64,000 nt of DNA from Ignavibacteria bacterium (GTDB lineage: Bacteria; Bacteroidota; Ignavibacteria; UBA10030): the NCBI GenBank assembly GCA_016873805.1, contig VGVZ01000015.1, positions 1-64,000 on the forward strand. Direction: 5' to 3'. The position numbers were made by a program, and so were the translations under genes. Shown piece by piece: positions 1 to 64,000 of this stretch. Position 1 is the first letter of the stretch. Each line of letters opens with the position of its first letter. The notes under the pieces were generated by a model. That model worked only from the letters and a program-made list of their open reading frames with translations. It did not search any database and was not told the DNA's origin.

Positions 1-103
1 CACAGGTCTATATCTGTCATCGGAGTAGTGTTTTTGCTTGACATTGTTTTCAATAGACGTCTCTGCGTTTGATCTTTTCTCGAGTTGTCCCTGAGACGCA
101 AAA

Positions 104-1630
104 CTACTTCATTTCTTCTTTCCGTACGCTCCTCACCCTGGCAAACTGGATCAGCGGATTCTTCTCCGGTGTGAGTGTGAAGTACACTTCGATGTCCATC
201 TTCTCCCCCTCGATCACAAACGTCCCGCGCAGCTGGTTCTCCGGGACAATCATCTTCATCCCTACAATCTTTCCTGCCGTCTCGAAAATCTCCTTTGTCC
301 GTTTCTTCAGATCGCTTATGCGGAAGTCGAGAAAGAAGTTTTCTGCAAAAAGTCCTGACTGCTCCGCATTCTCCCAATCAGGCAGAATGTTGGCAAGTTC
401 CTGCTGACGCCGCTTGAGAATGTCCGAAGCGGGAAGTTTGCGCGGCTCGAGTCCGGCAAGAGTGATGATCGTATCAAGCACCGCCAGGTTGATTGTGCTC
501 GTCCCTCCATACGTAATGTTGTCGAAGGACATCACCGCGATGCCGTACTCCGGAAACATCGTCCAGTTACTCCCGAACCCGGGGAGCCCGCCGCTGTGCC
601 CGATGTTCACGCGGCCTCTGCAATCTTCCATCCACCTCAAGCCGTACCCGTACGCCGTTGCAGATGGGCAATCACGTCCGCTTGGATATTTGAACCGCGG
701 GAGCACACGATCAAATCTCCACGGTTGATGCATTTCACGGAGTGAACTGCGCTTCAGCGGTCCATGGTCGGCATCATTCCGCGGCGGCCAGGCCGACATG
801 TGCATCGCGACGTACGTGGTAAAATCCTCGATCGACGTGATCAGTCCCCCCATCGATCCGTACGATCCATGATGGAGCAATGGAACATCAACCGATGCAT
901 CATCGATCCAGTCGTATCCGAGCGCGAGCCGCTCGGCCGGCCCCTCTGAAAACTCCCAGATCGTGTTGTTCATACCGAGCGGCATGAAGATGTTTTCTCT
1001 CGTGTAGACGTCAAACGACTTGCCCGAAGCGACGGCCACGATACGTCCCAGAAGTGCGAAGCCCAGGTTGCTGTATTCAAACGCAATCTCCGGAACATTC
1101 GAAAACGAAACGCCGTTGGCGATCAGCTGGAGAAGCTCCGCATCGGTATTGTCGAGTTGACGATCACCCCACGGGTTGTCTTCCGGGAGGCCGGTGGCAT
1201 GGATGAGGAGGTGCCGGATCGTGATTGCAGGAGCATCGGTCGTCAGGTAGCGCAGGGAGTTCATTTCGAGAATGAACTTGCTCACCGGATCATCGAGCTG
1301 AAGTTTTCCTGCATCACGAAGCTGGAGAATCGCCACTGCGGTGACGCTCTTGCTCATCGATGCGATTCTGAAGAGCGATTGGCTGTTGGCGGGAATCTTT
1401 TTTTGCACATTCGTGAAGCCGAAATTGCCGGAGTACACCAGCTGATCATCCACCACGACGCCGTAGACAAGTCCCGGCATGTGACGTTGTTCGGCGTACT
1501 CTTTGTATATGCGGTCTACGACCGCGAAGGTCTCTTTGACCTTTTGTGTCCTGTTCGTGTCGATGAAGGTCGGCGGCGCCTGTGCAGACAGCGAAGACAC
1601 AATGAAGAGTGTGATCAGAAACGCTCGCAT
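104..1630 (-). CDS. Secreted serine beta-lactamase-family hydrolase (class C / S12 type)
   Basis: A 508-residue exported serine hydrolase of the beta-lactamase/penicillin-binding-protein fold. Residues 1-17 are a signal peptide ending SSLSAQA. The catalytic signature is complete: SMSK at residues 91-94 (nucleophile S91 with its lysine), the YxN element as FEYSNLGF, and an HSGG third motif in NIGHSGGLPGFGSN. The last ~110 residues form a tail beyond the catalytic domain, as in many esterase or D-aminopeptidase-like members. The start has a good ribosome site, GAGGAG about 9 nt upstream. Family members act on D-amino-acid peptides, esters or beta-lactams; substrate cannot be read from sequence, so resistance should not be assumed. 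It stands alone and is transcribed away from the chitin locus. Confidence 0.88.
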   Translation of the reverse strand: MRAFLITLFIVSSLSAQAPPTFIDTNRTQKVKETFAVVDRIYKEYAEQRHMPGLVYGVVVDDQLVYSGNFGFTNVQKKIPANSQSLFRIASMSKSVTAVAILQLRDAGKLQLDDPVSKFILEMNSLRYLTTDAPAITIRHLLIHATGLPEDNPWGDRQLDNTDAELLQLIANGVSFSNVPEIAFEYSNLGFALLGRIVAVASGKSFDVYTRENIFMPLGMNNTIWEFSEGPAERLALGYDWIDDASVDVPLLHHGSYGSMGGLITSIEDFTTYVAMHMSAWPPRNDADHGPLKRSSLREMHQPWRFDRVLPRFKYPSGRDCPSATAYGYGLRWMEDCRGRVNIGHSGGLPGFGSNWTMFPEYGIAVMSFDNITYGGTSTINLAVLDTIITLAGLEPRKLPASDILKRRQQELANILPDWENAEQSGLFAENFFLDFRISDLKKRTKEIFETAGKIVGMKMIVPENQLRGTFVIEGEKMDIEVYFTLTPEKNPLIQFARVRSVRKEEMK

Positions 1631-2165
1631 GATGTAAACTCCTCGCAGGATGGAAGGGATGATCAGACTGGAAACCTTGCGCCAATCTATGAAGCGAAGG
1701 AGAGTGAGTCAAGGAACGACAGGAAGTTTCGGAACGCTGGATGACTCACAAGCCCATGCTCGTCGCCCCGCAAGACTCAAAGTCGACTGAGATCCCACCC
1801 ATCATCAGCTCCATCTCTTATCCCGCCTACTCGCCACAGGAATGGACGCGCCCGCGATCGGCGCTTCTGAACTGTCCAAGGCTTTTACTTCTCGATCTTG
1901 ACCATTGGGAACGCGCCAATCAGTGTGTGGGCAAATCCACATTAACCGATCGAACTGCTGAGTTACCAGCGACAGGAGACGTGATGGTTGCGTATCCCAC
2001 CCGGGATCATGGCATGGCAGTAACAGCCCAACTCCCACGATTATTCACCTTGGGCCCCAATCCATTGGTTGAAGCGATGAATTTGGGTGATTTCTTTGTC
2101 TTTGGTAATCCGAGGGGATAGAAGGATCAGCTGTGGAAAATATCGGCTGATCCGGTTGTTTTCTT
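1631..2165. other. Intergenic region without a convincing gene
   Basis: Between the hydrolase start and the ROK-regulator promoter I see no frame with coding character. A 126-codon plus-strand frame (1741-2121) has no ribosome site, no recognisable motif and an odd composition, so I leave it out. The part nearest 1631 must hold the hydrolase promoter, but no clear boxes were found. Confidence 0.5.
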
Positions 2166-2166
2166 C

Positions 2167-2195
2167 TTGACAGAAAGAGGGAAAAAACGTACCAT
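2167..2195 (+). promoter_or_regulatory. Candidate sigma-70 promoter of the ROK regulator
   Basis: TTGACA at 2167-2172, a 17-bp spacer and TACCAT at 2190-2195 form a good -35/-10 pair. Transcription would start near 2202, about 110 nt before the ATG at 2315. The inverted repeat just downstream would then sit in the early transcribed region, where a repressor could block it. Seen in sequence only. Confidence 0.4.
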
Positions 2196-2208
2196 CAATT
2201 AGTTTATT

Positions 2209-2286
2209 AGAACAACAAATAGTTGTTTGTAAATTGATTTGCTTCGATTTGTCGTTGAACGGCAAGGATTTGAAAAAAGTTGTTCT
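2209..2286. promoter_or_regulatory. Candidate ROK operator: AGAACAAC / GTTGTTCT repeats
   Basis: AACAAC (2211-2216) and GTTGTT (2222-2227) form a 6-bp inverted repeat with a 5-nt centre. The longer half AGAACAAC (2209-2216) recurs inverted as GTTGTTCT at 2279-2286. Two related sites 70 bp apart between promoter and start codon suggest autoregulation, possibly with looping. ROK repressors such as NagC bind paired AT-rich inverted repeats, which is why I link the two. Binding is inferred. Confidence 0.35.
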
Positions 2287-2314
2287 TCCATACTAATATC
2301 TAGTATCCTCCCCT

Positions 2315-3526
2315 ATGTTGTCCAAGCGCCATAAGCCCAATCGAATAACTCGGATAAACTCCCGGGTGGGGCGGAACATCAACCGCTCGATCATTCTCAA
2401 TACTGTTCGACGACACCAGCCGATATCGCGAAGCTCGATCGCCGAGAGCACTCTCCTCAACAAAAGCACCGTCTCCAGCATCGTCTCCAGTTTGATCGAA
2501 GAAGATCTCCTCGCGGAGTCGCCCGACCGGAGCGGTGGAGTGGGACGTAATCCTGTCAATCTCAATATCAGACAAGGAAGACATTTTGTCGGTGCGATCG
2601 CATTTGATGCTCCCTGCACGCGCGTGGCAATCGTCGATATTGACGGAACCGTGAAAGCACGGTGCGAGATCTGGACCAAGGCGGTCCCTCCCGATATCCT
2701 CCTCTCCCAGTGTCTTGCTCAATTGAATTCCTTCCGGTCATCGCTCGGCCCGCACAAGTTCCATGGAATCGGTGTGACCGTAGCAGGGATCGTTGACTCG
2801 GCGCAGTCACAGGTGATCTATGCATCGAACCTCGGATGGAAGAATGTCGATCTCGGCGCCGTAATGCAAGCCCACGCAACCGATATCAACTTCACCGGGG
2901 TCGAAAATGATGCGAAGGCATCAGCGATCGCAGAACTCCTCTTCGGAAGGAATCGCTTGGAGTCTCAGAACATGATTTTCTTGCTCATCGGTCTCGGCAT
3001 CGGCGCGGGAATTGCCGTGCACGGAAAAATCCTGTCCGGCAATACTCATGGCGCTGGAGAGGTCGGCCATATGACGGTCGCAGAAGGGGGAGAATTGTGC
3101 TCTTGCGGAAATAGAGGATGCTGGCAGCTCTACGCATCGGAGCATGCACCTCTCAGATGGTATGCCAGCGCAAAGCAATCAGCCTCTTCATCACCGTACG
3201 CGTTGTCAGATGTCTTCGGTGCCGCGCGCGCCGGAGACTCGGACGCTCAACACGCTCTTCGTCTGTGGGGAGAACACGTCGGCGTGGGACTCGGGGATCT
3301 GGTCAGAATTTTGGATCCCGAAGCAGTTGTCGTTGGGGGTTCCATCAATCAAGTCTGGGACTTGGTCAGCGAAGAGATCGTGAACGCGGCATACGGTCGC
3401 GGGACGTTTGCCCTTGAACGTACCACGGCAATACTTCCCTCTTCGCTCATCGACTATCCGCCGCTCCTCGGTGCAGCAGCATTGTCGATCCGACCGATCT
3501 TTGCCGATTTTAGTATCTCTCAGTGA
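2315..3526 (+). CDS. ROK-family transcriptional regulator (NagC/XylR type)
   Basis: A 403-residue DNA-binding sugar sensor. Residues ~20-75 form a winged helix-turn-helix (segment RSSIAESTLLNKSTVSSIVS) and the rest is a ROK sugar-kinase-like fold. The inducer and zinc site is present: GEVGHM followed by CSCGNRGC, so the His plus three Cys zinc ligands are intact; the residue usually Glu after GC is here Gln (GCWQ). Sitting just upstream of and co-directional with a chitin-degradation gene set, it most likely senses a GlcNAc derivative and represses or activates the genes to 15.0 kb. Inducer identity is inferred. ATG chosen because the helix-turn-helix begins soon after it. Confidence 0.9.
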   Translation: MLSKRHKPNRITRINSRVGRNINRSIILNTVRRHQPISRSSIAESTLLNKSTVSSIVSSLIEEDLLAESPDRSGGVGRNPVNLNIRQGRHFVGAIAFDAPCTRVAIVDIDGTVKARCEIWTKAVPPDILLSQCLAQLNSFRSSLGPHKFHGIGVTVAGIVDSAQSQVIYASNLGWKNVDLGAVMQAHATDINFTGVENDAKASAIAELLFGRNRLESQNMIFLLIGLGIGAGIAVHGKILSGNTHGAGEVGHMTVAEGGELCSCGNRGCWQLYASEHAPLRWYASAKQSASSSPYALSDVFGAARAGDSDAQHALRLWGEHVGVGLGDLVRILDPEAVVVGGSINQVWDLVSEEIVNAAYGRGTFALERTTAILPSSLIDYPPLLGAAALSIRPIFADFSISQ

Positions 3527-3663
3527 CCGCTTTGCGTCTCGGTCCCCCACGTCTCGTGGACATCAGATGGAGATTCTCGTTGTTGGTATGGTCGCGCACC
3601 GTTAGCGCCAGGCTTGCCCCACCGTGATCGCGCGGCGGGATGTTCTTCCAGGAGGGATCAACA

Positions 3664-6594
3664 ATGCGCACGAACAGATTTCTCGTTGGAACGACAATCT
3701 TGTTCATCGTTTGGATGTTCCACCCGTTGACACTTTCCGCGGCCAGCGCAACACTCCAGGGAACAATCAGAGATGCGAAAACCGGCAACCCCCTTCCTTC
3801 GGCCAACGTTGTGCTGGTCGGAACCAGTCTCGGGTCTGCTTCTGACATTGAGGGAAGATATCTCATTCGCAATGTTCCCCCTGGATCGTTCACGTTGCGC
3901 GCCTCCTATGTCGGCTACCGGCCGATCGAAATACCTCTCGACGTCGGAGCCGATGAGATCATCGTACGAGATTTCGCCCTTGAACCCGTCGCGCTGGAAG
4001 GCGAGGAAGTCCTTATCACCGCTCAGGCGCGTGGACAGAAGGTGGCGATCAACGAGCAGTTAGCCGCCAATACGATCTCCAGCGTGGTATCCGCTGCGCG
4101 CATCCAGGAACTACCGGACGCCAACGCAGCCGAAGCGGTAGCACGACTCCCCGGTGTTTCCATACTCCGCAGTGGCGGCGAAGGCAATCAGGTTGTCATC
4201 CGCGGCCTCCAACCGAAATACAATGCCATCCTCGTCGATGGGGTGCGTATGGCCTCCTCGCATCCTTCCGATCGGAGCACCGACCTGAGCATGATCTCTC
4301 CCTATTCCCTCGAAGCCATCGAAGTGATCAAAACCGTCACGCCGGACCAGGACCCGGACGTTCTCGGCGGTACCGTGAATTTCAAGTTGCGCCACCCTCG
4401 GGGAGAGGAGCAAGGTCTCGGGATTCATCTGCTCGCTCAGGGAGGGTATAACGGCCTCGCCAACGCCCCCAACAAGTTCAACAACTACAAGTACGTCGCC
4501 AGCGTCGAAGGACGTTTCCTCAAGACTCGGTTGGGACTCTTCGCGCAGGCGGATCTGGAGAGGCGCAATCTCACCTCCAACGAACTCGGCGCGTCCTATG
4601 ACCACATCGGGACGAGCACAACGGAGTACAGAATCACGTCGCTGAACCTCAGTCACATTCCGCGTGACCGGCAGCGCTACAATGGCACGCTGGTTCTCGA
4701 TTACCGGCTTCCGCGCGGAACGATCGCCTTGACGAATTTCCTCAGTTCCGGTACGACGGATGTCCAGAACAGGAGAGAATCATTTGACATTCAGGGCAAT
4801 TTGCATCTCTACTCATTAGCGTATTCGAGAAGCACATTGAACCTGATCACGAATGCCCTCAGTCTCGAACATCAACTCCCCGTGTTCCACGCCGACTTCA
4901 AACTCTCCCACACGTACTCTGAAACCAAAAGTCCGGAAGATTGGACCGTCACGTTCCTTCAGACCTCTGCGGGGATCGGTCAGTTCTTTAATGTCCCCAA
5001 TCTGAATCCCGAGGACATTCCGAAGGCGGCCAACAACAATCTGGCAGCGACATTCCTGAACTCTTGTATCAACAACAGCAGCTTCTCACGGGAACGCGCG
5101 TTCACGGCGTCGGGAGACCTGGATGCTCCGATCAGTTTCTCAGACCTCGTCACCTCGACGATCAAGTTCGGTGGGAAGTACCGGCACCAGACGCGCGCAT
5201 ACGATTACGAGCACTTCAACAACAATGCATCGTTTGCCTCGCCGAGCGCCCGGATTGCGGCGCAGCTCATTGCCTCGCACTTCCCTGCCACCACGCAATA
5301 TGACCCGACGGCCCTCCCCATCGCTCCCTTCTCCGATCGGGACTTCAGCTATGGGGATTTCCTCGGTGGAAAATATCCGATGAGTGCTCCGCTGAATTTC
5401 GGTATGATGGCGCAGCTGGCCCGTCTCCTGAGGGACAATGCCGAGTACATCGCACAGCAACAGGCCGAGGGGTATGCTCGGAACAACCTGCTCTCAATCA
5501 CGAATGACTACTCCGGAAAGGAGCAGCAGACCGCTGCGTACGCGATGGCCACGATCAACGTCGGCCCTCGGATCACGATCATCCCCGGTATTCGGTATCA
5601 ACGTCTCACCACGACATACGATGGTTCCCGCGGAATCCAGAGCTCCCTGTCTCACTACGCCTACAATCATTACGACACGACTGTCACGCTCCGGCACTCC
5701 CGCTGGCTCCCGAGCGTTCATCTGCGATTTAAACCCCTCTCATGGATTGACGTACGGCTGTCGTACACAAACACCATCGCCTATCCCGATTATAGCGCGA
5801 TCATCCCTCGAATCGATGTCGCAACAACGTCCATCGCGTGGAACAACTACAAGCTGGTCCCCTCTCGTTCTCGGAACTACGATGGGTCGCTCGCCTTCTT
5901 CAGTAATACGATCGGCCTTTTTACCATCAGCGGTTTTCTGAAGCAGATCGACGACCTGATCTATCCGTGGACCTTTTTCGTCTCCGGCGCCGATGCTGCA
6001 CCGTACTTTCCCCCCTCCATCACGGCTGCTCCGCCGAGCGGAAACTTCAGCATCACGACATTTGTCAACAATACCTACCGCATAGACAATTGGGGCCTGG
6101 AGTTGGATTGGCAAACCCACTTCTGGTACCTTCCCAATCCGCTGAAGGGCCTGGTGTTAAACGTCAACTACACGCACATCTTCTCGAGAGCACAATACCC
6201 CTTCGTGTATCTGTATAGGGCCTCACTCCGCAGTCCGATCCAGTATATCGATACGTCGTACACGGATCGGCTCCTTTACCAGCCGGACAATCTGGTAAAT
6301 ATCTCCGTCGGCTATGATTTCAAGGACTTTTCCATTCGTGCATCGATGTTATACCAGACCGATATCTTTACTGGTCCAAACTTCTGGCCACAGCTGAGAT
6401 CCAGCACATCGGCATACCGACGATGGGATATTTCCGCGAGGCAGATTCTCCCCTGGCTCGGGCTGCAACTCTATGGCGACATAAGTAATCTTGACGGTGC
6501 AAACGATATCAATGTCATTCAAGGGGGCGGCGTGCCCAGAGCCGAGCAATCGTACGGCATGACGGCAACCGTTGGGCTTCGCTTGCAGTTTTAA
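3664..6594 (+). CDS. TonB-dependent outer-membrane receptor with carboxypeptidase-like N-domain
   Basis: A 976-residue outer-membrane importer. A signal peptide (to about residue 30) is followed by a carboxypeptidase-regulatory-like beta-sandwich (ATLQGTIRDAKTGNPLPSAN onward), a plug domain with LPGVSILRSGG and the conserved VVIRGLQPKYNAILVDG, and a ~700-residue 22-strand barrel ending in the expected aromatic terminus GLRLQF. It resembles the large Xanthomonas/Caulobacter-type carbohydrate receptors. The start at 3664 is preferred over an in-frame ATG at 3640 because AGGAGG lies 8 nt upstream. Placed between the ROK regulator and the chitinases, it probably imports chito-oligosaccharides using TonB-ExbBD energy; no SusD-like partner is present. 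Substrate is inferred from context. Confidence 0.9.
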   Translation: MRTNRFLVGTTILFIVWMFHPLTLSAASATLQGTIRDAKTGNPLPSANVVLVGTSLGSASDIEGRYLIRNVPPGSFTLRASYVGYRPIEIPLDVGADEIIVRDFALEPVALEGEEVLITAQARGQKVAINEQLAANTISSVVSAARIQELPDANAAEAVARLPGVSILRSGGEGNQVVIRGLQPKYNAILVDGVRMASSHPSDRSTDLSMISPYSLEAIEVIKTVTPDQDPDVLGGTVNFKLRHPRGEEQGLGIHLLAQGGYNGLANAPNKFNNYKYVASVEGRFLKTRLGLFAQADLERRNLTSNELGASYDHIGTSTTEYRITSLNLSHIPRDRQRYNGTLVLDYRLPRGTIALTNFLSSGTTDVQNRRESFDIQGNLHLYSLAYSRSTLNLITNALSLEHQLPVFHADFKLSHTYSETKSPEDWTVTFLQTSAGIGQFFNVPNLNPEDIPKAANNNLAATFLNSCINNSSFSRERAFTASGDLDAPISFSDLVTSTIKFGGKYRHQTRAYDYEHFNNNASFASPSARIAAQLIASHFPATTQYDPTALPIAPFSDRDFSYGDFLGGKYPMSAPLNFGMMAQLARLLRDNAEYIAQQQAEGYARNNLLSITNDYSGKEQQTAAYAMATINVGPRITIIPGIRYQRLTTTYDGSRGIQSSLSHYAYNHYDTTVTLRHSRWLPSVHLRFKPLSWIDVRLSYTNTIAYPDYSAIIPRIDVATTSIAWNNYKLVPSRSRNYDGSLAFFSNTIGLFTISGFLKQIDDLIYPWTFFVSGADAAPYFPPSITAAPPSGNFSITTFVNNTYRIDNWGLELDWQTHFWYLPNPLKGLVLNVNYTHIFSRAQYPFVYLYRASLRSPIQYIDTSYTDRLLYQPDNLVNISVGYDFKDFSIRASMLYQTDIFTGPNFWPQLRSSTSAYRRWDISARQILPWLGLQLYGDISNLDGANDINVIQGGGVPRAEQSYGMTATVGLRLQF

Positions 6595-6735
6595 GGAGAA
6601 CATTCCCGTGCTGCTGAACACCGATCCAGTTGTTCAACTTGTTCAATCATAAAAGGAGGTGATGTGGCAAATTCGGAACAACAAATCCACTGTGCAGTGG
6701 TTCTTTTTGTACCAAAACAACCATGGAGGGGAATC

Positions 6736-8460
6736 ATGAATCGTTTCTGCACCGCAACGCTGTGTTTGGCTCTCCTGTTGCTTGCGACGGTGCCCATCCA
6801 GATGTTCGCTCAGGCATCCGATACCCTCGTCGTGTACGCAACTCCGAAAGCACTTGACGAGGTTATCCGGCAGGATACTACTGCCGGGGGAGTCCAGAAA
6901 CACAAGGTTTATAAGCTCGTCTCACTCGATACGACCTATTTGTATACCGGATCGATCACGGTGAAATCGGACATCACCGTTCTCGGCGTGCGGCACGCCA
7001 CGACTGGAAGGCCACCTTGCATCCAACCGGCCGTACTTGGAGATGGCTCGATTCCGGCGACCTTGTTCGTGCTGAACGGGAAGAACATGAAAGGCACGTT
7101 CAAGAATCTCTATCTACTCGGCTTGTCCACAAATGGCAATGCCAACGGTGACGGGATTGCCATCCGGTTGCTTGCCGATAGCATCAGACTGACCGTTGAT
7201 AACTGTGTGTTCGAAGAGTGGCATACCTTTGCGATCAGTTATAGCGGCAGCTGGTGCAAGTTCTACATCTCGAACTCCAAATTCAGAAACATGGTTCATC
7301 CGAACCAATGGTACATCGGGGAGGTTCTGCGAAACGAATGGCCGGGGACGGCATACACCGATACGGTGATCTTCCGATACAACACGATGTTTTGCATCAA
7401 CGGATATGCCTCGGCAACCGTGACGAAGTACTACACCCGATTCTTTGAGTTCACGCACAACAGCGTTCTCTACACGTTCAAGAATCCGTTCTTCGAATTC
7501 AACGTCACGGACGCCAAATTCAACAACAACCTCTTTTTCAGTCCATGGTCGGGCGCAATCTCGAAGCAAGAGTATCCCTGGTGGGACCAGCTCTGGTCTC
7601 CAGAGGTCGGCTCAATCATCGACCTGGATACTCTCGACCTGGCCAAAGACTCGGTCTTCAATCCGGTCGATATCGGCAAGACAAACTTCCGCCTGCTGTC
7701 TGAGGCAAAACGGAAGGTCGAGGTGAAAAACAATGCCTACTTCTGGCCAACGGCGCTGACAACATTCTGGAAGAACTGGAATGATACCGCTCGCGTCTGC
7801 TCTGTCTATACCCCGACGTGGATGAACGCCCGGACCTCAAACATGTTCGCGAACAAAACCACGTGGCCGGGCTTTGTTTCCTCCGGGAATCTGAACGCCG
7901 ATCCGGGCTTCGGAACTTCCATCCCTGCAGTTCTGAGCCAGTCACCCAACGGCCTGCTGGCGTGGTTCACGCTTTGCAGAACAGGACAACTTTCAACAAC
8001 GTATTGGGGGTACCAGAAAACGCAGGTTGGAAGCGCCGCCAACTGGGTGCCAACTTGGCCACTGCCGGAAACTCAGCACATGCAGTACACAAATACCTCA
8101 CTGAGAACGGGTGGCACAGACGGACTCCCGATTGGTGATCCGAACTGGTTCGGTATCACGACAGCCGTTGAAACATCCATCGAGCCGATACCGCAGGAGT
8201 TCTCGCTATCGCCGGCGTATCCGAATCCGTTCAATCCGAGCACAAATATCCAGTACACCCTGAACCGAGCCGGTGTGACGACCTTGAGGGTGTACAACAC
8301 CATCGGTCAGCTCGTCAGGATCGTTGTCGACGGGATATATCAATCCCCCGGCACGTACACGATGGGTGTGGAGATGTCAGATCTGCCAACCGGCATGTAC
8401 ATTTATGTTCTCCAGCAGGAGAACAACCGGATTGCCCGGAAGATGATGTTGTTGAAATAG
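6736..8460 (+). CDS. Secreted right-handed beta-helix protein with T9SS sorting domain
   Basis: A 574-residue exported protein. Signal peptide at residues 1-25 (ending PIQMFAQA), then a region rich in short strands and Asn ladders (VDNCVFEEWHTFAISYSG, FYISNSKFRNM, NNNLFF) typical of parallel beta-helix pectate-lyase-like or DUF4957/DUF5123 proteins. The last ~85 residues are a T9SS sorting domain: AYPNPFNPSTNIQYTL, GQLVRIV, GMYIYVLQ and terminal KMMLLK. It should be exported through T9SS and held on or released from the cell surface. GGAGGGG precedes the ATG at 6736. No catalytic residues could be assigned; it may bind glycan rather than cut it. It probably belongs to the chitin operon. Confidence 0.82.
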   Translation: MNRFCTATLCLALLLLATVPIQMFAQASDTLVVYATPKALDEVIRQDTTAGGVQKHKVYKLVSLDTTYLYTGSITVKSDITVLGVRHATTGRPPCIQPAVLGDGSIPATLFVLNGKNMKGTFKNLYLLGLSTNGNANGDGIAIRLLADSIRLTVDNCVFEEWHTFAISYSGSWCKFYISNSKFRNMVHPNQWYIGEVLRNEWPGTAYTDTVIFRYNTMFCINGYASATVTKYYTRFFEFTHNSVLYTFKNPFFEFNVTDAKFNNNLFFSPWSGAISKQEYPWWDQLWSPEVGSIIDLDTLDLAKDSVFNPVDIGKTNFRLLSEAKRKVEVKNNAYFWPTALTTFWKNWNDTARVCSVYTPTWMNARTSNMFANKTTWPGFVSSGNLNADPGFGTSIPAVLSQSPNGLLAWFTLCRTGQLSTTYWGYQKTQVGSAANWVPTWPLPETQHMQYTNTSLRTGGTDGLPIGDPNWFGITTAVETSIEPIPQEFSLSPAYPNPFNPSTNIQYTLNRAGVTTLRVYNTIGQLVRIVVDGIYQSPGTYTMGVEMSDLPTGMYIYVLQQENNRIARKMMLLK

Positions 8461-8605
8461 AGCGGGAATTGACGACGAGTGAGCAGGAGGGACGCCAGGG
8501 GATGTCTCTCCTCTCGCTCGCCGTTGTGGAAATTCGCGGGCGTGCGCTGCACGAGTCCTCCTCACACATTAGACCGGGGTTCCTCCATTGTCTCACGGGG
8601 AAGGC

Positions 8606-10012
8606 ATGAAGAAATCGAAGAGGCTCGGCCCATGCTTTGCATTCAAATTGATTTTTTGCTATCTGACCTTCGCGGCGTTCAGCCCGGCACAGCAGAGAAT
8701 TGTCGGTTACTACACCGCCTGGAATGCCGCACGCTACCCGTCCAGCAACATCAGTCTGACTCCCTTGACCCACATCATTGTCGCTTTTGCATATCCGAAC
8801 GCTGACGGGACGATTTCTGCCAGCTCCGGCATTCCGTTTGCACCGTTGGTCCAAACAGCCCGGAATGAAGGGAAGAAAATTCTCATCGCCCTCGGCGGCG
8901 CCAACAACAGCACACACTTCGCGACGGTGACAGCCGATTCAACTCTAAGGAAGAAGTTGATAGAAAGCATTGTCCGCTTTCTTCAATCAAATCAGTACGA
9001 CGGGGTGGACATCGACTGGGAAACGCCTACCAACGCGCAGGAGCGCACACAGTTGACGTCATTCGTCAGAGAGCTGCGGACACAACTGGACCAGGTCTCT
9101 TCCTCCCTGCTGCTGACCGTGGCCGCGCCGCCTACGAACTGGCGGGGCCAATACCTCGACTATCCTGCCCTCATCGGCTCCGTCGATTGGTTCAACGTGA
9201 TGACGTATGATTTCTACGGACCTTGGTCAGGATTTGCAGGCCACAATTCTCCTCTCTATCCATCGCCGGCAGATCCGTTGCAGGCGGGATCAGATTCGAC
9301 CGCGATCGCTTATTTGCTCTCGCGCGGAATCCCGAGTGCCAAGCTCGTGCTGGGTGTGCCGTTCTACGCCGTTCAGTTCTCCGCACCCGGTCTCTACGAG
9401 CGAACATCCACTCCTGCCGTCTCCTATCTTCGGTACAACGACGTCATCAACCTTCTCTCCGGTGGTTGGTTCTCCCGCTGGGATAACGTTGCGAAGGCTC
9501 CGTTTCTTCAGAATGCAGATGCGACGCAGTTCGTGACGTATGAAGATCCTGCTTCGATCCGGCTGAAGGCGGCGTTCGGTGCACGCCAGAAGCTGGGCGG
9601 CCTGATGTGCTGGGAACTCTCCCAAGGTCTTCTCGAGGATGGTCAACAACCGCTTCTGGAAGCTATGGTAATGAACGTCAGCACAAGCGTGCGAACAAGA
9701 AGTGAATCCCCGATCACCTCTGTTGCCACTCTCTACGATAGCTATCCAAACCCGTCGTCTTCCGCTCGCGAAGGTGCATCGGCGACGATTCAATTTGATC
9801 TGCTCCGACCATCCCGCGTCAGAATACACGTTTTGAACATATTGGGACAAGAAGTCGAGACCCGCGACCTCGGTTCGATCAATGCTGGCAGTCATTATCA
9901 GGTGGTCGATCTGTCTCGATGGGCGACGGGTGTTTATTTCTACCGGCTTTCGATTGTAGAGTTTGGCGGGGAGTACCACACGAGACCAAAGAAGATGATT
10001 CTAAGGAAGTAG
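8606..10012 (+). CDS. Secreted GH18 chitinase with T9SS sorting domain
   Basis: A 468-residue glycoside hydrolase family 18 enzyme. After a signal peptide (to AFSPAQ) comes the TIM barrel, starting RIVGYYTAWN. The family signature DGVDIDWE is complete, with the acid/base Glu at about residue 139; VMTYDFYG and the barrel-closing MCWELSQ are also canonical. A T9SS domain follows (SYPNPSSS, GVYFYRL, terminal KKMILRK). It should hydrolyse beta-1,4 GlcNAc bonds outside the cell by substrate-assisted catalysis. The start at 8606 is chosen over a TTG at 8588 because the signal peptide begins there and GGGGAAGG precedes it. Chitin versus another GlcNAc polymer is inferred from the neighbouring phosphorylase. 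Confidence 0.93.
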   Translation: MKKSKRLGPCFAFKLIFCYLTFAAFSPAQQRIVGYYTAWNAARYPSSNISLTPLTHIIVAFAYPNADGTISASSGIPFAPLVQTARNEGKKILIALGGANNSTHFATVTADSTLRKKLIESIVRFLQSNQYDGVDIDWETPTNAQERTQLTSFVRELRTQLDQVSSSLLLTVAAPPTNWRGQYLDYPALIGSVDWFNVMTYDFYGPWSGFAGHNSPLYPSPADPLQAGSDSTAIAYLLSRGIPSAKLVLGVPFYAVQFSAPGLYERTSTPAVSYLRYNDVINLLSGGWFSRWDNVAKAPFLQNADATQFVTYEDPASIRLKAAFGARQKLGGLMCWELSQGLLEDGQQPLLEAMVMNVSTSVRTRSESPITSVATLYDSYPNPSSSAREGASATIQFDLLRPSRVRIHVLNILGQEVETRDLGSINAGSHYQVVDLSRWATGVYFYRLSIVEFGGEYHTRPKKMILRK

Positions 10013-10049
10013 TGACGCGTCAATTTTCTCACACAAGGATGAGTGGGCG

Positions 10050-11339
10050 ATGAGTCTGAGCGATTCCAAGGTAAGACATCCTGCGCTCTGGGTGCCGACC
10101 CTGTACACCGCAGAAGGAATCCCCTTTGTCGTCGTCAACGTCGTATCGGTCCTCATGTACAAAAGTCTCGGTTTCACTGACACGCAGATTGCCTTCTTTA
10201 CGGGACTCGTGACTATTCCCTGGGCCCTCAAGCCGCTTTGGGGTCCGCTGCTGGAGATGTTCAAGACGAAGAAGCATTTCGTGCTTGCCACTCAGTGTGG
10301 TGGGGGAGTTTCCTTCGGCCTCCTCGCACTGTCGCTCCAACTGCCGAGTTTCTTCACGTGGACACTTATCTTTTTCGGAATCATCGCTATCAATTCGGCG
10401 ATTCATGACACGGCCGCGGACGGGGTCTATATCACTGTGCTGACGGAAAAAATGCAGGCCCAGTATGTCGGGTGGCAAGGGGCCTTCTACAATGTCGGCA
10501 AGGTCCTTTCGCAGGGAGCATTTGTCTATGTCGCGGGCCGGCTGGAGACAACCGTTGGGATCGTGCCCGCGTGGATGATTGTGATGGGATCCTTCGGGAT
10601 ATTGCTCCTTATGATGAGCGTGTACCACTGGTCGTTTCTCCCGACCGGCGGCAAATCGGGAGAAGTAAAGACGATCAGGGAATCGATCACGACATTTTGG
10701 GATGTGGTGATCAGCTTTTTTCGGAAGAAATACATTCTGTGGGGAATCGCTTTCTTGATCCTGTATCGGTTCGCCGAGGGACAGGCGATTAAGATCGTTC
10801 CCTTGTTTATGCGGGCAGCGCGCGATCACGGCGGGTTGGGTCTTTCAACGGAAGAGATCGGTGTTCTATACGGCTTCTTCCCACCTTTTGCGTTTATTCT
10901 TGGATCCGTACTCTCCGGGTACTTCACGGCGAGGCACGGTCTTCGGAAGGCGCTCCTTCCCCTCTGTGCCTTCTTCAACATCCCGTTTGGCGTGTACCTT
11001 CTTCTCGCCCTTCTTCAACCGACGGACTTCTTTGCCGTTGCAGGACTTGTGGTGTTTGAGTACTTCGGATATGGATTTGGGTTTGTGGGATTGACGTTGT
11101 TTATGATGCAGCAAATCGCGCCGGGGAAGTATAAGATGGCACACTACGCATTTGCGACTTCGCTGATGCAGGTGGGATTTATCATCCCGTCGATGATCAG
11201 CGGATGGGTGAGCGATACGCTTGGATACAGAGATTTCTTCATCTGGGTGATGATTGCGACGATTCCTTCTTTTCTCGTCGCCTGGCTGGTTCCGTTCCGA
11301 GACACGCGTTCAGATGAAACGGTGGGACAAAGTCAATAG
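10050..11339 (+). CDS. MFS permease, AmpG-like, probable chito-oligosaccharide importer
   Basis: A 429-residue inner-membrane protein with about 12 hydrophobic helices and the MFS layout of two six-helix halves separated by a loop near residues 205-230. The N-terminal TLYTAEGIPFVVVNVVSVLMYKS region and the DTAADGVYITVL stretch recall the AmpG (GlcNAc-anhydro-muropeptide) branch of MFS, which is often found in carbohydrate loci of Bacteroidota. It lies between two GH18 genes and upstream of a chitobiose phosphorylase, so it most likely moves GlcNAc disaccharides from periplasm to cytoplasm. The fold is clear; the cargo is inferred. Confidence 0.85.
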   Translation: MSLSDSKVRHPALWVPTLYTAEGIPFVVVNVVSVLMYKSLGFTDTQIAFFTGLVTIPWALKPLWGPLLEMFKTKKHFVLATQCGGGVSFGLLALSLQLPSFFTWTLIFFGIIAINSAIHDTAADGVYITVLTEKMQAQYVGWQGAFYNVGKVLSQGAFVYVAGRLETTVGIVPAWMIVMGSFGILLLMMSVYHWSFLPTGGKSGEVKTIRESITTFWDVVISFFRKKYILWGIAFLILYRFAEGQAIKIVPLFMRAARDHGGLGLSTEEIGVLYGFFPPFAFILGSVLSGYFTARHGLRKALLPLCAFFNIPFGVYLLLALLQPTDFFAVAGLVVFEYFGYGFGFVGLTLFMMQQIAPGKYKMAHYAFATSLMQVGFIIPSMISGWVSDTLGYRDFFIWVMIATIPSFLVAWLVPFRDTRSDETVGQSQ

Positions 11340-11356
11340 CGAAAGGGGCGTCATCT

Positions 11357-12532
11357 ATGAAGAACAACTGGATATTGATGTTTGGAATGATTCTTTGCTT
11401 CTCGCCCATCGCGGAAGGCCAAAACAAAGAAATTATCGGATACTTTCCTTCGTGGAAATGGAGGTCTCGCGACGCGCTCGCTGTCCCATCGAAGATACGG
11501 TACGACAAACTCACGATGTTGAACTACGCGTTCTTCTATCCCTTAAAGGATGGGACACTGGCAAGTCGTGACAGCGTCGGCGATGAGATGTTCCTGCGGG
11601 GGAAGCGCGGCCCGGTGCAGCCGGAGGCATGCGCGACGATCGTTGATCGTGCCCATCAGCACGGAGTCAAAGTTCTGCTCTCGATTGGCGGCTGGGCAGA
11701 TTCGGGAAACTTCCCGGAGGTGGCAGCTTCGGATGCAACCAGGGCGCGGTTTGCACAATCCTGTCTGGAACAAATTGCACAATACGGTTTCGACGGAATC
11801 GATCTCGACTGGGAATTCCCGGGATACGCCGAACACGGCGGAACGACAGACGACAGAGGCAACTTCACGAGACTCCTGCAGACCTGCCGTGATTCCCTGG
11901 AGGTATATGGGAAAAGAATCGGCAAGAGACTCCTTCTCACTGCCGCACTTCCGGCGGGAGCTGCAACTCTCGAGCACTATGAAATGGACAACGTTGCCCG
12001 TCTTTTGGATATGCTGAACGTGATGACTTATGATTACAGCGGAACGTGGGATTCGCTGAGCGGCCACAATGCACCACTGTACGCGCCGACACAAGAAGAC
12101 TCATCGCGAAATTTCGATGCGTCGTTCAGACTCTACACTATTAATTTCAAGATACCTCCGTCAAAGATCAATCTCGGGATCCCGTTTTACGGCCACGCGT
12201 TTGCCGACTGCTCGTCGATCTACGGAAATCACACGGGAGCCGACACGGTGATATTCTCAGCTCACGGTTGCTTCTATTACGACGTTCTCAACCTGATGGA
12301 CAGGTTTGACCGACACTGGGATGAACGGGCCAAAGTACCGTACCTCGTGAGCCGATCAGGAAACGTTCTCGTCACGTACGACGACGAAGAATCGATAAGA
12401 CATAAGGTCCAGTATGTGATTGATCGTGGAGCACTCGGGGTGATTATCTGGGAAATCACCGGCGACAATCTGGCGGATGGGCGGACACCATTGCTCGATG
12501 TGATTCACTCGATACTCACGACCATCGAATGA
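11357..12532 (+). CDS. Exported GH18 chitinase without sorting domain
   Basis: A 391-residue GH18 hydrolase. Signal peptide MKNNWILMFGMILCFSPIAEG, then the barrel from EIIGYFPSWKW. DGIDLDWEFPG carries the catalytic Glu at about residue 153; LNVMTYDYSG and the closing IIWEITGDN are canonical. Unlike the GH18 at 8.6 kb it ends directly after the barrel (ILTTIE) with no T9SS signal. It therefore probably stays in the periplasm and trims oligosaccharides brought in by the TonB-dependent receptor to disaccharides for the adjacent permease and phosphorylase. It begins 17 nt after the MFS gene, consistent with one operon. Confidence 0.92.
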   Translation: MKNNWILMFGMILCFSPIAEGQNKEIIGYFPSWKWRSRDALAVPSKIRYDKLTMLNYAFFYPLKDGTLASRDSVGDEMFLRGKRGPVQPEACATIVDRAHQHGVKVLLSIGGWADSGNFPEVAASDATRARFAQSCLEQIAQYGFDGIDLDWEFPGYAEHGGTTDDRGNFTRLLQTCRDSLEVYGKRIGKRLLLTAALPAGAATLEHYEMDNVARLLDMLNVMTYDYSGTWDSLSGHNAPLYAPTQEDSSRNFDASFRLYTINFKIPPSKINLGIPFYGHAFADCSSIYGNHTGADTVIFSAHGCFYYDVLNLMDRFDRHWDERAKVPYLVSRSGNVLVTYDDEESIRHKVQYVIDRGALGVIIWEITGDNLADGRTPLLDVIHSILTTIE

Positions 12533-12585
12533 AGCGGTACATTGGCCTCGGCGAGAGCAGGTTAACCAGAGAATCGGAGGGGTAG

Positions 12586-15003
12586 ATGCGCTACGGATTA
12601 TTTGACGACGACAACAAGGAATATGTCATTGAACGACCTGACGTTCCGGTCTCCTGGACGAACTACCTCGGAGTGAGAGACTTCTGCACCGTCATTTCAC
12701 AGAACGCGGGCGGGTATTCTTTCTACCGGACCGCGGAACACCATCGGATCACCAAGTTTCGCCAAAATGGCATCCCTCTCGATCGACCCGGCCACTATGT
12801 CTACCTTCGAGATGACGAGACAGGCGAGTATTGGTCGGTATCGTGGCAGCCGGTCGGACTTCCCCTCAACAAGGCGAAGTACTTGTGCCGTCACGGTCTC
12901 TCCTACACCAGGTTTCAGTCGGCATATCGGGATATCTCGGCAGAACAGCTGATGTTCATCCCCGTCGCTGAGGATGTCGAACTCTGGGATGTCGTTGTAC
13001 GAAATACAGGTGACGTACCACGGAGCCTTAGCATCTTTTCGTATGTAGAGTTTTCGTTCCATCATATCGAGATAGACAACCAGAATCTCCAGATGTCCCT
13101 GTACGCGAGCGGTTCATCATATGACTCCGGCATCATCGAGTACGATTTCTTCTACGAGCCCGGCATGTACCACTACTTCACTTCCTCATTCGAGCCCGAC
13201 TCATATGACTGTATCCGGGACAAGTTCCTGGGAAGTTATCGCACAGAGTCGAATCCGATCGCGGTCGAACGGGGATATTGCAGCAACACAAGCGAACTGG
13301 GGGGCAATCACTGCGGATCATTGCATAAGCGGTTCAGACTGGAACCTGGATCGGAAGTGCGATTCCTTTTCATGCTGGGTGTCGGAGACCGCCGCGAGGG
13401 AGGGAAGGTCAGATCGAAATACTCGGATCTTTCGCTGGCTGATCAAGCGTTCACAGAGCTGAAATCATACTGGACAAAGAAGCTCGGCGTGCTTCAATGC
13501 ACGACGCCCAATCGCGGTTTGAACTCGATGATCAACACCTGGACGTTGCTCCAAGCCGAAACCTGCGTGGTGTGGTCACGTTTCGCCTCCTTCATTGAAG
13601 TCGGCGGACGCACAGGCCTCGGATACCGGGATACGTCTCAGGATGTCATGGCTATCCCGCATACAAATCCGGAGAGATGCCGACAACGCATCATCGAACT
13701 GCTCCACGGACAAGTATCCAGAGGGTACGGACTGCATCTCTTCGATCCCGAGGTGTTCAAGCCGAAGACGGAACAGCCCCGCGGTCCAAAATTGCCTACT
13801 GTTGTCCCCGCGCCAAATCGCGGCGATATCATCCATGGCATGGAAGATGTGTGTTCCGACGATGCCCTGTGGATTGTTGGTTCGGTCTGCGAGTATGTCA
13901 AAGAGACAGGGGATCTCAGCTTCTTTGATGAAGTCGTTCCCTTTGCAGATGGTGGCGAAGCAACCGTGTATGAACACCTCAAGCGCTCTCTTGATTTCTC
14001 TGCTGAGCAGGTGGGAGCGAATGAAATATGTCTCGGTCTGCGCGCCGATTGGAACGACTGTTTAAACTTAGGAGGCGGGCAAAGCGCCATGGTGTCGTTT
14101 ATGCACTACTGGGCGCTCACCGAATTCATCCACGCAGCTCAATTCCTGGGACGGACGGATGACGTTGAACAATATTCGCGTCTGGCCGAGCGCGTCCGAG
14201 CGGCATGCGAGCGAGAACTGTGGGACGGTGAATGGTATCTCCGCGGGATCACGAAAGACGGGACCCGGATCGGTTCGCGGAAAAGCAACGAGGGGAAGCT
14301 CTTCCTCGAGGGTAACAGTTGGGCAGTGATGTCAGGCGTCGCGTCACCTGAGAGAGGCCTGAGCACCATGAATGCCATCCACAGGCATCTGGCCTCCCCG
14401 TACGGACTTCATCTGGTCTGGCCGACCTACACTCGGCCAAATGATGATATTGGGTACATCACCCGCGTGTACAGAGGAATCAAGGAAAACGGCGCCATCT
14501 TCAGTCATCCTAATCCATGGGCAACGATCGCCGAATGTAAGTTGGGGCGGGGAAACCTTGCCATGAGGCTCTATGATGCGCTCCTCCCGTACAATCAGAA
14601 CGACATCATCGAGATACGGGATGCGGAGCCGTATTCGTACTGTCAATTTGTAATCGGGAAGGACCATGCCGCCTACGGGCGCGCCAGACATCCATGGCTA
14701 ACCGGAAGTGCTGGATGGTCATATACAGCCGCGACGAAATGGATACTCGGCATTCGACCAGACTATCACGGTTTAATCATCGATCCCTGTGTGCCCAGTG
14801 ACTGGAAGGAATTCAGAGTTGTACGTCAATGGCGAGGAGCGCTCTATGACATCACCGTCAGAAATCCCCAGGCGGTGGAACATGGAGTAGCAGAAATCAT
14901 CATCGAGGGGAAATGTGCCCGTGGTCCGATTACTGCTCATCCGCCAGGATCGCAGGTTGAAGTGTTTGTCACCATGGGTTCCGAGAAACCCGAGCCCAGT
15001 TGA
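12586..15003 (+). CDS. chbP: N,N'-diacetylchitobiose phosphorylase (GH94)
   Basis: An 805-residue cytoplasmic GH94 enzyme that cleaves (GlcNAc)2 with phosphate to GlcNAc-1-phosphate and GlcNAc, saving one ATP per disaccharide. The length and nearly every landmark match the Vibrio chitobiose phosphorylases as I remember them: the start RYGLFDDDNKEYVI, WTNYLGVRDFCTVISQNAGG, VVWSRFASFIEVGGRTG, the general-acid segment LRADWNDCLNLGGG (Asp488 and Asp491; the second is the likely acid), SHPNPWA and AHPPGSQ near the end. It lacks a signal peptide. GGAGGGG lies just upstream. This gene fixes the locus as chitin rather than peptidoglycan catabolism, because cellobiose phosphorylases differ in these blocks. 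It is the last gene of the chitin run; a terminator follows at 15087. Confidence 0.93.
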   Translation: MRYGLFDDDNKEYVIERPDVPVSWTNYLGVRDFCTVISQNAGGYSFYRTAEHHRITKFRQNGIPLDRPGHYVYLRDDETGEYWSVSWQPVGLPLNKAKYLCRHGLSYTRFQSAYRDISAEQLMFIPVAEDVELWDVVVRNTGDVPRSLSIFSYVEFSFHHIEIDNQNLQMSLYASGSSYDSGIIEYDFFYEPGMYHYFTSSFEPDSYDCIRDKFLGSYRTESNPIAVERGYCSNTSELGGNHCGSLHKRFRLEPGSEVRFLFMLGVGDRREGGKVRSKYSDLSLADQAFTELKSYWTKKLGVLQCTTPNRGLNSMINTWTLLQAETCVVWSRFASFIEVGGRTGLGYRDTSQDVMAIPHTNPERCRQRIIELLHGQVSRGYGLHLFDPEVFKPKTEQPRGPKLPTVVPAPNRGDIIHGMEDVCSDDALWIVGSVCEYVKETGDLSFFDEVVPFADGGEATVYEHLKRSLDFSAEQVGANEICLGLRADWNDCLNLGGGQSAMVSFMHYWALTEFIHAAQFLGRTDDVEQYSRLAERVRAACERELWDGEWYLRGITKDGTRIGSRKSNEGKLFLEGNSWAVMSGVASPERGLSTMNAIHRHLASPYGLHLVWPTYTRPNDDIGYITRVYRGIKENGAIFSHPNPWATIAECKLGRGNLAMRLYDALLPYNQNDIIEIRDAEPYSYCQFVIGKDHAAYGRARHPWLTGSAGWSYTAATKWILGIRPDYHGLIIDPCVPSDWKEFRVVRQWRGALYDITVRNPQAVEHGVAEIIIEGKCARGPITAHPPGSQVEVFVTMGSEKPEPS

Positions 15004-15086
15004 GAATCCCACTGGCACCATGTGCCTGCATGCTCGGGACTCAACTTGCCCTCAACTCCGTCCTCGCTTCTGAAAAATACTAACGC

Positions 15087-15107
15087 CTCCCGAAGGGGAG
15101 TTTTTGA
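15087..15107 (+). terminator. Rho-independent terminator after the chitin locus
   Basis: CTCCC (15087-15091), a GAAG loop and GGGAG (15096-15100) followed by TTTTT. An upstream A-run (GAAAAAT) could make it work in both directions. It lies 84 nt after the phosphorylase stop. Confidence 0.6.
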
Positions 15108-15263
15108 TTTCTGCGCGCTGTTCGTTCGCCCTTTCAATCCCCCTTCGGCGGCTTAGCACTGAGAAGCAGGACGCCTTGCCGCCGTTCGGGCGGGAAAGCG
15201 GCGGTAGGATCCTAACTGAAATGCCGGAACTTCGTTCGGCCCAAATCCAAAGACTCCACTCAA

Positions 15264-15284
15264 TCCCGCTGGACAACAGCGGGA
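15264..15284. repeat. REP-like hairpin TCCCGCT...AGCGGGA
   Basis: A perfect 7-bp stem around a 7-nt loop (GGACAAC), in the spacer between the chitin and arsenic loci. The same stem class recurs at 19101-19123, and a TCCCGAT variant occurs at 22732-22752 and 43867-43887, so it belongs to a dispersed palindromic family in this genome. Confidence 0.55.
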
Positions 15285-15411
15285 CTTCTCGAATGACGAC
15301 AATGTCGTGACGGGATCAGCGTGAACCTCGAATCCAGCAGTACTGCCAAAGCGAAGATGACCCCGTCAATCCCGGAAAACAAATCGGGCCAATCGAGCTG
15401 ATTTGTTTCTC

Positions 15412-15440
15412 TTGCATCTTCCTTCTTCCGTTTCTACATT
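15412..15440 (+). promoter_or_regulatory. Promoter of the arsenic operon
   Basis: TTGCAT at 15412-15417, exactly 17 bp, then TACATT at 15435-15440. The -10 box overlaps the left half of the ArsR operator, as expected for repression by promoter occlusion. Transcription would start near 15447, 24 nt before the arsR ATG. Confidence 0.6.
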
Positions 15441-15457
15441 TCGTCGGTTGACGAAAT
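15438..15457. promoter_or_regulatory. ArsR operator (perfect 8-bp inverted repeat)
   Basis: ATTTCGTC and GACGAAAT flank a 4-nt centre (GGTT), a perfect 20-bp dyad beginning inside the -10 box and ending 13 nt before the arsR start codon. ArsR/SmtB repressors bind dyads of this kind and release DNA when As(III) binds, so autoregulation of the operon is very likely. Confidence 0.7.
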
Positions 15458-15470
15458 AAGGAAACATGCC

Positions 15471-15818
15471 ATGCCTCGTGAGCTTGCCAACGTCTTCAAG
15501 GCGCTGAGTGATGCAAATCGGGTCCGCATCGTCAAAATGCTCGGCGAACGAGAACTCTGTTTGTGTGAAGTGCGAGAGGTGCTCGGACTCTCGAATTCGA
15601 CCGTCTCGAAGCATCTCACAATTCTCCGCGATGCCGGACTTCTCCTGGACTCCAAAGAGGGGCGGTGGGTGAATTTCCGGTTAAACAAGAAGTCTGAGGA
15701 GCGGCTTATCCGCTCGGTCCTCGCTCTCGTCAATACTTCATTTGACGATGATCCGACCATCCGGAATGATTCAAAGAAGCTTCGGCGAGTGGACCGAAAA
15801 GTCATCTGTGATATTTGA
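15471..15818 (+). CDS. arsR: ArsR-family arsenite-responsive repressor
   Basis: A 115-residue winged-helix repressor. Helix-turn-helix at residues ~30-65 (LGLSNSTVSKHLTILRDAGL). The metal site ELCLCEV puts Cys30 and Cys32 in the first helix of the recognition unit, matching the CxC arsenite site of classical ArsR. It should dissociate from the dyad at 15438 on binding As(III) or Sb(III). AAGG lies 10 nt before the ATG. First gene of a three-gene operon with arsC and acr3. The tail after residue 95 is basic and unremarkable. Confidence 0.93.
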   Translation: MPRELANVFKALSDANRVRIVKMLGERELCLCEVREVLGLSNSTVSKHLTILRDAGLLLDSKEGRWVNFRLNKKSEERLIRSVLALVNTSFDDDPTIRNDSKKLRRVDRKVICDI

Positions 15819-15830
15819 AGGAGGGAATGG

Positions 15831-16274
15831 ATGAAAAGAATACTTGTCCTGTGTACCGGAAATTCATGCCGAAGCCAGATGGCCGAAGCATTTCTCAGAT
15901 CCTTCGACCGGAGGCTGGAAGTGGTTTCGGCGGGAACAAAACCCGCCGCCGCCGTTCATCCGAAGGCGACTGAGGTGATGCGGGAAGTAGGCATCGACCT
16001 ATCTCACCACAAACCGAAGCTTGTCGACAAATATTTGAATGACTCCTTCGATTACGTCGTCACCGTCTGCGATCATGCGAAGGAAACCTGTCCTGTCTTC
16101 ACGGGAAAGGTGAGGTACCGACTGCACATTGGCTTTGAAGATCCAGCTGAAGCAAGAGGGACTCCTGGAGACGTAATCTCTGTGTTCCGAAGCGTGCGAG
16201 ATGAGATCAAGCATTCGTTTTACAATCTCTATTCTGAATCGATCCTCCCAGCGCTAGAAGGGAATGAGGCATGA
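15831..16274 (+). CDS. arsC: Arsenate reductase, thioredoxin-coupled low-Mr phosphatase type
   Basis: A 147-residue cytoplasmic reductase of arsenate to arsenite. The N-terminal P-loop CTGNSCRS gives Cys8 and Arg14 of the CX5R motif. Two further cysteines, Cys80 and Cys87 ([10 protein letters not shown]), match the spacing of the catalytic disulfide relay in the Staphylococcus pI258 enzyme (10/82/89), so it should be reduced by thioredoxin rather than glutaredoxin. AGGAGGG lies upstream. The stop overlaps the acr3 start as ATGA, implying translational coupling and making reduction and efflux stoichiometric. Confidence 0.92.
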
Positions 16275-17344
16275 GCACCACAAGCCGAAAGTTATCATTC
16301 TTTGACCGATACCTGACCCTGTGGATCTTCTCGACAATGTTTGTCGGAGTCACTGCCGGCTATGCGTACCCGGCCATCGCTGAGTTTTGGGATTCGCTCA
16401 GTTCCGGCACGACGAATGTTCCTATTGCAATCGGACTGATTCTGATGATGTATCCTCCCCTGGCGAAGGTGAAGTACGAGGAACTTCCGGTCGTCTTCAG
16501 GAATCCAAGACTGTTGGGACTGTCACTGATTCAGAACTGGATCGTCGGTCCGATGGTTATGTTCATTCTCGCCGTTATGCTTCTCCCTGACATGCCGGAA
16601 ATGATGATCGGGGTGATTCTTGTGGGTCTGGCGCGGTGCATTGCGATGGTGCTCGTATGGAATGATCTCGCAAGGGGGGACTCGGAACTGGCAGCAGGGC
16701 TTGTTGCATTCAATGCGATCTTTCAGGTCCTCTTCTATTCGCTCTATGCGTATGTGTTTATCACCCTCCTCCTGCCTTTCTTCGGTCTGAAAGGTGCATT
16801 GGTCGATGTTTCGATTTCAGAAATCGCAGTGACGGTATTGATCTATCTGGGAATCCCCTTTGCCGGCGGAATGTTCACACGCGTCGTTATGCTGAAGCGC
16901 CGCGGCAAAGAATGGTACCACAACACATTCATCCCGAAGATATCTGTTCTTACACCCGTCGCTTTGTTGTTCACAATCTTCGTGATGTTCTCCTTGAAGG
17001 GTGAGAAGATCGTGCAACTGCCTCTGGAAGTCCTGCGTGTGGCCCTCCCCTATACTGCCTACTTCACGATTATGTTTTTCGCGACCTTCTTCATCGCAAA
17101 AAAGATCGGCTCCTCCTACGAGAAGAGCACAACCATGGCATTCACCGCGGGAAGCAATGATTTCGAACTGGCAATAGCGGTTGGAATTGCAGTTTTTGGC
17201 ATCAATTCACAGGTTGCGTTTGCGACAGTCATCGGACCACTTGTCGAAGTGCCCGTCCTGATCAGCCTTGTCAACGTCTCTCTCTTTCTTCGGAAGAAGT
17301 ACTATCTGGATGGCGCGGTGCCGCAGGACGTCAAACTGGACTAG
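16271..17344 (+). CDS. acr3: Arsenite efflux permease of the ACR3 family
   Basis: A 357-residue inner-membrane exporter with about ten hydrophobic helices. The family hallmark [16 protein letters not shown] is present with the essential cysteine at residue 123, and [12 protein letters not shown] marks the second conserved block. It expels As(III) made by ArsC using the proton-motive force. It starts four bases inside arsC (ATGA overlap) and is followed by a strong GC-rich terminator at 17405, so the operon ends here. Confidence 0.93.
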
Positions 17345-17404
17345 GATTCCTCCAATACCATTCGACTCCACGTTCGATCCATCCTCGTTGTCCAAGAAAC
17401 TGAG

Positions 17405-17443
17405 GCGCCCCCTGAGCATGTCGACGGGGGCGCTCCTGGTTTT
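17405..17443 (+). terminator. Terminator of the ars operon
   Basis: GCGCCCCC (17405-17412) and GGGGGCGC (17426-17433) form a perfect 8-bp stem with a 13-nt loop, followed by a TTTTT run at 17439. It lies about 60 nt after the acr3 stop and could also serve the converging gene on the other strand. Confidence 0.6.
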
Positions 17444-17624
17444 TGCGCGTGTTGTGTTCCGCCTCTTGAATCCCCCGAGGCGGGACATCCCACCGCTGTT
17501 CAGGCGGCATAGCCGGCTTGCCCGCCTGCGTTGAGAGACACTCCGGCAGACCCTTCCATTATTGCACGTCGAGGGCGGCGTCCCGTCCACGAGATGGCGC
17601 GGAGCATGCCTTTCGCATTCCCCG

Positions 17625-18995
17625 TCACATGAACCCGAACACGATCGGAAAGAGAATCACGACGATACCCGCCCACACGGCGTACACAGGCACATAGTTC
17701 GTCTGCCATCGTTCGAGCTCCATGAACGATCCGCGTCCTCTCAGGAAGCGGACGTAGAGGAGGGCGGACCACGCGAGGTTGACGAGGAGGATGATATTTA
17801 CCCCCAGCGCGGCCACCCGGTTGGGCGTAAATCCGAACTCGGTAATGCGCGCGGAAATAGCCCACAGCGCCACCGCGTCGGCCAACAACGCACTGACCAC
17901 CAGAACGACCTGCATTGCATCGAAGCCTCCGGGCGGAAGTTGAGCGTCGCGGGCGGAAACGGAATAGAGCAACAGGCCGAGAACGACCACCAGGAGAAGG
18001 TCGAATGCGATGAGGACTTCACGCTCGATATCCACGGCGCGCCCGGTCAAGAGCAGCGTCCCCAGAAAGGTGACCAGCAAAACGGCGAAGAAGGGGGTGA
18101 AGAGGCGGGTCAGCACGGGCGCCATGTTTTCGATCACACTCTGCTTGACTTCGACCAGCCAGGCGGCAACGAGCACCGCCCCGGCGGCTCCGCATGGGAT
18201 CAGCCACGACTGGATGAACCACTCCGCGTTGATCCCGATGGTCTGGAACATCATGATCAGGAACCCGGTGAATACTCCACCGCCAAGCGCGATCAGCACG
18301 TAATAGATGAAGAGTTCGCCGGAAAATCGAATGAAATCCATCCGGCCCGCGACTTCATTCCAGCGGCCTCCGGCGTACGATATCCCCACCGCAACCCAAA
18401 GCGCGATCGGCAAGTGGATCGCCAACAGCACCTCGGTGTAGCTTCGCGGCCCAAAGGGAAAGATATTGGCAAAGACACCCGCCGCAACAAACGCGACGGC
18501 CAACCAGCGGAGTGTGTTCGTACCCAGCCGCCGCTTCCAGGCAAAGTAGCCGGTCAAGAGCGGAAGCACGAAGAGACTCAGGTTGCGTGCGTAGAAACCC
18601 TCTTCCTCCCCAAACTGCTTCCCGAAAAGCTCCGGCAGCTTGATCAATATCGCCGCGGCCACCGCAAGGACAAAAGCGACGAACGCGTCCGAGCGAACCC
18701 TCCCTCCCCGTTCTTCAGGATCCGCAGGAAGCACCACGAGTTGCTTCCAGAGACGGTCCGAGTGCTCGCGCGCGAACTCCCGTGAAAGGGCGTCGAGCGC
18801 GCCCATGCGCTTCACCGCCACCAGAAACGCTTCATCAGAAGAAAGTCCTGCTTCGGACAAGACCGCGATCTGTTCACGCAGGTGGTCCTCCAGCTCTGCT
18901 ACGTCAACAGAATGGATCGTCCGTCGTCGAAGAAGGTAGGTCCGCCATTGACCGATCTGTTCTTCGAGTAATGGGTTCGTTTCGGGTGTTGACAA
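17625..18995 (-). CDS. Permease-prefix-domain membrane protein, partner of PadR
   Basis: A 456-residue inner-membrane protein of unknown activity. Residues ~15-85 form a soluble helical prefix (VAELEDHLREQIAVLSEAGLS, then DEAFLVAVKRMG) of the HAAS / permease-prefix type, found almost only beside PadR regulators. It is followed by about ten hydrophobic helices. No transport or enzyme motif is seen. The padR gene lies just upstream on the same strand, so the two likely share a promoter, but a 94-bp repeat element now separates them. Proteins of this set are often linked to membrane stress or antimicrobial response; here that is only a guess. Confidence 0.78.
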   Translation of the reverse strand: MSTPETNPLLEEQIGQWRTYLLRRRTIHSVDVAELEDHLREQIAVLSEAGLSSDEAFLVAVKRMGALDALSREFAREHSDRLWKQLVVLPADPEERGGRVRSDAFVAFVLAVAAAILIKLPELFGKQFGEEEGFYARNLSLFVLPLLTGYFAWKRRLGTNTLRWLAVAFVAAGVFANIFPFGPRSYTEVLLAIHLPIALWVAVGISYAGGRWNEVAGRMDFIRFSGELFIYYVLIALGGGVFTGFLIMMFQTIGINAEWFIQSWLIPCGAAGAVLVAAWLVEVKQSVIENMAPVLTRLFTPFFAVLLVTFLGTLLLTGRAVDIEREVLIAFDLLLVVVLGLLLYSVSARDAQLPPGGFDAMQVVLVVSALLADAVALWAISARITEFGFTPNRVAALGVNIILLVNLAWSALLYVRFLRGRGSFMELERWQTNYVPVYAVWAGIVVILFPIVFGFM

Positions 18996-19064
18996 GGTTC
19001 AAACTCCTTGATTGTCTTTGTAATGTCACTTGGTGGAAGCACGAAATCTCGAACAAAGACTAAA

Positions 19065-19158
19065 CAGGGTGTTGAAAAACGAGGCCCAATGTCATTCTGA
19101 ATCCCGCTGTTTATTAGCGGGATGAAGAATGACAGAATAATACTTTTTCAACAACCTG
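19065..19158. mobile_element. MITE-like element with 15-bp terminal inverted repeats
   Basis: Left end CAGGGTGTTGAAAAA (19065-19079) and right end TTTTTCAACAACCTG (19144-19158) are inverted copies with one mismatch. Inside, TGTCATTCT and AGAATGACA form a second pair around a perfect ATCCCGCT/AGCGGGAT hairpin (19101-19123), so the whole 94 bp can fold back on itself. It has no coding capacity, as in a miniature inverted-repeat transposable element. CTAA occurs beside both ends (offset by one base on the left), perhaps a target duplication. It sits between padR and its partner and overlaps the last codons of padR. Confidence 0.65.
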
Positions 19159-19600
19159 CTAAGGCTTGAATGAGAGAAATTCGAAACCGCTGATATTGTT
19201 TTGGTCCATTGAACATTTCCCGATTGATGCTTGTTTCGGATTTTGTGCTTCGTATTTCGAGTTTCTCCATTGAGATCGACTTCCAGATCCCCCGCAATGT
19301 TGCGTGCACCGCCTGCCATTGTCTGCGCTCCTCAGCGAGTTGAATCCTCCCTCGAGAGGTAATCCGGTAGTACTTCCGACGACGGCCGCTCTCTGCCTCT
19401 TCCCACCGCGCTTTGACGAGGCCAAGTCGCTCGAGCTGATGCAGAACGGGGTAGAGCATCCCGTCCGTCCACTCCATCTGCCCGCCGGACAACTCCTGAA
19501 CTCGCTTGATGATCGCGTAGCCGTAGCTGTCCCCTTCCGAGAGGATCGCCAGAACAATCGGCGTGGAGGAAGCGGCTATGAGGTCCTTGTTGAATTCCAT
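19148..19600 (-). CDS. PadR-family transcriptional regulator with altered C-terminus
   Basis: A 150-residue winged-helix regulator. Residues ~10-85 are a typical short PadR domain: ILSEGDSYGYAIIKRVQELS, EWTDGMLYPVLHQLERLGLV, then GRRRKYYRITSRG. The usual dimerisation helix follows to about residue 108. After that the sequence (MEKLEIRSTKSETSINREMF onward) is unlike the family, and the final residues AGC are encoded by the MITE end, so the natural C-terminus appears to have been replaced by inserted repeat DNA. It probably represses its own promoter (19653-19681) and the membrane gene. Whether the altered tail still folds is uncertain. Confidence 0.82.
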   Translation of the reverse strand: MEFNKDLIAASSTPIVLAILSEGDSYGYAIIKRVQELSGGQMEWTDGMLYPVLHQLERLGLVKARWEEAESGRRRKYYRITSRGRIQLAEERRQWQAVHATLRGIWKSISMEKLEIRSTKSETSINREMFNGPKQYQRFRISLIQALAGC

Positions 19601-19652
19601 GATTGCACGCGTTGCTCGTTATGGTGGAATCAGATGCGATCGTGCCTTACCC

Positions 19653-19681
19653 AACATACATAGAAGTATTAGGTATGTCAA
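19653..19681 (-). promoter_or_regulatory. padR promoter with overlapping dyad
   Basis: Read on the minus strand: TTGACA (19676-19681), a 17-bp spacer and TATGTT (19653-19658). ACATAC and GTATGT form an inverted repeat running from the -35 into the -10 box. PadR proteins bind such ATAC/GTAT-type dyads in their own promoters, so this is probably the autoregulatory site. Transcription would start near 19646, about 45 nt before the gene. Confidence 0.6.
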
Positions 19682-19862
19682 GGAGAAGGTTCTCATGAGT
19701 CGGGGTGCTACAGCATGGAGCATTGCCTGATCTGATATGCAACGCAGACACAACATGGCTTTGTGATATGTGCATCTTTTCTTATCTTCTACACAATTAT
19801 CAATGAGGTTGCTTTGTTATGGGCGACCGAAGTTACGCCCGAGAATCGCGTAGGACGATCCG

Positions 19863-20263
19863 GTGAATAGGAAAGCCCTCAGCGAACGTGATATGTGCAC
19901 CAAGTCCATCACTCCGGCCATTGTGGCGGCGGGCTGGGATCTCCACGGCCGAGTGCGTGAAGAGTGAATTTCACCAAGGGGCGAATCTTCGTCCGCGGAA
20001 GGATGGTGAAGCGGGGAGTTCCCAAACGGGCAGATTATATACTGTACCACGAGCCGAATACTCTCATCGCCGTGATCGAAGCGAAGGACAATAACCTGAG
20101 CGTCGGAGCCGGCATGCAGCAAGCACTCGAATACGCTGAGACTCTCGATATTCCGTTCGTGTACAGTTCCAACGGTGATGCCTTCGTTGAGCATGACCGG
20201 ACGCGAGCTTCTGGGCAGGTCGAACGGGAACTTCCTCTGAATTCGATTGGGATGAGTTCATGA
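19863..20263 (+). pseudogene. Relic of type I restriction endonuclease subunit HsdR (N-terminal part)
   Basis: Two reading frames together give the first ~130 residues of an EcoEI-like HsdR. The first runs from GTG 19863 (NRKALSERDMCTKSITPAIV, then AAGWDLHGRVREE) into a TGA near 19966. The second continues at once as NFTKGRIFVRG, KRGVPKRADYILYHEPN, LIAVIEAKDN and YSSNGDAFVEHDRT. Restoring one G after GAAGAG joins the frames, so a single-base deletion broke the gene. The match ends near 20263 at the REKR N-domain boundary; helicase and C-terminal parts, hsdM and hsdS are absent. The ADYILY...EAKDN block is the PD-(D/E)xK nuclease core. Clearly a dead fragment. Confidence 0.8.
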
Positions 20264-20412
20264 CCCGCAAACGTCGGGGTGGTTCTCTCGAGGACTTTGA
20301 GCACAACAGGCTCTCACCGCTCACGAGTGAGGTGATCATAAAACATCGATCGTTGAAATACAGTATATTGTCCCACGCACCACATCATTCCACAACTAAC
20401 ATTGGCTGATTC

Positions 20413-22239
20413 GTGAGTTCTACGTACCACCTCTTTCATATCCCCGTGATGGGGACGGGGCATTCCATCGATACCCCCATCCGGGTTGCCCATTTCGGCA
20501 TCTCCTCGGTTATTTCCATTGTTGACGATCTCCTGCTCGAGCGCATTCGGGAACATTACAGCAAGAAGCACGGTCTTCCTTTCGAACGGATTCAGCGATA
20601 TGCGGAGGACGGACGCGCACGACGCATCACCGCGTACCTGAACATGGTGAAGGAACTTGTTCACCGGAACATGGAAGCGGTGAAGCAGCTCCCATTCTTT
20701 CAGTCCAACGACAAGGCGAAGTATTTCGAGATGCTGCCGGACACTTCCCCCTTGAAGCGGGAATACTTCGAGTTGCAGACGATGCCGGCCGGATCGGAGC
20801 GGCACGCGAAGGAGCATTTGCTTACGGAACAAATGCGCCCCGGATCGATCGATGTGAACATCATGGTGAAGCTCGATAAAATCAACTTCACCAAGTCCGG
20901 CGTGATGCTGAGCGATGAATTCTCGGATGCAAAAGCCGCGCTGCGCGGATACGCGAACAGTCTGCTCGAATCATGCATCGTCTTCTCCGCCGGAATCAAC
21001 CAGAGTCTCTTCTCGTACATTGCGAAGTTTGGCGATTTCTACAGGAACGAGATGGGGGAGATCAGGAAGAAGATCATTTTGAAAGTCAGCGATTTCCGTT
21101 CCGCGCTGATCCAGGGAAAATTGATGGCGCGCAAGGGACTGGAAGTTCATGAATTCCGGATCGAATCCGGATTGAACTGCGGCGGTCATGCGTTTGCATC
21201 GGACGGTCACCTGTTGCCTGCATTGCTGAAAGAGTTCAAAGAAAAGCGCGAGCAGCTTCACAAGGAATTTCAACCGATGGTCCTTCGGTTTTACGAATCG
21301 ATGGGGTGGACGTATCCGGTAAAGGGATTGGAGGATCGCCCTCTCATGACCGTGCAGGGGGGAATCGGGACGCATGGCGAGGCGAGGCGGATGCATGAAC
21401 AATTCGGGGTGGACCGGACGGGATGGGCAAGCCCGTTTCTCCTCGTACCGGAAGCAACCTGCGTGGACGATGCCACGCGGGAGCTGTTGCGGAAGTCGAA
21501 GGAAGAAGATTTGTATGTGAGCGACAATTCCCCGCTCGGGGTCCCGTTCAACAACATCCGCGGGACCGGTTCTCAGCTCTGGACCAAAATGCGTCAGGGA
21601 ACCGATACACCCGGCTCACCCTGCCCGAAAGGTTTTCTCGTTTCCAATACCGAGTTCACACAAAAACCGATCTGCCTTGCCGCCACCGAGTACCAAAAGC
21701 CGAAGTACGAACAGATCGCGGCCATGGATGTTTCCGAGGAGGAGAAGGCGGCCCTGCGTGCAAAGATCGAGATCAAGGAATGCCTCTGTGAGCATCTCGG
21801 GAACGGCGCACTCATCGCCCTTGGCGTGGTACCGGAAAGCAAGTCCCCCCAATCCATTTGTCCCGGACCAAACATCGCCTGGTTTGACCGGATCTACACT
21901 CTACGCGAAATGGTCGATCACATTTACGGCCGATGCCCATCCCTCGTTCCCCCCGAGCGCCCCCATATGTTCGCCAAAGAGATCGTCATGTATGTCGACT
22001 ATCTGGAGCGGCTGATCACCAGGAGCGGCCGGACTCCAAAAGAACTTGCCTATCTGCGGGAGTTCAAAGAGAATCTTGAATTCGGGATGTCGTATTGTCT
22101 GGAACTTGCCGCCGGCGGGGCTTATGAAGATGAACACCTTGCTTCCATTCCCTCGTGCGTCGAGCAACAGCGCGAACGGCTTCGCCGGATGTCGCTGCTG
22201 ATTGAGGATCCGGTTATGCCGGAACACGCGGAGGCGTAG
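20413..22239 (+). CDS. Conserved-looking 608-residue protein of unknown function
   Basis: A large soluble protein I cannot assign. It has no signal peptide, membrane helix or nucleotide-binding P-loop. The composition is even and clearly coding. Five cysteines lie in conserved-looking motifs: [13 protein letters not shown] (Cys256), GSPCPKGF (Cys404), [13 protein letters not shown] (Cys457, Cys459) and [11 protein letters not shown] (Cys483). That pattern could ligate a metal or iron-sulfur cluster. Other striking blocks are [20 protein letters not shown] near the N-terminus, [11 protein letters not shown] and [17 protein letters not shown]. Some phrases vaguely recall flavin-dependent barrel enzymes, but I would not claim it. 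The start is a GTG without a clear ribosome site; an ATG at 20449 is possible. Flanked on both sides by decayed genes. Confidence 0.75.
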
Positions 22240-22463
22240 CCCTTTCTCATTATCCCCCTTATCGGTGTGCGTCGAGCGAGACCCCGCCCGGATCTCCCGT
22301 CAAACGGAAGTCCTTTTTCCGGAAACAACCGACGCATCTTTCCGCTTCCGAAACGGATTGCTTTCCCCTTCGCATCGATTCCACACAGAACAAGCTGTCA
22401 TTGGGGTGTGAGCCCGCCGAATCGGTTTGTCTGGACATACGCCACATCCAGGTGGAACACGCA

Positions 22464-22693
22464 ATGAACTATGCCAGGTGGGTTTTCCGCGTCGCCGGCG
22501 TGTACGGACTTCTCGTAATCACACCGATGTATTTTATGGAGGAGCAAATCGGCGTTGACTCTCCTCCCCCCATCAATCATCCCGAGTATTTTTATGGTTT
22601 CATCGTGTGACCATCGCCTAGCAGCTTCTCTTCCTGGTCCTTGCAACGGATCCGGTCCGTTATCGCCTGATGATGCTCCCTGCACTGGCGGAA
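22464..22693 (+). pseudogene. Decayed small membrane-protein gene cut by a repeat element
   Basis: ATG 22464 opens a frame [20 protein letters not shown], then [10 protein letters not shown] and HPEYFYGF, which ends prematurely. One frame over, the message continues VTIA, an in-frame TAG where Trp would fit, then QLLFLVLATDPVRYRLMMLP and ALAE. The pieces read as one small 3-4-helix membrane protein with a frameshift near 22608 and a nonsense change near 22619. The sequence stops abruptly 5 bp before the 56-bp repeat at 22699, so the 3' part was probably lost by the event that brought the repeat. The family is not named by me; the decay is seen directly. Confidence 0.65.
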
Positions 22694-22698
22694 TCTCC

Positions 22699-22754
22699 GG
22701 CCGGCCGCTTCATTATTGCACGTTGTGCGCGTCCCGATGTTTCTTATCGGGATA
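22699..22754. repeat. 56-bp dispersed repeat, copy 1
   Basis: Starts with the GGCCGGCC palindrome and ends with a perfect hairpin, TCCCGAT (22732-22738), loop GTTTCTT, ATCGGGA (22746-22752). A second copy at 43834-43889 matches at 53 of 56 positions. The hairpin is the variable-stem cousin of those at 15264 and 19101. It lies at the broken end of the membrane-protein relic. Confidence 0.7.
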
Positions 22755-23607
22755 GCGGGGGCCCGCTATTTCCACCAGTCACAACTACTCTTCATCGGAT
22801 CTTTGAAATGGCGTTGGAGCAGATTCTTACATCGAGGTGAAAGGCACTGAAGCTCGATATGTCTCCTTTGAAAGACCTAGCATCGGCTGAAGAGGCCAAG
22901 TTTCCATCGCTCACGTTTTCTTCCTGGGGAAGGAAGTAGATTCAACCGTTCACTCCAAACACACTTTGTCCGTTTCCCTACGATCAGTTGGCATATTGGA
23001 CCCAGTTTCATTTGAAGAGTTTTTGGGTTAATTTTATGATGGTCGTCTCATAGGTTGAAGGATTCAATATAGGAGAGGCAAGGCCGCTGGCCAACTGTAA
23101 AGAACGCTAAGGTCGTGGTACGTTTTCATCGGCGAGTATCAATTGATACTGTAAGCCGGGAGTATGCGGTGACTTTAGAGGCCCCCAACCGATGGCGAGA
23201 GTACCTCATCACGGCAGGGATTCCTAGACTGGAAGGGAACACCCTGGAGCAGATACGCGTTACTGCCCCAGAGAAGAATATCGGGTAGCAGACAATGGAG
23301 TCATCTAGCGCCTTCACCGCACACTTCACGAGCAGGCCTTCCACATCAACCACCTCGACACAATCGAAGAAGCGCCATGTCAGGCTTTAACCTTGACCAC
23401 AACCGAGCTGGCCCTGTGAATCACATGCAAGTACTCGCCTCTCGCCATCTGATCTGAGCTCCAACATGTTCTCATCAAAAGTGCCTGACTAATTGGGGCA
23501 TACAGCAGCAAAGGCCTGAATAGGACAAACCGGTTTTGCTGGCGTACCACACTTTACGGAGATGCTGTCAATAGACCTCTAATTCAATCAGGCAACGGAG
23601 GTGTGCC
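22755..23607. other. Gene-poor, apparently decayed region
   Basis: No intact gene is visible. One plus-strand frame gives coding-like stretches broken by stops (SYIEVKGTEARYVSFERPS from 22826; HVFFLGKEVDSTVHS). A short frame beginning near 23115 reads VRFHRRVSIDTVSREYAVTL then EAPNRWREYLITAGI and stops at 23288. These may be remnants of one lost gene, but I recognise no family. The last ~30 bp hold the ribosome site of the next gene. Confidence 0.4.
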
Positions 23608-24144
23608 ATGACACCAAGAACCGTTCTCAGCCTTATCACATTTTCTCTACTTACTTGCTCATTGTTATACTGCCAATCAAAAAAACTCCCGGCGTTTCCT
23701 GAGGTCAGCGCTGACGATCGTTGGGCACGAGCGCAAAATCACGCGGACGTTTTCTACGTGGCTGGCATCGGATATGCAAAGTCCATCGGGCGCACGCCTA
23801 ATGATTTCTTTAGGTACTGCGTAAAGACTTTTGCCCCCAGCTGGGGCAAACCAGACTCCGTCAAGCCAATACAATTTCTACGTGGAATGCAGAGAAGTTT
23901 GTTAGCGTTCTCAGATTGGAAGTTTGAACTTATTGATTATCGTGAAGACAGAGTCACTGGAAGATTTAGTCGTCCATATGTTTCACGCCTTTTTGCAACC
24001 AATGCTTCATTCTATGGCGTGACGTTGGATGAATATGAGGCAGGCTTGAGGACTTTCCACCGAGGTTTATGCGACTACTTGCACCTCAAATACGAGGACA
24101 AAGTCGAGCGTGATTGGATCACCTTCACTATCTCCAAGAAATGA
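23608..24144 (+). CDS. Exported protein of unknown function
   Basis: A 178-residue protein with a clear signal peptide (TVLSLITFSLLTCSLLYCQS). The mature part is mixed alpha/beta with aromatic-rich segments (HADVFYVAGIGYAKSIGRTP, GMQRSLLAFSDWKFELIDYR, GVTLDEYEAGLRTFH). A cysteine lies in the hydrophobic segment, but the flanks LLTC and LLYC are weak lipoboxes, so it could be a lipoprotein or a soluble periplasmic protein. GGAGGTGTG precedes the ATG, so translation is well supported. No family recognised. It stands alone between the decayed strip and a convergent three-gene operon. Confidence 0.7.
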   Translation: MTPRTVLSLITFSLLTCSLLYCQSKKLPAFPEVSADDRWARAQNHADVFYVAGIGYAKSIGRTPNDFFRYCVKTFAPSWGKPDSVKPIQFLRGMQRSLLAFSDWKFELIDYREDRVTGRFSRPYVSRLFATNASFYGVTLDEYEAGLRTFHRGLCDYLHLKYEDKVERDWITFTISKK

Positions 24145-24340
24145 GCACGCTTTTCTCTTTATCAATCTACGAACAATTGTTCGGTCGCTGGGAGTCTACG
24201 TTCGCGGATAACTTATGAGTTTCTCATGTTCAGGGAGAGATTGAAAAATGCTAGCGAGGCAACCTAGCCCCAGCACTTCGCAGTGCTAAACCTTGCTTGC
24301 GGAAGGTAGTCTTGGTGTCGCAGTGTGGATGAAATGATTT

Positions 24341-25435
24341 CTAGCCGCTCGCTTTTGAGGTCAATTTAAGAAGAGCGATTTGTTTCTGATCAGATTTGAG
24401 GTCAAGCCCTATGAAAAGAATGTCTTGAGCAGCACATAGAAGCCTTCCAGGAATCCTAATGTCAGAGGCGAGCAGCGTCCCATCCTTTGAGTACACGTTA
24501 AGGTAGCATTTCGAATTCGTGGATTTATCTTCCCCCTCAAAAAGGTTCACAAAGTAGGCAATAATGTAGTCATCCAGGACTCGTACTCCATTCATGTTTG
24601 ACCAAGTAGTCCGCCACTTCGCAGATTCCTCCTTCTCTCTCGGCATGGAATAAGTGGCAATCTTGAACTCGGGTGTAATTTGACCAAAAGTTCGCAAGGC
24701 GTCGCCACCCTTCGAGTAGCAGAATATTCGGAAGGAGTTGGCCTGAACCAAATAAACATTCCCTTCGCCGTCAATATCGAAGTGAACTTCAGGACTCAGT
24801 GGAGAAAGCTTTCTATACATCTCATCGAAGCTGCCGAAACGTTTCAAAAGGCGCTTGGTTGGCCAATCGTAGATCCCAACCATAGTTGATTTGTAGATCC
24901 CGTACATGGAAAGCCCTTTTTCGAGCACTCCAAGGAAAAGCTGACTTTTTGAAACGCGTACATAACCCATCACAAATACGCTTGCATTATCTGACAGACT
25001 GTCGACCAGAACGCCCCGCCGGTCAAACCTGTACACCGTGGCGTCTGACACATCACTTACATATATACTTCCCTTCTCATCATTCGTTATGGCGCTAATG
25101 ACCAAACGCCTATTACCTGCTCTGTGGGGATGTCGTATTACATATTGAAGAATTGCTTTCCTGTCGAAAACCTTCACAGTACCATCAAACCCATCCGCAA
25201 CATAGTAGCTCCCGCGCGAATCCACTACCAGATCCAAGAACATGCCAATCCGAGAGCTGTCGCTACCACCAAAGGTTAAGCGGTCTATTTCGGAAAGGAC
25301 TATATTGCCTTTTTGCAGATAATAAGGAATTGGGGAGATTTGATCTGCCTCTTCGTGCACTTCATACTTCTCCGAGCAACTTAATAGTAAAAACAGTGGA
25401 AAAGTCAACAAGACAAGGCCGCGGTTGGGTTTCAT
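24341..25435 (-). CDS. 6-bladed beta-propeller lipoprotein
   Basis: A 364-residue lipoprotein. The signal peptide ends LFLLLSC, a good lipobox, so Cys20 or so is the lipidated residue. The mature part has repeating blade motifs: FLDLVVDSRGSYYVADGFDG, VKVFDRKA, NDEKGSIYVSDVSDATVYRF, VHFDIDGEGNVYLVQ and YLNVYSKDGTLLASDIRI. This matches the NHL-like 6-bladed propellers common in Bacteroidota. Its ATG overlaps the stop of the upstream thioredoxin-like gene (ATGA), so they are translationally coupled. In other Bacteroidota such propellers sit beside tiny exported NVEALA-type peptides and redoxins, exactly the set seen here. Function of the set is unknown. Confidence 0.85.
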   Translation of the reverse strand: MKPNRGLVLLTFPLFLLLSCSEKYEVHEEADQISPIPYYLQKGNIVLSEIDRLTFGGSDSSRIGMFLDLVVDSRGSYYVADGFDGTVKVFDRKAILQYVIRHPHRAGNRRLVISAITNDEKGSIYVSDVSDATVYRFDRRGVLVDSLSDNASVFVMGYVRVSKSQLFLGVLEKGLSMYGIYKSTMVGIYDWPTKRLLKRFGSFDEMYRKLSPLSPEVHFDIDGEGNVYLVQANSFRIFCYSKGGDALRTFGQITPEFKIATYSMPREKEESAKWRTTWSNMNGVRVLDDYIIAYFVNLFEGEDKSTNSKCYLNVYSKDGTLLASDIRIPGRLLCAAQDILFIGLDLKSDQKQIALLKLTSKASG

Positions 25436-26049
25436 CTTTGCAGCAATTCCTTATGTATCCAGTTTTCCAGCTCTTGGCCAGCTTCCGAATTCGGGCGGAT
25501 TCCCATTGCCCCCTGCTGCATAAGATGACCGTCTAGGAAAACATATCTCATCGACAGATTCGTACGGCCCAAGATGTCCATTGTTGCTTCGCCGCTCGAA
25601 TCTTGAATAATAGGAAAACTCAACTGGTACATCCTGATGAGATCCTCTACCAGCGTTTGGCTTTCTGTTCGTGCAATTCCTACTACTACAAGATCACTAG
25701 AGAATTTTTGACGCATGAGACTCATGGTGATTAGTTCTTCCAGACAGCGCCAACAATCCAAAGGCGAAAAAGTCAAGACAATTACTACTTTAGGTTCAGC
25801 GTCGTAAAATCTGAGATCAGGCAGATGCTTTGACAACGCTTCGTAGAATCTGTGATTTGTACTTGCTCCCGTCAAATATGACAAAAGATGCCATCCGCCG
25901 ACTGTAAGAAGGAAGGAAGAGCCCACAATCAAAAGCTTCAAGCAAATGTCTCTAAACTTCGCCATCGGTGGGTGAGGTGGCCTATGCACGAGGACCAAGT
26001 ATGCTTGAACAAGCCCCCAGCCAAAATAGCTGGGGCGGGTGAATCTCAT
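25432..26049 (-). CDS. Membrane-anchored thioredoxin-like protein with CWRC site
   Basis: A 205-residue protein. A single membrane helix (LKLLIVGSSFLLTVGGWHLL) is followed by a thioredoxin-fold domain facing the periplasm: VVIVLTFSPLDCWRCLEEL holds the CxxC redox pair, and SSDLVVVGIARTES, FPIIQDSSGEATMDILG and RYVFLDGHL complete the redoxin core. The cis-proline usually found before the last strands is not obvious. I start at 26049 because this ATG overlaps the stop of the upstream peptide gene as ATGA; an internal ATG at 25965 would give a shorter N-terminus. It ends in an ATGA overlap with the propeller gene. A role in reducing or forming the disulfide of the co-encoded two-cysteine peptide is an attractive inference. 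Confidence 0.75.
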   Translation of the reverse strand: MRFTRPSYFGWGLVQAYLVLVHRPPHPPMAKFRDICLKLLIVGSSFLLTVGGWHLLSYLTGASTNHRFYEALSKHLPDLRFYDAEPKVVIVLTFSPLDCWRCLEELITMSLMRQKFSSDLVVVGIARTESQTLVEDLIRMYQLSFPIIQDSSGEATMDILGRTNLSMRYVFLDGHLMQQGAMGIRPNSEAGQELENWIHKELLQR

Positions 26050-26252
26050 GCTAGTACAATAGGTCCATAGGTGCAGTTCCAAGGTATGGGGTAACATATC
26101 CAATAACCAGGATTAACTGGATCTGGCCAGAGTGCATACAGATCTCCCACACCGTCCACAGCCCTAGCAGTGCTTGATGAGACCATCATCAACCCGAACG
26201 AAAAAGCTAGTCCGAGTCCCACCCCCAGCAACGCCATTCTGATCTTTTTCAT
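26046..26252 (-). CDS. Small exported two-cysteine peptide (NVEALA-like context)
   Basis: A 68-residue precursor. Residues 1-30 are a textbook signal sequence (MKKIRMALLGVGLGLAFSFG onward, ending SSSTARA). The mature ~38 residues (VDGVGDLYALWPDPVNPGYW then ICYPIPWNCTYGPIVLA) are rich in Pro, Trp and Tyr and hold two cysteines seven residues apart. GAGAGG lies 8 nt before the ATG and a strong promoter lies upstream. Its TGA overlaps the next ATG. It resembles, in size and company, the NVEALA / GG-type small peptides of Bacteroidota that accompany 6-bladed propellers, but lacks the literal NVEALA motif. Whether it is a signal, a bacteriocin-like product or a structural peptide is unknown. Confidence 0.75.
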   Translation of the reverse strand: MKKIRMALLGVGLGLAFSFGLMMVSSSTARAVDGVGDLYALWPDPVNPGYWICYPIPWNCTYGPIVLA

Positions 26253-26303
26253 GGCACACCTCTCGATGTTGATTTCTTGGATTTATTCAATTAAGTTCGT
26301 TGG

Positions 26304-26332
26304 TATATACGGAATTCACGATCTCAAGTCAA
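26304..26332 (-). promoter_or_regulatory. Promoter of the peptide-redoxin-propeller operon
   Basis: On the minus strand: TTGACT (26327-26332), exactly 17 bp, then TATATA (26304-26309). This is one of the best sigma-70-like promoters in the window. Transcription would start near 26297, giving a 45-nt leader to the peptide ATG. Confidence 0.6.
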
Positions 26333-26431
26333 GAAGAAAAAACAAAAAAAGATCTCTCACTTGATGGCTGTTCATTAACCAGGGCGTCGTTACTCACCAG
26401 CGGGTGAAGCTAGAATCGATTGGTTCGACTG

Positions 26432-27175
26432 ATGTCCAAAAAGATGAAACTGGGTGCTAGAATCGCAAACGTGCTTGTTGAGCCGTCTGAGGCATTCAAT
26501 GACATATTTGATGCAAGCGCGAAAACTCGCGTTTGGCTGTATCCCCTCGTTTTGTCGCTATTGTTGGTACCCGTTTGGAACTACGTGATCCTCAATGACG
26601 AACTGCTCAGCAAACAAGTGTACGAATTGCGGCAGAAGCAATTTAGAACCACCGCGGGGACCATGCGCGGGATGAACGACGGCTCTGCAACCTCTGAAGA
26701 GTCAACTACCCGACTTCGATTCCGCAGGCTCTTTGTTATGTTTTCGATCCTCGGAATATCTAAGGAAATAGTCTATTTCTTTGGTGCCGTTTTTTTTCTG
26801 TCGCTTTTTGGAAGGGTTTTTCTTCATATCAAAACGACATTCCATGACTCTTTCGCGCTGTACGGTTTGTCGATGTGGATTGACATACTTGGTTCGATCA
26901 TTGCGCTGTTAATGGTCAAAGCGTTCGGTTCCCTTAGCGCCAAACCCACAGCGGCTGCTCTCTTCTTCAGTACTTATGATCCATCCATTACAATCCATAG
27001 AATACTCACAGAATTCAATTTTTTCTCTGTTTGGCAATCTTCCGTAATTGGGATCGGATTAGCCAAACTATCGGGGAAGAAGAGGCTAGTCGCGGTCAGC
27101 TTAGTTGTCTCTGGATGGGCACTTTGGGTGTTGATCTCGGCAAAACTGAGAATAACCACAATCACCGCTCCCTGA
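26432..27175 (+). CDS. Yip1-like multi-helix membrane protein
   Basis: A 247-residue inner-membrane protein with about five hydrophobic helices (LYPLVLSLLLVPVWNYVIL; IVYFFGAVFFLSLFGRVF; YGLSMWIDILGSIIALLMV; SVWQSSVIGIGLAKLSG; VSLVVSGWALWVLISAKL). The N-terminal NVLVEPSEAFNDIFDASAK and the helix order fit the bacterial Yip1-domain family, whose members have no defined activity. ATG 26432 is preferred over an upstream TTG. No clear ribosome site. It is divergent from the peptide operon and may share its regulatory gap. Assignment rests on topology and the N-terminal motif only. Confidence 0.65.
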   Translation: MSKKMKLGARIANVLVEPSEAFNDIFDASAKTRVWLYPLVLSLLLVPVWNYVILNDELLSKQVYELRQKQFRTTAGTMRGMNDGSATSEESTTRLRFRRLFVMFSILGISKEIVYFFGAVFFLSLFGRVFLHIKTTFHDSFALYGLSMWIDILGSIIALLMVKAFGSLSAKPTAAALFFSTYDPSITIHRILTEFNFFSVWQSSVIGIGLAKLSGKKRLVAVSLVVSGWALWVLISAKLRITTITAP

Positions 27176-27653
27176 AGCGGGCGTTTAAGACGGGCATCGC
27201 GAATTCCCTTGATACTCAGAATCTTGGTAAAGTCCAGAGATCATTCTGAAGAATCATACCGACAAAACTCACAACAGACACCTTGAATTCGCTCCACATG
27301 TTCGAGTCCGCGGAAATTTCCTAAAGTGTTGCTTCCAATATGTGCATCGACGTGGCAAACACGCGAAAGCTAGCCCGGTCTCGGTTCCGCCCGAGTACCC
27401 GGTCAAAGATCCCATCCCACCTTGCCGCTGACAAACAGCTGTCGACATTTGTCAAGACCCACAATTGAGAGATTTTATAGTAGAAAATGCTCTCAGACTT
27501 GCGGTTGCAATCATATTGCAGCGAGAACTCTCCTTTGCGAGAAGAAAAAGGAGGGATTGAGAAATGCGATCTCGAACTCCATGAACAAAACATTCGAGGA
27601 AGATCTTACATCGAGGTGACAAAATTTCGTGTCCTAGACTAGATTTGGGGTCA
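27176..27653. other. Gap without a supported gene
   Basis: Frames on both strands are short and lack ribosome sites or recognisable motifs. A 16-bp stretch, TCTTACATCGAGGTGA (27604-27619), is identical to 22826-22841, hinting that this gap and the decayed region at 22.8 kb share ancestry. The part next to 27654 must carry the lnt leader. Confidence 0.4.
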
Positions 27654-29324
27654 ATGAACGCCAGCCGCATCCAAGGAGACCAATCCTGGAAGATGTTGGT
27701 CAGATTCACAACAGGTTTGGCAATTCTGTCGGGATTATTACTCGGAGCGGCTTTTCCACCATCTCCGCTTTATTTTCTTGCGTATGTGGCGCTAATTCCA
27801 TTTTTGATCCTGCTCGAACGTCTAGAAACCTATAGACAAGTATTGTTCTATACCTATCTGATGGCGTTGGCGTTTCATCTGGTCACGTTGTACTGGGTGG
27901 GTGGATTTACACACCGCAGAGATCCCTATTTGATGGTGATGGGCACGGCACTGGTTCTTTTTCATCCAACATTCTACTGGCTCATCACAATTGTGTATTT
28001 CTTTTTACAAAAACACGCTGGTGTAACAGCGGGACGTGTGGCGTTTCCGTTCCTCTGGACTTCGTACGACTATCTCCACTCGCTTTCAGATTTTTCCCCT
28101 TGGATTTCCATCGGCAACAGCCAAGCATATAACCTCTACGGAATCCAAATCGCAGAATACACCTCCACGTACGGCCCTGGCTTGTTTGTTCTGATTATCA
28201 ACGTTCTCTTATCTGTTTTGCTTGCTCCCTTTTTCCGGAATACTAGATCCCTTTTTTCCCGTAATTCTCTAGTTGTAGCTACTGTGGTTGTTTTGTTCTA
28301 CGTTGGTCCTCTGTTCTACGGTATAATCGCTGTCAAAGATCGGGGAATTCCTCCTTCAAGAGATAGACTACGCGTTGCCATCATTCAACCGAACATTGAT
28401 CCTTGGGAAAAATGGGGGTATCGTACGTTGAAGTGGAAATCCTTTCAAGACCAGTTGAGTTTGCTCCTGAACGAAAGCAAAGAAGTCGCTGCGAGGAACC
28501 CCGAGCTGATTGTTTGGCCAGAGACAGCAATTCCCTACGAAATCTTTTCATCGCGTCATTTTGTCGACTCGCTGACGTTGAGAAAAGAGCTGGATTCCAT
28601 TTGTGTCGCTGTATTCACCGGAATGCCCGCCGTGGAATCTTTCGATTCAGCTCATTCACCAGTGTCGGCAGTCGGAACTAGCCACGCAAATACTTTTTTC
28701 GAATACTATAACGCCGCAACGTTGATTGTTCCCCATCAACCACTCGGCCAAATCTACAAGAAGGTCGTACTGGTTCCCTTTGCTGAGAGAGTTCCATATG
28801 CAGAAACATTCCCATTTCTCGTTGACGTCTTCAAATGGAATGTTGGTACTGGCGCTTTGAACAAAGGGCAGAATCAAATCGTTTTTCAGCTGCCGTTGCG
28901 CTCGGGCGAGAACGCTCAGTTCTCGGGGGTGATTTGTTTTGAGTCAGTTTATCCTAACTTCGTCCGGACATTTGTGGACCGAGGGGCACAGTTGTTGCTA
29001 GTGATTACCAATGACAGTTGGTGGGGAAATACATCGGGCGCATACCAGCATGCTGCCTACGCGTCGTTTCGGGCTATTGAAAATCGACGGTGGATAGTCC
29101 GGTGTGCCAACGGTGGCATCTCTTCTTTCGTCGACCCGACAGGGATTGTACGCGAGTCAACAAAGATGTATCTGCAGACAAGCTTGGTGAGCGATTTGAA
29201 TCTTTCAAATGAGAGGACATTCTATGCCAGACATGGAGATCTTTTTGCACAACTCTGTGTGCTCTGCTCAGCATCAATTTTCGTCATAGTTATGGCTGGA
29301 AAACTCCTACGGAAAAGAACATAG
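27654..29324 (+). CDS. lnt: Apolipoprotein N-acyltransferase
   Basis: A 556-residue inner-membrane enzyme that adds the third acyl chain to the N-terminal cysteine of lipoproteins. Six or seven N-terminal helices (to about residue 225) precede a periplasmic nitrilase-fold domain. The catalytic triad is visible: Glu290 in VWPETAIP, Lys370 in YKKVVLVPFAE and Cys428 in GVICFES. The ending ITNDSWWG...QHAAYASFRAIENRRWIVR is canonical. A final membrane helix closes the protein. ATG 27654 is chosen over a TTG at 27645; the ribosome site is weak. Many lipoproteins in this window would be its substrates. GC content is lower here than in the 30-43 kb region. Confidence 0.92.
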   Translation: MNASRIQGDQSWKMLVRFTTGLAILSGLLLGAAFPPSPLYFLAYVALIPFLILLERLETYRQVLFYTYLMALAFHLVTLYWVGGFTHRRDPYLMVMGTALVLFHPTFYWLITIVYFFLQKHAGVTAGRVAFPFLWTSYDYLHSLSDFSPWISIGNSQAYNLYGIQIAEYTSTYGPGLFVLIINVLLSVLLAPFFRNTRSLFSRNSLVVATVVVLFYVGPLFYGIIAVKDRGIPPSRDRLRVAIIQPNIDPWEKWGYRTLKWKSFQDQLSLLLNESKEVAARNPELIVWPETAIPYEIFSSRHFVDSLTLRKELDSICVAVFTGMPAVESFDSAHSPVSAVGTSHANTFFEYYNAATLIVPHQPLGQIYKKVVLVPFAERVPYAETFPFLVDVFKWNVGTGALNKGQNQIVFQLPLRSGENAQFSGVICFESVYPNFVRTFVDRGAQLLLVITNDSWWGNTSGAYQHAAYASFRAIENRRWIVRCANGGISSFVDPTGIVRESTKMYLQTSLVSDLNLSNERTFYARHGDLFAQLCVLCSASIFVIVMAGKLLRKRT

Positions 29325-30230
29325 AGGTGGTATCGATGACGTTTTGCGGAAATTCGAATTGCAGATCTTCTTGTCGTAATGCTTCTGGTTCCAGCGTCTA
29401 TTGCTTTTGCACTACGCTACTCCTTTTGGCTCACTGGAGCGACTTCGCTCGAGGGGATCGTGGCTTGTATTCTTGAATCTCTGCCAATTGAGAAATTCCT
29501 TGAGTTCGAGCAACATCTTCTCACTGCGAGAGAAGGGTTCAGTTTGTCAAGAGTAACTACTCAGGGCACGATTCCAATCGGAGATGATAATGTCAAGAGT
29601 TATGTGTAAAAGCAGCTGGGCGATTCTTCGTTGAGATCGAGCACCTGCTACAAAAAGAAACGGCAGCCACAGAAGTTGTGACTGCCGGAAGAAGCGAATT
29701 CCCTTGATCTCACGCTGAAGCAGAAGGGCCAAACCGAGCCCCAGCGGCACTTCGATCGCTATCACCGTGAGGGCGTACAGGAGCGTGAGTCCCAACGATT
29801 CCCAGAAATCCACACTCTGCAACAGAACGAGGTAGTTTTTCAAACCGACGAAATTGAGGACGGGCGAGATGAGATTGTAGTCACTTCAAGCCTGTATCAT
29901 CCCCTCCCTCAAAACAGTGGGAAGTAGTCGTGAGGGAGACGAATCTTACTCTCCCCTTCAAATTCACGACCGACCTCTTCCAGCTTCTCGCAAGAGTAGT
30001 TTGTTTCGACACTGCGCGGAATCAATTCATTGTTGAAGATATTCATTGTTGGAATTGCTAATTATCCCCTCCAGCGATCAGAGAGCCCTGAAATTCGCGC
30101 CGGCCATATCAGGTCTCGAACCAGCTTTTCGACTTACCCTGAGGCGATCGATTACTATATGGGTACGTACTTCCAGATCTCCCGTCACCGATCACGGACA
30201 CCATTGACTTCCTGACGAAGAACGTACAGA
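29325..30230. other. Relic region after lnt
   Basis: About 900 bp with fragments but no intact gene. A plus-strand frame from ~29351 reads IRIADLLVVMLLVPASIAFA then RYSFWLTGATS, which looks like the start of a membrane protein, but loses hydrophobic character and stops at 29609. A minus-strand transporter fragment overlaps it (see 29547-29885). From 29886 to 30230 short frames such as STYPEAIDYYMGTYFQISRH suggest other debris. Confidence 0.4.
29547..29885 (-). pseudogene. Fragment of a sugar ABC-transporter permease (MalF/UgpA type)
   Basis: The minus-strand frame opens right after a stop at 29886 with DYNLISPVLNFVGLKNYLVL, then LQSVDFWESLGLTLLYAL and VPLGLGLALLLQREIKGIRF. This is the conserved stretch after the first helix of MalF-like permeases (the FVGLxNY motif and the second helix). 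After FFRQSQ the frame no longer matches, pointing to a frameshift or junction near 29670. The EAA loop and the rest of the permease, plus the binding protein and ATPase, are missing. A dead fragment. Confidence 0.65.
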
Positions 30231-31421
30231 TCAGCGAAGCAGCAGCATCTTCGCCGTCTTGCTGTAACTTCCTGTCACCAGCTCGTAGAAGTACACTCCG
30301 CTGGCAACTTCACGACTCTGATTATCCCTTCCATTCCAGAGAACAGTGTGTGAACCCGCAGGCCGCTCGGTGTTCAAGAGCGTCCGAACAAGCTGACCCA
30401 TTGTGTTGTACACCGACAACACCACATATTCCCGCCGTGGAATTTCGAATGCGATCGCCGTTGAAGGATTGAACGGATTGGGATAGTTCTGGAACAGCGC
30501 ATACGTCGCGGCTACGGGCGGTTGATCATCAATAGCTGTTAGAGACCCATTGGAGGTCCCGCGCGTCCGTCTATTGAGAAGCTGCCACGCCCCTCCATCT
30601 CCGAGCCGACCGTAGCTTTGAGAGGTATCCATTGCGGCAAAGGTGATACTGTCGATAATTGCCCCCGCAGCGTTCTCGAGCCAAACGGTTTCTCCGCCAC
30701 TGGAGAGACCAAAACCACTCGGATCAATCGTCGTGCTGATGTCGGTGACAACCACGTAGAATCCCTTTGCCGGAATGGTTGTCCCTGCAGCGAACGTCAT
30801 TTTAGGCTTCGTGCCGCCCTGACCCCCATTGTCATAGATCTTGTAACCTGCAATGTTGAGGAGAGCCGTTGTGGTGTTGTAGAGCTCGATCCAGTCCGGG
30901 TCAGCTGTAGTCCCCCTTGAGTAGATTTCATTCATGAGTACGAGGGAATTGGACAATCCGCGCGAGATTGGAGTTCGAAGACCCCAGGAACCTCCATCGG
31001 GAAGCCGGCCATACGTCTGACTGGTGTCCATGGCGGGGAAGGTAACGCTGTCGATAATGGAACCCGACGCATTTTCGAGCCATACTTTTTCTCCGGTACT
31101 CGATAGACCGAAACCACTTGGGTCAACGGACGTGCTGATGTCTGTTACAATTACGAAGAATCCTTTCGCGGGGATGACTGTCCCCGATGGAAATGTCATC
31201 TTCGGCTTCGATCCTGACTCCCCGCCATTGTCATAGATCTTGTAGCCACTGATGTCGACCTGACCATTGGATCCGTTATGCAGCTCGATCCAGTCAGGAG
31301 CCGCGGTCGTGCCGCGCGAGTAGATCTCGTTCATCTTCACCGCTGATGTCTGTGCGATTCCCCACGCACTGAGCAGACTCGCGGCAAAGATCACGAGAAA
31401 CAGTAAACGAACGAGTTTCAT
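30231..31421 (-). CDS. Secreted double lamin-tail-domain protein with T9SS sorting domain
   Basis: A 396-residue exported protein. Signal peptide ending LLSAWGIAQ; then two tandem lamin-tail domains (residues ~27-155 and ~165-290), each opening MNEIYSRGTTA.PDWIEL and containing ISGYKIYDNGG or IAGYKIYDNGG, TDIS.T.DPSGFGLSS and AMDTSQ.YGRL; then a T9SS domain (QNYPNPFNPSTAIAFEI, GVYFYELVTG, KMLLLR). Lamin-tail folds in secreted bacterial proteins usually mediate binding or anchoring, often beside nucleases or phosphatases. AAGGAG precedes the ATG at 31421. It is last in the minus-strand series following the phosphate porin. The two domains are about as alike to each other as to the lipoprotein at 32.3 kb, so all three arose by duplication. 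Confidence 0.88.
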   Translation of the reverse strand: MKLVRLLFLVIFAASLLSAWGIAQTSAVKMNEIYSRGTTAAPDWIELHNGSNGQVDISGYKIYDNGGESGSKPKMTFPSGTVIPAKGFFVIVTDISTSVDPSGFGLSSTGEKVWLENASGSIIDSVTFPAMDTSQTYGRLPDGGSWGLRTPISRGLSNSLVLMNEIYSRGTTADPDWIELYNTTTALLNIAGYKIYDNGGQGGTKPKMTFAAGTTIPAKGFYVVVTDISTTIDPSGFGLSSGGETVWLENAAGAIIDSITFAAMDTSQSYGRLGDGGAWQLLNRRTRGTSNGSLTAIDDQPPVAATYALFQNYPNPFNPSTAIAFEIPRREYVVLSVYNTMGQLVRTLLNTERPAGSHTVLWNGRDNQSREVASGVYFYELVTGSYSKTAKMLLLR

Positions 31422-31514
31422 AATGACTCCTTTGATATGGTGGGTAGCTTTGTGAAGCATATTGTTAGACACGCCGCACACGGTCAGCATGGTACGATCT
31501 TCCACGCAGAGACG

Positions 31515-32258
31515 CTATTGCGGCTTCTGAAAGACGTACAGCTTCCCGTCGGTATCACAAACGATATAGATCTTGTCCTGGACGATGGTGATCCCCTCCC
31601 CTTTGGTGAAGGGAATCGAATACTCGGCCAGTAACGTTCCACTCGTGGTCATCTTCATCACTTTCTTCGATTCATCGCTCACGATCCAGAGGTGGTTCGT
31701 CTGCTCCTCATAGAAGACATCCGAAAGGTCTATGGATGCGGTGATCTCGACCCGGGACACCTCCTGTCCTCTATAGTATTCGAGAAGCAGGCGCGGCAGC
31801 TTCTCGTTCACAATGAACAGATGATTGCGCTTGTCGACTGCAATGCCTTCGAGCGCGTTCCCGGCATTCGAAGCTACTTTCACGGGAAAACTAAAAAATT
31901 TCGTTCCACCAGCCGAAAACATGCTCACGAGTTGATTCCGTTCTTCCACAACGTAGATCGTGTCCCCCGCCGGCGAGAGCGCGATTCCTTCAAGATCGGA
32001 TCCGTCCACAACGAACGATCGAAGGATCCGTCCGGTGAAATCGAGGTCATAGATTGTTGAATTGGCATCCGAGACGGTCATCAGCACGTTACGGCGTGGA
32101 TCGTACGCCAGACCGGACGGCTCGGGCACTTCGGTGTCGTAGACAGCGACCTGAACAAGAGGGGTAACGGCCGGAGCATCAACTGCACCTGTGGGTTCCT
32201 TCCGTGCACATGACCACGCAAGCAACCCCACCAGCAGGACCACAATTGGCTTCATCAT
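31515..32258 (-). CDS. SdiA-regulated-type beta-propeller lipoprotein
   Basis: A 247-residue lipoprotein (lipobox LLAWSC, signal to residue ~17). The mature part is a propeller of the SdiA-regulated/YjiK family: EPSGLAYDPRRNVLMTVSD, ILRSFVVDGSDLEGIALSP, GNALEGIAVDKRNHLFIVNE, and EGITIVQDKIYIVCDTDG. The repeated EGI/EGIA with acidic loops is the family hallmark and resembles phytase-like propellers that hold calcium. Because its neighbours import phosphate, an extracellular phosphoesterase role is possible, but no active site can be proved. It lies between two lamin-tail genes on the same strand. Confidence 0.82.
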   Translation of the reverse strand: MMKPIVVLLVGLLAWSCARKEPTGAVDAPAVTPLVQVAVYDTEVPEPSGLAYDPRRNVLMTVSDANSTIYDLDFTGRILRSFVVDGSDLEGIALSPAGDTIYVVEERNQLVSMFSAGGTKFFSFPVKVASNAGNALEGIAVDKRNHLFIVNEKLPRLLLEYYRGQEVSRVEITASIDLSDVFYEEQTNHLWIVSDESKKVMKMTTSGTLLAEYSIPFTKGEGITIVQDKIYIVCDTDGKLYVFQKPQ

Positions 32259-32324
32259 CTCATACCTCGCCGTGGACCATCTCAGGGCATCCGGGATTTC
32301 CGGCCGTCTCTCATTGTTGTTTGA

Positions 32325-32828
32325 TCACTTGTTTGCAGCACCTTTGGTCATGTTGGATGTCAATGTCCACGTACCGCCATCAGGAATTCTGCTGTAGGTC
32401 TGCGTGACGTCCATCGCGGGGAAGACGACATTGTCGATCACCTTTCCTGAGGCGTCCTCCAGCCACACCTCTTCGCCGGCGCTCGACAGTCCGAACCCAC
32501 TTGGATCAATCGTCGTCGAAATATCCGTTACCACCACATAGTATCCTTTGGCAGAAATTGTCGTTCCCGCCGGGAGGGACATTTTCGGTTTCGTGCCGCC
32601 CTGGCCGCCACCATCATAGATCTTGTAACCGCTGATATTTACAGGGAACGACGAGGCATTATAGATCTCGATCCAATCGGGATCAGCGGGAACACCCCTG
32701 CTATAGATTTCATTCATCTTGATGACGGTCGGCTCAACCACGACGGGGGCAACAAACGGCTCGGGCCTGTCACAGGAGACGAAGACGAGCGGCGCAACAA
32801 ACAGAGTCAGAAGAAGATAGTTTTTCAT
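32325..32828 (-). CDS. Lamin-tail-domain lipoprotein
   Basis: A 167-residue lipoprotein (VAPLVFVSC lipobox, Cys about residue 19) carrying one lamin-tail domain: VIKMNEIYSRGVPADPDWIE, ISGYKIYDGGGQGGTKPKM, VVTDISTTIDPSGFGLSS, MDVTQTYSRIPDGG. It is nearly interchangeable with each domain of the secreted protein at 30.2 kb. AGGAG lies 8 nt before the ATG at 32828; longer upstream codons are not used. It follows the 38-residue lipoprotein gene by 16 nt. It probably sits on the outer membrane and holds a partner or substrate there. Confidence 0.85.
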   Translation of the reverse strand: MKNYLLLTLFVAPLVFVSCDRPEPFVAPVVVEPTVIKMNEIYSRGVPADPDWIEIYNASSFPVNISGYKIYDGGGQGGTKPKMSLPAGTTISAKGYYVVVTDISTTIDPSGFGLSSAGEEVWLEDASGKVIDNVVFPAMDVTQTYSRIPDGGTWTLTSNMTKGAANK

Positions 32829-32844
32829 GTTTTCACTCCTGGTC

Positions 32845-32961
32845 TTATAATGATGCCTGAATTCTTGTTGACGAGACGAGTGCAGGTTCCTCACGCGAAC
32901 ACGACGGGAGCGCCGCGAACATCAAGATCACCGAAAGTATTCTGAGCAGTCGATGGTTCAT
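32845..32961 (-). CDS. 38-residue mini-lipoprotein
   Basis: A very short gene with every mark of translation: AAGGAG 7 nt before the ATG, a positively charged start (MNHRLLRIL), a hydrophobic core and a lipobox ending ALPSC (Cys21), leaving a mature tail of only 18 residues (CSREEPALVSSTRIQASL). It fits tightly between the porin (stop 16 nt upstream) and the lamin-tail lipoprotein (start 16 nt downstream) on the same strand. Its product would be a lipid-anchored 18-residue peptide, probably outer-membrane. No family known to me. It could alternatively be the remnant of a longer lipoprotein. Confidence 0.62.
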   Translation of the reverse strand: MNHRLLRILSVILMFAALPSCSREEPALVSSTRIQASL

Positions 32962-32977
32962 GTTCAAACTCCTTAGT

Positions 32978-34258
32978 CTAGAATGACGCCTGAAATCTCA
33001 TCTGGATGAATGAATGATCGTCGTCCTCCTTGAGGGTACCCTTACGCGTGGCATATTGATCCAGGTCAACCATCGAATAGTTGAACTGAAGCTTGATATT
33101 GAGATTCGGATAGTAGTTAATGCCGAGCATGAGTTGCTTGGATTTCCCGCCGAAGATCTTCGCCGCATCATCATTCAGATCAAGCATGCTATACCGGGCG
33201 GCAAGCTCCAAAGCTCCCCACGAGTTCTTCGGGGGATCGATCAAACCAACTTCTCCTTCGTCGATGTAGTAGTTGCGGGTTTCTCCGGTGATCAGCCATG
33301 TTGCGGTGGCATATCCGCCCCAGAAATTGACATCGGCCTTCCCGTACCATCGCTTGATCTTCGTCGCAAGATATTCGGCCTGCACGTAGAACGGCCCCTG
33401 GATCAGCATGAACTCTCCCCCAAATCGATCATAGTAGTTCACATCAGTGATGTCTCCCGAGTGGAGGAATTTCGGATTGAACACGTACGTTTCGGTACGG
33501 GCACTCACCTCGATTGTATTCGGTTTCAGATCGGCCACGGCATCCGGAATCTTGTACGAGCCAGCGACGCCAAGATGCAGATTACTTCCATGCTGATTGA
33601 GTGGAGCCACTGACAGTCGGAGATTTGTGGAAAAGCCCTCATCCTTTTGACCCTTGTCGATCCGGGTTCCGGCCTCATGGCCCATGACGGCCACCGTCAC
33701 CTGTCCCAACTCATTCCAATACCGGGCAGAGAAGCCGAGTCGCCTGCCCAACGGAATGGCGTTTGAGACTGACGCTCGCTCCAGGAACGTGATGAGCCGT
33801 GAACTGTTGAGTCGTTCCATTCCCAGGGGCTCCTTGAAATTACCGACCTGAACTGCGAGGTCACAATCGGGCACTGTATACCGGATCCACATGTCCCTCA
33901 GTTCGATCTGAGATTTCGTTGAAACCGCCTCACCAAGATCCACGTCCAATTCGGTCTGCCAATCTCTGAACAGAACGGTCTTCAGGGCAAAGGTGAGGCG
34001 TCGAAACGTAGCTCCGTTGCTCATCGTATTCTTGTTCTCGAAATACCACGCGGCATCGATTTGGATCCTCGAGTCAAACCACCACTGGAAATTGCCGTCT
34101 TCCGATTTGAACAGCAATTTCCCCTCGGGTTTCTTCAACTCCACCGTGAGGGGGGCTGCTTCATCCTGAGCTTGCAGGTCGGCGGATACGCACAAGACCA
34201 ACAGTGCGAGGATCCATAATCCGAAGACCCCAGCGCGTGTTCTCTGATAACTTCTCAT
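32978..34258 (-). CDS. Phosphate-selective porin, OprO/OprP family
   Basis: A 426-residue outer-membrane barrel. Signal peptide ending SADLQAQ; then a short N-terminal region and ~16 amphipathic strands, ending in the aromatic SFIQMRFQASF required for barrel assembly. Family blocks include WWFDSRIQIDAAWYFENKN, LRDMWIRYTVPDCDLAVQVG and NFKEPLGMERLNSSRLITFL. Members conduct phosphate or pyrophosphate. It lies downstream of the PiT transporter and DUF47 genes, completing a path from outside to cytoplasm. A GGAGAT site lies before the ATG. Confidence 0.9.
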   Translation of the reverse strand: MRSYQRTRAGVFGLWILALLVLCVSADLQAQDEAAPLTVELKKPEGKLLFKSEDGNFQWWFDSRIQIDAAWYFENKNTMSNGATFRRLTFALKTVLFRDWQTELDVDLGEAVSTKSQIELRDMWIRYTVPDCDLAVQVGNFKEPLGMERLNSSRLITFLERASVSNAIPLGRRLGFSARYWNELGQVTVAVMGHEAGTRIDKGQKDEGFSTNLRLSVAPLNQHGSNLHLGVAGSYKIPDAVADLKPNTIEVSARTETYVFNPKFLHSGDITDVNYYDRFGGEFMLIQGPFYVQAEYLATKIKRWYGKADVNFWGGYATATWLITGETRNYYIDEGEVGLIDPPKNSWGALELAARYSMLDLNDDAAKIFGGKSKQLMLGINYYPNLNIKLQFNYSMVDLDQYATRKGTLKEDDDHSFIQMRFQASF

Positions 34259-34372
34259 AGGGAGATCCTTTCATGTGTGTGGGAGTCCAACAACACTTGC
34301 CTTCAAGAGTTTTTGGTAACTGTGAATTTGAATCGCGTTTCAAACAACATTCGTCCGGTGCCGGGATATCAA

Positions 34373-35848
34373 CTAGCGCCTCCGGCAGATCTCATGGAGC
34401 AGCGAGTACTGCAATCTCAAACCCTTGTTGTGGGCTTCATGCCCTTTGCCCTGGAGTGGCCGCCATTCTTCCGACTCCTCCATGAGCATTCGGTCAAGCT
34501 GCCAACGGTGAATGAATTCTCTGCCGTGCAGGTCAGCCAGAGTGCGGAACTGCCCAGGACTGAGGCGTTGATCTCCAAAGTCCGCTTTCAGGATGGACAA
34601 CGTGTCGATCTTCATCGAATCGATTTCCGCGAACGAGAAAATCGTGAAGAGCTCTTCTTCCCTCCAGGGGTACTGACTTCGAAGAGCGTTCCTCAGATTC
34701 GCCGCTCCGACGATCCTTTTTCCTTTGAGCGATTGGAACCTCACGGCGGGCAATTCCCTCGCCTCCAGGGCTCTGATTGCCGCCGGCGTCAGCTCATAGG
34801 GAACCTGATTCACGACCTTCTGTTCAAAAACGTTCTGCACGAAAAACAACGCCACGAGAGAAACGATGCACGCGGCAAGGGGCGCCAGGACCCATCCGGC
34901 GGCAATTTTTCCCAGGACTTTGAAATTGATTCCTTTCCCTCCCCTCGCGAGTCCGACACCGATGACCGCACCAATGACGGCCTGTGTGCTTGACACAGGG
35001 ACGAGAGGAAACGTCGGAAGTCCATTCGACGCCAGCCAGGCCTCCAGCCGTTCTGAGGCAAATAAGAAGAGAACCAATGCCTGGGATATGACGACGAGCA
35101 ATCCGGAGAGCGGCGTAATCTTGTACAGCTGACCACCGACGGTGTGCATCACCCGATAGCTATAGGAAAATATTCCAACGGCGATAGCGGCGCCGCCAAT
35201 GAGGAACAGCTGTTGGATTCCGGAAATCTTGAAAAATGAGGTCAGCGCGATGTCTCTGAACGGAGACGAAGAAACAAACAACCCCATGACATTCGCGATA
35301 TTGTTTGCGCCGAGAGAATAGGAGGCAAACGCACCCGCGATCACGAAACCGACGCGGGTATAGGCGTCGAGGTGCAGGATGTGGATCTTTGCTCTTCGGA
35401 GAATAGCTGTGACGGCTTTGAACAAACTAAACGCAAAAGCTGCCGCGAGGATAGGACAGAGCACCCAGGTTGAGACAATTTTTGTGAATGAGCTGATGTC
35501 GGTCGGCGAACCGGTGAAGAGATTCCACCCGATGATCCCTCCAACCACAGCCTGCGAAGTTGAGATCGGCAGACCGATTTTCGTCATCCAGAAGATTGCC
35601 GCGGCTGCCGCCACGATGACCGTGAAGCTTCCGGCGAGCGCGTTGACGGCACCAAGATCATTGAGGGTCCGAGCTGGACCGGCTCCGCTCACAACGGCTC
35701 CAAGAATGACGAAGACGCTGGCGACGGCGGCCGCGGTCCTGAAACGAACCATCCGCGACACAACAGCCGTCCCGAAGACGTTCGCTCCGTCGTTTGCCCC
35801 GAGTGACCATCCGAGAACGAGGCCGCCACTGATAAACAGCCAGACCAT
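34373..35848 (-). CDS. pitA: PiT-family inorganic phosphate transporter with C-terminal extension
   Basis: A 491-residue inner-membrane phosphate permease. Both inverted-repeat signatures are present: GWSLGANDGANVFGTAVVSR near the N-terminus and ASYSLGANNIANVMGLF in the second half, with the paired STSQAVVGGIIGW and SSTQAVIGAVIGVGL. About ten helices end near residue 345. The remaining ~145 residues are a soluble extension (ELTPAAIRALEARELPAVRF ... LRLQYSLLHEI) that typical PiT proteins lack; it is probably cytosolic and may contact the adjacent DUF47 protein. The gene begins 12 nt after the DUF47 gene, the usual PiT accessory arrangement. Confidence 0.92.
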   Translation of the reverse strand: MVWLFISGGLVLGWSLGANDGANVFGTAVVSRMVRFRTAAAVASVFVILGAVVSGAGPARTLNDLGAVNALAGSFTVIVAAAAAIFWMTKIGLPISTSQAVVGGIIGWNLFTGSPTDISSFTKIVSTWVLCPILAAAFAFSLFKAVTAILRRAKIHILHLDAYTRVGFVIAGAFASYSLGANNIANVMGLFVSSSPFRDIALTSFFKISGIQQLFLIGGAAIAVGIFSYSYRVMHTVGGQLYKITPLSGLLVVISQALVLFLFASERLEAWLASNGLPTFPLVPVSSTQAVIGAVIGVGLARGGKGINFKVLGKIAAGWVLAPLAACIVSLVALFFVQNVFEQKVVNQVPYELTPAAIRALEARELPAVRFQSLKGKRIVGAANLRNALRSQYPWREEELFTIFSFAEIDSMKIDTLSILKADFGDQRLSPGQFRTLADLHGREFIHRWQLDRMLMEESEEWRPLQGKGHEAHNKGLRLQYSLLHEICRRR

Positions 35849-35860
35849 TCGACTTCCTTC

Positions 35861-36505
35861 CTAGACCGACCTCTTGATTGCGGCTATGGCCAGTCGATCA
35901 CAGACATCTTCCGCTTGATCGGCAATACCCTCGATATGAAATGCAAAGTACCGAACGTGGAATTTCTGACTCAGTTTGATATCCATCCGAAATACCAGCC
36001 GCTTGATTCTGTCGCTAATCTGATCCGATTGCTTCTCATAGAACATGCACTTGCTGATTTGATCGCGCACTTGTTCCGGATCACGGAAGTACGTGCGAAT
36101 TGCAAGAACCATGGACTCGACGGTCGACGCCGTTGCGCACGCGAGTTCAAAAAACATCGGCCCAAGCGATCCAGGGATCATCGGTATTTCGACAGCATAC
36201 TGATTCACCGTATTCGCCAGCTGATTGATGACTTTATCGGTGCTTTCGAGCAATCCGAGCACATCGCCGCGCATGTCGGGAATGAGCGTATGGAGATACA
36301 GCTTGCTTTCAACAGATCGGCGAATCGCGTCAGCTCTGCTCTCGTGGTTGACGATTTGTGCCCGGAGATACTCAAATCCCTCCTCATCCTCCTCCATGTA
36401 CTTTTTGATCCCCTCCTGGAACAGGAGCGCGGCCTTCAGTACCAAATCGAGGAACTCGTCAATTTCCAGTTCGAGCTCTCTGGTTTTGCGCATCGGAAGT
36501 TTCAT
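35861..36505 (-). CDS. DUF47 / PhoU-like phosphate transport accessory protein
   Basis: A 214-residue all-helical cytoplasmic protein of the TIGR00153/DUF47 family. Landmarks: LELEIDEFLDLVLKAALLFQ, the metal-ligand-like ESRADAIRRSVESKLY, LLESTDKVINQLANTVNQ and the ending FHIEGIADQAEDVCDRLAIA. These proteins fold like PhoU and regulate the co-transcribed PiT permease. Spacing to pitA is 12 nt. GGAG lies 13-16 nt before the ATG. Together with pitA and the OprP porin it forms the phosphate-uptake core. Confidence 0.9.
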   Translation of the reverse strand: MKLPMRKTRELELEIDEFLDLVLKAALLFQEGIKKYMEEDEEGFEYLRAQIVNHESRADAIRRSVESKLYLHTLIPDMRGDVLGLLESTDKVINQLANTVNQYAVEIPMIPGSLGPMFFELACATASTVESMVLAIRTYFRDPEQVRDQISKCMFYEKQSDQISDRIKRLVFRMDIKLSQKFHVRYFAFHIEGIADQAEDVCDRLAIAAIKRSV

Positions 36506-36595
36506 GACTGTGCGATCTCCTCACGAACGAATATTGGACGAGGGAACAGATTCTTTTGACGGATGTTTCGTCACCATATCACGATAGAACACCAG

Positions 36596-36961
36596 CTACA
36601 GAATGACTGCGAGGATAAATGCTCCGAGCAGGATCGGGGAACGTTCTGGTTTCTTCACCCGCACGGTTATCAACGCGACATCTCCGATCTTCATGTTCTT
36701 CCTTGTCAGCGTGATCGAGCGGTACCCCCGAACCATTCCGACTTCATATGGGGATTTGGGATCACTCTCGGTGTCTCGCGGATTGCTTTCAACGATCGAG
36801 TTGATGACAAATCTCGAAGGAAGGACAATCTCGCACGAATAGTGGGCAATGTCGGTGTACTCGGTTTGAACGAATCTCTGGGTAACAACATAATACCCAA
36901 ACGCCCCACGCTTGATCCGACTCCAGTCACAGACATGAGAGCCTCGCCAAATGAGAAACAT
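36596..36961 (-). CDS. Small C-terminally anchored protein interrupted by an in-frame TAG
   Basis: A 121-residue protein of unknown family. The soluble part (GYYVVTQRFVQTEYTDIAHY, VVLPSR-like IVLPSRFVINSIVESNPRD, KSPYEVGMVRGYRSITLTRK) is followed by a hydrophobic stretch ILLGAFILAVIL and then TAG at 36596-36598. The same frame continues with LVFYRDMVTKHPSKESVPSS to a TGA at 36521, 15 nt before the DUF47 ATG; the continuation would complete the membrane helix and give it a positive inside flank. So the original gene probably ended at 36521 and TAG is a recent nonsense change (CAG to TAG fits). It lies 41 nt after the DASS symporter and may be its accessory. Confidence 0.68.
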   Translation of the reverse strand: MFLIWRGSHVCDWSRIKRGAFGYYVVTQRFVQTEYTDIAHYSCEIVLPSRFVINSIVESNPRDTESDPKSPYEVGMVRGYRSITLTRKNMKIGDVALITVRVKKPERSPILLGAFILAVIL

Positions 36962-37002
36962 GCCACCCCGCGTTCCACACGAGCCGACGCCGGGCCGCTG
37001 TG

Positions 37003-38598
37003 TCAGAACAATCCGAACACGCCGTTCGGCGTGATGCCAAGGAATCTGAACCATGTCTCGCCGGCCAGGATGATCGACACCCAGCTGATAAGCATCATGG
37101 CAAATCCAAACTTGAATGTATCCCCGAGACTGTAATGGTCGGTCTCGTATAGGAGTGCTGCCGGCTTGCTGTTGAAGGGAAGAACGTAGACATGTTCGAT
37201 CATGAACGCAACCGGAAGCGCAAGACTGACGATCTCGAAGCCGAAACGCTTCGCGACGCCGATCGCCAACGGAACGAAGATCATTGCCCGCATCGTTTTC
37301 GATTGGAACGGCAGCGCGCTGAAAGTCATCAGTCCCGTCAGCATCAGATAGAGAACCCAGAAGTGTGTCGAGTCACCGATGCCAAGGTGATCAAAGAACG
37401 CATTCACACTGATGGCAGGCAGATCGGTCGCATCGAGACCGGCGCCGAGCGTGTACGCACCTGCGGAGAAGAGCATGAGATGCCACGGGATGTCGACGTC
37501 ATTCCATTGGACGATGCCGTACCGTGGAATTAAGGCCACGATCGCTCCAACAAAGGCAACGGCTGTCGGGCTGATGCCATGCAGACTGTCAGTCGCCCAC
37601 AGTCCCAGGATCGCCACAAAGATGATGGCCGACTTGATTTCCGTGCCGCTCATGCGGTTGAGTTTTGCGTATTCTTGCCGAAGCCGGTCCATTCCTCCCT
37701 CAATCTGCGCCAATCGCTCAGCTGGAGCGAGCGGAAAGAAGACCCTCATCGCGAGTACATAACCCATCATCATCTGGCAAAGCACAACGGGCATCATGGC
37801 CGCCGACCAGTCTGCAAAGAAGACATTCTTGCCAATCGCACCGCCAATTAAGGCCGCTGCGAGCAGATTCGCACCTGAGCCCGTCATAAATGCAGACGCG
37901 CCGAGGTTGATGTTCAGAAGGTTCTGCAGGACAATGCTCCGGCCGAAGTTGTTCCGACCCTTTCCCCCCTCCGCCCCGTAAATCGCCGCGATCACCATGA
38001 AGATTGGCAGGAGGATGGCCGCTTTGGCCGTCGTGGCCGAGATGAACGCGGAAAGAATCAGGTTGATCACCATGAAGCTGAGGAAGATGACGCTGGCGTT
38101 CTTCCCGAACCGGAGGATGAGCCAGAGAGCAAACCGCTTTGCAAGTCCGGTGGTCACGAGCATGCTCGCGAGCACAAACGACATGATGTTCAGCCACATG
38201 ACCGGATGGCCGAGTTGTGCGTAGGCGTTTTTCTCTGAGAGAACCCCGGTGAGCACGAGACCGATAATCACCAGCAGAGACGTGAGGTAGTTTGGAATGG
38301 CTTGCGTCATCCAGAGGATGATCGATGCGAAAAAGATCGCGAGCATGAACTCATTGTTCCGGATGAATCGTTCGAGTCCGATCTTCTCCAACACCTCTCT
38401 CGCTTCCACATCAATGATCGATGTGGGCTGGATCGATTGCAGAAAAGGGACTTTGATAACGAACGCAAGAAGAACAAACGCCGCCAGAGCCAGAAAGGGA
38501 CCCGAGACAGCAAGCCATTTCTCAACCGGACCCTTGTCGCGTTTCGGCAGCTTCTCGATACGGTACTGATGCATATCGAGGGGATCGTGAATCGTCAT
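37003..38598 (-). CDS. DASS/SLC13-family sodium:anion symporter
   Basis: A 531-residue inner-membrane symporter with about 12 helices and the DASS signatures: the first SNT-type block SATTAKAAILLPIFMVIAAI and a GASAFMTGSGANLLAAALIG segment, plus FSAGAYTLGAGLDATDLPAI and PFQSKTMRAMIFVPLAIGVA in the second repeat. Family members move dicarboxylates, sulfate or phosphate with Na+. ATG 38598 is chosen because GGAG lies 8 nt upstream; residues before it are unlike the family. It lies downstream of two CYTH genes and upstream of the phosphate genes, so an inorganic anion is as likely as a dicarboxylate. Confidence 0.88.
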   Translation of the reverse strand: MTIHDPLDMHQYRIEKLPKRDKGPVEKWLAVSGPFLALAAFVLLAFVIKVPFLQSIQPTSIIDVEAREVLEKIGLERFIRNNEFMLAIFFASIILWMTQAIPNYLTSLLVIIGLVLTGVLSEKNAYAQLGHPVMWLNIMSFVLASMLVTTGLAKRFALWLILRFGKNASVIFLSFMVINLILSAFISATTAKAAILLPIFMVIAAIYGAEGGKGRNNFGRSIVLQNLLNINLGASAFMTGSGANLLAAALIGGAIGKNVFFADWSAAMMPVVLCQMMMGYVLAMRVFFPLAPAERLAQIEGGMDRLRQEYAKLNRMSGTEIKSAIIFVAILGLWATDSLHGISPTAVAFVGAIVALIPRYGIVQWNDVDIPWHLMLFSAGAYTLGAGLDATDLPAISVNAFFDHLGIGDSTHFWVLYLMLTGLMTFSALPFQSKTMRAMIFVPLAIGVAKRFGFEIVSLALPVAFMIEHVYVLPFNSKPAALLYETDHYSLGDTFKFGFAMMLISWVSIILAGETWFRFLGITPNGVFGLF

Positions 38599-38646
38599 GG
38601 AGTTCTCCGTTTGGTGAACGGGACGAGCCCGGGAGAGCAACAATGC

Positions 38647-39114
38647 TCACCAGCGCGTGTACGGGGTCTTCATCAGCATGGAGTTGTAGTAACGAGTGTC
38701 TCCTGTGACCTCCTCGCCGAGCCACTCCGGTTTTTGAAATTCTTCCGTCTCGGAGCCCAGTTCGATCTCCGCAAGGACAAGTCCCTTGTTCTCACCGTGG
38801 AACTCATCCACTTCAAATGTGTGCTGCCCGACCTTGACGAGATAGCGCGTCTTGTCGATGACGCCCGGCTCGCAGATGTTCAGAAGCTCGTCGATCTCAT
38901 TGACCGGGACTTCCTTCTCCCACTCGAACCGACTTGCGCCAGACACATTCCCGATCCCTTTGATCGTGATGAATCCTTTGTCGCCCTTGATCCGCACACG
39001 CACCGTTCGCTCAGGAACTGAGGAGAGGTACCCTTGGACGATGCGTGTCTCTTTGCTGACAAACGGTTTGAAGTCACCCTTCACGAGGAATTTCCGTTCG
39101 GTCTCTTTACCCAT
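38647..39114 (-). CDS. CYTH-domain triphosphatase
   Basis: A 155-residue triphosphate-tunnel enzyme. The N-terminal KETERKFLV is the defining ExExK-type motif, followed by QGYLSSVPERTVRVRIKGDK, FITIKG, EWEKEVPV, TRYLVKVGQHTFEVDEFHGE and LVLAEIELGSE, which supply the alternating acidic and basic residues lining the tunnel. Short single-domain bacterial members mostly hydrolyse inorganic tripolyphosphate, less often act as class IV adenylate cyclases. Being in a phosphate-handling gene set, tripolyphosphatase is the better guess. It lies 10 nt after the related gene at 39125. Confidence 0.88.
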   Translation of the reverse strand: MGKETERKFLVKGDFKPFVSKETRIVQGYLSSVPERTVRVRIKGDKGFITIKGIGNVSGASRFEWEKEVPVNEIDELLNICEPGVIDKTRYLVKVGQHTFEVDEFHGENKGLVLAEIELGSETEEFQKPEWLGEEVTGDTRYYNSMLMKTPYTRW

Positions 39115-39124
39115 ATCGTTCTCC

Positions 39125-39709
39125 TTATTTCATGCCAACGAGGTTTTTGAGCCCCCGGAGGTAGTTGATGTTCGGAAAAGTATCGAGTCCAAGCTCGTGG
39201 ACAGTCTTGATGACCATCGCGGGATCTTCCATCTCGACGGCAGCGGTCTTGATCCATTTCTCCTCAACCTTCACCTCGGCAATCTCAACGATGCAATTGT
39301 TGATCGTGAAGCCGGTTCTCTTTTTGTGAACGTTCACGGCCTTGAGGAGCTTCGACGGTTTGATCACCTCTTCGAGATACTGGTCAAACGTGTACTCTGT
39401 TCGCTGGAATTTGGGGAGGGCGACTTTGAAACATTGGAAGACTTTTTCGATTTCGCTGACAGGGAGTGGGAATGTCCCCTTCATGATCGGAAGCCAGAGC
39501 TCCAGCCTGTCTTCATTCACCTGCTGAAGCGTCTTGATGTCCATCAGGTTGTCACGGACCTTCGTGTTGTCCATGCTTACCTCAGAAAGGATGTAGACTT
39601 CGGAGCTTTCCCGGGTTTTGCCTTCTGGATGCTTCCGGATGTTTGCCTCGGCGGCTCCGAGGTCGTTCGCGAATGTCCGCCATTCCCAGCGTGGAATGAT
39701 TTCTTGCAT
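39125..39709 (-). CDS. CYTH-like protein heading the phosphate/anion gene set
   Basis: A 194-residue protein. It is not a standard CYTH enzyme, but the layout of charged strand motifs (IIPRWEWRTF, SSEVYILSEVSMDNTKVRDN, LMDIKTLQQVNEDRLELWLP, FTINNCIVEIAEVKVEEKWI, KTAAVEMEDPAMVIKTVHEL) suggests a degenerate tunnel fold related to its neighbour, perhaps polyphosphate- or nucleotide-binding. AAAGGAGGCGAT before the ATG at 39709 is a near-perfect ribosome site and excludes longer starts. As first gene of the minus-strand series it lies about 30 nt from a candidate sigma-54 promoter. Assignment is tentative. Confidence 0.7.
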   Translation of the reverse strand: MQEIIPRWEWRTFANDLGAAEANIRKHPEGKTRESSEVYILSEVSMDNTKVRDNLMDIKTLQQVNEDRLELWLPIMKGTFPLPVSEIEKVFQCFKVALPKFQRTEYTFDQYLEEVIKPSKLLKAVNVHKKRTGFTINNCIVEIAEVKVEEKWIKTAAVEMEDPAMVIKTVHELGLDTFPNINYLRGLKNLVGMK

Positions 39710-39751
39710 ATCGCCTCCTTTGGTTTGGGTTCGAAAGTCCAACAAACTTGC

Positions 39752-39766
39752 TCAATCGCTGTGCCA
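39752..39766 (-). promoter_or_regulatory. Candidate sigma-54 (-24/-12) promoter
   Basis: On the minus strand: TGGCAC (39761-39766), five bases, TTGA (39752-39755). The consensus is TGGCAC-N5-TTGC, so the -24 box and spacing are perfect and only the -12 C is replaced by A. The start would fall near 39740, about 30 nt before the first ATG of the minus-strand series. A sigma-54 activator gene lies 2.6 kb away in the divergent operon. The -12 mismatch makes this a candidate, not a certainty. Confidence 0.4.
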
Positions 39767-39960
39767 TGAAGAAGCACCCAGCGTCTCCCTTATTTACGTT
39801 GAAATGCAAGATTCTCAACAAATCATTACATTGGACTGACGAACATCGGTCAATGTGACGAGAATTCGTCGGAGCCTCGACCGAGTCCCCATTCGTGGAC
39901 CTGAAATCGACAAGTTTCCGGCCATGAACTCTGGAACAGTTCTTTGTACCACCGAATGAC

Positions 39961-40899
39961 ATGGTCCCTAACTTCAACTTCAGTATGATGCCCAGGAAGC
40001 GACTCCTTGTCGTCATCACCGGCATGCTCTTGCTGGCGGTTGTCTTTACGATCGCGTTCTACGAGTTCACGCTCGACATTGCTCGGGATCAAATCATTGC
40101 TCCCGCGGGCTCGAGAATCGATTCGACCTCCCTTTCAAAACCTGTCGTCTACATCGGAGTCATTTCGCGGTATCCGCCGAATATCATTTATCACGGATAT
40201 CAACCGATGCTCGATTACCTGACATCTCGGACACAATTCAGATTCGAATTGAAACTCTCAGACGACTACGGTCAGGCAGTTCAGAAGCTGGTTCGGGGAG
40301 AGGTGGCTGCCGCATTCCTCGGTTCGTATGTCTACGTGAAAGCCCACGAGGAATATGGAGTTCTGCCGATCTTGAAGCCGTTGAATGAGAACTTCGAGCC
40401 ATTTTCCCGCTCCGTCATCATCACGGCGGCCTCGAGCAAAATCTTCAGCATCAACGACCTGAAAGGCCTGCGTGTCGCACTTCCCTCACGGGAATCGTTT
40501 TCCAGTATCTGGCTTCTCCGCATCGAGCTCCCGAAGCACGGGATCCGTGAACTGGATCTTGCGGAGATCCGCAGCTTCCCGCACCACCAGAGTGTCATTC
40601 ATAATGTGTCTAAGAATGTCTACGATGTCGGCGTGACTCGGGAGCACCTCGTGAAGCACCTTCTGAACAAGTCGCTGAGGGCTCTTCTTTGTTCCGACCC
40701 TGTTCCAACATCCCCGATCGTCGTAGCGAAAGACTATCCGCATGACATCGTTGAGGCGATCAAGAAGACGCTCCTTGCCGTGAATCAGAGCAATCCCGAC
40801 CGCGTCATGATTACCAAGGGTTGGGACAGGGAATTTGTCTACGGATTTGTCGAAGCATCGGATCGTGACTACAACAGTCTCCGCAATCTGGGAAGGTAG
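39961..40899 (+). CDS. PhnD-like periplasmic oxyanion-binding protein, probable sensor partner
   Basis: A 312-residue protein of the PhnD-type substrate-binding family (type II periplasmic fold). An N-terminal hydrophobic segment (RLLVVITGMLLLAVVFTIAF) exports or anchors it. Core motifs: VVYIGVISRYPPNIIYHGYQ, QAVQKLVRGEVAAAFLGSYV, FSINDLKGLRVALPS and NVYDVGVTREHLVKHLL. No ABC permease or ATPase is nearby; instead a histidine kinase starts 11 nt after it. In arsenite, phosphite and similar systems PhnD-like proteins (AioX type) act as ligand sensors for the adjacent kinase, so that is the likely role, with phosphate or a related oxyanion as ligand. The exact ATG is uncertain (39961, 39985 or 39988). 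Confidence 0.82.
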   Translation: MVPNFNFSMMPRKRLLVVITGMLLLAVVFTIAFYEFTLDIARDQIIAPAGSRIDSTSLSKPVVYIGVISRYPPNIIYHGYQPMLDYLTSRTQFRFELKLSDDYGQAVQKLVRGEVAAAFLGSYVYVKAHEEYGVLPILKPLNENFEPFSRSVIITAASSKIFSINDLKGLRVALPSRESFSSIWLLRIELPKHGIRELDLAEIRSFPHHQSVIHNVSKNVYDVGVTREHLVKHLLNKSLRALLCSDPVPTSPIVVAKDYPHDIVEAIKKTLLAVNQSNPDRVMITKGWDREFVYGFVEASDRDYNSLRNLGR

Positions 40900-40910
40900 C
40901 GGCCGGACAC

Positions 40911-42386
40911 ATGTTCACACTGCGCTCCAGTCTCAAAATCAAGATCCTGCTGCTGATCGGCTCTGCTGTCGTTTTGCTGATGCTACTGACCTCCTCAGTC
41001 ATTCTGCTCAAGTGGCGTGAGCTCCTCATTCAAAAGGAAACCGAAAACGCCCTGTCCATCTCAAGAACGTTCTCGGTCACTGTGATTGATGCGATGATCT
41101 TCGAGGAAAAGAGCGTTGTGCTGAAGGAGAACATTCTTGACACCTACGTCGACAATTTCCTCGGGAGTCTGAAATCTGTCGAGCATGTCACTATCTTCGA
41201 TCGAAATGGGGCTCTCATTCATGAAGCAAGTCGCCACGGCATCGAACGGCAGTGGCAGGATACACAGCAGAGTCTTGCACCTCAAGCAGCGGAACGAGTA
41301 ACGATCCATCAGCATCGCCGGTTCGGATGGGTCCTGGAAGTAAACCTCCCCTTCGTCGTTTCGGGCAAACACTGGGGGACGGCGGTGATCGGATTCGATG
41401 CCCGGCCGCTTCGGGATGAGATACGAAGTGTGTTCTTCCTTCTCCTCATGGCGACGGTTTTGATCACCTCGGTCCTACTTGTAATACTCTTCATCCTGAT
41501 CAACCGAATGACCTCATCGCTCGAAACGATGGTAAAGGAAATCGACAAGATAGATTCCATTTCGGATATCGATATCGCGCTTCCCACGCAAGACGATGAG
41601 ATCGGATACCTGTACAATCAATTCCAGCTCATGATGAACCGGTTGGACATCTCCAAGAAACAACTCGAGCAAGCACAACGGCAGATCTATCAAGCCGAAA
41701 AACTCGCTTCGATAGGAAGACTTGCTTCAGGAGTGGCCCATCAGGTGAACAATCCGCTGAACGGTATCCGGGCGTGCTTGTTCGCGATTGAACAACAACC
41801 GGGCGAAAGTGCCCAGACGAGAGAGTATCTGGGACTCATCGGAGAAGGTATCGCCAACATCGAGACAGTCGTCAAGAAGCTGCTCGGATTTGCCCGGCAG
41901 CAGGCAACGTCCGAACATCTGATCAACATCAATGATTCTATCACGACGGTCACCAGTCTCTTTGATCTTCGCTTGAAAGAGAAGAACATTGAGACGATCC
42001 TGGATCTCTCCGCCGAGATTGGTGCCGTGCGCATTGATCCGCAGCTGTTCCAGGAAGTGGTGATGAATCTTCTTCTCAACAGCTACGACGCTGTGTCGAG
42101 CAACGGGGTCATAGAGATCTCAACCGGAAACCGCGGCGCCACTGCTGTGTACATGCAGATCAGTGACAACGGATGCGGCATTCAGCATTGCGACTTGAAG
42201 AAGATCTTTGACCCATTCTTTACGACGAAGGAGATTGGCACAGGGACCGGTCTGGGTCTCTCCGTATGCATGGGTATCGTCGAATCGCATGGCGGGACGA
42301 TTGCGGTACAGAGCACGCAGGGTCGCGGCACGACATTCACAGTGCAGTTACCACGAGCGGAAGTCCATGAAACTACTGATCATTGA
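40911..42386 (+). CDS. NtrB-type membrane sensor histidine kinase
   Basis: A 491-residue kinase. First membrane helix ~residues 11-33, a ~140-residue periplasmic sensor domain, second helix ~175-200, then a HAMP-like linker with coiled coil (ISKKQLEQAQRQIYQAEKLA). The phospho-acceptor is His277 in SGVAHQVNNPL; N-box NLLLNSYDAV, G1 DNGCGI, F-box FDPFFTTKEIGTGTGLGLSV and the last G-box are intact. It should relay to the co-transcribed regulator, whose ATG overlaps its 3' end by 20 nt. The unassigned periplasmic domain probably docks the upstream binding protein. Confidence 0.92.
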   Translation: MFTLRSSLKIKILLLIGSAVVLLMLLTSSVILLKWRELLIQKETENALSISRTFSVTVIDAMIFEEKSVVLKENILDTYVDNFLGSLKSVEHVTIFDRNGALIHEASRHGIERQWQDTQQSLAPQAAERVTIHQHRRFGWVLEVNLPFVVSGKHWGTAVIGFDARPLRDEIRSVFFLLLMATVLITSVLLVILFILINRMTSSLETMVKEIDKIDSISDIDIALPTQDDEIGYLYNQFQLMMNRLDISKKQLEQAQRQIYQAEKLASIGRLASGVAHQVNNPLNGIRACLFAIEQQPGESAQTREYLGLIGEGIANIETVVKKLLGFARQQATSEHLININDSITTVTSLFDLRLKEKNIETILDLSAEIGAVRIDPQLFQEVVMNLLLNSYDAVSSNGVIEISTGNRGATAVYMQISDNGCGIQHCDLKKIFDPFFTTKEIGTGTGLGLSVCMGIVESHGGTIAVQSTQGRGTTFTVQLPRAEVHETTDH

Positions 42387-43722
42387 GGATGAGAAGATCA
42401 CACGCATCTCGCTGACCGGCATTCTTCAGCGGGAGGGGTACGAGGTAAGCACCGCCGAAGACGGCGAGGAAGGCCTTGCTCTCTTCAAATCGTTGCGTCC
42501 CGAAATCGTGATTACCGACTTGCGGCTTCCGAAAATCGGCGGAATGGATGTGCTCCAGACCATTCTTTCTCTGGAGCCCCGTTGCAAGATAGTTCTCATC
42601 ACTGCATATGCTTCAGTTGACACCGCAATTTCGTCTCTGAAGCTCGGTGCGTTCGATTATCTCACAAAACCGTTTTCGCCGGAGAAGCTGCTCTCGATTC
42701 TCCGCAACATTACACTTCTACAATCGGCCCTTGACGAGAATGCCGAGCTACGGAACCGGCTCGAAATTCTCCAAGAGAAGAACATCATTGGATCGTCACT
42801 GGCCATCCGGAAACTCAAGGAGACGATTGCTCAGATCGCCCACAATGACTCAACCATCCTGATCGAGGGAGAGAGCGGGACGGGAAAGGAACTCGTTGCG
42901 CGCGCGCTTCACAAAGCAAGCTCACGGCGGGATGCACCATTTGTGACAGTCAGTTGCTCGAGTATTCCGGAAAGTCTGCTGGAAAGCGAGCTCTTTGGGC
43001 ACGAGAAGGGGGCCTTCACGGGGGCGATCAAGAAGCACATCGGTTATTTCGAGAGAGCGAACAAAGGGACATTGTTCATCGACGATATCGACGATTTTCC
43101 ACTCAGCATGCAAGTGAAACTCCTCCGTGTAATTCAGGAAAGGGAATTCATCCCTGTCGGCGGAACCGCAAACGTGACGATCGATGTGCGCTTTGTCTGT
43201 GCAACGAAAATAAACCTCAAGAAGCGGGTCGAGGAAAAGCAGTTCCGCGAAGATCTGTACTACAGACTCAATATCATCCCGATCAGAATTCCTCCTCTCT
43301 GCGACCGAAAAGAAGATATCCCATTGCTCGTGGATCACTTCTTTAGAAAACACCGCGCTGAAGACAAAATCATGTTGCTGACCCACGAAATCTACGCCGC
43401 TCTCAGGGAATACGATTGGCCGGGGAATGTGCGGGAACTGGAAAACATCGTCGAGCGGATGATTGCTCTCTCCTTCAGCGGTGCGATCGATCTCTCGGTC
43501 CTCGACTTGTCGGACAAACGGCGCGGCGGTCGTCAGAGGGAAAACTACGCCGACTACAGTTCGTTCGACGAATTCATCGCGAAGAAGGAAGCAGAGATGC
43601 TGGAGTGGGCGATGGAGTCATGCCAGAACAACGTCACCAGCGCGGCGAAGCTCCTGAAGATCCCCAGGACGACCCTCAGCAGCAAGATCCGCCGGCTCCT
43701 GCCACACCTGAAAGTGCACTGA
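42367..43722 (+). CDS. NtrC-family sigma-54-dependent response regulator
   Basis: A 451-residue activator with all three domains. Receiver: phospho-acceptor Asp51 in IVITDLRLPK, the switch Lys in YLTKPF. AAA+: Walker A GESGTGKE (168-175), the sigma-54 contact loop GAFTGA complete at 215-220, Walker B GTLFIDDIDDF (Asp in place of the usual Glu), arginine-finger region FREDLYYRLNIIPI. DNA-binding Fis-type helix-turn-helix at the end (NNVTSAAKLLKIPRTTLSSK). The ATG at 42367 is inside the kinase gene. An intact GAFTGA means a sigma-54 promoter must exist; the best nearby candidate is at 39752 on the other strand. Confidence 0.94.
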   Translation: MKLLIIEDEKITRISLTGILQREGYEVSTAEDGEEGLALFKSLRPEIVITDLRLPKIGGMDVLQTILSLEPRCKIVLITAYASVDTAISSLKLGAFDYLTKPFSPEKLLSILRNITLLQSALDENAELRNRLEILQEKNIIGSSLAIRKLKETIAQIAHNDSTILIEGESGTGKELVARALHKASSRRDAPFVTVSCSSIPESLLESELFGHEKGAFTGAIKKHIGYFERANKGTLFIDDIDDFPLSMQVKLLRVIQEREFIPVGGTANVTIDVRFVCATKINLKKRVEEKQFREDLYYRLNIIPIRIPPLCDRKEDIPLLVDHFFRKHRAEDKIMLLTHEIYAALREYDWPGNVRELENIVERMIALSFSGAIDLSVLDLSDKRRGGRQRENYADYSSFDEFIAKKEAEMLEWAMESCQNNVTSAAKLLKIPRTTLSSKIRRLLPHLKVH

Positions 43723-44034
43723 GAGACCCCATTCTGGTTCCGCCGATCAGTCACACACCTTGCTGAGCAACAATCGGATAAACTCCTGATCCCCCCATAA
43801 AAACGTCAGCGCCCAACCCTTCGACAAGTTCAGGGCCGGCCGCTTCATTTCTGCGCGTTGTGCGCGTCCCGATGTTTCTTATCGGGATAAACAGGACCCC
43901 GCCGCTCTTCGAACCACGACGAAATGTGCTTTACTCATTTTGTGACCCTTCTGGTCTGTGATAACGCCATGAGCGATGACATATTCACGCACTCCTACGG
44001 AGGAACGGCAAAGCCAGCATCACCGCTCTGGTTG
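43723..44034. other. Intergenic region carrying a dispersed repeat
   Basis: No gene is visible. It holds the 56-bp repeat copy at 43834-43889, with a TTCGACAAG sequence just before it that resembles the TCGACAAGCTCGCAG motif found in the tRNA-associated repeats at 56.9 kb. It separates the sensor operon from a broken dehydrogenase. Confidence 0.5.
43834..43889. repeat. 56-bp dispersed repeat, copy 2
   Basis: Matches 22699-22754 at 53 of 56 positions, including the GGCCGGCC start and the perfect TCCCGAT/ATCGGGA hairpin (43867-43887). Same orientation as copy 1. Confidence 0.7.
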
Positions 44035-44880
44035 TTAAGGCTCCGACACCAGCTTGATGAACACCTTCATGCTGTTTGAGCCCTCAGCATCGATGAAGTG
44101 GTAGGCGTCCGAGTAGTCTGAGAATGGGAAGTGCCTCGACACAAGGGGATCGGTCACGATGTCACCAGAAGCGATCAATTCGACAGCGTGTTGGTAGTCC
44201 TTCTTCCGATACATAAGAGTGCCGGCGATGTTGAGCTCCCGATCCTGTACGAGGCCCAGATCGACTCGGGGCTTCTCCCCGAAGACGCCAACAAGTATGA
44301 TCGTACCACCCTTCCGGATTGCCTCGATTGCCGATTGCATTGCTGACTCAACTCCGGCGCATTCAAACGCGAAATCAAATCCCCCGCCGCCAAATACCCG
44401 GGCTGACGCTTGGGCAAGTGTCTCCTGAGCAGGATTTGACACTCCGTCTGCACCGCATTGACTCCCGACAGCGAGCCGATAGCTGCTGACATCGGCGACA
44501 ACGACTCGCGCACCAGCACTCCGGGCAACCTGTGCGACGAGATTCCCGATGGGACCGGCACCGAGAACGGCCACCCGCTTTCCCGTGATTTGCCCCGCCC
44601 GCGATATTGCGTGCACGGCAACCGCAACAGGTTCCACAAGCGCTCCCTGTTCAAACGTGAGCTTCGAAGGCAGCGGAACAGTTTTGTCGGCCGGCGTAGT
44701 CCAATACTCCTGGGCACACCCAGGTGCCTGAAATCCGCACACTTTCAAATTGTCGCAGATATGATAGTCACCGCGCTGGCAGGGGACGCAATGGCCGCAG
44801 CAACGTGGGGCAAGGCAGTGACCTTGTCTCCTCGCTTGAGACCTGTAACCCCCGCCCCTACCTGTTCAACCGTCGCGGAA
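44035..44880 (-). pseudogene. Broken zinc-dependent alcohol/polyol dehydrogenase (MDR family)
   Basis: The minus strand encodes most of an MDR dehydrogenase in two frames. The first part (TVEQVGAGVTGLKRGDKVTA, LPHVA) shifts frame at about 44800 and continues CGHCVPCQRGDYHICDNLKV then CGFQAPGCAQEYW, so the structural-zinc cysteines are readable only after correcting one base. From there an intact frame of ~237 codons carries the Rossmann part (VAVLGAGPIGNLVAQVARSA) to the end IKLVSEP. The first ~60 residues with the catalytic-zinc Cys are missing: the gene is cut at 44880 and joined to a kinase gene. Closest in feel to sorbitol or galactitol-phosphate dehydrogenases. Not functional as it stands. 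Confidence 0.78.
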
Positions 44881-45777
44881 GTATTCCTGATCCGGATCGG
44901 GGCTGAGGTTCTCAAACGGGAGTACGATGATCGACTTTTCCTGCTTCGGCAATTCCACAGTCGGCGCAAGGACCGATTTTAGATCACTCATCATCTCCTT
45001 CATCGACTGATATCTTCGCGAACACTCTTTCTGCAATGCCTTCTCGATGATTGCCGCAACACTTCGAGGCACGTCAGCGCGGACGGAGGCCAGCCCCTGA
45101 GGCTCCTCGTGTACAATTGAATACATCATCGCCGCTTCGTGCTCTCCACGGAAGGGCAGCTTCCCCGTCAGCATCTCGAACAACACTACTCCCAGTGACC
45201 AAATATCCGTTTTCTGATCGACCTCCAACCCTTGCGCCTGCTCCGGCGACATGTATGCTGCCGTACCTATCGTCATACCAGCTTTTGTGAGTCTTGTCTG
45301 ACCTCCCGCAAGCTTGGCAAGTCCGAAATCCAGAATCTTCACCGTGCCATCGATGGTAATGAAGACGTTCCCCGGCTTGATGTCCCGGTGCACAATCTCT
45401 TTCTCATGTGCCATCGACAAGCCTCTCGCAGCTTGGATAGCAATATCGATGGCTTCTTCAATTCGCAACGGGCTCTTTGTAATTCGAGAATTGAGCGGTT
45501 CGCCTTCATAGTAGTCCATCACAATGAACATCCGACCATCCGCCGTCTCATCAATGTCGTGGATCGTGCAGATGTTGTTGTGCTGAAGGGCTGAAGCCGC
45601 TTGTGCTTCGTGGATGAACCGCTGCTTGGCTTCGGCGTCGCGGGTGAGGTCGGGTGGGAGGAATTTTAGAGCGACGGTGCGCTTGAGCTTGATATCCTCG
45701 GCGCGGTAGACAACGCCCATGCCTCCCTCACCGAGCTTTTCGAGAATCTTGTAATGAGAAATGGTTTGGCCGATCAT
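44866..45777 (-). CDS. Ser/Thr protein kinase (PknB type), truncated after the kinase domain
   Basis: A 303-residue kinase with a complete catalytic domain: glycine loop LGEGGMGVVYRAED, VALKFLPPDL with the ATP lysine, HRDIKPGNVFI, DFGLAKL, GTAAYMSPEQAQGLEVDQKT. The following linker (EKSIIVLPFENLSPDPDQEY) begins the second domain seen in three nearby paralogs, but after EYF the frame runs into foreign DNA and stops (RDG). The DNA matches the paralogs up to that point and then becomes the alcohol dehydrogenase sequence, so a deletion joined the two genes. The kinase may still fold, without its TPR sensor half or any membrane anchor. Confidence 0.85.
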   Translation of the reverse strand: MIGQTISHYKILEKLGEGGMGVVYRAEDIKLKRTVALKFLPPDLTRDAEAKQRFIHEAQAASALQHNNICTIHDIDETADGRMFIVMDYYEGEPLNSRITKSPLRIEEAIDIAIQAARGLSMAHEKEIVHRDIKPGNVFITIDGTVKILDFGLAKLAGGQTRLTKAGMTIGTAAYMSPEQAQGLEVDQKTDIWSLGVVLFEMLTGKLPFRGEHEAAMMYSIVHEEPQGLASVRADVPRSVAAIIEKALQKECSRRYQSMKEMMSDLKSVLAPTVELPKQEKSIIVLPFENLSPDPDQEYFRDG

Positions 45778-45855
45778 AGTCGAAACCTCCAGCCTTCGGC
45801 GGGATTCTCAGAATTCCAACCACTTGCACAAATCACTCATGGGGAATGTTGGAAC

Positions 45856-45884
45856 TTGAATCTCTTGAGCCAATTCACTACCAT
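45856..45884 (+). promoter_or_regulatory. Candidate promoter of hicBA
   Basis: TTGAAT (45856-45861), 17 bp, TACCAT (45879-45884). The predicted start lies near 45891, 24 nt before the hicB ATG. Antitoxin autoregulation would act here, though no clear dyad is seen. Confidence 0.45.
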
Positions 45885-45914
45885 AGCTAGGAGATCACCC
45901 GGAGACAGAAACCT

Positions 45915-46148
45915 ATGACTGCGCTTCAACACAACATCAAAGCCTTCATCAGAAAAGGTGAAAGCTGCTACGTTGCCGAGTGCCACGAAATCAGTGTCGT
46001 TACTCAAGGTAAGACCCTTGATGAAACCATCGCCAACCTCCGGGAAGCCGTGGCCCTCCATCTCGAGGGCGAAGATCCCACAGAGTATGGGCTCGCACCG
46101 AATCCCACGCTCCTCTTGACGATGGAATTAGAGCCCTCCAATGCCTAA
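45915..46148 (+). CDS. hicB: HicB-family antitoxin
   Basis: A 77-residue antitoxin with the HicB partial-RNase-H-like fold: IKAFIRKGESCYVAECHEIS, VVTQGKTLDETIANLREAVA, LHLEGED. It lacks the C-terminal ribbon-helix-helix of longer HicB proteins, so DNA binding may come from elsewhere. It neutralises the toxin encoded immediately downstream; the two genes overlap by 8 bp (46141-46148), implying coupled translation. The order antitoxin-toxin is the reverse of classical hicAB but common for this short HicB subclass. Confidence 0.88.
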   Translation: MTALQHNIKAFIRKGESCYVAECHEISVVTQGKTLDETIANLREAVALHLEGEDPTEYGLAPNPTLLLTMELEPSNA

Positions 46149-46383
46149 ACCCCGGCACCTCTCCGGCGACGAGATCATTGCCATTCTTTCGAAGTTCGGT
46201 TTCTCTGTCCATTCCCAGCGCGGTTCGCACGTCAAGCTTCGTCGTTTGACATCCGAAGGCGTGAAACAAACCCTCACCATTCCTCGCCACAAAGAGCTTG
46301 ACCCCGGAACGGCACACGCGATTTTTAGGCAGTCAAGCCGCTACATTCCTGAGGATCAGCTATTGCCTTTGTTCTTCTTCTAG
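46141..46383 (+). CDS. hicA: HicA-family mRNA interferase toxin
   Basis: An 80-residue double-stranded-RNA-binding-fold toxin. The catalytic motif QRGSHVKLRR contains the essential histidine (His30); LSGDEIIAILSKFGFSVHS precedes it and TLTIPRHKELDPGTAHAIFR follows, the second conserved block of the YcfA/HicA family. It cleaves mRNA when HicB is lost. The 8-bp overlap with hicB supports a single transcript. Located in a stretch of duplicated kinases, it may stabilise this variable region. Confidence 0.9.
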   Translation: MPKPRHLSGDEIIAILSKFGFSVHSQRGSHVKLRRLTSEGVKQTLTIPRHKELDPGTAHAIFRQSSRYIPEDQLLPLFFF

Positions 46384-46445
46384 CGCTATTCATTGATTTG
46401 TCTTCTTAATGGCGCGATGGCTCGATCAATCGATCTCTCAATATT

Positions 46446-48674
46446 CTATACCTCAAACTCCTCCCATTCTTTCTTCACCCGCACCATTAAGTTCTTAAAT
46501 CGTTCGTCGGCACGAAGATTTGCAAAGAGCGGATTGTGCTGATTGAGGAATGGGTAGTTGAGGAAATCCCGATTAACTGCATTCTCGAGCCACTGTAAAG
46601 CTTCGTCTTTCTCGCCGACAACAGCCAAAACAGCAGCTATCTGCTCAGAATAATCCGGGTCCCTTTCACAAGTCTTCTTCAGAAAAGGGGTCAACGCCTC
46701 GTGTATTTTGGTTCGTTCACCTTTTATCGCGTGCTTCAGAAGTACTTGCAGTTTTGCACACACGTGATCGGGCATCATCTCAACAGTTTTGTCTACTACG
46801 GCAAACGCCTTTTCGTACTGGCCTACGAATATCAGAGGAAGTACATGGTATAGTCGGACATATGGATTCTGCGGAGAAGTCTCAAAGAGCCGGTTGCTTC
46901 CTTTTACCGCCTCCTCGAATCGACCATCAAAGAAAGGCATTGCAACGTACTTGTAGAGCGTCGATGCATCGTCGAGTGGCTCAATCTGCTCAAGCTTCTC
47001 GCACAGAGGTACAGCAGCAGGAATCTTGCCAAGATACCAAATGTACACTGTCGCAAGGCCAAGCAATGCGAGGTGTTCATCTGGATTGCTCGATAGCGCT
47101 TCTCTGAAGTAGTGAACTGCCTCCTCCAGTCTTCCGTAGAATCGAATCCAGCCAAGCAGCGCAAGCGCTTTTGGACAGTCCGGATCAATCTTCAAAGCCT
47201 TTTGAACGTATTCCTCTGCACTTGCTATGCACTCTTCGTGCCCAACCCCAATATTCACAAGATTCCAGTAAGCCCAGGCTATGCCGGAATAGAGAAGCGC
47301 ATTATCTCCAATGAGGTTAAGTGCGCTCTTGAGATATCGGATGGCTTGCTCTGAGCCCTCCGCTGTCCACTTGAAAGTCTCGGCGTTAGCTTTGAGATAA
47401 CATTCGTACGCTCTCAGGTCCTCAATTGGCCGCAGGAGCATTTTGTGTTCTTCTTCGGCTGAGAGCTTGAGTTTCAATGCCTTGACGATTGCCCGCGAGA
47501 CTTTCTCCTGAATGTCAAACACGTCATCCAAGGTTCCCGAGTATTTCTCTGCCCATAGATGCACATCACTCGTGGCATCGATCAACTGTGCAGTGATACG
47601 GAGATTGTTGCCAGCTTTTCTGACACTTCCTTCCAACACATACTGGACGTTAAGCTTTCTGGCAATCTCGGGGATCGCCGTCCTTGTTCCTTTGAAGGTC
47701 ATCGCTGAGCTACGAGAGATTACACGGAGTGATCTTGCCGCTGATAGATCAGAGATGACTTCTTCCGTCAATCCATCGCTGAAGTACTCCTGGTCAGGAT
47801 CAGGACTCAGGTTCTCAAACGGCAGGACAACGATGGATTTCTCCTGCTTCGATGTCTCCACCGTTGGCACCATTGCTCCTTTCAATTCACTCATCATCTC
47901 CTTCATCGTCTGACATCTTCGCGAGCACTCTTTCTGCAATGCCTTCTGGATGATTGTCGCAACACTTCGAGGCACGTCAGCGCGGACGGAGGCCAGTCCC
48001 TGCGGTTCTTCGTGTACAATCGAGTACAAGAGTGCAGCTTCATGCACACCGCGGAAGGGTAGGCGCCCTGTCAGCATCTCGAACAGCACAACTCCAACCG
48101 ACCAGATGTCTGTCCGATGATCAACCTCTAATCCTTGCGCTTGCTCCGGGGACATATATGCCGCTGTCCCCACCGTGCTTGAGGTGCGAGTCAGCTTCAG
48201 CGACCCCTTCAGCTTCGCCAGACCAAAGTCCATCACTTTGACCTGATTCTTGGTGTTGACCATGATATTCTCAGGCTTCACATCCCGATGGACAATCCCT
48301 TTGCTGTGAGCTTCCTGGAGCGCCTCGGATATTTGAATCGCGAACTGCACTGCCCCCGCGATCTGTAGTCTGCCGTCTGCAATCTTGCTTCTCAACGTCA
48401 CCCCATCCACATACTCCATCACGATGAACTGATCATCCCCCTCTGCGGCAATGTCGTGGATGGTACAGATGTTGGGATGATTGAGCGCAGCGGCGGCTTG
48501 GGCTTCTTGTAAAAAGCGGGCGCGTTCCGGCTCGTGAGCTTCAAGCCCTTTCGGCAGGAATTTAAGTGCGACCGTGCGTTTGAGCTTGATGTCCTCGGCA
48601 CGGTAGACGATACCCATTCCGCCGGCGCCCAACTTCTCTAGGATCGTGTAATGTGAAAAGGTCTGGCCAATCAC
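46446..48674 (-). CDS. Ser/Thr kinase with TolB/cyclase-like linker and TPR array (paralog 2)
   Basis: A 742-residue soluble kinase. Residues ~8-265: PknB-like kinase (LGAGGMGIVYRAED, HRDVKPENIMV, DFGLAKL, TAAYMSPEQAQG). Residues ~290-420: an alpha/beta domain common in adenylate-cyclase-linked TPR proteins (KSIVVLPFENLSPDPDQEYF, LTEEVISDLSAARSLRVISR, VQYVLEGSVRKAGNNLRITA, HLWAEKYSGTLDDVFDIQEK). Residues ~440-740: helical TPR repeats ending RVKKEWEEFEV. There is no membrane helix between kinase and sensor, unlike typical PknB and unlike the paralog at 54.2 kb. The kinase half diverges most from the other three (PKGLEAHEPERARFLQEAQA). Substrates unknown. Confidence 0.9.
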   Translation of the reverse strand: MIGQTFSHYTILEKLGAGGMGIVYRAEDIKLKRTVALKFLPKGLEAHEPERARFLQEAQAAAALNHPNICTIHDIAAEGDDQFIVMEYVDGVTLRSKIADGRLQIAGAVQFAIQISEALQEAHSKGIVHRDVKPENIMVNTKNQVKVMDFGLAKLKGSLKLTRTSSTVGTAAYMSPEQAQGLEVDHRTDIWSVGVVLFEMLTGRLPFRGVHEAALLYSIVHEEPQGLASVRADVPRSVATIIQKALQKECSRRCQTMKEMMSELKGAMVPTVETSKQEKSIVVLPFENLSPDPDQEYFSDGLTEEVISDLSAARSLRVISRSSAMTFKGTRTAIPEIARKLNVQYVLEGSVRKAGNNLRITAQLIDATSDVHLWAEKYSGTLDDVFDIQEKVSRAIVKALKLKLSAEEEHKMLLRPIEDLRAYECYLKANAETFKWTAEGSEQAIRYLKSALNLIGDNALLYSGIAWAYWNLVNIGVGHEECIASAEEYVQKALKIDPDCPKALALLGWIRFYGRLEEAVHYFREALSSNPDEHLALLGLATVYIWYLGKIPAAVPLCEKLEQIEPLDDASTLYKYVAMPFFDGRFEEAVKGSNRLFETSPQNPYVRLYHVLPLIFVGQYEKAFAVVDKTVEMMPDHVCAKLQVLLKHAIKGERTKIHEALTPFLKKTCERDPDYSEQIAAVLAVVGEKDEALQWLENAVNRDFLNYPFLNQHNPLFANLRADERFKNLMVRVKKEWEEFEV

Positions 48675-48707
48675 AAAACGGCTCCGCTGCTAATTCTATC
48701 AAGAATC

Positions 48708-50321
48708 TTATTGTTTCTCTTGTTTGAGAATCTTCAGCATGCTTTCGGCATTTGAATTCCCTGGATTCAGGGCGAGCGATTGCTCATAGTTCTTGATGGC
48801 TAGTGCTACATCTCCCAGGACCATATATGCCTCACCCAGACTATCATAGGTATTCGATGACTCTGGATAAAGGAGAGTGTTCAATGAGAACACTTCAATG
48901 GCTTCTTTAACTTTGTTTGCTCTCAGGAGTGTATAGCCCCAGCTATTCACCTCCTGCTCCTTGAGGCTAAACTCAATATCGCTTTTTCGAATTTCTGTGT
49001 AGAGTTCTCTAATCTTCTTATAACCAAATTGCTTCAAGCGATGAGCGAATTCTGAAACCGATTGAGGCGTTTTCAATCCAACCTTCGATTGGAGAGTGAG
49101 GACCGAAGCGGGAATCCCATTCTTAACAGGATCATTCTTTAGGAATTCTAATGACTCCTTCTCTCCCTTCACGTAACCATTTAGGAAATTGAGAATGTAG
49201 AGACAGATCAGGCGATAGCCTTCGTTTGCATCACCAATGCTAGCTTGTTCCCAAATGGTTCCCGCTCCATGCTGCTTTGATTGCCTGTCGACGAAGCGAA
49301 TAAAGGTCGAACCAAAATCTCGATGACTGAACTTATGCATCGTTATCCAGTACGCGTCACTATAGTCCAGTGAGTCATAGAAAGTAAAAGAGACATCCAT
49401 ATTGTACGCAACCATCGAATCGATGGGAATGCTCTTCTGTGAAAGATAGAGAAAAGGCCTCTTGAACTTTTTAATGGAACTTTCATAGGGTGAAGCGTTG
49501 AAGTATTGACTGTAATAAGTTCTTATCGCTCCATCCAGGCTTATCACAGCGTTGACCGCACTATTACGAAATGCCACCAGCACATTTGAAGTACCCCCCC
49601 AACTAAATCCAATAAGAGCGATTCTGGCGATATCTGCAGAGGGATAGTGACGAGCGAATCCTAATAAGAACTCGATATCCCTTGCCTGAGCCTCTAGAAA
49701 CAATTCCTCATCGACTCCAATATTCATATACCTTGTCGTTACTCCCAAACATGGACTTGCGAAAACAAGATATCCATGGCTTGCGAGATATTCACAGAGC
49801 AGTGAGTTTTCCCATGCAGGTGCGTTCCAACTTGGTGCATAGATGACAATCGGAAATTTTCCATTCACCGCAACAGCATTCTTGAATGCATATGTCTGTG
49901 ATTTCAGTTCGCTTGCCACGGTTAATTGCGGTCTTCTATAAAACCTGAGAAAGCTGTTAAGTCCTATGATATTCTGGTGTTCTGAAGAATCGACGAAATT
50001 AGTCTCAGTCGCCATCAGATACACATATTCCTCAAAACGCATTGGAGCTGTAGTGCCCGGAGTATTTGCTGGATACCAGATACAGGTCTGGATTGGCCGG
50101 GCACGTTCACCACTTTCGAGATTCCCATCCGCGTCGTACGGTGGTTTGAATGTTCTTGTATAATCATACTGGTGGACCACTTTGAATCCAACCGCGAATG
50201 GCCCACGCTGAACTTGAGGATTCAAGCAAGATGATTGCGCATAGACAGTAGCTGCTACAAAACAAATCGATGAAAGTACTTTTCCGAGTTTTTTCCCGAA
50301 GAATTCTCCTTGCATTGTCAT
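48708..50321 (-). CDS. Exported alpha/beta hydrolase (dienelactone-hydrolase-like) with TPR tail
   Basis: A 537-residue exported protein. A signal peptide ends near FVAATVYAQS. The hydrolase domain has RPIQTCIWYPAN, KFPIVIYAPSWNAPAWENSL and the nucleophile elbow IGFSWGGTSN (Ser in GFSWG); a later HKFSHRDFGS may hold the catalytic His. The last ~70 residues contain two TPR units (WGYTLLRANKVKEAIEVFSL, YDSLGEAYMVLGDVALAIKN). ATG 50321 is chosen because AGGAGG lies 6 nt upstream and the signal peptide follows; an ATG at 50354 overlaps the kinase stop as ATGA and cannot be excluded. It follows the kinase at 50.4 kb directly, so the kinase may regulate or sense through it. Confidence 0.83.
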   Translation of the reverse strand: MTMQGEFFGKKLGKVLSSICFVAATVYAQSSCLNPQVQRGPFAVGFKVVHQYDYTRTFKPPYDADGNLESGERARPIQTCIWYPANTPGTTAPMRFEEYVYLMATETNFVDSSEHQNIIGLNSFLRFYRRPQLTVASELKSQTYAFKNAVAVNGKFPIVIYAPSWNAPAWENSLLCEYLASHGYLVFASPCLGVTTRYMNIGVDEELFLEAQARDIEFLLGFARHYPSADIARIALIGFSWGGTSNVLVAFRNSAVNAVISLDGAIRTYYSQYFNASPYESSIKKFKRPFLYLSQKSIPIDSMVAYNMDVSFTFYDSLDYSDAYWITMHKFSHRDFGSTFIRFVDRQSKQHGAGTIWEQASIGDANEGYRLICLYILNFLNGYVKGEKESLEFLKNDPVKNGIPASVLTLQSKVGLKTPQSVSEFAHRLKQFGYKKIRELYTEIRKSDIEFSLKEQEVNSWGYTLLRANKVKEAIEVFSLNTLLYPESSNTYDSLGEAYMVLGDVALAIKNYEQSLALNPGNSNAESMLKILKQEKQ

Positions 50322-50350
50322 TTCAATCCTCCTCTTTTGTCTTTCACCGT

Positions 50351-52582
50351 TCACACCTCAAATTCCTCCCACTCTTTTTTGACGCGCTCCATCAACCTCT
50401 TGAACCGCTCCTCTCCGCGAAGGACTTCCAAAAACGGATCTCCATCTAGCAGTCGGGGATAATTTGTCCATCCCAAGTTCACCGAGTGCTCAAGCCAGTC
50501 CAAGGCATGTTGTCTTTCCCCCAACAGAGCGTATACGTTTGCTATCATATAAGAATAGACGCGGCTCTTCCAGCACATCTCCCGAAAATCTTCGCTCATC
50601 ATCCGAGCAACACTCTTCTCGTCTTTCAATAATCCGTATTTGAGGAGAAGCCCCACCTTGGTAAACGGATTCTCGGGTGTCTTTTGGGTGCTCCGTTCGA
50701 CGATAGCAAATGCTTCCTCAAGCCGCTGGGATCCTGCCAGCGCCCATACATAGTGCATCTGAATTGCACGATTCTCAGGATCCATTTGGTACGCCGTTTC
50801 GAACGACTCCATCGCAACGTCCCGTTGACCTTTTTGCCAGAGTATGGACCCTCTCACATTATGACCGAGTGGGTTCAGCGGATCAAGTTGTATCATTCCA
50901 TCCAAAAGTTGGAGAGCAGCTTCATACTTCCCAACCCAGAAATACGTGGCAACAAGCCCATGAAGAGCGGTATATTCGCTGGGATCAATTGCAAGAGCGC
51001 GTTTGAAGAATTGTATCCCTTCTTGTGTGTGATCTTGCCAATAGCAAATCCATCCAAGCACCGCGAGTGCCTTTGAAAAATCAGGACTGAGCGCCAACGC
51101 CTTCTGGGCAGATGCTTCAGCTTTCTTCCAGTACTCAATCGATTCGCCGCTGATACTTCCCCGCATGAGATACGCAAATCCTCGAGCCGAATACAGATAT
51201 GCATTCTCACCGAGAATCTCGATCCCTGTGTCAAGATATCCGAGGGCGCGATCCAAGGAGTCCTCAGTAAGCCTCCATATTTCGTGGTACGCTTTCAGAT
51301 AATATTCGTATGCTGCCAAATTCTCGATCGCCCTCTCAGCAATTTTTCTTGTTGCGGTTGAGGTAAGCTTCAGTTCCAAAGCACTCACTATTGACCGAGA
51401 GACTTTCTCTTGAATGTCGAACACATCATCCAATGTCCCCGAGTATTTCTCTGCCCATAGATGCGTATCGTTCGTCGCATCGATCAACTGCGCGGTGATT
51501 CGGAGATTGTTGCCAGCTTTTCTGACACTTCCTTCCAGCACATACTGGACGCCCACATCTCGTGCGATCTCAGGTATCTTCTTCTTCGTCCCCTTGAATG
51601 TCATCGCCGAACTGCGAGAGATTACACGGAGGGAGCGCACCGCAGACAGATCAGAAATCACTTCCTCCGTCAATCCATCACTGAAGTATTCCTGATCCGG
51701 ATCGGGGCTCAGATTCTCAAACGGTAACACGACTATCGACTTCTCCTCCTTCGGAACATCAACCGGCGGCGTTGCGGCTGCTCTCAGATCACTCATCATC
51801 TCCTTCATCGTCTGATATCTTCGCGAACACTCTTTCTGCAATGCCTTCTTGATGATTGCCGCAACACTTCGAGGCACGTCAGCGCGGACGGAGGCCAGTC
51901 CCTGCGGCTCCTCGTGTACAATCGAATACATCATCGCCGCCTCGTGCTCTCCTCGGAATGGCAGTTTCCCTGTCAGCATCTCATACAACACTACTCCAAC
52001 TGACCAAGTATCCGTTCTGTGATCGACCTCCATCCCCTGCGCCTGCTCCGGTGACATATACGCGGCAGTCCCCACCGTCGATCCAGCCTTTGTCAGCCTT
52101 GTCTGACCTCCCGCAAGCTTGGCAAGTCCGAAATCCAGAATTTTCACTGTCCCATTGGTCGTAATGAAGAGGTTCGCTGGCTTAATATCCCGATGCACGA
52201 TTCCCTTCTCATGCGCCTTCGAAAGGCCGCTCGCGACTTGAATCGCAATATCGACCGCGTCCTTAACTTGCATTGGCCCTGTCGCGATTCTAGACGTCAA
52301 GGATTCCCCCTCGTAGCAATCCATCACCATGAATAAGCGTTCGTCGTCTGTCTCATCGATATCGTGGATCGTGCAGATGTTGTTGTGCTGGAGGGCGGAG
52401 GCGGCTTGCGCTTCGTGGATGAAGCGCTGCTTGGCCTCGGGGTCGCGGGTGAGTTCAGGTGGCAGGAATTTCAGGGCGACGGTGCGTTTGAGGCGTGTAT
52501 CGTGGGCCTTGTACACGACGCCCATGCCGCCACTACCAAGCTTTTCCAGTATTTCGTAGTGCGAGATGGTCGTCCCGATCAT
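50351..52582 (-). CDS. Ser/Thr kinase with TolB/cyclase-like linker and TPR array (paralog 3)
   Basis: A 743-residue soluble kinase with the same three-part design as the one at 46.4 kb: kinase (LGSGGMGVVYKAHD, HRDIKPANLFI, DFGLAKLAGG), a linker domain (KSIVVLPFENLSPDPDQEYF onward) and TPRs ending RVKKEWEEFEV. Its linker is nearly identical to paralog 2, whereas the first ~130 residues are nearly identical to the membrane kinase at 54.2 kb, including 126 bp of identical DNA around the start codon. It is therefore a mosaic. A GGAGG site lies at the start. No membrane helix. Confidence 0.9.
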   Translation of the reverse strand: MIGTTISHYEILEKLGSGGMGVVYKAHDTRLKRTVALKFLPPELTRDPEAKQRFIHEAQAASALQHNNICTIHDIDETDDERLFMVMDCYEGESLTSRIATGPMQVKDAVDIAIQVASGLSKAHEKGIVHRDIKPANLFITTNGTVKILDFGLAKLAGGQTRLTKAGSTVGTAAYMSPEQAQGMEVDHRTDTWSVGVVLYEMLTGKLPFRGEHEAAMMYSIVHEEPQGLASVRADVPRSVAAIIKKALQKECSRRYQTMKEMMSDLRAAATPPVDVPKEEKSIVVLPFENLSPDPDQEYFSDGLTEEVISDLSAVRSLRVISRSSAMTFKGTKKKIPEIARDVGVQYVLEGSVRKAGNNLRITAQLIDATNDTHLWAEKYSGTLDDVFDIQEKVSRSIVSALELKLTSTATRKIAERAIENLAAYEYYLKAYHEIWRLTEDSLDRALGYLDTGIEILGENAYLYSARGFAYLMRGSISGESIEYWKKAEASAQKALALSPDFSKALAVLGWICYWQDHTQEGIQFFKRALAIDPSEYTALHGLVATYFWVGKYEAALQLLDGMIQLDPLNPLGHNVRGSILWQKGQRDVAMESFETAYQMDPENRAIQMHYVWALAGSQRLEEAFAIVERSTQKTPENPFTKVGLLLKYGLLKDEKSVARMMSEDFREMCWKSRVYSYMIANVYALLGERQHALDWLEHSVNLGWTNYPRLLDGDPFLEVLRGEERFKRLMERVKKEWEEFEV

Positions 52583-52835
52583 GACGACCTCCTCTCTGAG
52601 GGATGACAGCGGCTACAACGGGTACACCATCGGTGTTTAGGTATGGAACAACTATCAGTACAAAACTCCTGTCCTCACTATTGGCGATCTCAATAATAGT
52701 CACGCCCGGCTGCCCCGCAGGATTCCAGACGGCGGGTCCCGTACAACGGGATGCCGAAAACGAGTCAGGCAAAGGTGCTGAGCCGCAAAGTCTATTTGTG
52801 ATGCTAGATTTCTTTGTGACTCCTCCAAACGCCGG

Positions 52836-54086
52836 TTACATCACTGCCAGCGCCTGAGTGGCCGGTGCAAGCAGAACGCCTCGATTCACGAATGCACTAT
52901 TGAATCGATCCGGAGTCCGGACAATCTGCACCGCATACCGGGGCTTCAGTCGCTCGGCAAAGTAACTCAGTGACGGATCAACGTCAGCCGCTGTCAGCTT
53001 TGCCTCGACTAGAGCAAACGGCTTTCCCCGCTCCGTGATCAGGAAGTCGACTTCCCTTTTCTCGCGGTCGCGAACGTACGAGAGGCCGAAGTCGCCGTAC
53101 CCGAAATCAGTCCAAGCGCTGCACAATTTCAGCAAATGCAATGCGACTAGATTTTCAAACCTCGCAGCTGCGTCGCTTATCGTAGAAAAATCGAACAGAT
53201 ATATTTTCTCCTCGCGGCGAAGCGTCCTTGCGAGCTTGCCAGCGTAGGGACGGATGCTGAACAGATAGAAGAGTCGATCGAGAGCAGCAAGCCAGTTCTG
53301 CACAGTCTCAAAACGAACAGCAAGATCCTCCCGCAGAGCATTGATGGACAGGGGAGATCCAATGCGGTCGGGGAGCAGATCCGCAAGGGACTCAATCAAT
53401 CCAAGGTCGCGGATCCTTGTGAGGTCCCTCAATTCCTCGCGAACGATCAGCTGTTCATGTGAACGACTCCACCGTCGCAAGCGCGTCTCGCTTTCCGCAA
53501 AGAGAGGCTCAGGAAAACCCGTAAATGTTTCAATAGTTCTCAACGCCTCTTGGGCAGTATCGGAATTGCGCGACTCCAGTATCTGCCGAACAAATGTATC
53601 AGGAGTGGCAAGAAACGCCCGGTCGGCCGAGAGCAGTTCTCCGACCGTAAAGGGATAGAGATGATATATCTGATATCGACCAAAGAGCGAATCGCCACCA
53701 CGCTGATAGACATCCAGCCTACCGCTGCCTGTTACAAGGATGTCAAGATCTATGCTGTGAGCGTCGTGAAGTCCCTTCAAAAACCGTTTCCATCGTGGGA
53801 ATTTGTGGATTTCGTCCAGGGCCAGGCGAATACGAGACTTGCGACGGCCTGCCTCCTTTCGAGGCTCTGCAGACGTACTCCTCCGCAGCCAGAAATCCTC
53901 CGGCGACCGTAGAATCAGCTTTCGGTCAGACTCGACATCCCAGTTGAAATACGTTGACGGAGATTTCGTTAGTGTGAGATGGTGCTTCGCCAACGTCGTC
54001 TTGCCGACCTGACGCGGCCCGGCGACGAAGCACATCTTGAGCTCTTCGGCGAGGAGCCGTTCGATTTCAGCGGTGAGATAGCGCAT
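52836..54086 (-). CDS. AAA+ ATPase with DUF4143 domain
   Basis: A 416-residue ATPase. N-terminal AAA domain: Walker A AGPRQVGKTTLAKHHL, Walker B region LALDEIHKFPRWKRFLKGLH, sensor-type DILVTGSGRLDVYQ. C-terminal DUF4143 with the nuclease-like ending FLITERGKPFALVEAKLTAA typical of this family (a PD-(D/E)xK-like core, E-A-K). These ATPases are widespread, often single, and of unknown role; some act like mobile or defence genes. The gene appears almost leaderless: a TATACT -10 box lies only ~8 bp before the ATG, with a 22-bp perfect palindrome just upstream. It interrupts the kinase paralog series. Confidence 0.88.
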   Translation of the reverse strand: MRYLTAEIERLLAEELKMCFVAGPRQVGKTTLAKHHLTLTKSPSTYFNWDVESDRKLILRSPEDFWLRRSTSAEPRKEAGRRKSRIRLALDEIHKFPRWKRFLKGLHDAHSIDLDILVTGSGRLDVYQRGGDSLFGRYQIYHLYPFTVGELLSADRAFLATPDTFVRQILESRNSDTAQEALRTIETFTGFPEPLFAESETRLRRWSRSHEQLIVREELRDLTRIRDLGLIESLADLLPDRIGSPLSINALREDLAVRFETVQNWLAALDRLFYLFSIRPYAGKLARTLRREEKIYLFDFSTISDAAARFENLVALHLLKLCSAWTDFGYGDFGLSYVRDREKREVDFLITERGKPFALVEAKLTAADVDPSLSYFAERLKPRYAVQIVRTPDRFNSAFVNRGVLLAPATQALAVM

Positions 54087-54093
54087 TTCTACA

Positions 54094-54121
54094 AGTATAG
54101 AAAATTGTCATGACAATTTTC
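54094..54121 (-). promoter_or_regulatory. Promoter/operator of the DUF4143 ATPase with a 22-bp perfect palindrome
   Basis: GAAAATTGTCA followed at once by its exact complement TGACAATTTTC fills 54100-54121. On the minus strand TATACT (54094-54099) abuts the palindrome and would serve as the -10 box, so a protein bound to the dyad would cover the spacer and -35. Transcription would begin within a base or two of the ATG at 54086. Confidence 0.55.
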
Positions 54122-54162
54122 GGGTAAAATAGACACTTCCGCACCGGGAGTCAAGGGGCCGA

Positions 54163-56457
54163 TCATTTCTCCAATCCCATTTTCTTCATCAAGATCAAAA
54201 AGCGGGAGTTCAATGAGAGCGCATCAAGGGCCGGACTATGTACTAAATACTGAAGCTCTGGATTCTTTTCGTCTATCAGCTCACTCAACACTTCCAATGC
54301 TCTGTTGTTGAGCCCGTGAGTGGCAAGGATCTCCACGAGTAGATACTTCCATTCATCAGGCATCTGGAAGCTGCGTAGGTGCCTTGTCAAGCGCCCGGAA
54401 TCCGGGGGCTCTATCAGAAATATCTCGGCCACTTTCGCCGGAGCGCCCGCTCGCCGGACCTCCTCAGCCGCATCTCGAAACTGCCTTTTGAGATAATAGA
54501 GCCTCGTGAGTACCCTGTGAGCACTCGGAAAGACGGGGTCCAGATCCGTCGTCTTCCTGCTCTGTTGAATTGCCTCATCGTACTTTCGGAGACGCGTGAG
54601 TGCCAGTGATACGTTCCCTGCGATGACAGGAGTGAATGGTTCGAGTTCGTATGCGCGCTTCGCTTCCGTCAAGGACGCCTCCAGACTCCCCATCGCTCCC
54701 AGGCACTCTGAATACCATTGATGCGCTGTGGCATATGCCGGGTCAAGTTCGATTGCTCTCTTGAACTCCCGTTCCGCACCCTTCCAATCCCACTTCCAAT
54801 CTTTCAAGATGTTCCCGAGCGAACAATGCGCCTCTGCGAGTTGCGGGTTGATCGCCAATGCTTTCCTGACGCTATTCTCGGCCCGGTCGTACGCCTCCGC
54901 TCTTGAGAGAACCGTGATCCCGTAATAAGGGTAGAGAGCATAGCAATCGGCCAGTCCAACGTGTGCGAGGGCGTAGTTGGGATCCAACGCAACGGCTTGA
55001 TGGAAGAACGATGCAGCGTTTTGGAGGCTTTCCTGTGTTCTCTGTCTCCATTCGTACCTCCCGCGGAGAAACAGGTCGTGTGCGCTGAGACTCTCTGTGG
55101 GCTTCACATGCAATTTCGTCTTCTCCTCCGGTGAAAGGCTAGCTCGAAACGCAAGGGCAATCTTCTCTGCAACATCGGTCTGTATTGCGAACACATCCTT
55201 CATGTCCAGATCGTACGTTTCGGCCCAGATGTGTTCGTCGCTCTCCGCGTCAATCAGTTGGCCCGTAATGCGAACTCGGTCACCCGCCCGACGGACACTA
55301 CCGTCGAGGATGACTGAGACTCCAAGTTCCCGCGCAATCTCCCGAAGACCTTTGTCCGTGCTTTTGTACCGCATGATGGAGGTACGAGAGGTCACCTTGA
55401 GATCGCCAATCTTGGACAGGTTCGTAATGATTTCCTCCGTCACGCCGTCGCTGAAATACTCATCCTGTTTGCTGTCACTCAGATTCTTGAAGGGCAGAAC
55501 GGCAATAGACTTCCGCTCTGCCGACCTTTCTGGCGGTAGGATGTAAACGTAAAACAGGATGGCTCCGAGAATGACAATAGCTGACGCAGCCAACCATAAA
55601 ACCCTCGAGCGCCTAGCAAGAACATGTGCTGGATCTCTTTTCTCCTCCTGAAGCTTTCGGAGCTGCACTATCATGTCCTCGGTCGCTTGGAAGCGTTTCG
55701 CGGGATCCTTTTCGAGGCATCGAACAACAATGGTTTCAAGTGATGTAGGAATGTCAGCCCGTAGCCGCCGAGCCGGAATAGGCTCTTCATTGACAACGGA
55801 ATAAGCCAAAGCAGCTTCGTGGTCTCCCCGGAAGGGCAACTTCCCCGTCAACATCTCGAACAACACAACTCCCAGTGACCAAATATCCGTTTTCTGATCG
55901 ACCTCCAACCCTTGCGCCTGCTCTGGTGACATGTACGCAGCAGTCCCCAACGTCGAGCCAGCTCTTGTCAGCCTCGTCTGACCTCCCGCAAGCTTGGCAA
56001 GTCCGAAATCCAGGATCTTGACTGTTCCATCAGTTGTAATGAAAACGTTCCCCGGTTTGATGTCCCGATGCACAATCCCTTTCTCATGCGCCTTCGACAA
56101 GCCGCTCGCTACGTGAAGCGCAACGTCGACTGCCTCCTTGGCTTGCATTGGCCCTGTCGCGATTCTAGACGTCAAGGATTCACCCTCGTAGCAATCCATC
56201 ACTATGAAAAGGCGTCCGTCGTCTGTCTCATCAATGTCGTGGATTGTGCAGATGTTGTTGTGCTGAAGGGCTGAAGCCGCTTGTGCTTCGTGGATGAACC
56301 GCTGCTTGGCTTCGGCGTCGCGGGTGAGGTCGGGTGGGAGGAATTTTAGAGCGACGGTGCGTTTGAGGCGTGTATCGTGGGCCTTGTACACGACGCCCAT
56401 GCCGCCACTACCAAGCTTTTCCAGTATTTCGTAGTGCGAGATGGTCGTCCCGATCAT
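54163..56457 (-). CDS. Transmembrane Ser/Thr kinase with TolB/cyclase-like domain and TPRs (paralog 4)
   Basis: A 764-residue receptor-like kinase. Kinase domain to about residue 270 (LGSGGMGVVYKAHD, HRDIKPGNVFI, DFGLAKL, TAAYMSPEQAQG), then one membrane helix (VLWLAASAIVILGAILFYVY), a TolB/cyclase-like domain (KSIAVLPFKNLSDSKQDEYF, VTEEIITNLSKIGDLKVTSR, SVRRAGDRVRITGQLIDAES) and a TPR array (LAHVGLADCYALYPYYG, LGNILKDWKWDWKGAEREF). This is the usual full layout for the family; the other three lack the helix. Its 5' end is DNA-identical to paralog 3 and an internal block to paralog 1. GGAGG precedes the ATG. Confidence 0.9.
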   Translation of the reverse strand: MIGTTISHYEILEKLGSGGMGVVYKAHDTRLKRTVALKFLPPDLTRDAEAKQRFIHEAQAASALQHNNICTIHDIDETDDGRLFIVMDCYEGESLTSRIATGPMQAKEAVDVALHVASGLSKAHEKGIVHRDIKPGNVFITTDGTVKILDFGLAKLAGGQTRLTRAGSTLGTAAYMSPEQAQGLEVDQKTDIWSLGVVLFEMLTGKLPFRGDHEAALAYSVVNEEPIPARRLRADIPTSLETIVVRCLEKDPAKRFQATEDMIVQLRKLQEEKRDPAHVLARRSRVLWLAASAIVILGAILFYVYILPPERSAERKSIAVLPFKNLSDSKQDEYFSDGVTEEIITNLSKIGDLKVTSRTSIMRYKSTDKGLREIARELGVSVILDGSVRRAGDRVRITGQLIDAESDEHIWAETYDLDMKDVFAIQTDVAEKIALAFRASLSPEEKTKLHVKPTESLSAHDLFLRGRYEWRQRTQESLQNAASFFHQAVALDPNYALAHVGLADCYALYPYYGITVLSRAEAYDRAENSVRKALAINPQLAEAHCSLGNILKDWKWDWKGAEREFKRAIELDPAYATAHQWYSECLGAMGSLEASLTEAKRAYELEPFTPVIAGNVSLALTRLRKYDEAIQQSRKTTDLDPVFPSAHRVLTRLYYLKRQFRDAAEEVRRAGAPAKVAEIFLIEPPDSGRLTRHLRSFQMPDEWKYLLVEILATHGLNNRALEVLSELIDEKNPELQYLVHSPALDALSLNSRFLILMKKMGLEK

Positions 56458-56789
56458 GACGACCTCCTCTCTGAGGAGACAGCAGCTACAACGGGTGCTT
56501 CATCGGTGCCTAGGGGGAGATGACTACAAAGCTACTACCGTCCGGAGTTAAAAGCAATTGTTGGTTTAAACGGCTGGATTTCGGGCGTTTTTCTAATCGG
56601 CCGCGCCAGAGTCAGAGTCTTGTGCATCATGGCTTCTCATCGTTACTGTCTTGCCTGGTTCAGGCGGTGTGATGCAGGTGCCGCATCACGAAGAAACGAG
56701 TCTAGGAGAGAACGCGGAGGTGTCTCGATGAACGCAAACGAACCGATCTTTGTATCGGGGGGCATGAACCTGCAACTGTTCATGAAAGG

Positions 56790-56823
56790 AAAATGCCGAT
56801 CAACGTTGATTGATCGGCATTTT
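56790..56823 (-). terminator. Hairpin terminator of tRNA-fMet
   Basis: AAAATGCCGATCAA and TTGATCGGCATTTT form a perfect 14-bp stem around a 6-nt loop, beginning 5 nt after the tRNA 3' end on the minus strand. The A/T ends give it the run of U needed for intrinsic termination, and it could work in both directions, also closing off the facing kinase leader. Confidence 0.65.
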
Positions 56824-56828
56824 CGGAG

Positions 56829-56892
<64 letters not shown>

Positions 56893-56901
<9 letters not shown>

Positions 56902-56979
56902 ATGTTGGATCTAATCTTGTCGCTCGGTGAGTGGTGAGCTGCGAGCTTGTCGAGCAGTCGAACCACCCCACCCCGCGAT
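56893..56979. repeat. 87-bp direct repeat R1, overlapping the tRNA 5' end
   Basis: Matches 57148-57234 at 85 of 87 positions, spaced exactly 255 bp. It begins with the tRNA 5' end (CACCCCGCG on the plus strand), runs through GATGTTGGATCTAATCTTG and a TCGACAAGCTCGCAG-type palindromic motif, and ends with another copy of the tRNA 5' end (CCACCCCGCG). Confidence 0.8.
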
Positions 56980-57006
56980 CGTAGAACTGTTCTTCTTTCC
57001 TCTTCT

Positions 57007-57156
57007 GCTTGAACCTGCAACCGGAGTTTACCCGCCGGCTGTCTGGCGGGGGTTATGAGCCCGATCCCGAAGGGACCCCTTCGGGGCGAGCTACTCCGCC
57101 TTCGGCGGACTCCCTGCCTGCCGAAGTGCCTCCGGCGCGCAGGCAGGCACCCCGCG
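57007..57156 (-). pseudogene. Second tRNA-fMet copy shattered by three hairpin insertions
   Basis: Segments of the initiator tRNA occur in order on the minus strand: CGCGGGGTG (57148-57156), GTAGCTCG (57087-57094), TCGGGCTCATAACC (57051-57064) and GGTTGCAGGTTCAAG (ending 57008). Between them lie foreign palindromes: 53 nt replacing the D-arm 5' half (57095-57147), 22 nt between D arm and anticodon arm (57065-57086) and 28 nt in place of CGAA at the anticodon-stem/variable junction (57023-57050). Each is a strong hairpin, for example CCCGAAGGG/CCCTTCGGG. The 3' acceptor strand is gone. It cannot be a functional tRNA. Confidence 0.75.
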
Positions 57157-57234
57157 ATGTTGGATCTAATCTTGCCGCTCGGTGAGTGGTGAGCTGCGAG
57201 CTTGTCGAGCAGTCGAACCACTCCACCCCGCGAT
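57148..57234. repeat. 87-bp direct repeat R2
   Basis: Second copy of R1, two mismatches. Its distal end (57221-57232) is a third tRNA-fMet 5' fragment, CGCGGGGTGGAG on the minus strand, followed by unrelated repeat sequence. The array therefore consists of one intact tRNA and two broken ones. Confidence 0.8.
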
Positions 57235-57405
57235 TTTGAAATCTAGTTAATATACATCCATTTCACGCGAGAGTCAAGAAATCACCCCTACCAAAATCAT
57301 TCTCTTCACGTCTCGGAGCTGCTGTTGCGGCGCGTTGACTTTCGCGCCATTTCGGCCTATATTCATCACAGATTCTTTCTCCAGAATTGCCGGGAAGGAC
57401 GATCA

Positions 57406-57750
57406 ATGATGAAGGGCGGAATGCCAAACATGCAGGCCATGATGAAGCAAGTCCAAAAAATGCAGGAAAAAATGGCCCAGGTTCAGTCTGAACTCGAAAA
57501 GAAGACCGTCACCGCCGAAGCGGGCGGCGGGATGGTAAAGGTCACCGCCAGCGGCAAACAACAGATCGTGAAGATCGAAATCGAACGAGAGGTCATCAAT
57601 CCGGATGACAAAGAGATGCTCGAAGACCTCGTCGTCGCGGCCATCAACAAAGCGCTCGAAAACGCCGCCGCCATGGCACAGGAAGAGATGCAAAAAGCCA
57701 CCGGCGGGATGCTCCCGAATATTCCCGGTCTGAATATCCCCGGATTATGA
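57406..57750 (+). CDS. ybaB: YbaB/EbfC nucleoid-associated protein
   Basis: A 114-residue DNA-binding protein. Family layout is complete: a Met/Gln-rich N-terminal helix ([20 protein letters not shown]), the strand block [40 protein letters not shown], and a flexible Gly/Pro tail ([13 protein letters not shown]). It binds DNA as a dimer and is classically encoded just before recR, as here. ATG 57406 has AAGGA upstream; codons before it do not fit the family. Confidence 0.93.
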
Positions 57751-57790
57751 AACAGTCGTGGGAATCCAGCCAATAGTCACACTTCCACTT

Positions 57791-57829
57791 CCTGCCTGCC
57801 CACCTTCGGCGGGTAAACCGGCAGGCAGG
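57791..57829. repeat. Palindromic repeat CCTGCCTGCC...GGCAGGCAGG
   Basis: A perfect 10-bp stem around a 19-nt loop containing CTTCGGCGGG. The same CCTGCCTGCC/GGCAGGCAGG unit is one of the hairpins inserted in the broken tRNA at 57.1 kb, so the element is mobile or recombinogenic in this genome. It lies in the ybaB-recR spacer. Confidence 0.6.
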
Positions 57830-57907
57830 CGCTCAGTGTGACCAAGGTTGTGTTGGGGATCCCTTGACGATTGCCTCCAATCCCGAATCCTCCAATCATT
57901 CACGTGT

Positions 57908-58507
57908 ATGGCCTACACCGCAGAATCGATCGAACAGCTTGCCGAGCAGTTCGCTCAACTCCCCGGAATCGGACGGAAGACTGCCCATCGCCTTGCACTC
58001 TTCGTGCTGAAGATGAGTCGGGAAGAAGTTGACCGCTTCGCCCATGCCTTGGTCAATGTCAAAGAAAAAGTTCGTTACTGCTCCGTCTGTTCGAACATCA
58101 CGGAACACGATCCTTGCTCGATTTGCTCGAATCCAAAGCGCGATCGCGTGATGATATGCGTGGTTCAGGAACCGCACGACGTGATCGCGATCGAACGGAC
58201 AAACGATTTCAAGGGCCTGTTTCACGTTCTCGGAGGCGCACTCTCGCCCCTTGACGGTGTCGGCCCCGAAGATCTCAGGATCAAAGAACTCCTCCAGCGA
58301 GCATCGCAGTCGGAGATCGAAGAGATTATCCTTGCATTGAATCCCAATGTCGAGGGAGAGGCAACCACGCTCTACCTCTCCAAGCTCCTCAAACCGCTAG
58401 GCGTGAAAGTGACCCGGATTGCGCGCGGTCTCCCGGTAGGATCCGATCTTGAATACGCGGATCAGGCCACGCTGTCGCGAGCCCTCGAAGGCCGTGTTGC
58501 GGTATGA
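57908..58507 (+). CDS. recR: Recombination mediator RecR
   Basis: A 199-residue RecFOR-pathway protein that helps load RecA at gaps. N-terminal helix-hairpin-helix ([20 protein letters not shown]), C4 zinc finger ([16 protein letters not shown]), TOPRIM domain ([17 protein letters not shown] ... YHVLGG-type [20 protein letters not shown]) and the C-terminal [20 protein letters not shown]. Full length for the family. ATG 57908 matches the usual start. Its stop overlaps the next ATG (ATGA at 58504). Confidence 0.96.
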
Positions 58508-59184
58508 AGTCACCTCTGACGCAATACGATCGACCACGGATGACGCGGATGGTACGGATGTTCACGGATAGACAATTCGTACAACGAGCGGTCGTTCCGC
58601 ATACCCTCGTTCTTTGCACGCTGTGTCTCCTGCTGATCAGTCTTGGTGCGTGCAACATCTTCGAAACCCGTACGCCCGAAGATCCCGAACAGGTCAGCTC
58701 CAACTACATCCCCCCCACACAGCCCGATCACGTGTTTACAAACATGACGAACGCATTTCGTGACTTGAACTCGGTGAACTATGCGAAATCGTTTGCCGAC
58801 TCGTCGACATCGGGACGAACCTTTCGATACGAGGCAACACCGCAGGCGCGTTCCCGTTACGCAGGAGTCTTTTCAAACTGGACACGTCAATCGGAGCAGC
58901 AGTATTTTGAGAACATCCGTTCGCGTCTCGCCTTCGGTTCGATCCCGGCGGTGAGCATCAACATGACGGCTCAGACACTGAGCTCCGACACGGCGTTTGT
59001 CGAGGCGACGTACCTGCTGAGCATCCCTCAGCAGAATGCCTCCCCGAAAGAAGCCCGGGGTCGCGCGCACTTCTTCCTTGTCATCGACCGAACCGGCAGC
59101 TGGTCCATCTGGCGATGGATCGATATCGCCACCGCGCCATCCGACATCACCTGGAGCGATATCAAGGGTGAGTTCGGACAATAG
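58504..59184 (+). CDS. Lipoprotein of unknown function
   Basis: A 226-residue lipoprotein. The N-terminus is long and basic, then a hydrophobic segment ends LLLISLGAC, a good lipobox (Cys about residue 50). The mature part reads like a nuclear-transport-factor-2-like fold of the kind used in small structural lipoproteins: [40 protein letters not shown], ending [10 protein letters not shown]. Its ATG overlaps the recR stop, so it is translated with recR. The next gene encodes a second, similar-sized lipoprotein; the two share the WxIxRWxD ending and are likely paralogs. Confidence 0.75.
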
Positions 59185-59202
59185 GGATCGAACGATCGTC
59201 TG

Positions 59203-59712
59203 GTGAAATCCTTCACTCTCATATTGCTCATCGGCCTGATCAACGTATCGTGCAATCCCTTTGCTCCGGAATTGGATACGAGTATCGGCGAGTATGAGTC
59301 CATTCTCGGCGACCAGACGACGGTCGAGGGTGTGTTTGAAAACCTGCGGTACGCGTATACGTTCCGGGATACGACCATCTACGGCCAGCTGTTGAATCCC
59401 AACTATACATTCTTGTATCGCGATTATGACCGGGGAGTCGACATCTCGTGGGGACGGGATGAGGAGATGCGAGTAACGCTTGGACTGTTCCGGAACACCC
59501 AGCGCCTTGATCTGATTTGGAACAACATTATCTCGCGCTCAGACGACTCTCTGGGGATTCGATCAGTGGTAAACAGGAATTTCAATTTGACGGTGACGTT
59601 CAATCCGAGCGACATTGTGCGCGTCGACGGATACGTGAATCTCACCCTCGTCCGATCTCAGCCGGGTGAAAAGTGGATGATCATGCGCTGGCGGGATGAA
59701 TCGAACTTCTAG
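59203..59712 (+). CDS. Lipoprotein, probable paralog of the preceding one
   Basis: A 169-residue lipoprotein starting at GTG 59203 (signal ending LINVSC). The mature part has VEGVFENLRYAYTFRDTTIY, LNPNYTFLYRDYDRGVDISW, RDEEMRVTLGLFRNTQRLDL and ends EKWMIMRWRDESNF. The order of helix then curved strands and the WxIxRWxD-like end match the upstream protein, suggesting two envelope lipoproteins of one family. It leads into ftsX by 24 nt. No enzyme motif. Confidence 0.75.
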   Translation: MKSFTLILLIGLINVSCNPFAPELDTSIGEYESILGDQTTVEGVFENLRYAYTFRDTTIYGQLLNPNYTFLYRDYDRGVDISWGRDEEMRVTLGLFRNTQRLDLIWNNIISRSDDSLGIRSVVNRNFNLTVTFNPSDIVRVDGYVNLTLVRSQPGEKWMIMRWRDESNF

Positions 59713-59735
59713 GAAGGATTGACACGAGGAACCTC

Positions 59736-60617
59736 ATGCAAATCGGCTACATATTGAAAGAAGGGTTTTCGGGATTTCGCCGGGCGAAACTCTCGATGAC
59801 CGCCGCCATCATCACCATCACGATCTCCCTTCTCCTTCTCAGCTCATTCAGCATTCTACTGATCAATGCAAACTCGGTCATCGAATCGCTGCGCGAGAAA
59901 GTGGAAATGGAGGCCTTCCTCTCAGATGCCGTGTCGCGCAAGGAGGCCGACGGAATCAGAGCCCACATCGCCGCACTCGAGGGCGTATCGAGAGTACACT
60001 TTGTGTCAAAAGAGGAAGCTGCGGAGATTTTCAAAGAGGAGTTCGGCGAGGATATCCACCGAGTGCTCGATTTCAATCCGCTCCCTGCTTCCCTGAAGAT
60101 TTTCCTCAGCGAGGGGTATCGAACTGCCGCGAAGGCCGAAGCGATCTATCTCGCAGTCAACCAGATCGCGGGAGTGGAAGACGTTATCTACCGCAAGACA
60201 CTGCTCGAAATGCTTGACCGGCGGGCACAGACGTTTCTCTGGGTCTCTCTCGCCATTGGTGCCTGCATTGCAGTCTCTTCCATCTTCCTCGTGGCGAACA
60301 CCATCCGCCTGGCCATCTACGCGAAGCGGAGAATCATCCAGACGATGAAACTCATCGGTGCGACTCGTTCCTTCATCCGCTTTCCTTTCATCATCGAGGG
60401 ATTGTTCCAGGGGGTGATCGGCGGACTCCTGGCCGCGGGGATCCTCTTTGTCATTTTTGAATATCTCCTCCTCTATGCGGCACTGCCTCTGGAGGATTTC
60501 TTAAAGGTCGATCCTCTCCACTACGGAGTGATCGTCGGGGTTGGCTCACTCCTCGGACTGCTCGGGAGTATCATCTCCATCCGGCGATTCATCGGAGAGC
60601 GCGTCGTTACCGAGTGA
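59736..60617 (+). CDS. ftsX: Cell-division protein FtsX
   Basis: A 293-residue ABC-type permease that, with FtsE, transmits signals to peptidoglycan hydrolases at the septum. One N-terminal helix (LSMTAAIITITISLLLLSSF), a ~115-residue periplasmic domain (VEMEAFLSDAVSRKEADGIR, ASLKIFL), then three helices (IACISSIF-type ACIAVSSIFLVANTIRLAIY, IEGLFQGVIGGLLAAGILFV). RRIIQTMKLIGATRSFIRFP is the conserved coupling helix. FtsE is not in the window. Preceded by AGGAAG. Confidence 0.93.
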   Translation: MQIGYILKEGFSGFRRAKLSMTAAIITITISLLLLSSFSILLINANSVIESLREKVEMEAFLSDAVSRKEADGIRAHIAALEGVSRVHFVSKEEAAEIFKEEFGEDIHRVLDFNPLPASLKIFLSEGYRTAAKAEAIYLAVNQIAGVEDVIYRKTLLEMLDRRAQTFLWVSLAIGACIAVSSIFLVANTIRLAIYAKRRIIQTMKLIGATRSFIRFPFIIEGLFQGVIGGLLAAGILFVIFEYLLLYAALPLEDFLKVDPLHYGVIVGVGSLLGLLGSIISIRRFIGERVVTE

Positions 60618-60789
60618 ATTGACTTTTCCCAGTTTCTTTGATACAATAAGCGCAAATCGCTGGGACATCAGACCCTCCGTGGAGTCCGTTCCCGACCTCA
60701 CAATGCTCTTCACCTCGGCCCTGTTCATTGTGCCTCGCACCCAGCCACCTAAGCGGCTGTAATCTCAACAACAACTTCGATTTCACATC

Positions 60790-61449
60790 ATGAAAAGCTT
60801 AGTGAAATTCTTCCAATCCTCTGTCGGCAAGAAGATCGCGATGAGTTTGAGTGGTCTCTTTCTCTGTACATTCCTCATCGTCCATGTTTCGATCAACCTC
60901 CTTCTCTTCGTGAACGACGGCGGCGCAATGTACAACGAGTATTCCGCCTTCATGTCATCCAACGTGATCATCCGAACGATCGAGATTGTCCTGTTCCTCG
61001 GCATCGTAATTCACATGATCAGCGGCGTTTGGGTGTGGCTGAAGAACAGAGCATCCCGGCCGATCGGCTACGATACGTACAAGCTCTCCGACAACGCGCC
61101 GCTCTCCTCTCGTACCCCCATGCTCACCACGAGCGCGGCCCTCGTCGGTTTCTTCCTTGTCTCACACCTGATTACGTTCTGGATACCGACCCGTTTCGGG
61201 GCGGAGCACAAGTTGCCGTATGTCATGGTCTCGGAAGCGTTTTCGGATCCGACGCTTGGGATCTTCTACATCATTGCCGTCGCCTTCCTCGGTTTTCATT
61301 TGAAGCATGGTTTTCAGGCCTCATTCCAAACACTCGGCCTCAAGACGAAGCGATACCTCTGGCTCATTCAGTCGCTCGCGGTGATATTCTGGTTGTTGAT
61401 TCCGCTGGCATTCGCGGCAATGCCGGCATATTTCCTCTGGTTCAGGTAG
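60790..61449 (+). CDS. sdhC: Succinate dehydrogenase cytochrome b subunit (b558 type)
   Basis: A 219-residue membrane anchor with five helices: KKIAMSLSGLFLCTFLIVHV, EIVLFLGIVIHMISGVWVWL, LVGFFLVSHLITFWIPTRFG, IFYIIAVAFLGFHLKHGFQA and LIQSLAVIFWLLIPLAFAAM. Histidines in HVSIN, VIHMIS, SHLIT and HLKHGF are placed to bind two hemes b, as in the Bacillus-type single-subunit anchor. With sdhA and sdhB downstream it forms a three-subunit menaquinone-linked complex II with no sdhD. Confidence 0.93.
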   Translation: MKSLVKFFQSSVGKKIAMSLSGLFLCTFLIVHVSINLLLFVNDGGAMYNEYSAFMSSNVIIRTIEIVLFLGIVIHMISGVWVWLKNRASRPIGYDTYKLSDNAPLSSRTPMLTTSAALVGFFLVSHLITFWIPTRFGAEHKLPYVMVSEAFSDPTLGIFYIIAVAFLGFHLKHGFQASFQTLGLKTKRYLWLIQSLAVIFWLLIPLAFAAMPAYFLWFR

Positions 61450-61508
61450 TCATGCTCCGAAGGGTGCACCACAGCCCCACTTCCACAAGAACGAGGAGTT
61501 GAACGACA

Positions 61509-63422
61509 ATGAAGTTAGAATCCAAAATCCCCGCCGGCCCCATCGAGAAAAAATGGGATGACCACCGTTTCAATCTGAAGCTGGTGAATCCGGCGAACAA
61601 GCGGAAGTACACGATCATCGTGGTGGGAACAGGATTGGCCGGTGCCTCCGCGGCGGCGAGCTTTGGTGAACTCGGATACAACGTGCTCGCGTTTTCGTAC
61701 CACGAATCGCCGCGCCGCGCGCACAGCATCGCGGCGCAGGGCGGCATCAACGCACCGAAGAATTACGCCAACGACGGTGACAGCATCTACCGACTCTTCT
61801 ATGATACCGTAAAGGGAGGTGACTACCGGGCGCGCGAAGCAAACGTCTATCGCCTTGCGCAGGTCAGCAACAGCATCATCGATCAATGTGTCGCGCAGGG
61901 GGTCCCCTTTGCCCGTGACTATGCGGGATATCTCGACAACCGATCGTTCGGAGGCGCTCAGGTCTCTCGCACATTCTACGCGCGCAGCCAGACCGGACAA
62001 CAGCTTCTCCTCGGAGCATACTCGGCGCTCAGCCGGCAAATCGGAGAAGGCCAAGTGAAGTTCTTTTCCCGGCGAGAAATGGTTGATCTGGTTCTCGTCG
62101 ATGGGATGGCGCGTGGAATCGTCGTTCGGAATCTCGTCACCGGAGAGCTCGAATCGTACGCCGCGGATGCCGTTGTCCTTGCAACCGGTGGATATGGCAA
62201 CGTCTTCTATCTTTCGACGAACGCGAAAGCATGCAACGCCACCGCGGTATGGAGGGCGTACAAGAAGGGGGCCCTGTTCGGCAACCCGTGCTTCACACAG
62301 ATCCACCCAACGTGCATTCCGGTCGGCGGCGACTATCAATCGAAGCTCACCCTGATGAGCGAATCGTTGAGAAACGACGGGCGGATCTGGGTTCCGAAGA
62401 AACAGGGAGACACGCGCAAGGCCACCGATATTCCCGAAGAGGAGCGAGACTACTACCTCGAACGCCTCTATCCCTCATTCGGAAATCTCGTTCCGCGCGA
62501 TGTCGCATCCCGGCGAGCCAAGGAGATGTGCGACAAGGGGCATGGCGTTGGCCCATCGAAAATGGCGGTTTACCTCGATTTCGCCGACGCCATCAGGCGC
62601 AACGGCAAGGCATGGATCGAAGAGAAGTACGGGAATCTCTTCGACATGTATCACGAGATCACTGCGGAGGATCCGTACAAAACACCGATGCGTATCTATC
62701 CCGCCGTACACTACACGATGGGTGGATTGTGGGTTGACTACAACCTCATGAGTAACATCCCCGGACTCTACGTGATCGGCGAAGCGAATTTTTCGGATCA
62801 CGGGGCCAATCGACTCGGTGCCAGCGCGCTCATGCAAGGACTCGCCGACGGGTATTTTATCATTCCGTATACGATCGGCGATTATCTCGCGTCGACGAAG
62901 TTCAAGCCGGTCAAGACCGACGATCCGCCGTTCCGGGAAAGCACGAAAACAATCAACGACATGGTGAACAAGCTGATGTCGATCCAGGGAACGCGCACGG
63001 TGGATGATTTTCACAAGGATCTGGGAAAGATCATGTGGGAATATGTGGGGATGGGACGCAGCGAGAAAGGATTGAAGAAGGCATTGAAATTTATCCCCGA
63101 GCTCCGGAAAGAATTCTGGTCTGACGTAAAGGTGACAGGAAAAGAGAACGATCTCAACGCGGAATTGGAGAAGGCCGGACGGGTCGCGGACTATCTCGAG
63201 CTTGGCGAGCTAATGGCCCTCGATGCCCTGAACCGATCGGAATCGTGCGGCGGACATTTTCGCGAAGAACATCAGACGGAAGAAGGCGAAGCGAAGCGGA
63301 ACGACAAGAAATTCTCGTATGTCGCCGCGTGGGAATTCAAGGGAGAGAACAAGAAACCGGCGCTTCAGAAGGAAGCACTCGAATTTGAATACGTGAAACC
63401 ATCTCAGAGGAGCTACAAGTAA
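61509..63422 (+). CDS. sdhA: Succinate dehydrogenase/fumarate reductase flavoprotein subunit
   Basis: A 637-residue catalytic subunit. FAD-binding [20 protein letters not shown], the flavinylation histidine in [11 protein letters not shown], the substrate-site segments QIHPTCIP and [15 protein letters not shown], capping-domain arginine in [12 protein letters not shown], and [11 protein letters not shown]. It oxidises succinate and passes electrons to SdhB. A short ORF-free spacer follows sdhC. Its TAA overlaps the sdhB start (TAATG), so the two are translated together. Confidence 0.96.
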
Positions 63423-64000
63423 TGAATTTCACACTCAAGATATGGCGCCAGAAGAATCGAACCGATGAGGGGCGTTTCGTCGAGTACACCGTGAAAGACA
63501 TTTCACCCGATGCTTCCCTCCTCGAGATGCTCGACGTCCTCAACAACGACATCGTGAGAAAGGGTGAAGACCCCGTGGCATTCGATCACGACTGCCGTGA
63601 AGGAATCTGCGGCAGCTGCGGACTCGTCATCGACGGGCGGAGCCACGGCCCGAACCGCGGCATCGCGACGTGTGAGCTTCGGATGCGCAGTTTCCGTGAC
63701 GGCAACACCATTGTCGTCGAGCCGTGGCGGGCAAAGGCCTTCCCGATCATCAAGGACCTCGTGGTCGATCGCTCCGCATTCGAGCGGATCATGCAGGCAG
63801 GCGGATACGTCTCCACGAAGACCGGAGGCGTTCCCGATGCGAACGCAATCCCCATTCCGAAGCCCGTCGCAGAAGAAGCGATGGACGCCGCGGCGTGTAT
63901 CGGATGCGGCGCCTGCGTCGCGGCCTGTCCAAACGGCTCAGCCATGCTCTTCGTCTCCGCGAAGGTGTCTCAGCTGGCGCTCCTGCCGCAAGGACAGGTG
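63422..64000 (+). CDS. sdhB: Succinate dehydrogenase iron-sulfur subunit, cut by window end
   Basis: The first 193 residues of SdhB. The [2Fe-2S] ligands are in [15 protein letters not shown] and the later ATCEL; the [4Fe-4S] site begins [17 protein letters not shown]. The last cysteine group for the [3Fe-4S] cluster lies beyond the window. Start ATG 63422 overlaps the sdhA stop. Cytoplasmic electron bridge between FAD in SdhA and the hemes and quinone in SdhC. Confidence 0.96.

Follow-up and report, generated by a model that had tools for sequence, protein, structure and literature searches.

We analysed a 64,000-nucleotide stretch of an Ignavibacteria genome (contig VGVZ01000015.1; hereafter the window) and found on its minus strand, as the initial annotation had claimed, three consecutive genes encoding a small exported peptide with two cysteines, a thioredoxin-like protein (redoxin) and a propeller lipoprotein. 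Our preferred reading, to which we give a probability of roughly 45%, is that this operon encodes both an exported two-cysteine peptide and the machinery that handles it, a redoxin for disulfide exchange and a propeller for binding. This type of neighbourhood is real, occurs widely and is uncharacterised; the window operon represents a lean form of the NVEALA-like peptide/propeller/redoxin arrangement.

Organisation of the operon

The peptide precursor (P0001; 26046..26252, minus strand) has 68 codons, and a Pfam search assigned it to no family at E<=1. Its N-terminus (MKKIRMALLGVGLGLAFSFGLMMVSSSTARA) is signal-sequence-like, basic-hydrophobic and ending in ARA. Residues 1-31 (26160-26252, minus strand) are the predicted signal, followed by a predicted mature part of 37 residues with exactly two cysteines (ICYPIPWNC); both the signal sequence and the cysteine count had been proposed at the outset. 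The second gene encodes a membrane-anchored TlpA/ResA-like redoxin of 205 aa (P0002; 25432..26049, minus strand) with a CWRC active-site motif at residues 99-102 (25744..25755, minus strand). The third encodes a protein of 364 aa (P0003; 24341..25435, minus strand) with a lipoprotein signal (LLLSC), which its profile relatives and a structure model indicate to be a six-bladed NHL/DUF5128-type beta-propeller.

A ribosome-binding site, AGAGG, can be read directly six bases 5' of the peptide ATG (26259..26263, minus strand), in agreement with the initial annotation. The promoter-like sequence described there is also present (26304..26332, minus strand): TTGACT (26332-26327), a 17-base spacer and TATATA (26309-26304). 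Its description as "strong" did not hold, given that the conserved T at the end of the second hexamer is missing and that the site is at chance level: it was absent from the list produced by a consensus promoter scan, and about 5 promoter-like sites were expected by chance in dinucleotide shuffles of the region.

Both gene joints had been described as ATGA overlaps. The overlap of the redoxin TGA with the propeller ATG (AGATGA) was recovered, and at the other joint the TGA of the peptide gene shares bases with an ATG in the redoxin frame (GCATGA). The joint between peptide and redoxin is conditional on the redoxin start: the overlap needs the start MRFTRP, and an in-frame ATG 28 codons later (M29; MAKFRD) would place about 80 nt between the two genes. 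Those first 28 redoxin codons have the worst codon score in the operon.

The GC content of the operon was 46%, compared with 53% for the window. The wider segment at about 23500-29500, which takes in the operon together with the Lnt-like gene that follows it, falls to 45-48%, and this low-GC segment, with the whole three-gene unit, may have been acquired from elsewhere.

The peptide gene and its conservation

The codon score of the peptide ORF was borderline (0.006): spurious ORFs scored -0.134, with 11.5% of them reaching 0.006, and typical genes of the window scored 0.135. The redoxin (-0.015) and the propeller (0.044) were as atypical as the peptide. Only two further small ORFs in the 64 kb passed a filter for a signal sequence and two cysteines. 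In our judgement the peptide ORF is very probably a real gene.

We found no paralogue of the peptide in its own genome and no homologue among the peptides collected in this study, either by profile or by pairwise search. Its best pairwise match had an E value of 0.075, while decoys went down to 5e-4, and its score with the profile of the look-alike peptide group was equalled by 1389 of 2000 shuffles. The likeness of ICYPIPWNC to ICYDKPLNC of locus L027 likewise failed against shuffles. Neither PADLOC nor the bacteriocin families gave a match, nor did a search of a plasmid collection; an NCBIfam match to the Phr quorum peptides was below cut-off, covered the signal-sequence part only and was rejected. 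The precursor homology search that the initial annotation had called for thus returned no relative, and this peptide is not conserved. Because it joins no peptide family, its place in a larger system follows from position and design only, and since it has no homologue, selection on its two cysteines finds no support.

In 391 genomes of the class we detected one close redoxin/propeller pair, in a metagenome-assembled genome (MAG) of Melioribacter (PMDS01000073.1), a member of Ignavibacteria. The redoxin of this pair carries CWRC and the propeller is 40% identical to that of the window; the redoxin has no N-terminal anchor, and no peptide ORF lies ahead of it. A partial copy of a neighbouring lipoprotein start was found just upstream, which suggests that the locus has been rearranged. 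In its strict form, therefore, the proposed co-occurrence of the peptide with an orthologous redoxin-propeller pair failed at the sole close pair. With a peptide that has no relative and a nearest pair that has no peptide, this strict comparison argues against orthology. In 395 further genomes of the phylum, no close propeller homologue was found at E 1e-14 except the window itself, and an exact-pattern scan of genome contigs with the propeller recovered no relative; the seven-propeller alignment was too diverse for such a scan.

The redoxin and the propeller

The redoxin scored 24.4 bits against PF00578 (cut-off 26), and its best PDB sequence match was StoA (3erw). Structure modelling, limited to two rows, covered the redoxin and the propeller. 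The model of the redoxin was poor (mean pLDDT 58.3), with a core that matches ResA. The CWRC had been called exposed: the motif is present, but a model of such low confidence (mean pLDDT 58) does not carry the exposure. According to the alignment, the usual cis-Pro position reads S-M in the window redoxin and P in most relatives. Among the redoxins of the loci described below, 32 out of 33 have a CxxC, mostly with Pro at the cis-Pro position, and CWRC is common only to the window redoxin and that of the Melioribacter MAG. ResA/TlpA proteins reduce more often than they oxidise.

The propeller itself gave only a weak NHL match against Pfam, while its 40% identical homologue (L025/L083) scored 31.8 with PF17170, above the cut-off of 22.9. 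The propeller model was of moderate quality (pLDDT 63.9, pTM 0.70) and, as modelled, was closest to six-bladed NHL structures (Z about 22), with peptidyl-hydroxyglycine lyase at 20; methylamine dehydrogenase heavy chain was not among the 50 chains listed, which does not count as a sign of its absence. A common fold by itself assigns no function to the propeller or the redoxin.

A wider system in Ignavibacteria

A class-wide search with a propeller profile yielded 40 loci, which were fetched and read gene by gene. Excluding the window locus, a linked small ORF on the same strand, carrying a signal sequence and two or more cysteines in its mature part, was present at 35 of the 41 propellers adjacent to a redoxin and/or MauE gene and at 9 of the 36 other propellers (p 7e-8), or in 20/23 versus 2/20 when counted by locus (p 4e-7); these rates are possibly somewhat high because the profile included propellers from one peptide-bearing locus (A1). 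For several of the 9 peptide-linked "other" propellers, the locus has a redoxin or MauE gene further away. ORFs with a signal sequence and two cysteines within 400 bp of core genes were found 36 times on the same strand and once on the opposite strand, and the window peptide is likewise on the same strand and within 400 bp of the redoxin and propeller genes. In this wider form the expected co-occurrence was borne out: small exported cysteine peptides are tied to redoxin and propeller genes in related genomes.

RND transporter genes were present in 12 and MFP adaptor genes in 11 of the 24 loci of this kind, compared with 1 and 0 of 18 others. MauE was found in 16/24 versus 0/18, MauE having helped to define the groups, and in L014, L027, L028 and L029 it is fused to the redoxin. 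Searches of the window with local profiles detected no MauE, RND or MFP gene in cis. To our knowledge these MauE/redoxin/propeller/Cys-peptide/RND loci have no published name.

The mature parts of the peptides form families that extend across genera, well beyond shuffled decoys, with the cysteines kept: L014/L028/L029; L030/L041/L042; L062/L064 together with a peptide of the window genome (contig C2); and the two-Cys NVEALA peptides. The window operon shares the bacterial class and the core genes of the MauE/RND loci and differs from them in its lack of MauE, RND and MFP in cis and in a peptide that falls outside the families. The initial annotation had suggested that the window locus may define a system. 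Because its peptide is not conserved and the nearest pair has no peptide, it does not do so; it is instead a lean singleton of a larger system.

The genome of the window also holds a full locus of the same kind on contig C2. It begins with MFP and an AraC-type regulator, continues with a related pair of Cys peptides, a propeller, a redoxin-like protein with CDVC and RND, and then has another AraC-type regulator and a peptide with six cysteines; these genes lie at about 103650-112972 (L095:651-9973). A further propeller, MauE and another RND gene come next, in L081. Three MauE proteins are encoded elsewhere in the window genome. Should MauE or an exporter be required by the window operon, the presence of the full C2 locus in the same genome implies that they could be supplied in trans.

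Longer precursors were observed in L029, L030, L032, L041, L042, L043 and L044, with a leader like GDISLLGIxxxLFxxxxAxA before the cysteine part. These leaders are NVEALA-like in style; homology to NVEALA leaders was not supported (hhalign probability 1.2%). In L041, L042 and L043 a polytopic protein of 560-610 aa adjoins the system, and the L043 copy matches Wzy_C and has TPRs. This ligase-like gene may be compared with the Bacteroides thetaiotaomicron iron stimulon, whose table has the O-antigen ligase family gene BT0662 and the six-bladed propeller gene BT0664 (PMC10434189).

In genomes of the same family, a redoxin has two neighbours, a C39-like protein of the periplasm and a small, bacteriocin-like exported protein (GSGGEKPG / VVAGECKP), at L015:126-1810 and L017:959-5709, the latter also with an ABC transporter and a Yip1-like protein. 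These loci are a different peptide-redoxin system.

Comparison with NVEALA operons and other known systems

The comparison with NVEALA-type neighbourhoods was right in architecture. NVEALA (PF14055) loci are peptide-propeller-redoxin operons, and one of them (L079) has an ATGA overlap at both joints and a mature peptide with two cysteines. PF14055 was not found over cut-off in 148 genomes of the phylum, and it exceeded the cut-off in 4/395 genomes of a second class in the phylum, which we took to be Bacteroidia. A literature search for NVEALA, within the library used, returned no paper. Like NVEALA operons (PF14055/PF17170), the window operon tightly combines an exported Cys peptide, a propeller lipoprotein and a redoxin; unlike them, it has the order peptide-redoxin-propeller and no adjacent S26 signal peptidase or divergent regulator. 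The NVEALA motif is absent, as had been noted: the window sequence reads STARA/VDGVG and gives no PF14055 score. Possibly the motif acts as a dedicated site of cleavage. The NVEALA loci L072, L075 and L079 also have a gene for an S26 signal peptidase, one for a large lipoprotein (in L075 weakly similar to transglutaminases, Transglut_core) and one for a divergent membrane protein whose C-terminus is Trans_reg_C-like.

The mau cluster (MauA, MauB, MauD, MauE) likewise comprises a small disulfide protein, a propeller partner and a redoxin, and MauE occurs in the relatives of the window operon. At the window locus we found neither MauE nor MauA/MauB genes, and the propeller appears to be of the six-bladed NHL type, without dehydrogenase features. 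In candidate RiPP clusters of Streptomyces identified by decRiPPter, MauE/MauD-type redox genes are paired with a Cys-rich precursor and a precursor-modifying role was proposed for them; those clusters belong to another phylum, their precursors have at least 8 cysteines and, within the parts of the report drawn on here, a propeller or RND gene is not described (PMC7794033). For NHLRC2, it has been proposed that a protein ligand binds in the cleft formed by its TlpA-like domain and its NHL propeller (PMC6107167). NHLRC2/SOQ1 (PDB 6gc1, 7djm) also have a TlpA-like domain that works with a six-bladed NHL propeller; they differ in being a single fused chain, in their CCINC motif and in having no peptide gene. 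The small peptide TMcin acquires its only disulfide from a DsbA-like protein encoded in the same cluster (PMC13252029).

Proposed mechanism and alternative explanations

Under the handling-machinery reading, the peptide would be exported through its signal sequence. From its anchor in the inner membrane, and with its CWRC presumably towards the periplasm, the redoxin would exchange disulfides with the peptide, forming or correcting its Cys-Cys loop, as gene co-occurrence and fold class suggest, and could hand electrons to a general partner such as a MauE encoded elsewhere in the genome. The propeller lipoprotein may then bind the folded peptide as a receptor, escort or subunit. In fuller versions MauE is part of the cluster, with an RND transporter and adaptor adjoining, which suggests that the peptides, or their targets, cross the outer membrane. 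We count in favour of this reading the gene linkage, the strand bias, the CxxC of the redoxins, the association with MauE, RND and MFP, the peptide families, the second locus, the make-up of NVEALA operons and the published precedents (decRiPPter, NHLRC2, TMcin). Against it we count the orphan peptide, the nearest pair without a peptide, the loss of the cis-Pro, the redoxin score below the Pfam cut-off, the lack of MauE or a transporter in cis and the usual reducing role of ResA/TlpA proteins.

The same parts could be put together differently. Their match to the mau cluster (small Cys protein, propeller, MauD-like redoxin, MauE) and the ratio of about one peptide per propeller in many loci would suit a peptide that is a subunit capping or completing the propeller, as MauA does with MauB in methylamine dehydrogenase, with the redoxin as maturation factor. 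We consider this unlikely: the propeller appears from its model to be of the six-bladed NHL type and MauB is seven-bladed, the propeller alignment has no conserved catalytic set, the peptides vary more than a single enzyme subunit should, and RND and MFP neighbours would be unexpected. The linkage to RND and MFP and the diversity of the peptides also suit a secreted product better than redox or envelope-stress signalling, in which the peptide would be a regulator or sensor, the redoxin would set its thiol state and the propeller would read it out. Signalling is rather improbable on these grounds and because the window operon has no regulator, even though NVEALA loci have the divergent gene with a Trans_reg_C-like C-terminus and the fuller Ignavibacteria loci have small AraC-type regulators.

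Peptide diversity and RND/MFP linkage would equally fit an antibacterial peptide, with the propeller as immunity or receptor protein and the redoxin as disulfide maker, and tandem paralogous units (L014, L043, L044) and the bacteriocin-like C39/redoxin loci of same-family genomes point the same way; the lack of any PADLOC or bacteriocin family match speaks against it, and we regard toxin/immunity as quite improbable. Finally, the small ORF might not be a real gene, or might be unrelated to the redoxin/propeller pair behind it. It has no homologue, its codon score is borderline and the nearest pair has no peptide, but the ribosome site, signal sequence and ATGA overlap, the rarity of such ORFs in the window, and a strand and position as in dozens of loci make this explanation very improbable.

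Returning to the handling-machinery reading, we also entertain, more tentatively, a broader one: NVEALA operons and the Ignavibacteria loci could be a single unrecognised system for making and exporting disulfide peptides, with the window operon as a minimal version that has its partners elsewhere. Such a putative system would combine a precursor bearing a signal peptide, a redoxin with MauE and a propeller lipoprotein that serves as receptor or escort; in many cases an RND pump would be added for release.

Most small exported peptides of Bacteroidota carry no annotation. If redoxin, MauE and propeller are their handling machinery, then a large set of orphan genes (PF14055, PF17170, MauE copies lacking methylamine genes, orphan TlpA proteins and RND pumps) would come together in one testable system, and peptides locked by disulfides in nature could be sought there; for work on this larger peptide system the window operon offers a good starting point.

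Other genes near the operon

A divergent gene for a Yip1/YknW-like membrane protein starts some 180 bp upstream of that for the peptide (26432..27175, plus strand; NF052650, 31.6 bits against a cut-off of 110), which is given as context only. It was rejected as a part of the system after tblastn found no relative in any fetched locus outside the window genome; it has a short weak match to the Yip1-like gene in L017. Further along the window, two minus-strand genes (30231-31505 and 32325-32894) encode exported proteins with a common repeat (MNEIYSRGTxADPDWIELYN...), present in two copies and one copy, respectively.
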